DNA from: Bugulina stolonifera
Lineage: Eukaryota > Bryozoa > Gymnolaemata > Cheilostomatida > Bugulidae
Reading direction: 5' to 3'
Assembly: GCA_935421135.1 (NCBI GenBank)
Contig: OW285193.1
Location: forward strand, 8,178,496 to 8,242,495
Length of the DNA stretch: 64,000 nt
Positions within the stretch are counted from its first letter, which is position 1. Every line of letters starts with the position of its first letter. The position numbers were made by a program, and so were the translations under genes. This document shows, in pieces, positions 1 to 64,000 of this stretch. The notes beneath the pieces are model-generated. The model made no database searches and was not told the origin of the DNA. It worked only from the letters and a program-made list of their open reading frames with translations.

Positions 1-1543
1 TCAGATGATAACCTTATTCCAGTCAGAGCGAAACCAAAACTGAGTTCTGATAGGAACGACCTTGGCCTCGTGAGTTCTGTATCTTCAGCAAACTCAACCA
101 AGAAAAAGATGTATTCTGTAAGTTATGTTCAAATCACAATAATGCTCTTTAGTCTGTGTTTAGGTAAGTAGCTCTAGGACTATAAAGGTGCAAACACAAG
201 GAACGGTTTTTGAGCAAGTGTTTTGATAGCAAACATCAAGCACTGGTCTTGATAAGTAGACCGAGTGAGTGTAAGGCGGTGGGATGTGCTAATCTGCAAA
301 TTATATCACAGTTGTTATTTACTGCCCGACAAATCCACCTCCTTATGATGCTTACAAAAACAATTTCTCTCTCACCTACAAACATGGTTTGTATTAGACA
401 AAGAGTTATGCTACCTTACACTGTAATACTTCCTATTGGAGTACCTTGAACTAACCAGTGCCGCTTTCTTATTGTGGCCCCAGATAAACCATTCACATGC
501 AATGTATAGTTCAGATCACTATACGCTATTGTCATGGCTACCTGAAACTTAGCAGTAGGGTAGCGGGAAAGGAAATCGACAAATGTTGGGACTGCGAAAC
601 GGCGCATTCAGGGGGACGGGTTTTAACCATGTTTTCTTCGATAGTCTTGTGTTTACTAAGCGTTTTTACCAACCAATCACTGATGAGCAAATTACGCCAA
701 TATTTCTGTTGATCTAGCTCAAGCATTTGTGGAGCTGAGAAAAACGTTAGCGTCAGGTTTGCCCGAAAACATTCCACCTTGATGGGTTTCACAATCAAGA
801 AACAAGTTCTTCAGATACTAGCTATTTTAAATAATGGAATATATAACATGCTCTGACGTTAACTAACATGTTTAAACATGAGTAAGCTATTGATTGTAAT
901 GGGAAGTTGTCCTCTCTCAATTTGCTTACTATCTCCGTTTTCGACATTTTATATGTAGAGGCAGAAAATAAATTTAGAGAGGACAAATTTATATTGCTAC
1001 TGTCTATGCGATAAACATACCAGTATAGGTATTATTAAGTGGCAAGATCACTAACACATCTGTTTAGCATGATTAAAAATAGACATGGTGTACGCGTGTA
1101 AAAAGTAAAAATTATGTTTAAGTCTTGTAACTAAACTTGAAGCTTATGTTACAATCAAATCTAATAATAATGTATTGTAGCCTGATCTAGGAAAAGTGTT
1201 CTCAAACCTAACAAGTAACTATGCACCAACATATGAAGACATAGATCCTAGCTCTATTAACTCCCACAGCTTCACCAGCCATCCTGCACCCCCTAAACGA
1301 ATCTTCAAACATAAGAAACCATTTGGCTTTTCTCCAAGCTATTATCAGCTAGAAGTAGAGAAGGAGTTATCCCTGTTACCAAGCTATCTTCAGAATCCTA
1401 CCTTTGAGCAGGCCGATGTGCAATCACTGGTCCCTTCCCCATCAACTAGTCTTCTCATGACTTACACAAATCGGAAGTCTTTAGACGGGCTCCTTCATAA
1501 GCGTCTCTTCCCACAGAAAAGGGCAAGTATCAATAGCTAAGTC
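1..1543 (+). CDS. 3' end of an unrecognised gene (two terminal exons)
   Basis: Two exons of a plus-strand gene that begins left of the window. The first (1-117) is open in frame 1, is rich in Ser, Lys and Asn, and ends at a clear donor (GTAAGT at 118). The second (1181-1540/1543) follows the acceptor TTGTAG, joins in the same phase (0) and ends with a stop just after the residues ASINS. Together they encode about 160 residues that look disordered, rich in Ser, Pro, Tyr and Leu, with no membrane segment and no domain I recognise. A polyadenylation signal AATAAA lies at 1607-1612. The splice sites, phase match and poly(A) signal are seen directly; the function is unknown. The exon beginning may lie before position 1. 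Confidence 0.6.
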
Positions 1544-1606
1544 TATGTAAAGATACTGTAATAATACGTCGTTCTAACTCTAACTTTTACGTACTAGGTA
1601 GAAGCT

Positions 1607-1612
1607 AATAAA
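1607..1612 (+). terminator. Polyadenylation signal AATAAA
   Basis: AATAAA about 65 bp after the stop codon of the gene that enters from the left edge, in the expected position for its mRNA 3' end. Confidence 0.5.
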
Positions 1613-2640
1613 TATATTGTATAAAAAATGTTCACTAAGTAAGCAGTTGGCTAAATTATATGTTTTACAGTTATTTTCTTTGTGTTTATGAAGGTATATG
1701 TGAACCATGAGAAGCTGCACGAGAGGCAGGCTGTTTATTTTCGGTTGATGGAACCTTGTTCTAGAGCAAATCGGCCCGTCGTTTGTTCTGACTTTTCAGC
1801 CCTGGCGCTGTTGTAATTGGTTAAGGTTATGTAACTGGGGTCTGAATTTTCTTTCGAAATTTTTCCCACATATTTAACCATGTCTGAAAGGGCTTGGACA
1901 GCTTTCAGTGTTTGCGTTAAGTCATATGACGCAACGTTACAGGGGGTCAAAGATGCAATAACTCCAGTAATAAAACTTATTAGAAATCAGCTTAAACCAC
2001 TACTGTCTCACCATTCAATATTTGCAAAGAATACTGGTCATCTTATTTCATGGAGATTGATGTGCTGTTTGTCTTTGTAAACCTAGTGGCAGCCAAGATA
2101 AACTCATTTGAATATTGGCTATTATGACCTCCATTCAGCATTGAGACCTGTTAAGTTCCTATGGCTATGCCTGTTCTAAGTCTATACTTGTAACTTATGT
2201 ACATAGGTAAGCTGCTAACATCAAATAGCCCAGTAATCTTATTGAGCCAACACTAACTGTCATTCTATAAATAACTCTTATGCACAGTGATGAATAAGTA
2301 AGTTAGAGTCATGCCCACAAAAAACAATGCAATGCATTGCAAGTCCTATGGCTATCTCTGTAGCACAGTTTTATATTAACTGCTTGAGTGCTTCCAAAAT
2401 TCCCAGCATAGGCTGATTGAAGGTGAAATCAGCCAATATTAAAATAGGGTTTTCTTGGCAGCAGCTAGGTTATCAAATACAAACAACGCATCAATCTTAC
2501 TGAAGAAGGATGGACAAGATTATTTGAAAATATTGAATAGTGCGACAGTAGTGGTTTAATTTACCACTGGATATTAAAAGTATTGCTAGCTAAAATCCAT
2601 TTCTTAGTTTTGGCTAATATTTTGAACATACGTGTGTATA
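1613..2640. other. Intergenic stretch, no supported gene
   Basis: Two overlapping short open frames exist around 1735-2080 on opposite strands, but neither has splice sites, a recognisable domain or a convincing end. The stretch around 1740-1960 is less AT-rich than its surroundings and could be a promoter or 5' exon for the small membrane-protein gene downstream, which seems to start behind a splice acceptor (TGTATAG at 2634-2640). Nothing else is visible. Confidence 0.3.
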
Positions 2641-2644
2641 GGAG

Positions 2645-2962
2645 ATGCAACAAGTCTACGGATTTCAGTATGATGAAAACAGTCAACATAAAATCAGCGA
2701 TGAGAGTCAACATAGATATCTACGATCTGCCGTGTTAGCCTGCTTCTGCTGCCCACTGATAGCGATGCTAGCTATAATATTTACTGTAAGGCTGAATGAG
2801 GCAGTATACACTAAGAATCTAATGGCAATACGAGAAAGATCAAAGATGGTGAAAATGTTTATAATATCATCCATAGTCATGGGTGCTTTGACATATATAA
2901 CTCTTTTAACTATGTGCGCAGTTGTATTTATGAACCAAGTAGATGACACTTTACACATATAA
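2645..2962 (+). CDS. CD225/dispanin-like small membrane protein
   Basis: A 105-residue protein with two hydrophobic segments (about residues 28-49 and 70-95) separated by a short basic loop. The first segment begins with a Cys-Cys-Pro stretch (CFCCPLIAMLAIIF). The second follows a loop ending in RERSKMVKMFI. This Cys-Cys, helix, polar loop, helix layout is that of the CD225/dispanin family (IFITM and proline-rich transmembrane relatives), which are membrane proteins of the plasma membrane and endosomes. A possible splice acceptor (TATAG ending at 2640) lies four bases before the ATG, so a 5' untranslated exon, or a longer N-terminus, is possible. AATAAA lies at 3031-3036. The family assignment rests on layout and a few residues, not on a search; a generic two-pass membrane protein is the alternative. 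Confidence 0.5.
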   Translation: MQQVYGFQYDENSQHKISDESQHRYLRSAVLACFCCPLIAMLAIIFTVRLNEAVYTKNLMAIRERSKMVKMFIISSIVMGALTYITLLTMCAVVFMNQVDDTLHI

Positions 2963-3030
2963 CTATGGAAGTGGATTTATATATATTTACATATTATATA
3001 TGATATTATTTCTTTTATCAGCAGAAGAGA

Positions 3031-3036
3031 AATAAA
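3031..3036 (+). terminator. Polyadenylation signal AATAAA
   Basis: AATAAA 69 bp after the stop codon of the CD225/dispanin-like gene, consistent with its 3' end. Confidence 0.45.
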
Positions 3037-4271
3037 CTACAATTATATTTAAACCTTATTTGAATCGACAAGTACAGTACATTAATGATGCGAAACAGTT
3101 TTGTGTGGAGTCGTCATGTCTAAGACGTGACAATTCCACACAGAATGTTTACATCACTTTTTCTACTTATACGCTGTGTCACGCGTGTTTATTTATGGTA
3201 CTAAGTGAACATTTAAAGCAAAAAATTGTAATTTTGTTTGTACCTGAATATTTTCAACTGTTTTACAATTGGCACTGTTTTATAGTTAGTGTTACGGAGC
3301 TTTGTAAAACATTATAATACTGTTACATATCATACTATAGTAATAATATATGCATGTACATAGTATATTATGTAATAATATACTGTAACCTATTTGTACT
3401 TATAGGACTCTCTTCTCATTATACATGCACATAAAACATCAGTTTGCATTTTTGGAGTTGTCGTCTCTCTGCTTAGGCTACTTGCAATTATGCATAGTAT
3501 AGGTACACTCTGCTAACAAATTGATAGAGTTTAGATTTCCCAATATTATAAATAAGGGTATATTGTGAAATAACCCAAGTGCAATTATTGTTTACATGGT
3601 GAATGCAGTTAAAGTAACTTGATTTTCAATTTGTAGTTCATTAGATTAGATTTTCTTTGAAAATGATATAAATAGTCTTTCTTTTGAAGACCGTAGAAAC
3701 ATTCTCAGTAAATGTAATTTTCTCTACAATATTATTATGTTACTCTATTTAATTAATGAGGATACAGTATAAAAATATATGAATAAGTTATAAAAGTCAT
3801 AAAATATTTCAGTACTCTCATTTAGAGCAATATCAGCATCTATCAACTGGAAACTTTACAAAAAGTTTGGCAGATGTACACATCTGCTACATGTTCATAC
3901 AATTTGACCTCCTCCACATGCTCATAATATTCTAAAGATATGGTTGGTATGACCAGATAATGTCTGACTGAAAAAAAGGCAACATAATAATAGTATAGCA
4001 TACAGTTAGGTGGGAACTTGCAACTTGCAACCCGCTACTTGTATAGTTTGTAGCACATTTAATCATATTATATTCAACTCAGGAATAATACATGCTTATG
4101 CTGTTTCACGTAAACTTTTGCTAAAAGTCGTGAATGTTTCAATTTGAACAAGGATTTTAATTAATAATGTCATCTGTGAAAGTGCAATGTAGCATGTAGC
4201 ATGTAGGTTGCCAATATATTTAATAATTGATATAAAAATAATAATATTTAAACATTTTTCTTTCCCTGCAG
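3037..4271. other. Convergent intergenic region with a foldback sequence
   Basis: This AT-rich region lies between the 3' ends of the CD225-like gene and the minus-strand R-Ras-like gene. A near-perfect hairpin with 19-base arms and a 3-base loop is at 3102-3142. An 85-residue open frame (3060-3317) runs through that hairpin, has no domain features and is not supported as a gene. Confidence 0.4.
3102..3142. repeat. Short foldback (GGAGTYGTC family)
   Basis: Arms 3102-3120 and 3124-3142 are inverted repeats with three mismatches around a 3-base loop. The arm contains GGAGTCGTCA and its partner TGACAATTCC, the same core found in other foldbacks of this window. Confidence 0.6.
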
Positions 4272-7200
4272 CTATAGAATCGTACATCCAGTTTTCCGTT
4301 TCTTCTGTTTTACAGTTTCTATCTTTCTGTCATCTTCATGAAATTTTCTGATGAGTCTGGTGACATCATAATATGCCTGCTCTATATGTAGCCCTAGTTT
4401 AGCACTTGTCTCCACGTAATGTAGCCTGAGGTCTCTTGCTAAGGATTTAACTTGATCACTGCTTACCTAAAGCAATATACAATATACGTGTATTACAATG
4501 TGACGTACATGTATATCGCACAAAAGGTCCCATGGTGAACTCACAGATCTATTCAAATGGGATATTTTATGGTCACTGTCATTGCAGAAAATATAAAAGT
4601 TTTTGAGCTTCAGAAATAGATCTAGAGTAATTAATTTTGCCAATAAGTCAATTGAGTGTACTTCTGGTATTATTAGTTAGAAATTAATCCCTCCTGGTCC
4701 TTATACATCATAAAGTGAGAATCATGAAAATGATATATAATTGCACAATGCATTTCAAAGAATATAAATGGCTTGAATTAAACTACTGCAACAATATAGT
4801 CTTCTCTCAGTGCTTGTGAAGTCTTATCTTCTTAGGATATAGGACTTGTTGCTGAATAAACTTACAGCTCTCGATTCTGAGGGTAGGTCACATTTGTTTC
4901 CAACCAACACCATTGGGGTGTTGTCCCTATCTTTCACTCGTAATATCTGCTTATGTATCGTCTTTATGGTCTCCAAGCTGTGAATAACATACGCGTACAT
5001 GTACATAACTATCTTATACTTGTTTGGGAGAAGACAACTCCTTGGGTATATAACCTGATTTCCACTGGGGAATTCTCAAAGTGGGAGCTACAGTTTTCTA
5101 CTTATTTCTGAGGAACTAACAGAGCATGGTTCTTCTATTACATGTACAATTAACTAATAATAAACAGTCCATACATAAAGTATATTATACTAACTAATGA
5201 TGTTATGTTATTGAATTTGATTACAGAACAGATATTTTGTGATCATGCATGGCTAGTATAGCCCATCAAAAACAAGTTTCTGAATTCACTGCTAAAATAT
5301 GTAAGCCTAAGTACACCAGTTCACATGCAGTACACAAAGGGTTTAGCTAGTAAAATGTTGGTATTAGAGATAACAAGGTCCTTTGTAGACAGTAAGTAAA
5401 ATATGTAGTATTTGGTTGAATCATTATCTGAAGGCAGTGATGTCACATCCTTATCTCTAACTCTCTGACCATATGTCAGATATACACAGAGTAACTACTG
5501 ACTACTGTTAGACCAAAAAAATGCCAACAATTTGACATTCAGATAGGAATCGGTGCTGATAACACAATTGTATTATCTAAATACACAAACACTATTCTCC
5601 ATAAATATTTTCCAGAACAAAACCTGATGACTCAATAAAATAAAGAAAGTAGACAACTCCTAGTAGCATGTGTAACACTAGTTGTATACTAACCTGTGTC
5701 TGTCTGAGAAGGAAAAGACTAGAAGGAAACCGTCAGAAGATTTCATGAATGTATCTCTTATTGCATGGAATTCCTCTTGCCCTGCCGTGTCTAAAACTAC
5801 AAATCTAGATCTGTGGAAATATTCAATGTGCAATCAGCTCCCAGTAGGCATGTGCACAGACCTACTATGCATACATATACAAGGATCTTGGCTCAGGTTA
5901 TATATAAGTTGGTTTTCACTTAAAAGAACTAACATAGAATATGAAATCATGACTAAATGCACAGCAGTATAAAATAGTGCTTCAGTTTTGAATAATGTAG
6001 AGCATTGCACACATTACCAAACTGCAGCATTGAGCTTACAGGCAAAGTACACATAAAATATAGTATTGAATAAAAGTGCTAAGAGTGGCAAATCTAGATG
6101 ACTGTTTACTTGCTTTCTCGCCTAATAATAACACGCACAAGTTGTTTTTAATCGACTCTAATTTCATAACTGTTTTAAGTGGAGAATAGCATATAGGAGA
6201 GTGGCCTGCTACATATCACAATACCGATAGGGTCTCAGTGTCTAGCAAGTCAGTTTGTGAAATATATTTACTAGATAAACTGTTCGCTGCCACAAAATGT
6301 ACGATATATGTCATCAGTCATTCCTCTATCCTTTTATTTAGATTGTGCTATTACAAGGTCGCATAAATGTGACATTGCAATGACAGCACTAAGTTGATTA
6401 CGTTAAGAAACTTGACCTTAGTGCGATGTAAACATTTTTACATTTATCAGTATAATACAGTAGCTACCACACTCACATAACCTACTACTTTCATATTCAT
6501 ACAGTACTGATATGTACAAGGTGATATGTAAACCGAACACACATGCATGTGTATATGTGTTTTGGCCATATTTTTATGTGTGATATTTTTACAAGGAAAT
6601 TTTATAAGCTATTTTCACAAAAGATTTCCTTGCAAGAAAAATATCACATGTACATGTGCGCTGTACGTATATGTGCATAATATACATCGTATATAAATGT
6701 CCATGTAACAAAATGTAATTTCACAGGATGTCAATTTATGTGTGTAATAGAATAGTTATCCTGGAAATAGACTTACAAGCAAACATTTTTGAAAAGGAAG
6801 AGTTATTCCCTCGTGCTCATGCTGTATAATTACTTACCACATAGCTTGCATTGCGCTCCATCTATGGTACATATTTTAATATAACTATCTTCTATTGTAG
6901 GATCATAATCTGTGACAAAGTATCCCTACAAAAGTAAGGTAAATGTAGATATTAATTAATATTACAATGTAGACGAAGGACAAAAACGTAAATAAAACTG
7001 CAATTATATAAAACTGGAGGGTAAAAACACATACAATTACATACTATGCAAAGCGAAGATATGGCAATATTGGTAACAATTAAATAAAATCTATCTGCAG
7101 TTAACTTTTTATAATATTTTAATTTTTCTATCTTGTTTGCATCACACCAGAGAGATGATAACTACCAAAATTATCCTCTCACATATATTGTGGTTACAAT

Positions 7201-10200
7201 ACATTTGCACCATAGATGCATATTATATTCTATTATATTATATCAGTCTATGATTTGCACTGATACTACTTTAGTATAGTAGGCCCGTGATAGTAAATAT
7301 AATATATGAAACGAATATAATCTATAAATTATATCTTGCTATCTTGCTATATGACACCTCCTCAAGTCAGCTTACCGACATCATAGTATAATGCATATAA
7401 CATTAATATATAATATAATAGATGTATATAAAGCTCTACATCAAGTGGTTCATTTGCATACACCTCGGCAGCAGCATACACTTATAATAATAGCTCTTCT
7501 GCAAACATGTATGCGTGCAATGTATACACTATATTACTACACCATCTACCACGTAGTTACTGGGATAATAATGAATTCGCTCCGTTACACAGTTTATCAG
7601 TTGAGTGATGGGGCCAAGAGATGATTGTATTGCAGGGACTAATGACCAAATTAGCCCATATAGAATAACAACCCTTCAGTTTACTTTGTATAATCAATCA
7701 TCACCAGGTAGGCACGTGTAGGTCTACAAAATTAACGAGATTACTCCTCTCTTTTGCAGGAGTCACGATTCCTTACTCTCTAATATGTGTAGATAGCTTC
7801 TAGCTGCTCCAACCAGCAGTTCATACCAGCTTTAACTGCCTACATTTGAATTTTCATTAGCATAACGTTGTAATACGTTAGCATAGTGCTTCAATATATT
7901 GGTCCACACCACTGATACGATATTCCAGTCAGTGTGTGCATACACTGTATGAATAGACCCAAATTACTTATAAATTCTTACACAGGATGTCTGTTACCAT
8001 GGAGAGAAACCTGTATGTGTTGCCAAATGGTTATTAAAATACTTCACCTGTCTAGGCCTATACTAGTTATATCATGACTATGTAATAATTATGGTAGAGT
8101 TATCCCTATTATATTATAATGAGTTGTTATAAGTGGAAATAGAGCAGCATGTATCAACCTCTCTCGCTTCTAATCAGGGCTAATCTGTGTTATCACTATA
8201 TTGTGTGCATAAAACAAAATAATTTAGTTAGAGAGAAAATACATGTATTAGGCACGTACATACTTTTGGAATTAGAATTATATTATACAGTTGAATGTAA
8301 AGATTGATATAATATAGATAACTGTGACTTGTACTGGCGCTATGGCCAAATAATATTTTCATCTCCAGATGTTGCCGATAGTCAATGATCAAATTTTAAT
8401 ACCATTTATCTCATTCCTATGGTTCATTTGATCTCCAAACTTGACGATAATAATCTAACATTGCTATCTTGTTGTAACAGTAGCAGTAATGGCAATCGAC
8501 CATATACAGATTGAAAGAAATAGTAGATCCTGAGCTCTAGCTGGAGTCCTATGGAAAAGATGTATGCGATCAGACAACTCCGAAATAAAGCTTATCTTTA
8601 CTCTCCCATTGGTTCTACACATACATGTAGAATATAATTCAGTATAATGAATTGCTGCTTCTATTTAACTGCTCTACTACTTGCGACTTCAAGGAAATAT
8701 ATTTTTCTTATGAGGTGCTGTCAAAGAGAGGTCATGGATAGCTTGCGAAGAGGTCATGGGTAGCTTGCGATATAGCCTTAATCACTTGTCACATTGTATT
8801 AGAATACCTTTTGTATTATACATGTACATTTGTATGATGCATACTGTATTATTACACATGACTCCCAATAGATGGGGCTTTAACTTTTAACTAACAATCT
8901 AGATAGACAACAATATACACATGTAGAAGAATAATAACGTTTTGATATGAATAGGTTTTTTGTTATTACTAGCAACTAATGATCAATTAACACATTGTGA
9001 ACTGTGTTATTCAAAAGATGAAATTAATTAAATCTGCAATAAGTTGTGTGAAAAATAACAGTTGATATTGTAAGAACACTACACCCTTTATAACCATTCA
9101 TTTGACTGTGTATGACTATCACTTTTCTAAAACACAAATTTGTAAACAAAAAATAGTTTAGACCAAATTCAGTCTCAATGAGAGAGTTTCAACTTACAAC
9201 CTTGACAAATCATGTACTATACTTTGCTAAAAAATGTTTGTAAGCACAGATAAATGCTATTCTAACCAGTCTTTTTACATAAAAAAGATATTATGTTTTT
9301 ACTACTACATCTGGTGTTGTGAATACTTGATTCTTGCACGTCAAAATAGAAAATTTATTTTCTATTTCCACATAAAACATACTTTGAGTACTTTGAGTAT
9401 TCCATTAGATACTACATGTAAATGGCCAAAGCATGGTAAACTGCTGGGCTGGCAGCAGAAGTTAGTAAAGCAACTTTCATCTATCCATGTGCAGGGTGAG
9501 GGGGGGAGGCGGTGGCACAGAGAAGAAACTCAACTAGTCAGTTTTATAGGCCATCAATTATAATTGAGTAAACACTGATAATGCATCATAACATGATGGT
9601 AATAAATAACTCAGTATCTAAAATAGATTTCCAGTAAATAGAAAATTGTTCTGGCACAGTTCATTAGTGCTAGCCTGGGTCCCAACACCAAACCTTCAAA
9701 GCTGACTGAGTAAACATGATTTCACACAATTTAACTGTCACTAGAGCTGCTTTAACCTCTGGATCCAAGGCTGCATTGCAAGTTCAACAAAAAATGTAGA
9801 CAATGTGACTAGGTCGCTATTTACTGTGTTTTGTAGTGTACCGAAATGTAAATAATTATCACAGGTAATCAAATACAACCTATAACAGTGAGTCAGTGCA
9901 AATGTGCTGTTATATTTGAGGATATCCTTTGTCCTAACCTTGATGATGTAATAAAATATTATTATATTAATAATGAGGGAAGTACTGTGTTGTTTTAGTA
10001 ATAGCCTGGGTACCAAGGGTGGGTATGTTGGCGATCTATTGAGTGCAGAACTTAGGCTTTCAAGTTATCAACTACAATGTATATGTGTGTCTTCACATAT
10101 GTAATTTTCATATCATTTTTGAAATATGTTCTTATATTGGAAGCAATATTCGGGAATATTGACTGTTTCAATCACTACGAATAAACATTTAAAAAGATTA

Positions 10201-13200
10201 CCCAAACCATTTGTTGCTTTACAACCAGAATTACCAAAGTCAGCTTCCTAGATATGTATATAATTCTAACTACACTACACTACACTACTCCAACTATAAA
10301 GTATACTGTACAGTGAATAATACACTGGACTAAACAGGCAGCTTCTAAAACATAGCAGGAATATTATGTTCTACTACATCTGCATGATATTATCTATGTT
10401 GAGCATCTTCAATGCTAAGTACTGTGTAGATAAATATTGAAGTAGGAGTATTTTAGAATTTAGCCTATGTTAGTAGTATAGTCAGTGCAGATCTACACAG
10501 ACACCCGGCCCTTTCCGCGTCGTATTAGCCCTAGATCCAAAAACTCCCCGGGCGGACGACCACCCCACCCGTCTTCTCGCCCCTCCTCTCCCCTAAACCT
10601 CACTCTATGTGCAAAGCCCTAGAACCTACTCCCCCCATCGCGGGTGGGGTTTCAAAAACCTCATCGGCTGTTCCGCGGAACCCAGTCTAAAGAGCAAACC
10701 CCTCGCCCCATCCCACGGCTCGGGCGAGGGGGCGCGCGTACGCGCGCGCCCCCTCGCCCCGCGAACCCCACCCGTCCTCCCTCCACCCGTCCCCGCCCCT
10801 CCCCACCCCTCCCCACCCCAAACCCCTCCGCCTCGCCCTCCGCCTCGCGGCGGTTCTCGTTCGCGAGTCCAGCCGTGGCCCCACGCCGCCCTCCCCCCGC
10901 CCATCCCCCGCCCCTCCCCCGCCCTCCCGCCCCAACGACCCGTCGCGACCCTCGCGGGCGGACCGTTGGCTGGAGTAGGGTGAAGCGAAGAAAAATACGG
11001 GTTAGAGTAATGGTGTGTGATGTATTCTAGAATAGATGATATACGACTATGAAAATATGAGTCAGGGTAATGATACACGAGTTTGTTTTAATTTTCAATG
11101 CGTTTGAGAGTAATAATATAAAATCAATCGATAAAAAACTTGATATGTGACTACGAAAAATATGAGTAAGGGTAATGATACGCGAGTTTGTTTTAATTTT
11201 CAATACGTTTGAGAGTAATAATATAAAATCAAGCGATAAAAAACTTGATATACGACTATGAAAAATATGAGTAAGGGTAATGATACACGAGTTTGTTTTA
11301 ATTTTCAATACGTTTGAGAGTAATAATATAAAATCAATCGATAAAAACCGATATACGACAATGAAAAATATGAGTAAGGCTAACGATACACGAGTTTGAG
11401 AGTAATAATATAAAATCAATTGATAAGTAGACACGAATGAGTGTGAATGACAAAAGTTTTTGCCTCAAAACTGTGCAGTGGCGGGGAGGAGACGCTCGCC
11501 GAGGATGGAGTCTAGAATGGCACAATCGTAGAATGTTCTCCCGCTCTTGGAAGTCTTCTGTCCCTTGTACACCATCACGGAGGGGAGGAGCTCTTTCATC
11601 AAAACTGCCAGACGTACCGGAAGGAAGACTTCTCCCTTTTTTTCTTCGTTTCCAATCCGGCACTCGTAGGTGGCAATGGAGTTGCTCGCATTATCACCAT
11701 CACCGCATCTTGGGACGTATGTGGGTCGGAGCGCGGTCACCACCAGCACAGAACCAACGGGGAATGAAGATAGCGTTTGCACTCGAAAAAATTCTTCCAA
11801 CTGGGCCAAGGTCTTCTTTCTCAAGTCACCGGCCAGCTTTTTCATGGCTGCTCCTGGCAGGGAGCACACGCTCTCGATACGGTTGAATGTGTTTTGTCCT
11901 TTAGCGGTCTCCTGCTGTCCCAAGTACACCATGATCCTAGGTGGAAGGGTAAGGTCCTTTAGCTCCTCTTCTTTGACATCCGCTAGCTTGGGCATGGCGT
12001 GACGAATGTTGGTGTGAAAGCTGATGCAATGTCTCATCCCCTTGTCATCCACATAGCTTGCCCTGGCTAAGAATGCTTTTCCGAATGCCGTTTCAACCAC
12101 CGAACCTCCACTCACTTCTAGCACAGTCCCTGGCTCTAGCTCCGACAGCTTCACCGTTGTCTGCAGAGAGCTCCTCTTCTCCGCTCCCATGCTCCTACAA
12201 TAATGAAAGTGGTGTATATAGATCCGACAAAGTGGTTAAACGGGAGAAAGATAGTACGGTAATTTATAGATATACGAATAGGGCTACTTACATTAGGGTT
12301 GCCGCCACTGCACGAGCTTTCTCCAGGCTTAGTCCCCCGCTCTTTTTCTTCCCCTTGCAAGGGGACTTGGTAGCTTTTTTTCCCTTCGTCGTCTCACCAC
12401 CATCCATTTCTTCCGTAGCCGTATCGGCTCCGTGGCCATCATCATCATCATCATCTGATATTACAATCACCTGGGGTTTCTTTTTTTTCTTAGCACAGAT
12501 TTCATCTCCTTTTGGGTTCTTCCTCTTCTTGGTTGTTGTGGTCTCGCCCCTATCCGAGGCCCGCTCCGGGGAGGACGGAGAGTCCGCCATGTTAGAAAGA
12601 TCCTTTCGGGCAAGACTCCCCACTCCTATTATTTTCCCCTTCTTCCGTGCCTCTTTTAACGCATCCACCTCTTCTTTCCTCTTCTGACTGCACTCTTCTT
12701 CTTCAATAATTCCATCCATTTGTGAGTCCGTTAAGCCCGCAAATAACTCTTCTTGGTTTTGGACTATGTTGTCAGTATCCATTGATAATGTACTATTGTA
12801 GTAGTGTAGCTGTACAGTAGTGATGTGCTGAACTTTGAATGCTGAGACTGTGATCCCACTCTCCCTTTATACATCTGCTCATTTCTTGACTCCTCCCTTT
12901 TTTTTTATCCAATCCCAATGTGACCCGATGCACCCCGATGTGAATCCGAAGCCTCCCTATGCACCCCGATGTGAATCCGAAGCCTCCCGATGTGAATCCG
13001 AAGCCTCCCGATGCATCCCGATGTGAATCCGAAGCCTTCCGATGCACCCCGATGTGAATCCGAAGCCTCCCGATGCATCCCGATGTGAATCCGAAGCTTC
13101 CCGATGCATCCCGATGTGATTCCGAAGCTTCCCGATGCATCCCGATGTGAATCCGAAGCTTCCCGATGCATCCCGATGTGATTCCGAAGCTTCCCGATGC

Positions 13201-16200
13201 ATCCCGATGTGATTCCGAAGCTTCCCGATGCATCCCGATGTGTCAATTCACATCGGGGTGCATCGGGATGCATCGGGAGGCTTCGGAATCACATCGGGAT
13301 GCATCGGGAAGCTTCGGAATCACATCGGGATGCATCGGGAAGCTTCGGATTCACATCGGGATGCATCGGGAAGCTTCGGATTCACATCGGGATGCATCGG
13401 GAGGCTTCGGATTCACATCGGGGTGCATCGGGAGGCTTCGGATTCACATCGGGAGGCTTCGGATTCACATCGGGGTGCATCGGGAGGCTTCGGATTCACA
13501 TCGGGAGGCTTCGAATTCACATCGGGAGGCTTCGGATTCAAATCGGGAGGCTTCGGATTCACATCGGGGTGGTATTGCCAAGGGTGGGGAAATGGTTAGA
13601 CTCCGCCCACTGAATACTACTATTTAAGGTATGAGTTTCTCACTCTAGCAGTATGAACAATCAGCCTCTAGTCAACAGAGTGAGAGTAAACAGAGACAGC
13701 TACCTACTAGTCAGCGCCTGATCAGAGATGTCAACAAGTACAACATAAGGTTAGTGCTAAATAGGGTAATCGGCAGCAATTGTGAAGTGTCTATTGTATA
13801 TAACGCTATTGAGCCAAAAACAAAAAAAATTAACTTACACCCTACTACTATATATTTTTTATAGGGAGACTAAACAGAGACACTTACCTACTAGTCAGCA
13901 CCTGATCAGAGATGTCAACAAGTAAAAAAGGTTAGTGCTAAATGAGGTAGTTGGTAACAATTGTGGATTGCTAATAGTAGTATGAGGTAAAAGAATAACT
14001 TACACCCTACTATTTTGTATTTTTATAGGGGGGGGAGAGCTCTCGTCAGGCCGAGCACACTTGTCAACTATGCGGTCTGGTTCTCAAAACAGCGTTTTCT
14101 CTAGACAGGCACACGAAGAGAATGCATGCACAGGCTCACCCACACAAGTGCCCGGTTTGTGGCGGATATTTTGATGGGAGAAGAAAGCTAGGTCATCACA
14201 TGAGACGATTTCATAGCGAGGCCAAGGCGGAAAAAGATGAGGGGGATGCAGAGAAGTTTGATGATGTTTTCTGGTCCAAACCTCCAACAGCTGAAGAGGG
14301 GGATGAGATGGGGGTGCTACTAGCCCGCTATTGGAGTTCGATCAGGTCCACAATACACTCTTGTCCTGTAGAAGACATTCTCAACGTTCGAGTGTGGAGA
14401 GGGGAATGTGAAGATGAAGGAGATGAAGAGGTGTGGACTAAATTGAGAGCGATGTGGAAGAGAGTACCTTGTACTGTGAAGATTAACTGTAGCGCTGGAG
14501 TCATCCTCGAGCATAAGACCAGTGGAGAGTTGCGCTACTTTCACTCATCAAGCAACAATGCCGCGTTCTTCCCCAAGCCAAGACTGATCAGAGCAGAGAA
14601 TGAGATGAGAGAGTTTTGCGAATCTGTGCAGGAGCTCGACTTGAGAGAGAGGTCAGCACAAAGGAGACCGAACACCGCTTGGGTTTTACGTCACATTGCA
14701 AATTTGACATTCTACATCTATAAACTCCTAGAGATTGGCAAGGTGGGTGGTGTAGTGAGCAAACTCCCAGACTACATACTTAACAACCGACATGTGATAG
14801 CACTAGATGTAGACTTTTGGGCCAGAGGAGGTGCCCGTCCCTACCCAGACAAATTGTGTTTCTTTAGATGTTTGGCCATGATGTATGACTGTAACTGCGA
14901 CCCAAAGAAGGGATGTTGCTGTCATCGCCCCTCTCAGACCACAACACATCGCTTGTTTAAACAATACATGAGACAATCTAGATCTTCTTCCCCACCCTCA
15001 TCAACTTTGTCAGACTTTCCCGGGGTGGGCGCGAGTGATCTGCTGGCCTTGGAAGATCATTTTGACATATCTATAATAGTCTTCTGCCTAACTGATGAGG
15101 GGGTAGCTCCGATAGTTTGGTCATCTGGGGCACGAAACAAAGCCCGTAAACTCTTTGTCAACATGTACGAAAAACACTTCAGCTGGATAAAGAATGTTGA
15201 TTCGTTTGCCAGATGTTTCACCTGCAAGTTGTGCGATGGCGCTTTCACACGTTTGTCCAGCCTACGGCGACATAAGTGCTCGCCAGAGGAAGCATCGGTG
15301 TTTGTTTTCCCTGGTGGAACGTTTGGACCCCCGCCAACCATATTCACAAAACTCAAGCGAGTGGCGGGAATAGAGGTGGTGAACCCCGACCTCTTATACT
15401 ACCCCTACTATATCACCTATGATATTGAATGCTTCATGCCAAAAGACAACCTACAAACTAACACCTCCACAATGACTTTTAGTGCAAGACACGAGTTACT
15501 GAGCATATCTGTATGTTCTAACGTCCCGGGGTTTGAGCAGGCCAAGTGCTTTGTGAGGAGTGTCGACAGCAAGGATGGAACGAAGTGCATTCGTCAATTC
15601 GTCCACTACATAGCAAAGATTGCTGACGTGGCAGGAGATTTGTTCGGAGAAAGATTCCGGGATGTACGCAAGCGACTCTCTACTTTCCTTGCGGATCGGG
15701 CGGATAGAGAAGAAGCCTTTGCTGACGAAAAGTTCTCTAATGTCTCGACTTACAGGGTGAAGTCCGGTCTCTCCGGATTAGAAAGAGAGTTAGAACAGCA
15801 CATCTCCAGCGTTCCGGTGGTTGGTTTCAACTCACAAAAGTATGACCTAAATATACTAAAGGGACCTTTGCTTCGCTCTCTACAAGAGGAGGAGGGAGAA
15901 GATTTTGTCTTCATCGTTAAGCGTGTTAACAGTATGTCCTGCGTGGAGAGTAGACGTTTTAGGTTCCTTGACATATGCAACTTTATCGCACCGGGCTTCA
16001 ACTACTCCAAATACTTGAAGGCATTTGGCGTGTCAGAGAGTAAGGGATTCTTTCCTTACGACTGGGTAGATTCCCTGAGAAGGTTGGATTATTATGGACT
16101 CCCTCCGCGAGAGAGTTTTTTCAACTCGCTGACTCAGCAAGAATTGAGCGAGCAAGATTATCACCACTGTCAGGTCGTGTGGGAAAGAGAGAACATGGAA

Positions 16201-19022
16201 ACGTTCAGGGATTTTCTCATCTGGTACAACAACCTCGATGTGGCCCCATTCATCGAGGCCATTGCACGTCAGAGCTCTATCTATCGACAAAAGGGTATTG
16301 ACATGTTGAAATCCGCAATCTCGCTTCCAGGCTTGGCTATCAGATGGTTGTTTATGGAGGTGGAGGCCCGACCTTATGGCTACTCTCCTCCACAAGCCGC
16401 TCTTCCGCTGCATAGGTTAATGTCTCTCCGAGACGAACTTTGCAACTCGCAACCCATATGTCTGTTCGATGAGGAGAGCAAAAGTCTGTACCATACTCTT
16501 CGCGATAACCTCGTGGGAGGGCCAAGCATTATCTTTCACAGACATCATGAAGTTGGAGTGACCTCTATTCGAGAGAAGATGTATGGCACATCCGCAAAAC
16601 CCTGTAGGTCCATTCTGGGAGTTGATGCCAACGCCCTCTACCTATACTGTATGATGGGGAATATGCCTACGGGTTATCCCAGGCGGAGGCTAGAGAGCCG
16701 AGGCTTTGCTCTAGAACCTATTAAAAAGTTCAGCAAAGTGGCGCATGGTTGGTTAGAGTTCCAATCGTGGAAGAGAGGAGAGGTTATCCTTCACCAACAG
16801 AATGGAGGAGGAATGAGGATAGGCTGTCACAACCTACCAGTGGATGGTTATAGCGAACAGAGTCGGACGGTGTACCAATTCCACGGTTGCTACTGGCATG
16901 GGCACGAGTGCGAGCTAGGAGGGAACGGAAAAGGTGTCAGAAACATGACGAATGAAGAGCTCCGGGTGGACACTGCAAGGAAAGAAGATTACATCAAGGC
17001 TCTAGGCTATAAGCTCATCACCACTCGGCAGTGTGAGTGGGAAGCGCGAGTTCGTTCGGATGTAGAAGTTAGGACATTTCTCGCCATCTTCTTTTCTTCT
17101 CTCTATCCGGAGAGGGGTTACGTCAACCTCGATAAGATAATCAATAACATTCGTAGTGGAGAGTACTATGGTTTAGTGGAGTGTGACATTTCCGTACCCG
17201 AAGAGCTAAAAGCGAAGTTCTCTGAGATGGCACCTATTTTCAAGAATATAAACGTGGGAAGAGAACACCTTAGCGAACACATGCGCGCTTTTGCCGAACA
17301 GAACGGATTCTTGAAGAGACCTCAGCGAATGCTCGTGGGGAGTCTTTTTGGCAAGCGAATCACACTACTCTCCGATCTGGCTAGATGGTATCTAGATCAA
17401 GGTTTGATAATTACCAGGATCTATCAGTTTGTTCACTTTATCCCACGGGCCATCTACAAAGACTTTGGTTCTTCGGTCTCAGACGCAAGAAGAGGTGGGG
17501 ATGTGAACCCCGACCTGGCCCTCTTGGCCAGCACCAGCAAGCTCGTTGGGAATTCAGCCTACGGAAAGACCATAACAAATAAAGAGAAACATAAGACTGT
17601 CAAGTATGTGGAGACAGTAGAGGAGGCGGCTGTCAAAGTGAGGAGTAGGCACTTTTCTAGTCTAAACGAAGTTGATGAAAACTACTTTGAGATAGAGCTT
17701 CACAAGAAAAAGGCAAGTGTTGACAATCTTTTTTTTTTTTATTTTGATTCTTGATTTGACGAAACTTTTTCTGAGTGGTAGGGTAAACTCTCTCTCTCTC
17801 TTTCTTTCTTTTAGATTCGAATGGATGTTCCATCTGTCGTAGGATTCGTTATCCTCCAGAGAGCCAAGTTGAGAATGCTAGAATTCTACTACGACTTTAT
17901 GGATAGGTAAGTAGAACTAGATTATACAAAGATTTTATCAAATCCTTCTCTATTTATTCTTTGGTGTCAACCCCAACCCCCCCCCCCCCCCCTACAACCC
18001 GTCCGTTTTATTTTCACAGATTCGTCAGCAGAGAGGACTTTGAGTACGTAGAAATGGACACGGATAGCGCTTACATGGCTCTGAGTGCTCGTAGTATAGA
18101 TGAGGTCATCCGAAAAGATAAAAAAGAAGAGTTCTACAGAGAATATGGTAGATGGTTTCCCAGACCCTTCTGCGATAGGCACAAGGAAGACTTTATCACG
18201 ACCAAGGTGCTTGGCCAAGAGTGGGAGATGAGGGAATGTTGTGAGAAGGTGCAACGATACGAAACACGAACCCCCGGCCTGTTTAAGGAGGAGTTTCGGG
18301 GGGAGGGGGTCATCGCGCTCAACTCAAAAACATACTTTTGCTGGTCCGCTGATGGTGATAGCAAGTATAGCAGCAAAGGACTAAACAAAAGAGGAAACGC
18401 CCTAACCAAAGAGAAATTCCTCTCCGTGCTCAGGACAGGGGAGTCGGTGAGAGGGGACAATCGGGGTTTTATCAGAAGAGGAAACCAAACGTATAGCTAC
18501 ACCCAGCTAAAGACCGGACTCACCTACTTCTATGGTAAGCGGAAGGTTGCAGAAGACGGGGTGAGTACGAGTCCTATAGAATGCTAGTACTGATTTCTCG
18601 GAGATGAGACTACTTCATTCGATAAATTGGAGAGTAAACGAACAGTGCATCATAACCCTTTTACATATACCCGTATAATTTTTTTCACATTCACTCTCTA
18701 TTGTAAGGGGTCTCCGTCCTCAAAACGGAGGGTTTACCGGTTGTAGCCTTAAAACCGAGCAATAAAACACTAGCTAATACATTAAAAACCATTTACCTCT
18801 CCAAACCAAAGGGGTAGACGGTACTAGCGCAGCTTCCGCTCATACTCACCCCTTATCAGTTCACATTTCTTCTATTGTCTTCATTCGTAGGTGGGGGGTG
18901 ACATCGCACGCGCACGATGCGCTCTCTCCCTATCGGAGTTTGCTACCCGGGGGAAAGTGGACGCGGTGGTCAAAGAAATTGGTGGCAAGTCAACGACATC
19001 ATCGTAGAGGCGGGTCTATTTG

Positions 19023-19078
<56 letters not shown>

Positions 19079-22000
19079 CGATGGCGATGAGAAGACAAGC
19101 ATCCATCTATCCCGTTTATCTATTTCTATTTCTACCCCTCCGAGCGATGATGTCGTCGGCTAACCTCCTCGCGAAGTCTACGGTTTGAAGCGCGGAAGAG
19201 CCACCGCCTTCACTTTCTCTCGCCGCTCGTCACGGGGACGGGCGATTTCCCTAGGGGAGGGTCCGGGGAAAATGAGGGTTAAGACGCGAGTCTTTCATCG
19301 AAGGTCCGGGGGCGCTCGAACGGAGGAGCGCGCGAGTGCGGTGTCACCCCGACCAGTTCAGTCTCAACAGTCCCCGGCGAAGAAATCATCCGGAAGCACC
19401 ACCACCACCACTCGGTAAGTTTTTTTATAGTAGTATAGTCAGCGTCGTAAACTCTGCACGGGCACTCCGCATGGGTGTAGCCTATCATTACTCTAACCCG
19501 TATTTTCCTTCGCTTCACCCTACTCCAGCCGACGGTCCGCCCACGAGGGTCGCGACGGGTCGTTGGGGCGGGAGGGCGGGGGAGGGGCGGGGGATGGGCG
19601 GGGGGAGGGCGGCGTGGGGCCACGGCTGGACTCGCGAACGAGAACCGCCGCGAGGCGGAGGGCGAGGCGGAGGGGTTTGGGGTGGGGAGGGGTGGGGAGG
19701 GGCGGGGACGGGTGGAGGGAGGACGGGTGGGGTTCGCGGGGCGTGGGGGCGCGCGCGTACGCGCGCCCCCTCGCCCGAGCCGTGGGATGGGGCGAGGGGT
19801 TTGCTCTTTAGACTGGGTTCCGCGGAACAGCCGATGAGGTTTTTGAAACCCCACCCGCGATGGGGGGGGAGTAGGTTCTAGGGCTTTGCACATAGAGTGA
19901 GGTTTAGGGGAGAGGAGGGGCGAGAGGACGGGTGGGGTGGTCGTCCGCCCGGGGAGTTTTTGGATCTAGGGCTAATACGACGCGGAAAGGGCCGGGTGTC
20001 TGTGTAGATCTGCACTGACTATACTACTTATGTTCAAAGAATATATTTAACCTCTATTAATCCAAACACCGAGATACATATATAAGAGAGAACACAGGCT
20101 TTCCTCTCTTATCTTATCATTAGCATAACACTGTTTACTCTCCTCTTCTAAATGAATATGCTTGCATAAGTGTTTTCTCTTTAGTGCAAAGTAATGTACA
20201 ATGTTTGCAGTAGTTGAGAGCAAAGATAGTAAAACTTTATAACCACTGGATCTGTTGAAGAGAGAGTTGTACCAAAAACCTATTTTTATCTCTGCCATAA
20301 TAATAGAATTCTACAATATTGTAAATAGGTGTTTGAAATGTGTTATACAGTTATATAGTTATATAGTTATATAGTTATATAGTTATATAGTTATAATGTA
20401 GGAAAAAAAATATATTGCAGTATGGAACATGTATTAATTTATACAACATTATTATATGGTAGTGAATATAAATGACTGGTCGTATACATAAAATAATATC
20501 ATTATGTGCATAAAATAGGTAACACTGCACATAGATGACACATATACATGTACATGTAGGTTTGCCAAAGCCCAAGCATACATGTAGACTATGAGTGGAA
20601 TAACTAATGTTAGGTGGTGGACGACTCCAACAGCATGATGTCATAAAAGCTGCGCCTAAAACATTTCTAGCGTAACATCGTTACGTCTTAGCTATCTATT
20701 GCATACTGTAGTCTAATTTTTCACATAATAATATATTCCATAACCTACTCATGTTTGAGTTTATGAGAGTAGCTATTATTGTGTCTTCCCAAAGGGAGGC
20801 TAATATCAATATCTCTCATAGTACATCAGCAAAGATAAATGTTATCACAGTAATAAACATAATGGTAATTATTCCAACCCACTGTTATCAATCCAACCCT
20901 AGACTGCATATAGAAAATGTAGACTCAGGTTAAATAGTTCACTAGCTGCGAGCAAGCCTATCTAACTATAGCATGCTCAATCAATCAAAATAATTATAGG
21001 TTTCATCCATAATAGAAAGTGAACGCAACTAATTTGTCAGAAATGTGTGATTTGAGACCGACTACATGAGAAACAAGCAATCGAAAACATAAAAGTAACA
21101 GTAAAAGTAAGTCAGTTTGAGTTTTAGCAGTTTCGGCGCCTTTTGTGAGAGCTTAAAAACCCAGGATATTATCCAAAAAATCGAAGCTCCTGATTGGTTG
21201 TGGAGGCAGCCACTCAACATTACTACATTACTACATGCATGCAATATATCATGTACATGTAACTGTCCAGTACTGGACAGTACTATATTCATTACTGTCC
21301 AGTACTGTCCAGCACTGTCCAGTACTGTTCAGCACTGCCCAGCACTGTCCAGTACTGTCCAGTACTGTCTGCGTGTTGTAGCCGATTCCTGATTCTTGAA
21401 CATAAATGTTAACAAGGAACTAATTAGATATAAAACTGCACAGGGGACAGGGGAACTGAGGAACACAATCTAAGTATTCCTCATCCCTGTAATGAAAAGT
21501 GTAACCTTCAACTTGGGCCCATGGTATATGATGAACAACCTGCCACCCTGCACGATATTGACTCATGCAAAAAGTCTCCTAATTAAACCACCTTCACGCT
21601 GAATTTTAAAGTAAAAACCTGCAAGGAGCAACTTCAATTCTTCAATCCGTAGCTAGATCCAAAGAACCCAACTTTCAAATGAATATCAGAATATAAATTC
21701 CAGAAAACAAATACTAATAGATACATAAATATCAACAATATTGATTCTATCCCCTCCTGTGTTTAATAGCTTAGTGAAAGATTCCTATCTCACCACTGTT
21801 ATAGCGTTGTTCAACTGTACGAACATTCGACATGTGGAACTAATCATACGCAATAAAAATTAATGACAAGTGAAATGTAAAACCTTCCTAATTTAGTTTA
21901 TCTCTAAAAATCTTATGAAAATGAAAGAGCCTGAAAAACTTGCAATAGTGTTGGATATTATTTATTCTGAGTAGTATACATGTAAATAAACTATTCCAAC

Positions 22001-23548
22001 TTTAATCATTCTTCTGCAATTGTCTCCGCCATTTAGTCAAACAGTGAACACAGCAGCTGGGCAGAAGTGACAAAACATCGGTTTAATTTGTCAAAACCAA
22101 CAACTGTGTCGGAAAAATTCTGGAAAACTGCAACCATGCAAAGGATGTACATTGTAGCAATTAATGGTTATCAATTCCACTGAGTGTCAACTTTGCATTG
22201 GTGGACCAAAACACAATCAACATAGCTTGGAAAATAAAAAACGCGAATCGGTGTGCTAGAAAAATCTAGCACCCAGTTCTCTTGTAGTTATATGATGCTC
22301 GAACCACAGTCATGCACAAAAGCTGGGCACTGGGAGATGAGGATTTCACTTTAAGGCAAATCAAAGCAGGTAGTGGACTCCTGCACTTTAGCCTGGTATA
22401 AAATTTGAGGAATCTTTGTAGCCTGTATGCTGTTTAGTTTGTACCTGGTTGCACAGTATGCCACAGCGGCACACTCAAGTAATTATCCTACAATACTGAG
22501 TTACATGGAATTACTAACTCATATCATTCTATATAATTATGTTATGATGTAACATTATTGGACTAATTGACTTTTCCTTGCTGCTGGTTATCCTGGCACA
22601 ATACAGATCATACCAGTGTACTTCTAACTGTGTTATCAGCAACCTACAGTTAAAAATTTGGGTGCTGAAGCGCTAGAAACCCCGTCATTACAATTTACAT
22701 ATAAAGTTCTTCCTAGAAATTCCAAGAGGAGAAAGCAGTCTTCTCTATTATATAAGTACATGTAGCAACAACTCCCTCCCCCCAACTTGCTTGCATCAAT
22801 CTCTAGCAAGGATCTAAGGCTAATGAGGAAGATGATGAAGCCCAAGCTAGCAAACTGTACTTTTATAGATCCGTGCTAAGCCTTGCGTCTAATGGCAATA
22901 AATATTTTAATTCCTTGACAATAAGGTATATTTATGTACAAGTATAATATGCATTGCAATATAGTATTATATCAGTAAGGGTACTTATAACAGATATAGT
23001 GTATCAGTACAATATAGAATGTAAGAGTATGTTATAATATACACAGTAGGCTATAAATTACTTGTATAATTTAATATAATAAGTTATCAACTTCATTCAG
23101 TGCATTATGGTACTTGAAAAAAATAATCGATTGTAATGGATTGGCCATCTGTAGCCTCATATCTTTCAAGTTTAACATTTTTGACTTGATGATTTTACTT
23201 ATGAATACAATACCAGGTTGCTAACAGTACAGACCAGTACTTTATATTCAGCACAAACTCCTTCAGGGTTTCACACTGAACTATCATTAACATTGGATAG
23301 GGGTGCTAACACTATAAAAACCTCTGTCCACAAAATATCTCCACCTGAGCAACATTATGAATGTACAGATTTGCTCACTGATCCTAATAGTAATATACAA
23401 CACTGTCTTTTAAGTCTTTACCTGCGTCCTAATTTCTTACCTGCATAAAGTGAATAGTAAGTGCACTTTTTCCCACACCACCGCATCCAACCACCGCAAG
23501 TTTGTGCGTAGGTCCGTAGAAAGGTGGAGGTTCCTTTCTAGCCAGCAT
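4272..23548 (-). CDS. RRAS-like: R-Ras-like small GTPase, five exons
   Basis: Complete Ras-family GTPase of 201 residues, read from minus-strand exons 23548-23441, 6925-6838, 5796-5694, 4977-4866 and 4466-4272; all GT-AG junctions keep frame. The P-loop GCGGVGKS (residues 21-28) lies in exon 1. The effector loop YDPTIEDSY is in exon 2. DTAGQEEF, with the catalytic Gln, is in exon 3. NKCD is in exon 4 and ETSAK in exon 5. The protein ends in a lysine/arginine-rich tail and a CaaX box, CTIL, whose final Leu predicts geranylgeranylation and membrane attachment. A 15-residue N-terminal extension and the ILRVKDRD segment point to the R-Ras/M-Ras branch rather than H/K-Ras; exact orthology is inference. 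Intron 1 is about 16.5 kb and contains the Polinton-type element. It should act as a GTP-dependent switch in adhesion or growth signalling. Confidence 0.93.
10466..10471. repeat. Left target-site duplication TATGTT
   Basis: TATGTT immediately left of the element's terminal AGTAGTATAG; the same six bases follow the right end at 20029-20034. Six-base duplications are typical of Polinton/Maverick integration. Confidence 0.85.
10472..11012. repeat. Left terminal inverted repeat (~541 bp)
   Basis: Inverted copy of 19486-20028 with only a few substitutions and short homopolymer indels. It is strongly C-rich on this strand, in sharp contrast to the AT-rich host. It includes a 36-bp hairpin at 10723-10758 (16-base arms, 4-base loop). 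Homology ends at the motif GTTAGAGTAATG (11001-11012). Open frames of 80-150 residues on both strands here are Pro/Arg- or Gly-rich artefacts of base composition. Confidence 0.9.
10723..10758. repeat. GC-only hairpin inside the left terminal repeat
   Basis: Two 16-base arms (GGCGAGGGGGCGCGCG and its complement) around the loop TACG. The right terminal repeat carries the equivalent hairpin near 19740-19775 with one arm mismatch. Confidence 0.7.
11036..11430. repeat. ~105-bp tandem repeat next to the left terminal repeat
   Basis: Three full units and a partial one start near 11036, 11140, 11245 and 11348, each beginning GATATACGACTATGAAAA or a close variant. Each continues with a run resembling the inner edge of the terminal repeat (GAAAAATAYGRGTWAGRGTAATG), then an AT-rich stretch ending in AAATCAATCGATAAAAA. 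The minus-strand open frame of 135 residues across this region is just the repeat read through and is not a gene. Confidence 0.8.
11465..12782 (-). CDS. Element-encoded 406-residue nuclear-type protein, two exons
   Basis: Exons 12782-12292 and 12194-11465 join in frame across a 97-bp intron (donor GTAAGT, acceptor TTGTAG). Residues 1-164 are highly charged: lysine/arginine-rich stretches that look like nuclear localisation signals ([16 protein letters not shown]) and then [11 protein letters not shown], a textbook SUMO-interacting motif form. The C-terminal 240 residues contain two related halves. Both have a PG(T/S)VL or VGSVL strand, a middle strand with tyrosine, and a close pair [17 protein letters not shown] and [16 protein letters not shown]. 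The duplicated beta-rich layout suggests tandem OB-fold-like domains, perhaps a single-stranded-DNA-binding partner of the polymerase; that is inference. It diverges from the polymerase gene. I do not recognise a named Polinton protein. The ATG at 12782 follows a TATA box by about 80 bp. Confidence 0.75.
12864..12871 (-). promoter_or_regulatory. TATA box for the 406-residue protein gene
   Basis: TATAAAGG on the minus strand about 80 bp before the ATG at 12782, directly outside the palindromic array. This is a good core-promoter match for the minus-strand element gene. Confidence 0.55.
12925..13571. repeat. Giant palindrome of 31-bp repeats at the element centre
   Basis: The left arm (12925-13242) is a tandem array of about ten 31-bp units containing CCCGATGTGAATCCGAAG and CCCGATGCAT. 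The right arm (13249-13571) is the same array inverted. The arms meet at the loop TCAATT (13243-13248), flanked by CCCGATGTG and CACATCGGG. Arms match closely but not exactly: small unit losses and G/A changes distinguish them. Units carry internal palindromes (GATGCATC, AAGCTT). The array lies exactly between the divergent promoters of the two element genes. Open frames on both strands across it only reflect repeats (31 bp cycles through all frames). It could be an origin or iteron-like binding array, a bidirectional regulatory region, or both; the sequence alone does not decide. Confidence 0.9.
13621..13628 (+). promoter_or_regulatory. TATA-like box for the polymerase gene
   Basis: TATTTAAG on the plus strand, 50 bp right of the palindrome and upstream of the polymerase leader. 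It mirrors the TATA box on the other side of the palindrome. Confidence 0.4.
13687..14028 (+). repeat. Tandem duplication of the polymerase leader exon and intron
   Basis: Copy 1 starts at 13687 and copy 2 at 13871. Both contain CTACTAGTCAGC, CCTGATCAGAGATGTCAAC, a GTTAGTGC donor-like site, and TAACTTACACCCTACTA followed by a pyrimidine/T-rich run and ATAG. The duplicated unit is thus an exon-intron module about 160-184 bp long, each copy ending in an acceptor. Copy 2 has ATGTCAACAAGTAAAAAAG before the donor; copy 1 has an early stop in the same frame. Confidence 0.7.
14029..19007 (+). CDS. PolB: Protein-primed family B DNA polymerase (Polinton type), at least four exons
   Basis: Exons 14029-17712, 17815-17906, 18020-18560 and 18891-19007 join in frame; the first intron uses a GC donor (GCAAGT at 17713). 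The frame is open before the ATG at 14122, adding the first of two C2H2 fingers ([10 protein letters not shown]...H...H, then CPVCGGYF...H...H), so the true start lies in an unresolved upstream exon. Counting from 14122 (1446 residues): a C2HC finger near 370; Exo I DIE at 434-436; Exo II NSQKYD near 570-575; motif A VDANALY near 835; a conserved insert [11 protein letters not shown] near 920; motif [10 protein letters not shown] at 1140; and motif C MDTDS at 1240-1244. These make both proofreading exonuclease and polymerase look intact. The enzyme should copy the element using a protein primer (family knowledge). The size and zinc fingers fit Polinton polymerases. Alternative: a related linear-plasmid or viral lineage. 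Confidence 0.93.
19028..19079. repeat. (GAT)n microsatellite
   Basis: About 17 copies of GAT just after the polymerase stop codon. The poly-Met frame of a local open reading frame comes from this repeat. Confidence 0.9.
19185..19418 (+). CDS. Short basic open frame after the polymerase (doubtful)
   Basis: A 77-codon frame, arginine- and serine-rich, that starts at an ATG after the polymerase stop and runs to a donor-like GTAAGT at 19416. GC content is element-like. It could be a small basic DNA-binding protein, the first exon of a lost gene, or chance in GC-rich DNA. No domain is visible and there is no downstream exon before the terminal repeat, so I give it little weight. Confidence 0.2.
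   Translation: MKRGRATAFTFSRRSSRGRAISLGEGPGKMRVKTRVFHRRSGGARTEERASAVSPRPVQSQQSPAKKSSGSTTTTTR
19429..19444 (+). repeat. Internal copy of the element's terminal tip
   Basis: AGTAGTATAGTCAGCG matches the outer tip of the left terminus (AGTAGTATAGTCAGTG) in the same orientation, 42 bp inside the right terminal repeat boundary. Confidence 0.6.
19486..20028. repeat. Right terminal inverted repeat (~543 bp)
   Basis: Inverted copy of 10472-11012 ending in CTATACTACT. On this strand it is very G-rich with many runs of three or more G, so it could form G-quadruplexes. The few mismatches to the left copy indicate recent common origin or ongoing homogenisation. Confidence 0.9.
20029..20034. repeat. Right target-site duplication TATGTT
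   Basis: TATGTT directly after the right terminus, identical to the six bases before the left terminus at 10466-10471. Confidence 0.85.
20350..20395. repeat. (TTATATAG)n microsatellite
   Basis: Five to six copies of an 8-bp unit in intron 1 of the R-Ras-like gene, just right of the inserted element. Confidence 0.85.
21293..21370. repeat. 10-bp minisatellite (ACTGTCCAGT)
   Basis: About eight copies of CTGTCCAGTA or CTGTCCAGCA alternate here. An inverted pair ACTGTCCAGTACTGGACAGT lies just left at 21263-21282. It sits inside intron 1 of the R-Ras-like gene. Confidence 0.8.
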
Positions 23549-25673
23549 CTCTTATCTTTATATATCCAGAGCGGTCACTAACTACCATCAATAGTGGATG
23601 TTGACGACAAATGTATCGATTTACCAACCTTCACACTTGGTCACTTTCTAGTGTAGAATGTAATGGAAGATTGCACCAACTCAAAGTATTATAACTCGAT
23701 ATGAGATATTTTGGTTCATTAGTCAAACTGAAGTCAATGCAGGTAGCTGTACAACTTATTTAGTAGCCTATGTATATCAACAAAGCTTCCTGTGTTATAG
23801 TTTGTAACAGACCTAAAGCCAAAATCCAAATATTTCCATATCATAACAGTATTACAATGCGATGATAGCTCACACACACACTCATTCCACACCATATGTG
23901 TGGTATTATTATTATCAGTAACATAAAAAGAGATTGGCTGAAAGAGAATTTGGCTCCGCCCAGCAGTATGGTAGTATGTTAGTAAGAGCAGACAACTACT
24001 ACATAATGTTTGCTTGTAGCAAGCATAATTATTTTATAGGTGTCTTCGCGACCTAAATTTCAGACCCAGGCCGATTTGTGACAACATTTTCCAGGACACA
24101 TCCGTCACAGAGTTGCGAACACACTGGCCTGGGCCAGAAGCAAAATCCTCGTTTTCGCGCGGAGAAGTCAGGTGTGCCAATGAGCTAGGGATGGTCTCGT
24201 CCGGCCAAGCAAAATCCCAGTCCAACAGCCTTTCTGACCTAGGTCGAACGGGCATCTTGTGATCTTTTGCTACCCTGGTCCACCCAATAGGTTGCGAAGA
24301 CACCTTATATGTGAGCAGCCAAAGACTTGATTTCATATCTGTGGGAATAGCCCATTTCTGGTTGGGGCCAATCGCCTGTACCAGCTTGACTACCTGTGAA
24401 CTGAACCAGAGCCATTGGCCCCCGACTGATCAAACTGGACACGAGACACTGCTCTATGGCTATCTTGCCTTGCCTGTCTACAGTAATATCAGAGAAGCCT
24501 CCAGCATGAAGTCTCTAACTTTTACTAAATTCTAATATGGAACTGTAAGTGTTTAAATAGTATAATCATAGCTCGTTTCTTTAATGCTGTAAAACCAAGT
24601 AAATTTTGACCAGCTGACAGCTGCCATAACCTCTTAGCACTGGCACTGGTGTACTAAAGGTGAGAAGAACAGATTTTTTTAATTTTCATTCATATGATTA
24701 CATATAGAACACACAGGGAGGGACTCTATAAACATCGCCACTCCAATTCAGTTGTTAGTCAGCCTGACAGCATGCACCAGATATAAAACTGAAATCACAG
24801 CATGGCTCTATGATACTTCAAGTCATGCAGCTCTCTAAAATGTCTAGATGCACCAATATTACAATGACCAAGTAGACTACACTTCTGTCATCACTACTTA
24901 ATTGTACAAATTGTAATCTCAAATTAAAAATATGTGTGATGGAAAATGGTCATTGTCACCATCTCTTTGTCACCCAAAATATAAGAATAAAGGTCTTCAA
25001 AGAATTATGCTTTTTGCATGACATTTGAATAATTCATAAAAAACACTGGGGGGAGGGGGGCGGGGTCAGCGTACTACAAGATCTATCAGCGTCTCACAGG
25101 AGTCAGTTGTTATTTTGGAGGAATGTTGAAAATATTGAGTTCCAATCATCTGATGGTTTTTAGCAGTTTATGTGCATTAGCATAAACAATAATAATCATT
25201 ACGATGTGCACTGTACTGTGATTTATAAATTGGCTTAGAAGTTGTGTTCCCAGTCATTCTAACAAAATGTCGAGCAGATAACTCCGTGTCATGAGCAACT
25301 TGTTTGAGGTCAACTGTTGACCTACTTCAACTTCAACGCAGTGAGCAAAGAGTTGGGAGTTTTCACCACATGTACATGATGTATATTGTATAACACGTGC
25401 GCTCGTACTATTCCCGCCCTTCTGTCTGCAACTTTCATTGGCTGTGATAGAAGTAACAATAGATAGGATTGGGCAATGAATTGCACATGTGACAATATCG
25501 CCGCCATTTACAAACAACGACTAGTTGTGAAATCGGTCTGGGAAAGCGTGTAAATTTGTATTGTTATGATAGCAATATAAATATACTTTTGTCGAAAGCT
25601 GAATCATTATTTTCAAACATAGCATCTAAGCCGCGCAACATACAACATCTCTCATTCTGGCTCTACTCTCAAA
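23549..25673. other. Shared upstream region of the R-Ras-like and WEE1 genes
   Basis: The two genes are transcribed away from each other from this 2.1-kb region, so it should hold both promoters. It contains a MITE candidate (24038-24305), a CTCCGCCC-type box at 23953-23960 and a G-rich tract near 25049-25062. No further gene is supported: the 100-residue minus frame at 24034-24336 coincides with the MITE. Confidence 0.5.
24038..24305. mobile_element. MITE candidate, 268 bp
   Basis: Inverted ends AGGTGTCTTCGC(G/A)ACCTA match at 17 of 18 positions, and TAT is repeated directly on both sides (24035-24037 and 24306-24308). There is no coding capacity beyond a chance 100-residue frame. Size and structure fit a non-autonomous DNA transposon; the superfamily cannot be told from this single copy. 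Confidence 0.6.
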
Positions 25674-28600
25674 ATGATTGATAAGGAGCGAACTCCTCCG
25701 CCTGATGGAAGAGTCTCTAGTTCATCTGACAACATCTCAGACTCTCACTCTTCAGGTTCGTCCTACAAAGCAACTATTACTATTGAGTCTAAATGTGATA
25801 ACGGATTGAGAACTAGGAGCAAGGCAGCTCTGAACTTCTCGCCTGAGTATGCTTTTAAGAGGGACGCCTACAATAATATTTCAAACAATTCCAAGTACAA
25901 ATTACTGCAAAGTCAGAAACCGAAGCCCAACTTCGACAAGCCCCCAAAGTTAAAAATAGATGATGACTCCGACTTCGATATGGATCAATCAGAATCTTTA
26001 GCATCACCATTACAGAAGAAGCCACCGGCAATTAAAAAAGGCCACAGAACAAGAAGCAGAGTGTTACAGCCACCAGAAACGCCAGACCGTCTTCAGGGTT
26101 CAGGTACGTACTAGTAAATAGTTTCAGTCAAGTTTTAGTTTTTTAGACTATTTTTATTTTAGTATTTTCTTTTCGAGCTATAATGCCTAGCTAATTTCAC
26201 TCGATGTAGTATGTGCTGTAGGTATTTCCACCATGCTGACATTTAAAATTCAGATTGTATTGGCCTAAGCTAAAGTCATAAGTAAAGTGAAAGAAAGTGA
26301 AAGTTTAGTAGTAGTAGTAGGACTACAAGTATTAGAATACACTATTATACACTATTACACTGTTATACACTAATTATCTATAGACTATAGTTGTAGGCCC
26401 ACTTATAAAGTTAGAATTATAGCCATGGCCCAGTAGTTAAGAGCTCTGGATTTTCATGTGGAGATCCTGGTTTGGCTTTGGGAAAATTCATTGGTGGTGT
26501 TAGGAAGGGCATCCAACCTTATAGGGCCTGATGCTCTTGTGCTACCTTTCTCATCCCAAAGTAGAAAAAGTGCAGATTTCTTTAGATCATTGCTTTCTTA
26601 GCTGAAATTATTATTAGAAACTAAAGCCAGTAAATTTTTATTACGCAGGGTGTTAGGGGTTTACCTACTGAAAAAAAGTTGATACTTTATAGCCTGTAGG
26701 TATTGATTTCACTTCAGCTTCTTATTGGGTAGAACTTCTGCCGAATCGCATAAAATGTCTAGTATAGGCGCTATGTACATCTAGTATGCGCCTCGAGTGT
26801 GCTGTGATTGGAAATGATGAGAAATAGACTTGAGTCCTTGGGAACTTATGAGAGGATTGGGTAGAGTGTGGGACCCTCGTTTATGATCAAGGTCAAAAGC
26901 TGTCCTCTTTTCTACAACGGTTGTCTTTACACAACTACGTGAGCATTTCAGTTCAATAGTCATAAGTTGACGCTTGCAAATATTCTCATCACAATATTTT
27001 ATCTACTCGTTACTTTATGTTTCCAGATCTAGGTCTAAGCACATTGTAATATTAAAAGCCTTTTGGTAATGCATATTTTAATACGTCAACATTGCTTGCA
27101 GCAATTGCTTGAAGGGGCTTAAGCTGATGTAGAATAGTACTTGCAACTTTCATTAAAAGTTTTCAAGTTTATTTCCATTATTGGTAATTCTGTTGTTGAA
27201 CACCGTCATATGTGTTGATGGTTGTTATTACTTAGCACCTATTACGACTAATCAGTGTAGTATTTCAAATACCTGACAGAAACCCTCTAACTGAATCTGA
27301 AGTGGTCTCATAACAATATGGTAGACTGGCTATTGGCCATTAGGCCTAATATGTAAATCCATGTACATGTATTCAGAATATTCCATTTGTATGGTCTTGC
27401 AACTCTGATACTAACAACTAGATGTATAGTTGAATTTGTCACTCTATAATGTTGAGGCAAAGCTGCAGAGGTCTAGTTTAGGAGATTTTTCTGCTCATCT
27501 ATTCTAATGGAATAGTTCACTGATGTAGTTGTTTTCTATTAGTATTGTAGTAAACAAGCTATTATTTTTAATAGATAAACATCTACAGTGTGCATTTATG
27601 CTCTACTCCTATTATGATAGTTGATGAGTGTATATAATTTGTGGTTTTCCCCAGCTTGCTGCCTTGTGCCATGGTTTACAATTTCGGTATCATTAAGCAG
27701 GTGTTTTGTATCTCTACTCCACCTTAGCCATGTTACTCAACTTAACTAAGGTGAATCGGACCATCAGCCTTTGACAAGTGCTTGTTGTCAGTGTCTTTTG
27801 TTGGGTATTTAAATCTTTGAGGCAGAAAAAACCACATGTTGGTTTGCTTTCCCATTGACAGGATGGCGTGCCTTGCATTTAGTGCCTTTGTTCACTTGTC
27901 GAAACTAAAAACGGTTGCAGTCTGCTTTCGAATATTTAGTAAAGAAGGGCTTACAAATTGCATTGTCTATAAGTGGAGGGCAGGTTTCAAGTAAACATCT
28001 CAATTTGTTGTATTCTTTTGTTCAATTTTGTTTTCTAAGGCAATATAGGGACATTTTGAGACTCATTATAATATGATGCTCTCTCTCTCTTGCGATGCTG
28101 CCCATTTTAGGTAATACCCCCATATTGTCTTCACACTGTCTACTCTGGTATTGGATTTCTTCCTGACACACCAGCAATCAAAAATCTAATTAAATATGTA
28201 ATATTGTGTGCTTGGAATTTGATATTTTATGTAGTCATTAGCCAAAAACGCTGTCACAAGGTTTCATTGTCTATGTATCATTTTAGCCTCCCAGACCAAA
28301 GAGGTTATGAAGGAGAACTGTAGACCTGTTTGCCCTCCACGTCTCTCTAGTCCATTGGCTACTCCGCCTCACAAACGACTCCGTGCTCTGCAGATCAATG
28401 CTGATAATATATCCCGCGGTGTTCTCTCTCCGTTGAGACCCTGTTCTTCTCCGTTACGTTTGAGAAAGTTTTCCCCACGCGGCTCGCTATTCAACAGTGG
28501 TCGCAAGTCACAAAGAAACTCTCCTCTCAGATGCCATTCAGTCAAGAGACCGTCCATCAACCCATATACTCCAGAGAGAACTTTCAAAACCGTACACTTG

Positions 28601-31600
28601 CTCAAAAACAAGGCTCACTACAGTTCAGACAGGCAAGTAGAGTTGGTCGACACTTCCACTTGGTGGTAACTGGTATATTATATAATTAGACCATGCAATT
28701 CTAGGACAGGACAGGCATGTCAGCAGCCTACATGGAAGTAGTCTACATGTCATGGGCAATATTTTTAGAATCGAACTGTAATCATGGTTGATGTTAGCAC
28801 TTTTATCTGTGATAATTAATTTCATCATATTGTAATTTCCTCAAGTTATTAATTTACATCATGCACTGTAATAGTACTCTTTGGCTTGTAAGCAACATGA
28901 TTGTAACCATTTATCTCAAATTTGAATTTCCCTCGTGACAGTTTGTAATGAATCATGCACATGTATGTTGTAAGCGGTCTAGGCTACTCAATGATTCATG
29001 CTTGTGGTAAGAGAAAGGGTTAGAAGTTGCCTTGTGGTACTGAATTTGTAACACCCTCTCTATCTTCTTATCTTTAGCGGTTACTCGGATGACTCATGGC
29101 TCGCTGATGTCGGGAAATCCACCCCCTCTGTGGATATGGAGACTGAAGAGGGAAATGTAAGTTGTTACACTCTTTAGCTAGCCTAACTGAGTTTTTGTAG
29201 GATGAAGCTACTGATAACTGATGACTACTGACTTTCGTGGAAAATTGGAGAGAGGACAGCTTTTAATTATCGTCAATGACTTATGAATTAATGCCCTTGC
29301 CTAATAGAAAGATCAATTTTATAACTTCTCTGTTAACTGTTATTTTAACTGAAGTAATATCATACAGACTCCTGTTTGGTATCATTAGTTTCAGGAAAAT
29401 TCAGAATCCTCTCTCGGTTTTTGGGCTGAACTTTTTGCTAGCCTTATTTCTAGCTGTTGAAAATCTATCTTTAGCAACAGATTTTTTCAAGTGTAGTTTT
29501 TACCCTTCTCTACAACCAATGAGGGTCTTTCAGTCAAAGGCCAAATGGATAATATCGTTTGCTGTTTTGATTACGGTCTCCAGGCTCAAAAGGGCTTGGC
29601 AACCGTTTTATTTGTCAAGGTAACAGTGTATTATGATTTTGAATTGAAGCTAATCATTCAACTGAAAGGGTGTATAATAACCATGGCAAATACCCAAACA
29701 TCTAGTCCAAGGTAATTGGCTTGATAAGACAAACTCAACTCTAGCCATTTCAGTTTGTTTGTTAGCCCAAACAAACTCCCTGTGTAAACACAACGCTTGC
29801 TTATGTTTCAACTGATACAATATTCAAGATGTTTAGGAATTCTGTCAGGTTTGAATGTCAAAAAGTCGAAGAAAAATTATTGCTATGTCAACAAATATAC
29901 CATGTGATCATACGCACAATGGCCACCCTGAGGCCAACTAATTCAACGCCTGAATTGACTGTAGGTTCATTGTACTACAAGCAGTTATCTATACAATTAC
30001 ACCATGTTGTAAATATGATGGGTGCTTGTAACAGTTAACAGCTATTTAACTCATCGATTTAAATTTGTAACAGATGGATATTGTTTAAAAGTTGGACAAT
30101 TGTTGTTATCAGGGTTTCTATTGAATAATAGTTTAAATTGTATAATTTTAATACCATATGGACCCTTTCACCTGTTAAATATAGTCAGTCGAGTGTGAGT
30201 AGATAGGTTTGGGCCAACGATTATTGGTGATTAAGTAAATCACTGTCCATTGTGACATAATCCTGTATTGGCAAACTGTTCATTGGAAAGGAAGGATTCG
30301 CTAATCTCTACATAGAATTATCAAAAGTACTATGTTATAACATTAACAACAGTTTTTGTTTAATGACAAGTTGGGAGTTATCTAATCAACTGGCAAGTGA
30401 CATAGGTTTCACACATGACTTCATGGGTTGGTTCATCGGGTATTATGTAGAATAGGCCTAATTAGTGCAATGTAATGGATGTAAGTGAATATTTCATATT
30501 GATCAAGGTACATATTAGGTGAATTAGCCTAAAGTAATTTTAATTATTATCACGAGTTTGTTTTTATTTATACTAGCAACTGGACCTGCAGGACATGTCC
30601 ACTAATCGGTACAAGGAGGAGTTCTGTGAGGAGTCTCTACTAGGCTCTGGGGAGTATGGCAAAGTATTCAAGTGTCTGAATAAGCTGGACGGGTGTACAT
30701 ATGCCATCAAAAGATCCCTTGAGCCCATTTTTGGACATTCATTGTTGTGAGTCCATAATGTTATCTCTCAATGTTCCTAAATCTTAGTCTATCTCTATTC
30801 TTTATACTAAAGTCATATTCCATAATATATACATGTACATGTTTATTTGTATGTCTATATATATTTATATGTAGTTTATTAGTGGATTATTAAGTGACTC
30901 CCACACTGGTTGTATTTTTTACCCACTTCATATGTTAACATGCAACTGTGTGAAATATTAGCGTATACTGTTATTCCTCTTCTCTGATTCGTGTCACCAT
31001 TTGCATTGCTGGGCAGTGAACAGCCGACTCCTTAGCCAATCGTATAATGCTACTGTGTATGCTCTGGCAGACTGTCGAGGAACGAGGTGTATGCAGAAGC
31101 TATACTGGGTAAACACGCTCATATAGTGAGATATCACTCGGCGTGGACGGAGGGTGGCTACCTCTACATACAGAACGAGTTCTGCAATGGTGGCAGTCTG
31201 GCGGAGGAGATAGCTATTCATCAACAGAGAGGAACCAGATTCACAGAGCTAGAGCTGAAGGAGATACTGCGGCAAGTGTCCATCGGACTTAAGTATGTCC
31301 ACGGCATGATGCTAGCACACATGGACATGAAGCCTGGTTAGTTTACACTATATCAGTCTCTAGTATGTTATTATTTTTCTAAAGACTTTGTGAAATCTGG
31401 TAGTTTGGAAAGAAGATCTAAAGACTTTGTGTTTGATTTAGCATAGCATGCACTGAATATAAGCTGGTAGAGGTAGTTGTGTCTCTCATGTTGAGTAAAC
31501 AAAGACATGAAAGGTGAGGGCTGGGGGGTTATTTACTCTTACTTGTCCTAGTGGCTGTTTATACCCTTCTCCAGTGTCCATATTCTTTGTCATTATCTTG

Positions 31601-34210
31601 TTTGGATTAGGATATTATATAATGACCTCTTGTATACAATCTGCCCCTATCCAACCCCTGCAGCTATGTTACTTGCTGTGTAGCAGTCCAATGTACACAA
31701 AATTCCAACTGCTTGTAGCTGTTATAATCTTTTAATAATACTATGCTCCTATGTAATTGAATTAATACTCCATCGTTCTATACTGTAATATATTATTGCT
31801 TGATGGTTCTAATTATAGAGCCAGTAAGTATTGTAAATATTATTTTAGTTGCATAATTGTAATTATAACAGCATGTGGATACATCTACTCTACCCCTAGA
31901 CAAACATGTACATATACCTCATTGTATTGTTAGTGTTACTGTATACTGCAGTGATACATTATTATATTACAGGAAACATCTTCATACAATACAATCAGAT
32001 GATAACTCAGTCACCAGAGTCTGGTATAGAGGAAGATATATTAACACATGAGGAATGTGAGATCGTAGATGAGCTGACATATAAGATAGGTAAGTGTGTA
32101 TACTCTATCAGCTGACATATAAGATAGGTAAGTGTGTATACTCTATCAGCTGACATATAAGATAGGTAAGTGCGGTGCTGTGCATAGGAAAGGTGAACCA
32201 TGCCATCCATTGCCTTATACTGATCAGCATTTAAAAGGTTAAATTATTTTCGACTTTTTATCATAGGCTATGACCCCATCAGTGATGCTATTACATGTAT
32301 ATATTATACTGTTATGTATGCTTGTCTACATTGTATATAGCCTTGCTGTGTTATACTTAGCACAGGTTTATATATTCTATACAGGCCTATATGTATGATA
32401 ATGTAGGCCTATATTATATTATACATGTATATACATCTGTTGTACCTTCCACTAGGTGACTTTGGGCATGTCACTAGACTATTACACCCGAGATATTTGG
32501 AGGAAGGGGACTGTAGATATCTACCCAAGGAAATACTAAGTGAGAACCATGAAAATCTCTCTAAGGCTGATATATTTGCTCTCGGACTCACCATATACCA
32601 GGCTGTAAGTAGTGTATTCTAACTATTCATAGTACATAATATATCTATTGATGTCTGATGCTGAATGATGTCAATTGAAATGTATGTAGTATTCAAGGTC
32701 AGACAACTTCTACAGGAATAGTTTAAAACGGGGGAAGACAATTCCTTTCACTGTAGTGGAATATACTCTATATCTATTACACTGGTAGTATAATGTTACT
32801 ATAGATAGATGGTAGGTGATAAATAGCCTGTAATACTGTTACAGGCTACCTTAGCAGAGCTGCCCAAGAATGGAGATGAATGGCATGATATTAGATCTGA
32901 GAAGTTGCCTTATATGACTGGTTACTCCGTGGAGTTCAATGACCTCATCAGGGTAGGTGACCATCGTCCACTTCAGCTCTGTAGGATGTAATGTTCAGTT
33001 ACTCTCTCCTGATTATCTGCCTCTACATCATTGTCATCGTAGATAAAACATGTAGTATTCATTAAATGAAGACTTGTGGGGAACATCTATCTCATTTGTA
33101 GAAAGTGACATCTGCGTGATGATAACAATTCAAACTGATTAACTGGTTATTTTACTAGTAAGAAAGAAGAGAAATAAAAGAGGAGACAACTTCCCATTGT
33201 ATTCAATAGCGATACACAGCCATAGTTCTCTTGGTTATGAATCCAACTTTTCAGTGTTGTGAATGAGAGATTGCATACATGTAGTAGTAGTCCCTGTAGC
33301 TAGCTACATTGTATATGACAGTCCGTTATCAATTACAGAGGATGGTACACCCTGACCCTGCATTCAGACCCACAGCCCTTCTCATCTCCACCCACCCAGC
33401 GCTCTGTCCAGAACACCTGAGAACCAGGGAGCAGCTGGCTAGAGCCCTCCAGGAGGAGAGAACCAAGAACCACATCCTATCAGAGTGAGTATCATATGGT
33501 GACTATCACCAGCAACCCTTCTAACACATTTCACTCTCTGCACGATGTGTTCACATGGTATGGTATATCGTATGGTATATGGTATATCGTATGGTGTATG
33601 GTATGGTATGATATTTTGTATTCATCTATAGGTGATGACAACATGTACATTGTCAAGTGATGCACCACTAGACTGTGGAAGAACTGTTTCTATTATGAGC
33701 TAAACATGTCTATAGAACAGTAATAGAACATTAATACCTATAATTATGTATCATGTCTAAACATGTCTATAGAACAGTAATAGAACATTAATACCTATAA
33801 TTATGTATCATGTCTAAACATGTCTATAGAACAGTAATAGAACATTAATACCTATAATTATGTATCATGTCTAAACATGTCTATAGAACAGTAATAGAAC
33901 ATTAATACCTATAATTATGTATCATGTCTAAACATGTCTATAGAACAGTAATAAGAACATTAATACCTATAATTATGTATCATGTCTAAACATGTCTATA
34001 GAACAGTAATAGAACATTATTACCTATAATTATGTATGTTTTAGAAAACTCAAGGAAATAGAGGAGAACAATGAGAAATCATTTAAAGAGTCTCTAGCTA
34101 GGCTCCCCACTCTGCCTCCATCCCTGGCCAGTCTACCCCGTCCCAACACTAGAGCTAGTAGACTCGTAGGTCTCAAGGTCAACAGAAGTAAAAGCCTCAC
34201 TAACTTTTAA
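25674..34210 (+). CDS. WEE1: WEE1 mitotic inhibitor kinase, ten exons
   Basis: Exons 25674-26103, 28287-28632, 29078-29156, 30577-30746, 31071-31336, 31973-32089, 32456-32604, 32845-32952, 33339-33484 and 34045-34210 join in frame to 658 residues, close to vertebrate WEE1. The N-terminal 280 residues are disordered with many Ser-Pro sites and an INPYTPE motif like that of vertebrate WEE1. The kinase domain has a glycine loop GSGEYGKVF, catalytic lysine in [29 protein letters not shown] as the catalytic loop, [19 protein letters not shown] and [10 protein letters not shown]. These are WEE1-specific forms. A basic coiled segment closes the protein. It should phosphorylate the inhibitory tyrosine of CDK1 in the nucleus and delay mitosis. 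Exon 2 ends at a GC donor. Exon 6's donor region is triplicated. Poly(A) signal at 34879-34884. Confidence 0.96.
26420..26580 (+). mobile_element. tRNA-derived SINE candidate in WEE1 intron 1
   Basis: TGGCCCAGTAGTTAAG (26426-26441) is a good RNA polymerase III A box. GGTTTGGCTTTGG (26469-26481) is at the right distance and resembles a degraded B box. The following GTTAGGAAGGGCATCCAACC is like the region after the tRNA part of several aquatic-animal SINEs as I remember them. Ends and target duplication could not be fixed. Confidence 0.45.
32072..32171 (+). repeat. 38-bp triplication covering a WEE1 splice donor
   Basis: Units start at 32072, 32110 and 32148 (last one partial). Each holds the last 18 bases of exon 6 plus GTAAGT, giving three equally strong donors in a row. 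Confidence 0.85.
33701..34036. repeat. 57-bp minisatellite, six copies, in the last WEE1 intron
   Basis: Units start at 33701, 33758, 33815, 33872, 33929 and about 33987 and are nearly identical (one 1-base insertion, one substitution near the end). The array ends 8 bp before exon 10, so it supplies most of the branch-point region. Confidence 0.9.
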
Positions 34211-35681
34211 TAGCTACTACTCGCCCATAGCTACTCTATATTGACACTTTCACATATGGTATTACAAGCAATATATTCAGGTGCAATTGTTTTCAGGCCT
34301 TTGTAAATACTGTTATATTGGGTAGTGTGTGCACATAGTATTATATTTTATATACTGTTTTGTCTATAGCACCATGGCTCAGTCAGCTCTGTTTAGGTAG
34401 CTACTGAGTATCTACTACGCACAATGTTCCCAATGCCACATGCTTATTGCCGGCAGATTGGTTTTAGTTAGAGCACATTCACATTTCTGCTGAATATTGT
34501 ACACTTGGGAGAATGCTGTGTTCCAGTTAAAATTTCATTCCACTGAAAGGATGTTTAACACTATGCAATATCATTACGTGCAATTCATTTCTTCCGCAAT
34601 ACATATTATGCTGTACATACATATAATCGATAACTTCCAAAGACATTATACCATATTATTCTATGTTATGCTAAGAGAGGGTTGTTGAGGCAGATGCCAG
34701 AGAGTTCACTTTTATATGGTTTTGTAAGGTGTGTGTGTGTGTGCGAGAGACTGTGAGGCAGATATACTCTGATGTTATACTTGGGTACAGACAGACAGTA
34801 GGTATTATTTAACTTATTATATTAGTTTCCTGTTTTAACCTACCAGGCCATGATGCTGATGTGCTCTGTGTTTAGAAGAATAAAGTTTCTTCTCATCTTT
34901 TCAAAATAAATAAGTTAAACAAGTACTTCATTCAACCCTTCTTGCCTCTACCATTAGATAGCTATGCATATAGCCACAGCTAGCTATGCATATAGCCATA
35001 TCAGGTATCAAATATTGGCACTGCTGTTACACACTGATATTGCAGTCAGTTGGGTCTCTATAGCCAATGGGAAGGTATTGTTGCAAATTGTGACTTGATT
35101 ATCATAATATATATAATTATGTAGTTAGATTATACTAGATGTATGTTTCCATACTCCATATCTTTTTTTTATAGTACACCTAAAATTATAATTACATAAA
35201 TTTTACTACAGATAATGCTAAGGAGTTGTCCTCTTTCAATATAAACTTGAGAGTGGACAACTTTTAACTTCTTACTACTAACAGTTTTATAGCTAATGCT
35301 CATAACTAAATTCGTATATATGTTAAGTTAGGTTAGAACTACATGATCATGCTTTGGAATGTAGCAGTTCATAAATTTATTACAAAGAGTGATTTCCTTC
35401 TGTTCCTCAACTACTTTGGCGACTATCAAAATGTAGATGGGAAAGATATAGTAGCACTACCTACTCTGCTAGTTACTTATTGTAGCTGAAAATATTTGAG
35501 AGAATCGCTATAGGAACAACAATAATATAAACAATAATAATATAGAAACCTTGTGATGGCAACAATCAATTTACCATTACAATGGTATTTTTTAACAATT
35601 AAATACTTTAAGACATTACTTCAAACATATCATAGATAATTTCTGCTTGCTATCGCTGAGCATTGTAATTATCGTGCTAAT
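34211..35681. other. WEE1 3' untranslated region and intergenic space
   Basis: The first 690 bp are probably WEE1 3' UTR, ending at AATAAA 34879-34884. A foldback of the GGAGTTGTC family is at 35222-35264. No other gene is supported. Confidence 0.5.
35222..35264. repeat. Short foldback (GGAGTTGTC family)
   Basis: GGAGTTGTCCTCTTTCAA and, 20 bases on, a near-complement TTGAGAGTGGACAACTTT form an imperfect hairpin. Confidence 0.55.
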
Positions 35682-37273
35682 ATGTCGTATTACGAGTATA
35701 TCCTGCTGCTTTGGAACATGTTTGCCGTGTTGACTTACTACGGGAAGATGCGGTTGTTTTGGAAGACATTTGTCGTCATGTCAGTTCTAAAATCCTTTTA
35801 CGATATGGGTGTCTATACAGTGCTGAGTTGGTTATTTATGCGTCTTCCTGTGCCAAGTTGTGTCTGCCTACTGATGATTCTTGTTCTCATGATGTAAGTT
35901 CTATATCGTATTACCGTTATCTAACATTACTAGACAGTGGCCAGATGAACTGGTTCTGAACTGTTATAAACAACCAGTCATATACAACACAATTTAGAAG
36001 TCATAGAAAGTTGCAATAGGAAGCTATTTTTCCTGGGACAAATACACTGTCTTATACCTTATCGTTGTAGTCCAGACTCCTGGTTAAAAGCATCAAACAG
36101 CATAAAAGTCGAGAAGAAAATTGAGGACCAAGGAAAAGGAATCAAGGAGCAGATTAGCAAGACTGTTGGAGTGGTCCAGGCTGTTAAAAAGCTCCAACAA
36201 GACTTGTTTCCACTGTCCTCAGTAAAGAAGCCGGAGTTTGTAAAAGGTGTTAACCTTGACCTGCTGCTATCTCTTCCTGGTGTAGAGCTTCACCCGGAGT
36301 TCAACGAGACCCTGAGGAACTCTGATGCTATTACTGCCATTCTTAAGAACGACGGAAATACTGGGGCCTTCAAACCCCTTAGCAAGAAGCCAGTGTTTCT
36401 GCACGGTGTTAACATAGATCTACTCCAGTCTCTACCAGGTGTCCAACTTCGACCAGAGGTTATTGACGAGCTGGAGAAAACAATCATCAGGCCAGCACAA
36501 TGTACTACTGGTGAGTTGCAGATGCATACATGACTGTATTCATTATGTACTTTTAGAACATTCTAAACCTAAATCTAATCAACCATCCATGTGGAGTGTA
36601 CTAAACATAAATCTAATTAACGATCCATATCCATATTCACAACACACTCAATGCACTAAAGACCCTAACTCTCATTTGACTAAATTTATATAGGAGGAAA
36701 ACTGGATGGGGCTGGAGAAGGTAAACCAGAGATTTTTGATGAATTTAAGGAATCTAACAATACACCAGCTCAGTGTGCTACTAGTAAGTTAAACTTTCAG
36801 AAGTAACAATAAAAAACCTCATTGCTCTATAAAAACAATAGGTAACTGTATAGAATTATGTCAATTACATAATTTATTCTTGTCACTTGCTTATGATTTG
36901 ACTCAACTTACAGGTGTTGGTGTGAAAGCTGATGGAGCAGGAGACGACAAACCTTTCATGGCAAGGATGTCGATATGTACACCTGAACCAGTGATAGAGA
37001 TGATGAAGAAAGAACAGAAATGTTAGTGATTGTTGAGTAAATACCCAAATATTTCACAAATTTTCTTGTGATCATCCAAACTAAATGATGTTTTGTGACA
37101 AAATTGAAATTTAATTCTTCAAACTTTTTACAGCAAGCAATGGTGCTCTCCCTCGAAGCTATACGATTAACATGCCTGACGTCGTTCATTCTCTAACAGC
37201 CAAGCAGATGAGATTACTCATGGAAAACAAACTGAAAATAGTGTCTGACGTAAAATTCGAGTCTGTAGAGTAG
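35682..37273 (+). CDS. Unrecognised 329-residue membrane protein, five exons
   Basis: Exons 35682-35893, 36071-36510, 36694-36783, 36914-37021 and 37134-37273 join in frame. The start ATG at 35682 is chosen because only this frame joins exon 2 (two leftover bases); an alternative frame in exon 1 that looks more soluble does not join. Residues 1-72 are strongly hydrophobic with about three membrane segments and many aromatic residues. Then comes a charged, probably coiled stretch (EKKIEDQGKGIKEQI). Two copies of a motif follow at about 105-135 and 165-195, sharing KKP(E/V)F, GVN(L/I)DLL and SLPGV(E/Q)L. A short spacer then repeats PAQC(T/A)T, encoded at exon ends. The C-terminus is basic. I do not recognise a family. 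The layout suggests a membrane-anchored scaffold. Poly(A) signal AATAAA at 37598-37603. Confidence 0.75.
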
Positions 37274-38841
37274 AGTAGCCCTCATACGACCAGTTGGTGA
37301 GTGTTGAAGAGACTTTATCTCCAGGCCTTCTGTGTTCGTGGTCTTCAATGTTGCAGTCATTACAAGTCATGCTATTTAGTAATGAACCATTTGACTTTGC
37401 TTACAAGCCAGTCTCCACAGTCTGAAGTTTCAGGGATAATCACGCTCTTGTCTAAGGACATAGTTACAATGTTTGTGGTAATCGCCTAGTTTAGATCACG
37501 CATGGAGTTGTCATATCAAGGAAAGGCATGACAACTCTAAACAAAACGTTTACAATGTAATGGCAAATTTAGAATTCCTGTCATCTGTACACTCAACAAT
37601 AAATCAAGGAGAAGTTAAATGCTGTGCTAAAATCCTTTTTAGCAGTGTAGCCAAAGTACGTACATGGTACATGATTGTATATTGTATTATTTTCAAGTAA
37701 AGTGATATTTCAGCAATATATTTCAAGCTCATAGTGGTCAAAGTCATTTGAAATAACTTATTTGCACCCAATCTATTGTAGGTCAAGAAAATATCTTGGA
37801 TTAAAGGGAACTGGAAATAGCATACAAAAAAATGAGGCCTACATACATGTATTGAGAGATAGTGACTCTATGCCCTCTTTGATGGGCGAATTTTATTTAG
37901 TATTATATTATGTAAAAGTATCTAATTACCGTTTTAATGCTTGCTACTGCAAAATAGTATAATTGTTATGAGAATTAATATTTCTAGATAGTAAGGGAAA
38001 CATTATATTGTGATCATATAGTACGGCCATGGCCATGTGACAGAATTTTTTCCACTCTTGGTGCAATGGCTAAAGAATTTCGTCTATCTTTACAGAATGG
38101 GATTGATGCTTAGTCGTGCGCCTATTGTCTGTGCCGTTATTTATTGGAATACAATAAATAGTTTGCTATACTGTACAATTTTACTGCTGCAATTAAATTT
38201 CACATAACATTGTTTCAAATGTGGAAGTTTTTATTGCTGTAGTAACCACTGTCCTGTCAACAAGGGTGAGCAACTCCAACAAGTAGTTTCTTGCTCTGTA
38301 GTCTATAGTGTATGACATAGTCTCAGTCACAGCACATCTATTAGTCGTGTATGAAATGCATATCCATGGTCTTATCATCAGACATATACTACATGTAAAT
38401 TGTACATGAAACATGCATGTATACATCATGATATAACATGGGGAGGCATTAGCGTAAGGGTTCTCATGCAAGTCATAAGGACCATAAAATACTAAACAAC
38501 TCGCCAACCTAGCTAGTTATCTTGTATACGTATAAGTAGGGGTGTGTTATTCCTGGACTTACTGATGAACGAGTAGAGACTATTCAGGGTACTGGTGGCA
38601 GCAACTGAAGGTAGGCAAGTCTGATATAATATTGCAGGATGTAACATTGATAATTATGACTGTAATGTAATATGAAATATGCAAATGTTAAAATTGGAAT
38701 GTGTGCATTTATATGGAATTTATTTTATTTCTTTGAGTAGGTCACACATTATAATATATTTCTATGTACTTTCAGGTTAACAGTATGATATAGAAACATT
38801 ATTTAATCTAGCCTGTGAGTTACAAGTTCTATCCCAGAATA
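37274..38841. other. Intergenic region
   Basis: It holds the 3' untranslated region of the preceding gene (AATAAA at 37598-37603), a foldback of the GGAGTTGTC family (37504-37538), and near 38551-38608 a possible 5' untranslated exon of the next gene ending at a donor-like GTAGGC. Nothing else is supported. Confidence 0.4.
37504..37538. repeat. Short foldback (GGAGTTGTC family)
   Basis: GGAGTTGTCAT (37504-37514) and ATGACAACTCT (37528-37538) form a hairpin with one end mismatch and a 13-base loop. Confidence 0.65.
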
Positions 38842-40967
38842 ATGGCAGTCTATCAAATAGGAAACTATGCACCATATACCCAACCTGCTGTGCACCAAGG
38901 CTATGTGACTCCAATGATACTGCCTGGAGAATATGCACCAAATATGACTTGCCACCTGTCACCACCTGCTCTGCCATGTCCTCCACCTAGTGATATGATG
39001 ATGGTAGCTCCTCCCCCTCCTCTTACTGTGCTCCATACCAAAGACATTCCACTCACACCAATTAAAACTGCCGATTTCAACTCGGAGAAAAAGATAGGAA
39101 AGTTGTTGAGTTGCTACACCAAAAAGTAAGTTCATACTTTCAATATCGTTCTCAGTCACGAGATTTATCAACCCTACTGTCTGTTTGGCACAAGGTCCCA
39201 ACCCAATACCACCAGATGATAGCCCTGATGCAAGTCGAACCCTACGACAGAGACATTAGAGACCTAGAACTGTAGATAAACAAGGTATGGGTCGTAGGAG
39301 GTACTTTTGTTCTAAATTAAGTTCATTATTATAATACCATGATTTATTTGGCAGCATGGAGATGGTATGGCATGGTGAGTTTAACAGACTATGTCAGAAT
39401 TTTCTCCCCCACCATTGGTACTTGAGTCCAGCCTTTGATATGCCAATGGGCAATGAATGGGTCACTTTCAAAGATAGCGCAAAAGTACGGTTTCTGTGCA
39501 AGGTTTGGATTTTTTAAAGTTTCTATATTTCCATGTCTATACCACATACAATGTAGATCATACATGTATGTATGCATGTCTATGCCATATAGAACATATG
39601 TGTGTGCATGTCTGTGAACTTATTATATGTCTGCCAGCTTACATGCTGTGCCTTCTGCACTCACTGGTACAGTGATAAAGGCATGACATCAACTAACAAG
39701 GGAAATCTTTTACCCTTCATTCCAAGCATAGTCTAGCAGATACATATTATATGTATATATTATATTATATTATACTTCTACAATATTCAAACAATCAACT
39801 ACTCGTTTTCTATATTTTGTAAAGAATAGTGTAATTTTGTCAGTAAATTAGATTAGACATGATTATTTGAAGTTTTGCGCCCATGGCTGGACGAGTATGA
39901 AAGGACGTGTTGTATTCTGGTTTATGCTGGATGAAAAGACCTTCACTGGAATCGTCATCTTCAAGCTGTTTGGACAGAGATGTCAAAACTGCTCTCCCTC
40001 CCACTTTGAGCATGCCATGTGGTACCCTGAGGAAGTAATCAAAGTGTGTATAGATGTAATAATGTCTAATATGTTAGTTATATTACATGGATATTTATGT
40101 CATGTCATTTACCTGCGAGAAGATAACTTCTATTATTGTTTAGGGTAAGACAATCCCTGGCCAGCACTTGCAGTCAGGTAGTATCAATAACTATTGAAAT
40201 TCTAAACTATTCAATTCTTAAAAATTGAGCAATCCGGTGAGTACACTGCACCTACAATTCCAATACGTACCCTTAATGTTAGAGGTGGGTACACTCCCTG
40301 TACTCTTATTTCTAGCCCTGATGTAAGCAGCATAAGATTTTACATGTACTATATTACTTGTAGCTACTGTTGACAGTATCAGAGTGTATGCTATTTTACG
40401 GAAGACCTACTTTGTACGTCCTATCTGTTAATGCTAATGCATGCATATTTTACTATTTCGCTGTAGGTAATTGGTAATTTGTTCAACAGAATAGGGCAAG
40501 AATACTATGGGTTCTACAGTCCACCCGTTAGAGTAGACAGAAGATTAGGTAGACCTCAGGCTAAACATAATGCTAGCATGTGCCAGGCTTGTGCAGAAGG
40601 TGAGATCTACACACTCATATGTAATAGGGAAAAGTCTAGATCAATTTAGCTAATATAACAACAAAAATGTGTGTAAACTATAAACTATGCATTGTCATAA
40701 AAAAACAGATAAGAGGTAGAAATATCGTTGATATTTTTCTTTAAAACCTACATTATCAAATTCACAGATTTTGTTATGGAAATATGCACATGCAAATGTT
40801 CAAACACTGTTTATAGGTCTGTGTCCTCGATACAGAATGCAAAACGAACTGGAAGACATGGAGTCTTCTCTATCAGCAGGATTCCAATTGTTGGAGATAG
40901 AAGGCTAACAGAGTACTTTGGTTTACTTGGTAACCATATTTTTACAGTATTCATTGCTCAAAAATAG
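38842..40967 (+). CDS. 3CxxC zinc-binding protein (receptor-transporting-protein type), five exons
   Basis: Exons 38842-39125, 39355-39502, 39873-40043, 40467-40599 and 40768-40967 join in frame to 311 residues. The N-terminal 95 residues are proline- and methionine-rich with short PPPP runs and no domain. Then comes WHGEFNRL and the zinc domain. The first pair, CKFC, is formed across the exon 2/3 junction and is followed by AHGWTS. FKLFGQRCQNC holds the second pair and CQAC the third. The FGQRCQ.C core and W(T/S)S after the first pair are the signature of zf-3CxxC proteins, including vertebrate receptor-transporting proteins that chaperone chemosensory receptors (family knowledge). A further CTCKC cluster follows. 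No C-terminal membrane anchor is visible, so a soluble role is likely. AATAAA at 41200-41205. The start could lie further upstream. Confidence 0.85.
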
Positions 40968-41623
40968 GTTTGTTTTAAATTGTTATTATTGTTACAAAAA
41001 ATTACTAGTTTACAGTATTAGAATGGGTCAAGGTAAAAGTTCAAAATTGAGATAAGGCAACTTCCTATATTGAGTGCCCTTGGATCTATTCTATTCTTGT
41101 TGTCTCCTGGATGCATGTCATGTAACCATCCCAATAGCTCATGTGAATATTTACCAATAGTTTTTGTTACAAACAGTTTTTACATTTTATAAAGCTCCCA
41201 ATAAATTAAGGCAAAAGCAGAAAGATCTAGGGATGGATCTATTGTATATTTAATTATTCAATTATATTATATTATTATACAAAAATAAGAAAAATATTAA
41301 AAATAAACTACTAATAGAAGATACATATTATGAGATTTTTAATGACATTGCTCTTCAGCTAAAAATTCCTGCCAGTAATTCTGCAGTTGTGTAAATAACA
41401 TAAAAAACATATTTTAAAAATTAACAAAGTTAAAATACTCATGCCACATTGGTAAATAACTTGTAAGATTTCTTCATCATTTTGAGCATATAATATAATA
41501 CTTTACAACACAAAAAGGAAAATATGATAAACAATGTCCACATCACATATTTTCTTGGTCCGCAGTTGATGATAGCCACATAATATAAGAATTCAGTATG
41601 AAACAGCATTGTGCACATTATAT
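40968..41623. other. Convergent 3' region
   Basis: The 3CxxC gene ends from the left (AATAAA at 41200-41205) and the ACK-like gene ends from the right (stop at 41624). The sequence is AT-rich and holds only their untranslated regions as far as can be seen. Confidence 0.45.
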
Positions 41624-44600
41624 CTACACACCGACCACATCATTGAGGTAGCTGTTCTTCCTGTCTAGTATGTAGTCGGCAGCCTTCTGCACATTCCACT
41701 GACAGTTCATTAAGGCATCCTGACATTGCTCTAGTCCTGCTAGCCTTAGCTTAGCTAATTGTTTTATTTTAATATATTTTATTGCATTCTCAGCCTGTCC
41801 ATTGGTTGACTCCAAGGCATTCCAGCATTCCGCTTCAGATACCTGATAAAAGCAACATATGATCAGCCAATCAAATGAGTGGTTACTGTTACACTAAAAT
41901 ATTATGATGGTTGAAAGCCAATTCCATTTGGTTTAACATTCTTTTAAAATACATGAATGCAACTAACAGTCTCCCATTCTACCATTGATATTGGTTGTTT
42001 TGGACTGACACCAGCGATGGTGTGACATACATAGCGATTTACTTTGCGAGACAACTCCTAAAGAAGAAGCATTGATTCGAGTGCAACTGGTCTTTTAATT
42101 GAAAAAGGAGTTATAAAACCTTGCATGGGGAGTACCCTACTAACTACCCTCTACTTACCTCCTTCCCCATTACTCTATGCATAAGCTTCATCTGTTCTGA
42201 CCGACTCCGCGATGCAGACGTGTTCATTTCAGCAGACCAGAAAGGATCCATGTTGTTATATACAGCTACAACATGATCAGTAATAGGATATCGACACCTC
42301 CTGGTAATCATGCTATTGATGTGCAATGTAGACAGTAAAGTCAAAGACAATAGGATTATACTAATCTATGGATAATCCTGGTAAGGATAGATTAATCATA
42401 ACTAATAACTAATCAAACATTTCCTCACTCCCAATGATAGAAACTTACGTTGCAGAGATGCCACTACTGGTACACGAGACATAGTTGAGTGTGGTACAGA
42501 TAAAGGGACAGGTGGAGGAGGGGTGGTTGGCATATCACTAACATCATCATGATCTTGGTGGCTGAGGCTGCCACCAATTTGTATAGGAGGTAGTGGTGGC
42601 TTCTCCTTTGGTCTCTCCGTGCTCTTTAGTGAGGTACGACTACAGAACATAAGTAATGTAAGACCCTACCAAGAATACCAAATCAGCCTAAAATATATCA
42701 CCAATCAAGAGTTATCTAGCCCTCAATTTGGTACAAACCAGATATTTTAATTCTGATAGATCCAAAGACTATCAATCGTTACTCTATATTGTCACTGTTG
42801 TACAACCATAAGTTGTTATCTTCTGTGCCATTGTCCACTCACTGTTACTACAAGTCTGATAATATGATGATTTACTGAGATTGATTTGTGTTAAACTGAA
42901 GGAAGGATAACTCTCAGTTCACCGTACTGGTGATACACTGTTATTACTGGGAGGGATATCCTGATAGAGTCTGTGTTACTACAATGGTGCATGGGTAAGC
43001 CAATGGGTAATAGTAGTGAGATCATCAATATTCACCTGTTTGGGTTGTGTCGTGTTTGATCATTAGAACTGTGTCTGCGTACACGAGTGGTTGTAGAAGA
43101 CGAGGGCTCCGAAGGTTTCTGACTAGAGAGAGTCCGTGTCTCCTATAAAGTTAATAAATGAGGAAGTTGTCTGACTTATGCCCAATATATTTAGTAGAAG
43201 GACTTCTTGTGAAACCTTATTCATAGATGTCTTATGATATATTTACCATTTGAATTTGATGAACATTAGATAAATCACTTCCAACTTAGCACTCACTAAT
43301 AGTTTGGAAATTTATTATGGAGATGTATAAATGGAGGAAAGACAACTACAAAGATACATGTAGTACTACTTACAGGTTTATTGTGTGTATTAGAAGGTCT
43401 AGTGTAGCCTGTATGTGTTCCTTTGGCTACCAACATGTTATACGCCTGCTCTGCCTCTGGTGTCACAGTAGTGTTGCTGTCGGCAGCTTTAGTAGCAAGA
43501 TCATCACTGAATGTCTTCTTTCCCGTTTTTGGGCTCGTCTTCTTAGTGCCGGGGAACTTGAAGTGAAAGCGGTGCTTAGATTTAGTGGGCGTTTCTGGTT
43601 CATCGTCATATTCCCGAGGGGTGTTAGCTTGCTGCAACACGCACACAGTCAAGTATACTCTATTTCTAGTTTACTGATTTACATAATGTCATATTATGTA
43701 AATTTATTTGCCTCTGTAATACCATGCTAAGTTTCAGCAAAACCTACATTTAAAACATGTTAATGATACGTTGACAACTTTTTAAAACCACATAATAGTA
43801 AAAAACTGACAATTATCAGTCTTTCAGTCATTCATTACCAGAAACTTTCTTGGCAAACGTCTCTGGCAGTGTCACGAATATTTCCTTGAATGACAGTTTT
43901 CCTACACAACAATGGACCAGTTGCATAAAAGATAAACACACTAGTAATACACACTAGCATTATACTAGTACATGTGTATGTTTATGTCGAATGATGTACC
44001 AGATTCAGATAGACAGTATTCGAGCTCAACTAACCGACAATGAGCTTGAAGCGAGCTGATTGGCTAATTCGATGGCATCATTTATCATCTTTTCATCAGC
44101 AGCAGACATGCTCTTCAGGTTCGTTCCTGGTAACGTCTGCAAACAAGATGATTGGATAAATAGCAAGTCAAATACAGTTGTGTGGATCATGAGTGCAAGG
44201 AAATAATGCAATTCTACAAGCAAATGCAATATGGCCGACAGACTGGACAACAAATAATAAAGCTGGAAATAAAAGCAAGGAAAGTACTACACTGTATTAT
44301 ACGATGGGTAGGAAGATAAATTTGATTGTTGAAAACAGGAGAGTTGATTGAAGGAATTTGGGAGTCTTTTTCACAAATCACAACTCGAGGACTGGTAGCA
44401 TCTCGATGCACATAATATACATTGAATAGTGTTGTAAAGGTATGCCATAGAACGTAAAGCTAAAATAAGAACAAAATTAGTATACAATTCTTACCTGAAA
44501 CTAAGGCTAATGTGCCAAAAAGAAAGGGTGTTAGCGGAGCGACCCACAGCAGGCAGATGTTGTTAAAGAGCCATGACAAGACAATTCCTCAAACAACTAA

Positions 44601-47600
44601 ACACAGCTATGACATTATCAGCTACAAGTCTTGATGGTTGTTTACAAACATTAAGCATCACACTTCGAACACTATCACAGCATTGTAACCCAGTTACAGC
44701 ATCAAACCACCAGTTACAGCATCAAACCAACAAAACAGCCAATGCCAAAGTCGAGAGATGTTAAACAAGTACAAAATATGTACGGATTGAGACCGATTTC
44801 ATCAAATAATTGAGAGTGTGGAAACGATAGAATAGAATAGAATGTCCCTGACCTTTACCCTTGTACTACAGGATAAAATCAAGGTGAGAAGAATTGCTGT
44901 TAACCTACGATACCCACCTTAATAGGTGACAGAAACAGGCGTTCCAAGCTAAGAATTTGAATTGTGATGGGTTCACATATATTTCAGATAACACACATTA
45001 TCTTAGCGTTGCATCAACAAGAACGAGTATTAGTTATTATAAAAATATATAAAAGTAATTAAAAATGTACAACAAGTATCTATGTAATATAATATATTAC
45101 TATTTATTCTGCTGCCGAAACAAATAAACTTAAATTTAATTATGTTGACTACATGAAGGCGTAATTTGATATTACTTAAAATCTTTACCGAAGTTCTTTG
45201 TAAAAATGAATAATTTAAGAATTTAATGTGCAGTAGGGAAAGGCATGATTCCTTGTGTACAACCAGTACTAAAAATAAGTGAACATGACAAAACAATAGA
45301 TTACATTATTGCTCATCAGGAGTATCAATAAATGCATACAGTCTATTTATCTTTACGATTGAAGTGTTATTTCATATGCATACTGATAATTGGTTATCTT
45401 TTGATATCGAGATTAATTAATTCAGCACAATGCCTGCCAGCTGGTTATCGACTACCCTGGATATTACCCAATGGTGCTACAACTCCCAGCACTGTGGGTA
45501 CAGGTAAATATTTGTACAAAACAGACTGCATTGTGAGCTTACATACACCTGTCTACCCTTCAGCAATAATAATAAAGTTACTGTCAACTGACAGTGTTGT
45601 TTGTATTTCTTAACATTCTGATAACAAATAACCCCCTCGAATTTCTTGGTAGTTAGATTTGACCATTGACTGCTATAATAGGAAGCAAAGAGTTATGAGT
45701 GCGTAATGGAGTTAAATCACACGGCTACAGTTTCCAAATCTGTCTCTAGAGTGTCGCTTATCTACAGTAATAAATGAAACAATAACTAGTGGGTTTGATA
45801 TTGAGAGAACACACAATCATGCTGATATAACAGCCTTTAGTTTCGATTCAACTGGTTGTTTCACTCTCTGTAGAATTTAAAATTAGATGTTCCACATTTT
45901 AACGTATTTATATTAGTTTTAATGAGTAACAATTCATGCACAAACATCACTGTATTGGTAACACTGGCATATTAGTGAAGCAAGCACTAAATTAGCACTA
46001 AGCACAGCATAACACAGACTGGCATATTTTAGGTTGTTTTCCACTCTCCACATGGAGTTTTCCCCTCTGTAGATGCATGCTTTTAGCCCTACTACTTCAC
46101 ACTTGACTGTATTTTATCTGTATGATTGTTGTATTGTAATGGCTAGTGATAGTTGATGTTCATGAGATTATGTATTCCCCATAGTTCCTATGGTTATTCA
46201 GGTCCTTAGGCTAGTGTCATGGCTGTATGTCTACATAACTAATATACATGAATGATGGCCTTTGAATGTTCTACTGTATAGCCAAGGAAAGACAGTCAGC
46301 AGCAGTAGTGAATAGAAAGCAGTTAGTTGACTACAAGCAAGAGAATGTAAGGTTACATCATAGCAACAATATATTATACCACAGTTAGCCTGAGTTCTGC
46401 ATGCAGACACCACATGATACGAGAGGGTGAGAATGGCAAGAGTTAGTTGACTACTAGGGAAGCTGAGAACTCGGTGACAACCAATCACTAGGTTGGTTAC
46501 TATGGTACACACAACTAGTCACTTACTAATTTGTTTTTGTTTGAAGACTTGCCCTTGAGTTTAGCAGATTGGTTGCTATGTGAATGAGTAGATCCATTGG
46601 TTATTATATCCGGTTGATGTTGTGCTAATGTTATACTACTACGACTGTCCACAGAGGACGCTGGTGCTACTGCTGCCGATATGCCTTCTGAATGCAGCCC
46701 TTCACCATTAGCCGTAGAATAGCTGTTTATATTGGTGTAATAAGGAGCGTTAAGCGTAGCGGGACATGCAGTGTTGATAGAGTTACTATTACCGCTGCCC
46801 AGTGCTGCTGCTAAAGTGTTAGTCAGCGTGGATGATGGTGGAGTATTACCCCTGCTTACACTGTGTGATGAAGTCGAAGGCGATGTGTCACCATTTCTAA
46901 ACATTTTGGAGCTGTTGTTATTCTCGTTAGTATTAGCGTAACGGTCAGATGTCTTCAACTCCTTCATCATATCGTCTATGAAAGACGTTCCAAAACTCAA
47001 TGATTCCTAAAAACATGAAAACATTATTATGGTTAGAGTAACGACAAATTGCTTTTAGCTACTTGAACCCGTCCACTTCAAACAGTAGAATTGATAGATG
47101 AGATAGATGAGAGATACAACTTTCCTATTACTGAAAACAGATAAATAATATTGTGTGCAATCCAGGGGACTTATACAGTGCAGGTAATAATTCAAGATTT
47201 ATGGAAGCTAGGGAGAGTGTTTGGAGGTAATCTTTCTACTGCAAGCATGTTCAGTATCGATAGTCATAAATTGTTTTATCAACAAACAGCGAAAACAACA
47301 TTACGATTTATTATCATACATTGATCTGGTCTTGGAGGAGAGTGGTGCAGATGTATTTTCATATTAACAGAACTCTGGAAGTTATGATTGCGGAATGAGT
47401 CAGACAAGGTAGTGATTATGCTAATCATGGATTATCTAGATAATCTCGAGATGCAGACGCTGATTAACAGGCACTACCATGTCTGTATCATGTCAGCGTT
47501 TAATTCTAACTACAATAATATTCCCAGAAATCTTTGCACTCACAGAGTCTAAGCACTAATAGCAATCTCATAGACTGAGGTACTCACCGATAGACCGAGG

Positions 47601-50600
47601 TCTGGAAACTGGAAGTCGCTGAGGTCGTCTTCAGGTTCTGTGATTGTATCTGTGGTGGTGGGTTGAAAGGAGACTGAGGAGGTGGTGGTGGTAGGTGGAG
47701 GTGGTGCCGGTACACTCGGTCTATTACCGTTAGTTAAAGGGGGTGTGACTACAGGTATGTGGGAGTTAGCTCCTCCGCTACCGCCACTATGTGAACTCTT
47801 CAATGTACTAGAACCTATGTATACAGACAGATAATAACATATACGCAACTTCACGATAAGAATATTACACTGATTAAAAGATATGACAGCGCCTCTTTAC
47901 GCACAACTCCATATTTTATCCTTGCTAAGCCAAGAAGTTCAGTCTGAAGTAAGATGCGGTGTAAATAAAAGTAACACTACAAAGACAGGAGATGCAGTAC
48001 AGCATTACCAACATAGCAATAACATACCTTGTAATACATGTTGTAATATTACATACTACATGTACATTTGTACATTCAACAATAACTATAAACATACTAC
48101 ATAATAATATGATAGGAAAAAAATTTGAAAATTACATTTCAATAGACAACTTAACAACAACTCTGGTATTTATTGTATCCAGGATAACTAACTACTTACG
48201 TTGAATGCCAAGCCCCTACCCTACACTATAGACTTATCCCTAGCAATACGAGAACACAATATCTAACAACTGTAGTTACTGAATGCTGCGGCTACACTGA
48301 AATAGTAGCATAGCGCCAAACGATTATAATCAAAGGATGCGTGACATGAACAACTGTGCACGCATGATTGCATGTCAGACAAGCAAACAAGTACCCACAG
48401 TCCGTAATACATGTACGTGAATGTGAATAGCCCTTATTCACCGAGTCGATAAGAGATGCCAAGCCCCCTGGCTAATCATCATATACTGCACTTCGTCACC
48501 TACGACTGAGGGAGCTGCAGGGCTGCAGGTCATATAACCGAGTGTGTGTAAACCTTATTATTTACTCTTCTTGTTGGCGTTACAATTGACGGTAAATTTG
48601 AGTAAGGCTCCAGTTCTAGTCAAACATTACCTATGATAATGTTATGCTGAATACACCTTAAAAAGGAATATTAATGTACAGAAAGAATGCATGAGGAATT
48701 CCGTTTCCTTTTCTATCAAGTTGTCAATGAGTCTTACAAAGCGAACTGTTTAACTTAGATATTTCCTCTGCAGAAGAAGTAGAGATGTTCTATTTTAATT
48801 AAATGCAAACCAATTCAACAATTTAATCTAAAACCATCCAATGTGAAAAAACCTGGTTAAATCAGATAAAAATAAAAACTTAATTAAATTAATTCAAGAA
48901 ATTAAGTATAATATTCAGGTACTCCTCCTCATGAACACCTGTTGGCCTGATGCTGTTCCTCTGAAATCTCAGTTCCTACAGTCGTCTGGAGCATGGTGCG
49001 GGAACCACACATATACCCCCCCCAAACTAGACCACAATTCCAACACCCAAGCTAAACAGTGATATAGTAACAATACCTGATCCGCCGCCGCTGCCCTTGA
49101 TAGGTATTATAGTCTGCACTGGTTCAGAGCCGATGCTGGGTATATCCCCAAATGTGATTCCGTCGTAGCCAATATGGCCGGTGTGCCGCAGATCATTCTC
49201 AGGTTTCCCGATCATATCTGCTGTGAACCTTTTCTTTTCCTGATTCCTCGGGGAACGGGATGAAGAACTGGTTTGTTTCTTCATTGACTCTAAAAATAAT
49301 AACTATAATATATTAATACTAATACATGACAAATATGGGCACTTCCCGTCTGTTGGCAGGCGAATTCACATTAATATACCACGGTAGAGTCTGGCATGTG
49401 TAGTACATCTAAGAAAGTATGTAAGTAAAATAATTAGTTTGCAGTGTGCAGATACAGCCTGTGATATATTAAATTAAATAAAATAATACATTATTTTATA
49501 ACCTACCAAATCGAGAAAGGGTTTGTTCTTAAAAAGCAACATACCTTACTGCAATCATAAATATGAATGTCTAAAGGCTACAATACACCAAAACAGACTC
49601 CAACAGACCAGAGAGTTGGTGGAGAAAGCAAACCCAGAAAAAGGGTGACACTAGGAGCATGAGCTACCATCCATCCTGTACCTACTAATACCATTAGTAT
49701 ACGAAATGTAGATGGTAGAACATGGAGACTTGTATCTGATATCTGGAGGAGAGGGATAAACAGATTCAGATACAACATGCTGTTCAACTAAAGACACCTG
49801 CATGAGGTAGTCAGATGAGTAAGATGGCCAGGTGCACATGTCAAGTACCTGCTCACTGATTCATTAGCTATGAGTTATACAACTCCATCAATGTTCACCT
49901 GAAGGAATACTACAAGCAGATACTACTCACTCCTTAATCCTACCCACTAAATCCTACATTATCATGTCATCATACATTTGCATGTAAATACTTTGTATAA
50001 TTTAACAATGTATTACGGTTTTCCAAGCTTCAAATATCCTTTGTCTTGTCATGTAGTTTTCATATAAGTGCAGACAACTCCTGACTACATTACAATGTAC
50101 ATGTAGGTGCATTGTGCTTTTCTGTGATCAAATTATTTACTATACAAAGTGAAATTTGAATAAAGATCTGCACTGATTATAACTTAATTATACTCAAAAC
50201 AATATTTGATATGCATTCCCCATCACTATGGATGAACAAATACTAGATCACACAGTATCATAGTATCAGTCTAAGTGCTGGTGATGTGGAGTTTGGAAAA
50301 CATGATTGTACTCCCTGACTGAACAGAATTACATGTCTGCGTATATCATTGCTATCATATCTCTATAATAACTCTACACTCCCACCGTGTCTACAAACTG
50401 GTAGAGATCATTGTCAGGATGGCCTAGGCATAGGGCACCTTACAGACACCTTGCGGACACCTTACAGCCACTTGAGGAACACAACAACATTGTCGATGGC
50501 ATCCACGACAGGATTATATTGTCAGACCAGTGTATAGATTGAATTAATACTATTGTAATCTTGTATTGTATGTATTTAATACTGTGTCAATCCATGATCT

Positions 50601-53600
50601 ATCTCTTCCATGTTATTAAATACATACTTTACCCATAAGATGATAGCTAGATTAATTAAAGATATCCTAGCCTAGCTTGTAAGGAGGGTGGTCAAAAGTA
50701 CGCTTCCCCTTCACTTCACCAAGGGTTTAGAGAACTTAGGCTTAGAAAAAGTTGCAATCACAAAATGACTCTGGTTGATCTGAATCAGGAAAAAACAAAA
50801 GAAAGGAATTTCAGTCCTAAAGAACCAGGATAGCCTAAAACCCTTGCACAATATTCTGCTGAAGTGGTTGCCAGGATTATATACTGATATTGTCGTAATT
50901 GTTAGAATAATATTGATGTCAGTATAATTTGCTTGCATTCAATAGACCTCCAAAGTTCATCTGGGCGCCATCCAAAGCTGAATAAATGCTGTAAACAAAA
51001 GTTGTTTCTAGCAACTAAACAAAAATAAAACCATAAAATTCAAATTTCAAGCAGCGCCTTGCCAAATATGCAAATTATATATTGTGTAGTTTCCTGAAGC
51101 AATAGTGGCCAAAAGGATGGAGTTGCTAAAACGGTAGGCGAGTCAGGGTGGAGATAATCAGTATGAATGGCTGCCCAAGAATACGAGAACTACTGTGAGG
51201 TGCCCATTTGATCAGAATTTAGTTGTCTAAACTGTCACATGTTTGATTCCCTGAATATCTTGGTTAAATTTAAATTTCCATGTTTAATTAATGTGCTAGT
51301 ATTAATAGCCATCAAACAATGTGGGGTAACATCTATGGGTGCTTCTATGGACAAATGCTGGAGGAACATAAATAATACAACTCTCTCTCTCTAGGGGAAT
51401 TGTAGGGAAATAAAATAATATTCTAACTAATCTAGAAATAAATGAGGAGCAGGCAGATGAAAGGCTTACCAAACACTTCGCTCACACCGTGAGCCACATC
51501 ACCTGGAACAGTTGTGAGAACATCCAGAATTATAAAATACTTTCCATGAAACCGAATGACAAATTCAAACCCAGTAATTCGTGTAAATAGATTTTGTTTA
51601 TACAATGCTAAAATACATTATGTCTTCTTCCAGATGAGAAGTGCATATCTAGACAGACGTCATGAGTTGTGATAGACTACTAATAGGAACACAACGAGAC
51701 ACACTGGAGCAAATGCTGTAGGTGGTGACTAGAGGTTATGTACAACTTGGTGGACAAGACATAACTATCACATGTAATAAACTCAAATAACCAAACTAGA
51801 GCCACACTGCTGCTTAAATAATAATCAACTGGAGATAAACTTAGCAGTGAGAAGTGGAGAAGTGTTAGAGGCCCCGACACTCCAGCATAGGAAGTGTTTG
51901 TGAGAGAAGCTACCGTCCCCAATGGCTTCCCTTACGTAAGAATGCTAAGTCTATATACTACTATGTGCACAAGCAGCGCTGCACCAACCAAATGTAACAT
52001 GGACTTGTAGGAACTATCACAGGGGAACTCTGGGGGCTGAGCATTCAGGAAGGAGTTACAATTCATCATCTACATGACATATTTATAGTTGGGCTCATAA
52101 ATACTACCAGCAGCAATCTGAAGGCTACTAGCCTCTGTCTCTAACAAGTATCTAGTGAAACTGAGTGGGCCTCAGTCTATCAGTAGCTAAAGTGTTTCAA
52201 GCCTGAGAAATGAAATGCACCATCAAGCTTTCATACTTACTTAGGAAGTGACTTAATGAACCTGTAAATAATAACTTGTTAGGTTTAGAGCTAAACACAT
52301 GGACTAGTGACCCCCAAACTACCAATTGGGTAGATTAAGCATAATAATTAAATAAGTGAGGTAGGCTGTAGAAAAATCTACCAGTGCCGGCTGTAATTGG
52401 CTACTAAAAGAATTCTCAATTTAATAATTTAGGGTTCAATTTAACTAGTAATCAGCAATGATGATAATCCATTTGGGAAAACTGGTCATAAGTGCTACAC
52501 TCTTCAGTTGACACCCATATATATGTACATGTACCTGGATATTATAGCACACATAACTAGAACTCTAGCAGAGATTAGCTGGAAAGAGTGAATCAGATTT
52601 GAGTCTAGTAAAAGTTCAAGTGTTTTCCTTAATCTAACCTGATGTAGATGAGATCTTAATATCGAGTATATACACAAGTGTTGACAGTTTGCCTAATTCA
52701 ACTTCAAGTAGTACTGAAATTGTTTCGCCAGCTAATCGACTTGCAAAAGTGAATTTAATACAAGTATCACCCACTACAAAGCAATACTATCAACATTCCT
52801 GCATATTTAATACAATTTAAATTTAATTACATAGCTACTTCAATGATAGTTATGCTGCATCAGCCCAAAATAAAACTAATATACATGTACATTACATATA
52901 TGTACCAGCTATGTTGTTAATGTTGACTGAGATGTGTGTATATCTTTCAAGTCATATTAACATAACTTTTTTATAGCTATATTAAATGCACACTTTTATT
53001 TATAACCTTTTATCCCCGACTATTAATCTGATATATGGGTAGCTATATTGGGATCTCAAGGTGCAGTCCAAGCTCCTTTGTCTACCCACAAGCATGTAGA
53101 AGGGTTTGGTCTACTCTGGTTATCACGATAGTTACCCTAGCTACCATGATGTTTACCTTAGTTACCATGGTGTTTACCCTAGCTCCTATGATGTTTACCA
53201 TAGCTACCATGATTTTTACCTTAGCTACCATTATGTTTACCTTAGTTACCATGATATGTCTGCCTTAGTTACCATGGTAAGTTTACCTTAGTTACTATGG
53301 CATGTTTACCTTAGTTACTACGATATGTTTACCTTAGCTACCAGATATTGTAACATACTTTTAGGAGGCTGTAGACTTTTGGTCTGTCTGCTGGTGAGAG
53401 GGGACGACTCCGGTTGTACAGGTACACAGTCTGTAGGGTTGAAGTATCCACTCTTACCGGCCTTGTTCACTCCCAGCCAGTACTGCCAAGTAGGGGCGTC
53501 TGCTGGCCTGTTGAAATACAGTACTCGTGATTGGATGATGCAATATCAGTAAACAACATTTGATTGGTTGATAACCATGCGCAAGATGAAATATGGTTGC

Positions 53601-56600
53601 GGAGATTACTGTGAAACTAACATAGTGCATGTAGGTTTAATAGTCTTACAACAGGGCTTTACTGTGATCAGCCTGCTAATGAACAATATTATTAGTGCTG
53701 TTTAATATAGTTAGGTGGAGATAACTTCTAACTCGAATCTATTACATGTAACTACATAACAAGTATACACAGTCATACTTTTTATCTATTACTATAATAC
53801 TGTCTCCCTCGTTAAACTGCATGACACCCGGCGCATCTGTACTAGATCTGATTGCCTTCATCAGTGTTGGTTTGATAGAAGTCAGCTCTGTGGTTATGGC
53901 AGCAAACTTAGGTCTGTCTTCAGGGTTGTGACTCCAACAGCGTAACATCAGAGCGTAGTGGTCAGTAGGGCATAGCTCGGGTCTCTCCAGTCTTCCCTGT
54001 GTAGGGGTGTCTATTGTCTGTAATATCTGTAATATAGCAGTGATATATATGTAATACATTAATCATATAATATAATATTTAGTGGTCACTTGCAGTCTAT
54101 GCAATACAATGGATATATATACACTGAACATGTTAGACAGTGGTCAAGTATCCATTATTCAGTGGTAATACAAACATAATATTATGTTTTGTTGAAATGA
54201 CCTTGACACAATTGAGCAGTTAAACCACTACATTTAGTTACTGTTGACAACATATTAGCATACAAGTACATAACCTGACAATAAATTATAAACCCTGGAA
54301 TGCTTGTAGCCTTATACATAATTACAGAAATTAACTTGAAGATGAAACCCAAAGATTAGCATGGAATGTCTCAAGTATGACAGGAATATATTTATTTCTG
54401 TTGCAGAGAAACTTGTAGCAAAGATTTAGCATAAAATGTGAACTTCTCTATAGAATGTGATACATCTATGGGTTGATATTATCTTCAACTATGTACATGA
54501 GCACACGTAGATGTAGTAAAATATAACCAACCGCATTACTATTATTGCAGGTAAAATCAGTACAAGACAGATGCTTCAATATGCTCCACTGGCACACCAG
54601 CCAAAAGCTTGACGATAGGAATACGACACAAACAAACAAGTTTTATAGCATTGGATGATGATACTTTATATTGAGTTATGGTGCTATATCTTATGTTTAT
54701 ATAGAACAAGTTCTAACAGTTAGCTACTTGGGTGGTGCGTGATCTGTCTACCCCAACCACATAGAGCCTATAAAGGGTTTGCAAATGGGGACCATAACCT
54801 GTATACATAGTGTAGTGACTTGGATTATAGCAATAGTAGGACCTGCATCAGAATTCACCCAAATGCAACTAATTGACAAATTGTGAATTACAATAATCTA
54901 AGTAATAACTACAATTGGAAGTTGTCCTCTCGCGTGTGTATAAAATACATAAGAGGATAACTCCTAATTTAATTAATGATGCAGTAGGTAATGTAGTATA
55001 TGAAAGTTCTACATAAGGATAACAGGTTTTAGAATATCAAATATGTTGTTGTGATTGCTCAGGTGCAGATAAAGTAGAATCCCTCACATAGAAAAATGAT
55101 TTGTTAGCAGTTTTACAAAAGCTGAAACCAAATAAGACATGCTGTTGTATATTATTGTTCTATGTTACTCGTACTTAGTTCAATTCTACAATATTACTTG
55201 TAGATGTGTTACTGAAAGTTGGTTAAGTCTGTGTCATATCTACAAACCGGGTCAAGGAAACAACATGCTAAACCAATTAAAATAAAGAATAAGTTGGCTG
55301 TAGTAGAATGAAAGCGCTAGTGTAGGTGGAATATAGCAATAACAGTGGAACAACAATGCCAGCATTAACCTTTACCTCTTCAGAGTGTTCTGTATCATTT
55401 ATCTGTTTAAATTGACAAAATAACATTTTAAACACTGATAAACCCCTTCTACCAATATTGAACCGGTCACGGGTAGAAGAAAGCTGGAGTCGTCATGCCT
55501 TCCAATTGGAATACATGCTGAGTTGTGAGTGGAATCCAACGAACAACAGTTGATGGTAACGAAGAACACAATAACTTTTGATTCTAAACCAAAGACCATA
55601 TAAAATAATATTGAGTCTTTGGAGCCAATGTACTTAATGATGATTACATCAGACAAAGGGATGACAATTCCAAATTGATGACAAATTTCACAAGATTGTT
55701 GCGACTTCCAATTCAGAGATACTGCTTTCCCCCAAATAAATTCCTACCATACCATACCTTACCTTCCTTACATAAACTAGACCATTAATATAAATATATT
55801 CATAAAACACAAAAGAGCACAACATGATGCTAATATGTACAGCGAGGAACCAACCTCTGCCGAAGTAAGACCATCCCATGGTTTCTTTCCGTATGTAAAC
55901 ATCTCCCACATGGTCACACCAAACGCCCACACGTCACTGGCTGAGCTGAATCTCAGTAGATTTATACACTCTGGAGCACACCTGGAATATAGCAGAATGA
56001 CAAGATGGAATACTCAACAAGAGAGTATGGACTATGGAGTAGGTAACTCCTAATTAATATAACTACAATAAATCAGGACATGGAAAATCATGTTTATGCC
56101 AGCTCTAATAACACAAACTTATCGTCAACATTAATTGATACTCACCTAAAAATTACAAATTACTAAGTAATTACAATACCTGTATATTATATCACTCATA
56201 AACAAGGTATAGATGCAGCAAAGTCAATGTTTTCTACCATTATATTTGAAATAGGCTGTACTGATAAAGTCCTACCATGCAATGGGTATTTTTAGATCTG
56301 TTCTGTATTTTGACTGGTAGTATTCCTTATCTAGTCCAAGAGCCCTGGATAGTCCAAAGTCCCCAATTTTTACCTGCAGAAATAAAATTTAGGTATTGTG
56401 CAAAACTGTAAATAAAAGCAGCAGAGTGTCAATACTGCACAAAGAATCACTCGGAATCCTCTAATAAAGGAAGGACAACTTCCACAGTTCCCAGGTGCAA
56501 CAATTGCTTTCCCTATAATTGACCTAAACATACATGAATGTGGGCACATGCAAGTTATTAATATAATGTGATGACTGACTCTCAAGTAAAGTTCTGACGC

Positions 56601-59600
56601 CTTTGCTAAGAAAGTGATTCAGTTTGGTGAAAATGAGGTGCAAATAGGAGAGAGGACAACTTCACACTATAACCAATAACATGTTTATATACATGTAGTA
56701 GCTCTACAAGGAAATGTTGTATTACATAGCATCATACACACCTTGTGATGAGAGAACACGAGTATATTTCTAGCTGCAAGGTCCCTGTGTATAAGACCTT
56801 GAGCCTCCAAGTACGTCATTCCTGTAGCTATCTGGTGTGCGAAGGTACACAGTCTATTTACATTGAGGACCGTCCGCAAGGATTCATTGTGTAGACACTC
56901 CAGTAGTGATTTTAGTGGTGCATACTCTGTCACCTGAAACAAAAATATAGACATTAATCGACATATTATAGGACCAAATTGAATATCACCAGGATTGGTG
57001 ATAGAGATGGTGCCTGTCCCACAATTTATTTGGGTCCTAAGGCTAACAAGGCGAGATGTTACTGGTCATTTCCTGCTGATATGGTCAAAATGATTTACAA
57101 GAAATATTACTACATCTAATTCAAACGTACATGTATATGAAAAGGGTAGTTGGTTCTATTATGAAGTTAGTAGGAGTTACTCCCTCCATATAACAAGTAT
57201 TAGAATCACTAAGTCGATCAAAAAGATATAACATACAATCACATCGTTAATAGATTATTCAAAACACTAGAAAACAAAGATGTGACTGATATGCAAAAGG
57301 TTACAATGGTAAATTTATTATTCAAATATTAGATCATTATGACTAGTGATGAATAACAATAGAGGGTGATGAAGGGTACTTCATATATACCCATCATGGG
57401 TAATTACAGAGTACCATTGGCACAAAGAGATCTGTTAGCATGTAGTTTACTTCCAAACTGAATAGAGTCAATTAGCCACAATACCAGCCCATTGACCTCT
57501 GATATTGTGATATTATTCAAGTGTTATATTATTCAGATGTCTATGAGCTGTCATTAAAGTGAGACCAATGACCACTCTATACTGTGATGGTGAAGAGACA
57601 AATAGGTACTCAGAAATGGGCCTAATGTAACAAATGACTGACTCAGATACTATACATGTACATGTCTGAGCCTTGAAACTTCTTTTCCAAAGTTGCTGAG
57701 GCAAAATATCAGAGGGGTAGAAATGATTCATTTTGGACCGAATGAGTCACCATGTTTATTTTTCCTCATGTTGGATGTAAACAAAACAATAAGGATTGCA
57801 TCAAAAATGTGAACCATTCAAATATTTGGCTAGCCAGTATGGATTATTACTAAATAATAATGATCGTATGACATTACTTGCAACATTGTATTGTACCAAA
57901 ACAACATGGCCTACCAGCAGGATAACACAGTGATTTTTCAACAGCCTGTCACATCATGAATATGAAATGAATATGGATACAGTTATATCAAGAATCCCCC
58001 AATTATGTATACTACAATTATATATCAATACTACATTATCCAGTATATAATACATTTACTAGTAACAATATTATACCAATAGGTTAGTAGAGAGTTGTAG
58101 ATACTTGTGTTAGAGAGACCTTATATAGTATGAGCAGATAATATAGTTAACCATAGAGAATTACAGACAGAAATACAGCACTTGATTGACTTGAACAAGT
58201 ACCTAATTTTCTAAACATTTCCAATGATATTTCCAAACAGCTGCCATATTTTATAGATTTACAAAAAATATGTAAATATTACGCAATATCTACATCTACA
58301 TCAGCCATGTAGCTTGGCACTCTGAGGTCACATGACTAACACTGTTATGCCAATTAATGTTATCAATGCATTCTGTTAGATCTCCTTTCTTATCTAAATA
58401 AATAGTTTAGTTAGAAATCTGCAGACCTCAGTCTAAAGTACTACCAAGTTTAATCATGGATATCCATGAGTTCAGCAAATTTCCAGAAGTTCCTCAACTG
58501 GTGAGTAATAAAGCTAGTATGCTGACACATCTACCTTGGTATGATGAACTATGTGTGTGAAATAGGATAACAAACTGGCCATGTTTATGAACATTACAAA
58601 CATCCCACTTAGTATGAGTTATCTCCCCTGCACATCACAAAGCTCTACCAGGGTGGTGTATGCATAGGCCAGTACCGCTAGGCCTACAGTACAGTACAAA
58701 GTATTATTACATGTATATCTGGTGCAATTCTTACCAGCATTAGTTCTTTGTCCTGCTGAAAGACGATGCCATAAAAAGTGACAATATTTGAGTGGCTGAC
58801 TGACTGCATGCTAGTAGCTTCCTTTAGAAACTCCTGTAGCCCGTGCTCCAACCGGTCCTGACTCAGACTTTTGACGGCCACCTCAATCTACACACAAACA
58901 CACATACATTTACAAATAGGCCGTCAAAAATACTACCTCTATCAAAAATCTCAAAAATTGACAACATTCGTTTGTATACTTTTATACTTTTCCAGTCGGA
59001 GTATAGAAGTACTCAAAGAATAGGGGCTGAAATTCGATGACAATCATTGGTCATGTCACAGGAAGAGTGTCTAGTTTAAAACATCCCTTATTAGCCCTTC
59101 ACTACGATGACAGCATGGCGAAGGAACACTTTGGCCTCTAATAGAGAAAAAGGCATGAATCTGTGAATCAGCGCATTCCCTCATTTTGACCAGTTTTTAA
59201 CTTGACAAAACGTTATCCAAGTTAGAATTGGTTCGTTGTAGGCTAATGCCATTAGATGTTTACAAGAAGTTGAGAAGTAAAGAGTGATTGGTTGGTTACC
59301 TTTTGACCAATATCATTAGTATATAGACCATGTCGGACAACTCCAAACTCTCCTTCTCCAATGTCGTTCTGTACTACTATCTGTTCCATTGGTATGATTC
59401 TCCGCCCTACCACTGGTACAGGGGATTGTGGGGCATCCATGTCTGAGCTGATAACACTACTCCTTGAGTTTCTCACACCACCAGGGTTCTCACTGGACGA
59501 CCGTGTCAGTCTCTGTAATAGAAGAGGCAGCACATTTGGTGACATGATACACAAGGGCAAGTGGTTGCAGGGTGATCACCTTGGTTAAGATCTAGGAAAG

Positions 59601-61586
59601 ACTCCACTCAATACAAAACACCTGATCAAGAGATTCTACCACCTCAAATGGCATTCATTACACCAACCTGGGTGATAGACTGTGGCTCTAACAATAACCA
59701 CGGCTGGGCCTACTAGCTAAGTCTACTGGTTTGGGTGCTGGAGTTATCAGACCTCATTTAGGAACGATCATGAACCAATATAGCTTTAGAATCAAGTGAT
59801 TTCTCTAACATGATTTCTGGCCAATGGCCATAGAGCAGCAGATATACAGTCTATTGTAGCCTAGGGTATGGGCGCATGATCACCAGGATATAAGGAGGGT
59901 AGAAGATGCTGTGGAGTTGGACACACAGACAGACACATGTCGAAGCGAAATGTACAGAACCGTAACCACAGTGTTGATAGGGCAAGGAGAACACAATATA
60001 ATACACATGAGCTAATATAACACCATCTGCGTACTCTATTGGTTCAGTCTGCTACAGCTATGTCTGAGATATAGCATTAGCATTGCATCAGTATACTACT
60101 ACTAGGCACATGTGGCACTGCAACGATTCAATCCCTCACCACCAACGCCATCCTATATACAGTACACACCATATCATACAGCACTAAGAGTATTACAGCA
60201 AAAACTGCAAAATTGAGATCAATGTCTGTAGAGTACAAATCCATCACCTGCATGACCTCTGCAGAGGCTAGTTGGTATTCTGCCTCCCATAACATCCAGA
60301 GGTGTCGACACAACTAATCTGGTATGCAGCTGCTAATTACTAACACAGCAATGATACTGAAATCAGGGCAGCCTAACGGATGGATGGAGACAGAGAAGAT
60401 AAAAAGCATTTTGCACACACTTTGCTGTCAATCGAGAGTTTCATAACTTGAATTATTACTAGCAATGGCTGTCATAGAAATGACCCATCAATCTAAACAG
60501 CATGAAACCAGAACACCGCTATGTTATACCACCCTACCACCATATACAGAAAGATCATAGTCTAATATCATGATATGAAGCTTAGAAATATCTGACATTT
60601 ATCGTTATCAAGATGTCACCAAAATCCCATCATAATTAGACTGACAAATTTGAGAGCAAGACAATACTGCTATTATACATAACTTCAATATAAGTTCAAA
60701 TATAGACAAAGCCACACTATAAACACAAGGCATAAAATCTCCACTCTTGTTAGCAAAAACAACTTACCAGTATGAGATCAGCGCAGACTACTTGGGAACA
60801 GACCAATCAGCTAACTAATTATATAACATATCTCTACTGTTTACAGAGGAGACTACCTTATATACATTATACATACCAGTTTATGGAGTAACAGCTCTCG
60901 TAAATGGCTCATTCTAATGTCCTGTATATAAGTCGATAGACAGACAGGAGGATAGTGAAGACTAGAGACTATTATATTACACACTTGCTATCCACATTAC
61001 ATGATAATTGATGTGAATGATCTACTACCAAACAGTGTTCAGTGAATCTCAATACTAATCATATAAATATCAAGTCATGACTTTTATTTATTCAAAATCA
61101 TCTTCACAAAGTACCCAACCTTCTACATAATATACTACCACACTAGTGTATTATCTCCTGGCAAGCCTAGCCTTGTTATAATAACATATTTACTCACTCA
61201 CAAACTTTAGATAACTAATATTATTCTTATCAGGTAAATAATAGCATTACTAACTATCCTTTGACAAACTGAGTGAACAGTTCTGACGCATCATCTAGTG
61301 CAATGGGAGTTACCTCCCACTGCACAGTCAGTATCGAATACAGCTCGAGCTAGGAGTAAGAAATACACAGCGTAGTGCACAGCGTAAATACATGAACATC
61401 TAAAAGACAACTCCAAGTGCTGATAGGAAACTTCTGGAATTAAAGCGCTGCGATGTGTGAATTGTACATAATTATACAGATGTACAATCAAGGTATAAAC
61501 CTGAATGGTTTCCTTTACCAATAGCAGTTACCTCCTCGGTGGGCAGGTCTGACAGGTCAGGGTCGTATAGATACGTATGACACAGC
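41624..61586 (-). CDS. TNK2-like: ACK/TNK2-like non-receptor tyrosine kinase, twenty exons
   Basis: Minus-strand exons, all frame-joined: 61586-61532, 60921-60877, 59512-59300, 58887-58735, 56933-56742, 56373-56276, 55981-55855, 54026-53779, 53507-53359, 51502-51470 (33-bp microexon), 49289-49077, 47814-47588, 47006-46527, 44136-44035, 43631-43374, 43142-43036, 42639-42449, 42265-42159, 42057-41968 and 41842-41624, giving about 1100 residues. The kinase shows [37 protein letters not shown] with an activation-loop EYYQ, and WCAPE. An SH3 domain follows ([20 protein letters not shown]). A CRIB motif [20 protein letters not shown] marks Cdc42 binding. Ser/Pro-rich linkers and a C-terminal UBA domain ([23 protein letters not shown]) complete the ACK order. 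It should act downstream of Cdc42 in receptor trafficking. The N-terminus, where ACK has a SAM domain, is unresolved: no in-frame ATG before 60877-60921. Confidence 0.92.
53120..53345. repeat. ~21-bp minisatellite in an ACK-like intron
   Basis: About ten diverged units of GATGTTTACCTTAGTTACCAT. The array ends some 14 bp from the splice donor of the SH3 exon (53359, minus strand). Two open frames here are repeat read-through. Confidence 0.75.
54917..54964. repeat. Short foldback (GGAAGTTGTCC family)
   Basis: GGAAGTTGTCCTCT (54917-54930) and AGAGGATAACTCC (54952-54964) form an imperfect hairpin inside an intron of the ACK-like gene. Confidence 0.55.
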
Positions 61587-64000
61587 CTGAGAGCAACAGA
61601 GTTGCACAACTAAATTCAAGAGACAATAATATACTCTCAGGCACTGATACTGACCCAGTTACGTGACTTACCTACTTCACACTTCCTGTCTGTATGAAGA
61701 CTGATTAAGACACCGATGATTAGGTTGTACCGTCTGTGTACAGGTATGTAGCCTCTATGAGTGAACTATTAGCATAAGCGAATAGCGACCTCTATCCGTG
61801 TGTTTAATAATGTATACTACGGATCATTGCAAACAACGAACCATATGCATAATATACATATTATATTATAGTAATATACAGAGTGTCAGTCAGATATGGG
61901 CTGTTAGGTTTAACAATACCTGATATCAGCAGGAAACTAATAAATAGCCTAATGGGCCGAGAACTGTACTGGGTAGCTCTACTTGAATGCATATATTATA
62001 ACTTGAAATGAGCTTGGGAATAGGTTGATGAAGACTTGTACAGTCAAGTTCGACTTGCAAACCTGGTAAGGTTTTGAATACAGACTTAACTGAAGATTCA
62101 CTAGCAATATGTTATACTGGTATGCCCGTGTAAAACTAACATTATATTACAATGACACAGAGTGATAGTAGTGGGTAATATAATACCACATAAGTACCAA
62201 TTCCAATATTCGTTACTTACATTCAACACTAGACTTGACCTTGACATGGCGCCTGCTGCACGTAGTTTATAAACAAGGCAGTTCAATGAAATAAGTAAAT
62301 AAAAGAAGTAGTACTGTTAAAGCTATGACCTGCTACCAGCTAGTCCTGTTAGCACTGTAGATATAGAGCGACCAGTGTTCTAAACCAACAGCAAGTGACA
62401 TCAATATCAACATAACCCCCTGAACTCTATGACCTGTATACAAGCTGAATGTACACAACTAACTGTACTAGTTCAAATGCCAATGTTATCATTGTTTTAT
62501 TGCTTAATTGTAATCTCTATCAATCATCCATGTCATAACATAGCTAGTTCACAGACCAGGAAGAGCCAGTAGTTTATTTAGTAAAGTATTTAGGTAGGCC
62601 CATTTACAGAGTGACCATTATTGTAGAATTGTGGCGGTATTATGAAATATTCCATTTAAAATGATTCAAAAACATACCAATAGCAGCAATTACAATACTA
62701 TCTGAACTATTGGTCATACAAGAGGAGCAAACAACTCCAATAGCTAGTCATACACACGAGGGGACAACTCATCACTAGTACCACAACGACTTTCTAAATT
62801 ATAACCCAAACACAGAATCATTCAAATGGCCATGTTTTCTAATAGCAACTCATACTTAGTCTTATTCTCATACTGAGGCTGCAAATTTAACTATGAGAAC
62901 ACAACTTCCTACTCATTAGAAGAGAGAAGACAACTTTAGTTGACTATGATTGACATGAATGGTACTTTCGCACAACAAACCCCGATCTGCAGAATAGACT
63001 GAGAGAATATAGTGCTGAACACCTGTATATTGTTAAACACCACCTGAGAAAATATGCAGTTTGCTACAAGAATTTCACAGACGTCATAGGCCTAACAAAT
63101 AATAATTACCATTTCATTTCAAACAAAAGGATACAAGACGAGACAACTCCCATGCCCATGAATAGCTCTGCAATATTATTATAACGACACCACAAGGCAG
63201 GCATTAACATAACAGACAATCTAGACAAGGAAAACTATAGCCCATAGAAATGAGAGATGACATAAAAGCATGTGATGAGTATATAGAAGAAATACTGAAG
63301 CTGATTCTTCAACCTCAAATGGAATACATTTAACATACACAAATTCAAGTTACATGCCCACACTAGAGCCAATAGCCAATGGCTCTGGCCCACACTATAA
63401 TAACATAACAAGTACTACTACATGTACATTGTATACCATTCAAGTGTATCTAAAGTTGATATACATTATTTACTTTGGCCAGTTACAATACTTTTGTCAA
63501 CATGTGCAGTTTAATTCAAAGCAAATGCAATAATGCGATATTATTTTGGTAAATGATATAATGTGTTATTAGCGACTAATGACTAGGTTATAGAATGTGA
63601 TATGTCACATAAAAAGGATATATGTCACATACATCGAGGCAACGAGGAGAGGAAAAGAGTTTAGTTTAGCGGCTGACTGATTGATTGAATGGGGACAGAC
63701 TAATCACTAACTACAATCAGTAGCAGTAGCGATACATGGTATGACTGGAAAAGAGAAAATGTCTAGTAATAGCCTGCACTTCGCTATAATTTAAAAGGAT
63801 GCACAAATGTTACATTAGTTAGACACTTTTATTCTTGTAACTGTTTCCAGGTGTAGCTGTTAAGAAAGAGTTAATTATGTAATTAATAGAATTAAAAGTT
63901 AACAGATGTGCATCCTATAATATACATATAGGAGAATTACACAGATGGGTTTGGAGTAATTATATAACCACCAGGAGTTATGCCCCCTGTTTGGATGTTT
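61587..64000. other. Upstream region of the ACK-like gene
   Basis: No gene is supported. On the minus strand GAAGTAG followed by GTAAGTC near 61670 may end a 5' untranslated exon. Another ATG with nine codons and a GTAAGT donor (62247-62221) does not join in frame to the first coding exon. Several single copies of the GACAACTCC motif occur (for example 63142-63150). Confidence 0.35.

What the first reader, a model, noticed from the sequence alone, without database searches (positions are those of the whole stretch)
10472..20028. A two-gene, integrase-less mini-Polinton with intact ends
Seen: a perfect TATGTT duplication, AG...CT ends, ~540-bp inverted repeats, an apparently intact family B polymerase and one other convincing gene. 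Established: Polintons are 15-20 kb and encode integrase, packaging ATPase, protease and capsid proteins. I find no room or frame for these. The polymerase has all exonuclease and palm motifs, so this is not a dead deletion remnant. Inference: a replication-only derivative that keeps its own copying machinery and borrows integrase, possibly a distinct lineage.
Basis: partly seen in the sequence, partly recalled or inferred. Interest (0 to 1): 0.88.

Follow-up and report, generated by a model that had tools for sequence, protein, structure and literature searches.

The report
Polinton transposon split into two segments
This genome holds hundreds of copies of two separately inserted DNA elements with the same tips, one carrying a DNA-copying enzyme and the other the insertion, packaging and predicted shell genes of a Polinton; together they likely make up one virus-like transposon whose genome is split into two parts.

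Summary
In detail: a 9,557-bp element (10472-20028) with a 6-bp TSD, ~541-bp TIRs, an open polymerase gene (two predicted introns), a second gene, and no integrase or capsid gene. It is no one-off deletion but one of a young family, R (150 of 340 candidates scored, all >=98%; 21 of 22 measured copies 9.3-9.75 kb). The missing genes sit on a second family, M, with the same 18-bp tips: integrase, packaging ATPase, predicted protease and capsid genes, but no PolB found; 150 of 347 candidates scored, all >=98%. The tip 18-mer occurs 1,371 times, control 0. Of 46 tip pairs on C1, 16 are R, 15 M, none both, 15 unclassified. In another Polinton of this genome PolB lies between the ATPase and integrase genes; M lacks it there. 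Best reading: a bipartite Polinton, R for replication, M for integration and morphogenesis, complementing each other in trans (inferred). Nine literature searches listed no such Polinton. Some M copies read have broken genes, and a complete element with these tips is not excluded.

The parts
10466..10471 (.). left copy of the 6-bp target-site duplication TATGTT
   Evidence: sequence
10472..11012 (+). left terminal inverted repeat of segment R; tip AGTAGTATAGTCAGTGCA is shared with segment M
11465..12194 (-). second gene, exon 2 (predicted); unknown function, only one database relative (99%)
   Evidence: 150 of 340 candidate copies scored, 146 without a stop
12292..12782 (-). second gene, exon 1 (predicted; acidic and lysine-rich); junctions read from the sequence
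   Evidence: first 83 residues recur in one M copy
12914..13571 (.). array of CATCGGG-containing repeats in two inverted halves, between the divergent genes; a CATCGGG array is also in segment M
   Evidence: 38 heptamers here, 46 in the M stretch L064, 0 in the family C stretches, 1 in the group A stretches
14029..17718 (+). family B DNA polymerase, main exon: C2H2 fingers, predicted TP and vOTU-like region, exonuclease, weak Vsr-like insert, palm motifs A and B
   Evidence: 38 of 38 scored copies open, of 523 candidates
17815..17906 (+). polymerase exon 2 (predicted)
18020..18587 (+). polymerase exon 3 (predicted), palm motif C (MDTDS at 18054) and conserved C-terminus
19429..19442 (+). internal copy of the terminal motif AGTAGTATAGTCAG, just inside the right repeat
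   Evidence: sequence
19486..20028 (-). right terminal inverted repeat of segment R
20029..20034 (.). right copy of the target-site duplication TATGTT
   Evidence: sequence

Best explanation
The element is the replication segment (R) of what is likely a bipartite Polinton: R carries a DNA polymerase predicted to be protein-primed, while a second element family (M) in the same genome carries the integrase, packaging ATPase, predicted protease and predicted capsid genes and no polymerase that I could detect. Both families end in the same 18 bp, carry CATCGGG arrays and make 6-bp target duplications (shown). R polymerase is predicted to prime on and copy both segments from the shared tips; M integrase is predicted to insert both; M capsid proteins would package both (inferred, untested). 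The split probably arose when a one-piece Polinton lost its polymerase gene from between the ATPase and integrase genes while that gene persisted on a second molecule with the same ends (inferred from gene order in a relative in this genome).
For: (1) Complementary genes: R has PolB and no detectable integrase, ATPase or capsid gene. M copies carry coiled-coil, ATPase, PY-like, integrase (rve 3e-11 + chromodomain), penton-like, pVI-like, MCP-like and protease-like genes; R PolB exon 1 has no tblastn match in them. (2) Same tips: 18 of 18 bp, then 11 of 15; 1,371 exact 18-mers, control 0. (3) Similar numbers: 340 R and 347 M first-look candidates, 150 of each scored, all >=98%; 2 x (340+347) = 1,374, close to the 1,371 tips. 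C1 census of 46 pairs: 16 R, 15 M, 0 both, 15 unclassified. (4) Frames without a stop: 38 of 38 scored PolB exon 1, 150 of 150 integrase, 150 of 150 ATPase, 146 of 150 second-gene rows. (5) Same-genome control: 19 of 19 rows of the other PolB families with frames of 1,343 aa or more have an integrase within 11 kb; of 106 R PolB rows 3 have a listed integrase within 12 kb. (6) Relative C: ATPase, PolB, PY, 326-aa gene, integrase in one stretch; in the M copy at C6 the ATPase and PY frames are under 30 nt apart. Identity of R/M to C is uniform: ATPase 38%, PY 44%, integrase 42%, PolB 41%. (7) CATCGGG array in both, absent from the C stretches. (8) One M copy holds a 1.3-kb block from R (90%), so the segments recombine.
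Against: No replication, packaging or mobility was observed. Fewer than half of the candidates were scored; 15 of 46 C1 tip pairs are unclassified, one of them 15,047 bp long, so a complete element with the same tips is not excluded. M copies that I read are not fully intact: the C6 copy has its MCP-like and pVI-like frames broken, the C8:4005534 copy its integrase and protease frames, and the penton-like frame of the main C1 copy starts late (209 of 256 aa). M TIRs vary more than R TIRs (95-100% in 40 of 729 candidates scored with a main-family probe, 89-93% in 39 others with an older copy; R 99-100%). The TIRs of R and M differ beyond about 33 bp. Candidate counts are loose: 253 for the M ATPase and 523 for PolB; the Pfam ATPase search itself listed only 4 M copies. 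The first six bases AGTAGT are a known Maverick end motif (PMC8097293 passages), so only bases 7-18 are specific. Capsid names rest on recalled resemblance and gene order; no library recognised the MCP. The genome also contains several other Polintons that could serve as helpers. R and M insertions lie within 30 kb of each other more often than expected (14 against a mean of 6.4, max 15 in 500 shuffles), which I do not explain.
Confidence: 0.78

Rival explanations
1. R and M are both non-autonomous derivatives of a hidden complete Polinton with the same tips; that element supplies everything and the two partial families only look complementary.
For: 15 of 46 C1 tip pairs are unclassified and one is 15,047 bp; fewer than half of the candidates were scored; three M copies read have one or more broken frames.
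Against: No copy with both modules among the 31 classified C1 pairs. The scored genes keep open frames in nearly every copy, which a trans-supported deletion derivative would not need. The tip count is close to what R plus M predict.
Confidence: 0.13
2. R is a satellite of other Polintons: it copies itself and borrows the integrase of another Polinton such as group A or C.
For: Group A is a full Polinton with a 6-bp TSD and shares the first 10 bp of the tip; C has a related PolB; the tips of C were not read.
Against: M shares 18 bp, the CATCGGG array and copy number; group A shares 10 bp, has no array and six PolB loci. It would leave M, equally abundant, without any polymerase.
Confidence: 0.06
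3. M is a dead-end capsid-bearing relic and R an independent self-sufficient transposon with an unknown way of inserting (for example by its own Vsr-like nuclease).
For: R PolB carries a weak Vsr-like endonuclease segment.
Against: The same motif is in the PolB of family C, which has an integrase nearby; the integrase frame is open in 150 of 150 scored M copies; 6-bp TSDs fit integrase-type insertion.
Confidence: 0.03

Closest known systems
Polinton/Maverick elements (class Polintoviricetes, as named in PMC11071308)
   Same: Long TIRs with an (AGT)2 tip, 6-bp TSDs, PolB with a predicted TP and vOTU-like region followed by exonuclease and palm; across R plus M also integrase, ATPase, predicted protease and capsid genes.
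   Different: Intact vertebrate Mavericks carry eight core genes, int and ppolb among them, on one element (PMC8097293 passages). Here they are split between two ~10-kb elements.
Bidnaviridae (Bombyx mori bidensovirus)
   Same: Two linear segments (6.5 and 6 kb), protein-primed PolB of Polinton origin, inverted terminal repeats (PMC4061559, abstract and passages).
   Different: ssDNA, parvovirus-derived capsid and helicase; its vOTU active site is replaced and the PolB stays attached to the DNA (PMC11071308 passages). R/M are chromosomal insertions with TSDs and an integrase.
Cytoplasmic linear plasmids
   Same: A Polinton-type PolB kept without the morphogenetic module (PMC11071308 passages).
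   Different: Described as non-viral; R is chromosomal, with TSDs and an integrase-bearing partner family.
Multipartite and segmented viruses
   Same: Complementary gene sets on separate molecules with shared terminal sequences.
   Different: I recall none among integrating dsDNA Polintons, and none was listed in the nine searches named in Tried and rejected.

Membership tests
Polinton/Maverick | long TIRs with AG/(AGT)2-type tips and 6-bp TSD | tested here: met
   R: TSD in 3 of 3 copies with both ends held. M: 4 of 5. Tips.
Polinton/Maverick | protein-primed PolB with TP, vOTU, exonuclease and palm | tested here: met
   R: motifs; model of the N-terminal region (pLDDT 82) matches viral OTU proteases weakly (best E 0.027) and an adintovirus protein (4.6e-12). 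The TP part is weakly supported: low-ranking polymerase iota matches only. Protein priming itself was not tested.
Polinton/Maverick | rve-type integrase on the same element | tested here: not met
   not found in R; present in M
Polinton/Maverick | packaging ATPase, protease and capsid genes on the same element | tested here: not met
   not found in R; ATPase in M by Pfam, protease and capsid predicted from weak matches and recall
Polinton/Maverick | PolB on the element that carries the integrase | tested here: not met
   no match to R PolB exon 1 in the M stretches read
Multipartite (bipartite) virus | complementary essential genes on separate molecules | tested here: met
   that each gene is essential is inferred
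Multipartite (bipartite) virus | shared terminal sequence between segments | tested here: met
   18 of 18 bp
Multipartite (bipartite) virus | both segments packaged and co-transmitted | not testable with these tools
   no virion or extrachromosomal data
Non-autonomous deletion derivative | coding sequence decayed or missing, mobilised by a full copy with the same ends | tested here: inconclusive
   scored frames mostly open but some M copies read have broken genes; no full copy seen, with 15 of 46 C1 tip pairs unclassified
Bidnaviridae | parvovirus-derived capsid and superfamily 3 helicase, ssDNA | not tested
   not searched for specifically; Pfam scans of seven R and nine M frames listed no helicase above its cut-off

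The most novel reading that the evidence does not exclude
A Polinton whose genome is permanently divided into two independently integrating segments, replication and morphogenesis/integration, that multiply in about equal number and exchange sequence: a multipartite dsDNA transposon-virus, with hints of a second split pair in the same genome.
Probability: 0.73. Interest if true: 0.95.

Novelty: new variant of a known kind. Interest (0 to 1): 0.9.

Why it matters
Polintons are proposed ancestors of many eukaryotic DNA viruses and are described as single-molecule elements. A split form in hundreds of copies, next to Polintons with PolB and integrase together in the same genome, would give a directly testable case of how a monopartite DNA virus or transposon becomes multipartite. 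It would also bear on whether Polintons form particles: similar numbers of two segments of ~10 kb are easiest to explain if both are packaged and enter a cell together (inference). For annotation, integrase-less PolB elements and PolB-less capsid elements should be checked as possible pairs rather than filed as deletion remnants.

Tried and rejected
Internal deletion of a longer copy: the only longer measured R copy (12,557 bp of 22) is a nested insertion. Group A Polinton (C1:4278024-4293072) as parent: different PolB (27% over 214 aa) and only 10 bp of tip shared. External relatives: five scans of viral contigs gave none; genome contigs gave only two bacterial Vsr-like matches, 29-31%. Second-gene function: no Pfam match, only PHROG and PDB matches at chance level, one relative at 99%, structure prediction failed (pLDDT 31); a resemblance to an ORF in the group A TIR is weak (E 0.018 for one comparison), so I dropped the name SSB that I used in my notes. 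MCP: 40 homologues, none with an informative name, and no Pfam or informative PDB match. Protease: weak matches only (Pfam adenovirus endoprotease 0.014; Cysteine protease S273R 0.13). Host identity was not determined; that it is an animal is inferred from the named PolB relatives. Literature searches for a split Polinton: (open-licence PMC only; listings and starts of abstracts seen). Papers opened: PMC11071308 (passages), PMC4061559 (abstract and passages), PMC8097293 (passages), PMC12220804 (passages; the bipartite passage shown concerns a gene-sharing network). One note says 5 second-gene copies with a stop; the table shows 4. The one search list of 37 'non-R' PolB rows includes two (C7:7065225, C4:5648393) that by identity (48%) look like R rows.
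Full report
OBSERVATION. The window is C7:8178496-8242495 of an unnamed 235-Mb genome in 27 contigs. The element 10472-20028 is flanked by TATGTT and ends in AGTAGTATAG...CTATACTACT. Its TIRs differ by 5 mismatches and 2 gap columns in 543. It is richer in G+C than its surroundings. PolB: Pfam DNA_pol_B_2 2.2e-6, C2H2 fingers and a weak Vsr-like segment, the last two below their curated cut-offs. The frame closes with the conserved motif C and C-terminus when two short GT-AG introns are removed. The N-terminal region models well (pLDDT 82); its best matches are viral OTU proteases (E 0.027 and weaker) in the PDB and an adintovirus C2H2 protein (E 4.6e-12) among viral models. That agrees with the TP-vOTU-exonuclease-palm layout described for Polinton polymerases (PMC11071308, passages). 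The vOTU-like Cys and His are invariant in all 10 aligned sequences, the window's included. tblastn of the element with integrase, ATPase, protease and capsid proteins of M and with group A proteins matched only the polymerase.

R IS A FAMILY. TIR search: 40 of 678 candidates scored, all 99-100% over full length. Among 30 TIRs held, mean divergence is 0.33% and maximum 1.1%. Second gene: 150 of 340 candidates scored, all >=98%, 146 without a stop. PolB exon 1: 38 of 523 candidates scored, all open and ~100%. Lengths: 21 of 22 copies 9,317-9,748 bp; the other (12,557) is a nested R-in-R insertion.

THE MISSING HALF. A search for the packaging ATPase family scored 150 of 192 candidates and found 10 loci, in two groups. 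Group A is a conventional Polinton with its own PolB and integrase, a 513-bp TIR match, TSD TAATAT, and a tip sharing 10 bp with R. Group B elements are different: both ends were read at C6:13986207-13995814 (9,608 bp), C8:4005534-4015311 (9,778 bp) and C8:3994556-4004279 (9,724 bp). They carry ATPase, integrase with chromodomain, predicted penton, pVI-like, MCP and protease genes, and tblastn with R PolB exon 1 finds nothing in them. I call this family M. In a copy of its main subfamily, C1:24013764 onward, the order is the same and no unread gap between its left end and its right inner TIR is large enough for this PolB; its right tip was not read. M integrase: 150 of 347 candidates scored, all >=98%, no stops. 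M ATPase: 150 of 253 scored, >=97%, no stops. Of 150 integrase rows, 128 had an ATPase row within 15 kb on the same strand; the spacing is the same in 119 (two values by strand, from how I measured), within 13 bp in 4 more, and different in 5. Not all is intact: the C6 copy has broken MCP-like and pVI-like frames, the C8:4005534 copy broken integrase and protease frames, and the penton-like frame of the C1 copy starts late.

THE LINK. R and M tips are identical for 18 bp and match at 11 of the next 15; beyond that the TIRs are unrelated apart from the repeat array. The 40-bp tip is identical in 30 of 30 R loci and in 11 of 12 M tips. The 18-mer occurs 678 + 693 times, the reversed control never. 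The first 100 listed sites, all on C1, gave 46 pairs (8 sites unpaired): 16 R (13 of them 9,320-9,760 bp), 15 M (13 of them 10,045-10,858 bp), none with both, and 15 that the truncated gene tables do not classify, among them one of 40 bp and one of 15,047 bp. R and M each carry an array of the heptamer CATCGGG: 38 in R, 46 in the M stretch L064, none in the C stretches, one in the group A stretches, and one in the rest of the window. One M copy (C8:3994556-4004279) contains 1.3 kb of R at 90% identity. TSDs match in 3 of 3 R and 4 of 5 M copies with both ends held; the fifth M copy (C8:3994556) has unmatched flanks.

OTHER POLINTONS AS CONTROL. A C-terminal PolB query showed further families (150 rows listed: 37 that I took as non-R, 106 as R, 7 second matches of the same loci). 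In 24 of the 37 an integrase lies within 11 kb. This includes 19 of 19 rows with frames of 1,343 aa or more, where spacing is near-constant in the 1,343-, 1,404- and 1,463-aa families and is 2.2 and 6.3 kb in the two copies of the 1,415-aa family. Of the other 13 rows, eight form one short-frame family (212-225 aa). Of 106 R rows, 3 have a listed integrase within 12 kb (8.6, 8.8 and 10.2 kb away); at C1 it lies in a separate neighbouring M copy, and the other two are M-type integrases by identity (43%). The integrase table holds the best 150 of 372 candidates, so absences are not proof. In family C (integrase C1:22076440, ATPase near C1:22086626) the order is ATPase, about 3 kb of unknown content, PolB, PY-like gene, 326-aa gene, integrase; its ends and capsid genes were not read. 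In the M copy at C6 the ATPase and PY-like frames are under 30 nt apart. Identity to C is 38% (ATPase), 44% (PY), 42% (integrase) and 41% (PolB, on R), as expected if R and M descend together from one Polinton.

MECHANISM (inferred). R makes the TP-polymerase, which primes on the shared tip of both segments. M makes the integrase, which inserts both with 6-bp duplications, and the shell and packaging proteins. Each would be stranded without the other, which explains the similar numbers and the kept reading frames. From memory, the core replication origin of adenovirus is also its terminal ~18 bp; this is a lead, not a test.

LIMITS. Less than half of the R and M candidates were scored. The content of 15 of 46 C1 pairs is unknown. 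M TIRs vary more than R TIRs (against 21). R and M insertions show a weak excess of neighbours within 30 kb (14 against a mean of 6.4 and a maximum of 15 in 500 shuffles). Capsid, penton, pVI and PY names are recalled resemblances. The second R gene has no known function. No activity data exist.

LITERATURE. Nine searches of the open library listed no bipartite or segmented Polinton. The nearest is Bidnaviridae, two ssDNA segments with a Polinton-derived PolB (PMC4061559, abstract and passages). Most subscription journals are not in the library.

Noticed in passing
C1:1224634, C11:2091318, C5:1561168, C3:1102545, C2:17157681, C8:2329482, C3:2479442, C9:2865466 (PolB); C10:3768103, C6:255390, C8:9429706, C9:13557561, C4:3585507 (integrase): A second PolB family with short C-terminal frames has no listed integrase within 11 kb (one row has another family's integrase 24 kb away), and a set of related integrases has no listed PolB within 25 kb: possibly another split pair; both tables are truncated.
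   Followed up: partly
window 12914-13571: The repeat array is a large near-palindrome of ~31-bp units (253-bp arms, 96% complementary) between the two divergent genes.
   Followed up: partly
window 19429-19442: Terminal motif AGTAGTATAGTCAG repeated inside the element, facing the right end, so that 19429-20028 looks like a 600-bp unit with its own tips.
   Followed up: no
L041 2149-2493 and L042 4511-4855 (group A Polinton): A 114-aa frame lies within both terminal repeats of the group A Polinton, so it is present twice.
   Followed up: partly
C1:14505550-14505589: Two inverted 18-mer tips within 40 bp, a solo double end without an element.
   Followed up: no
C10:7089515, C1:20258123, C9:6617041 and others: In several R-type PolB rows the C-terminal match lies in one open frame of ~1,520-1,530 aa, so some copies may not need the two introns predicted for the window copy.
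   Followed up: no
L043, L044 (C11): LTR-retrotransposon-like gag/pol frames lie beside and inside an M copy.
   Followed up: no
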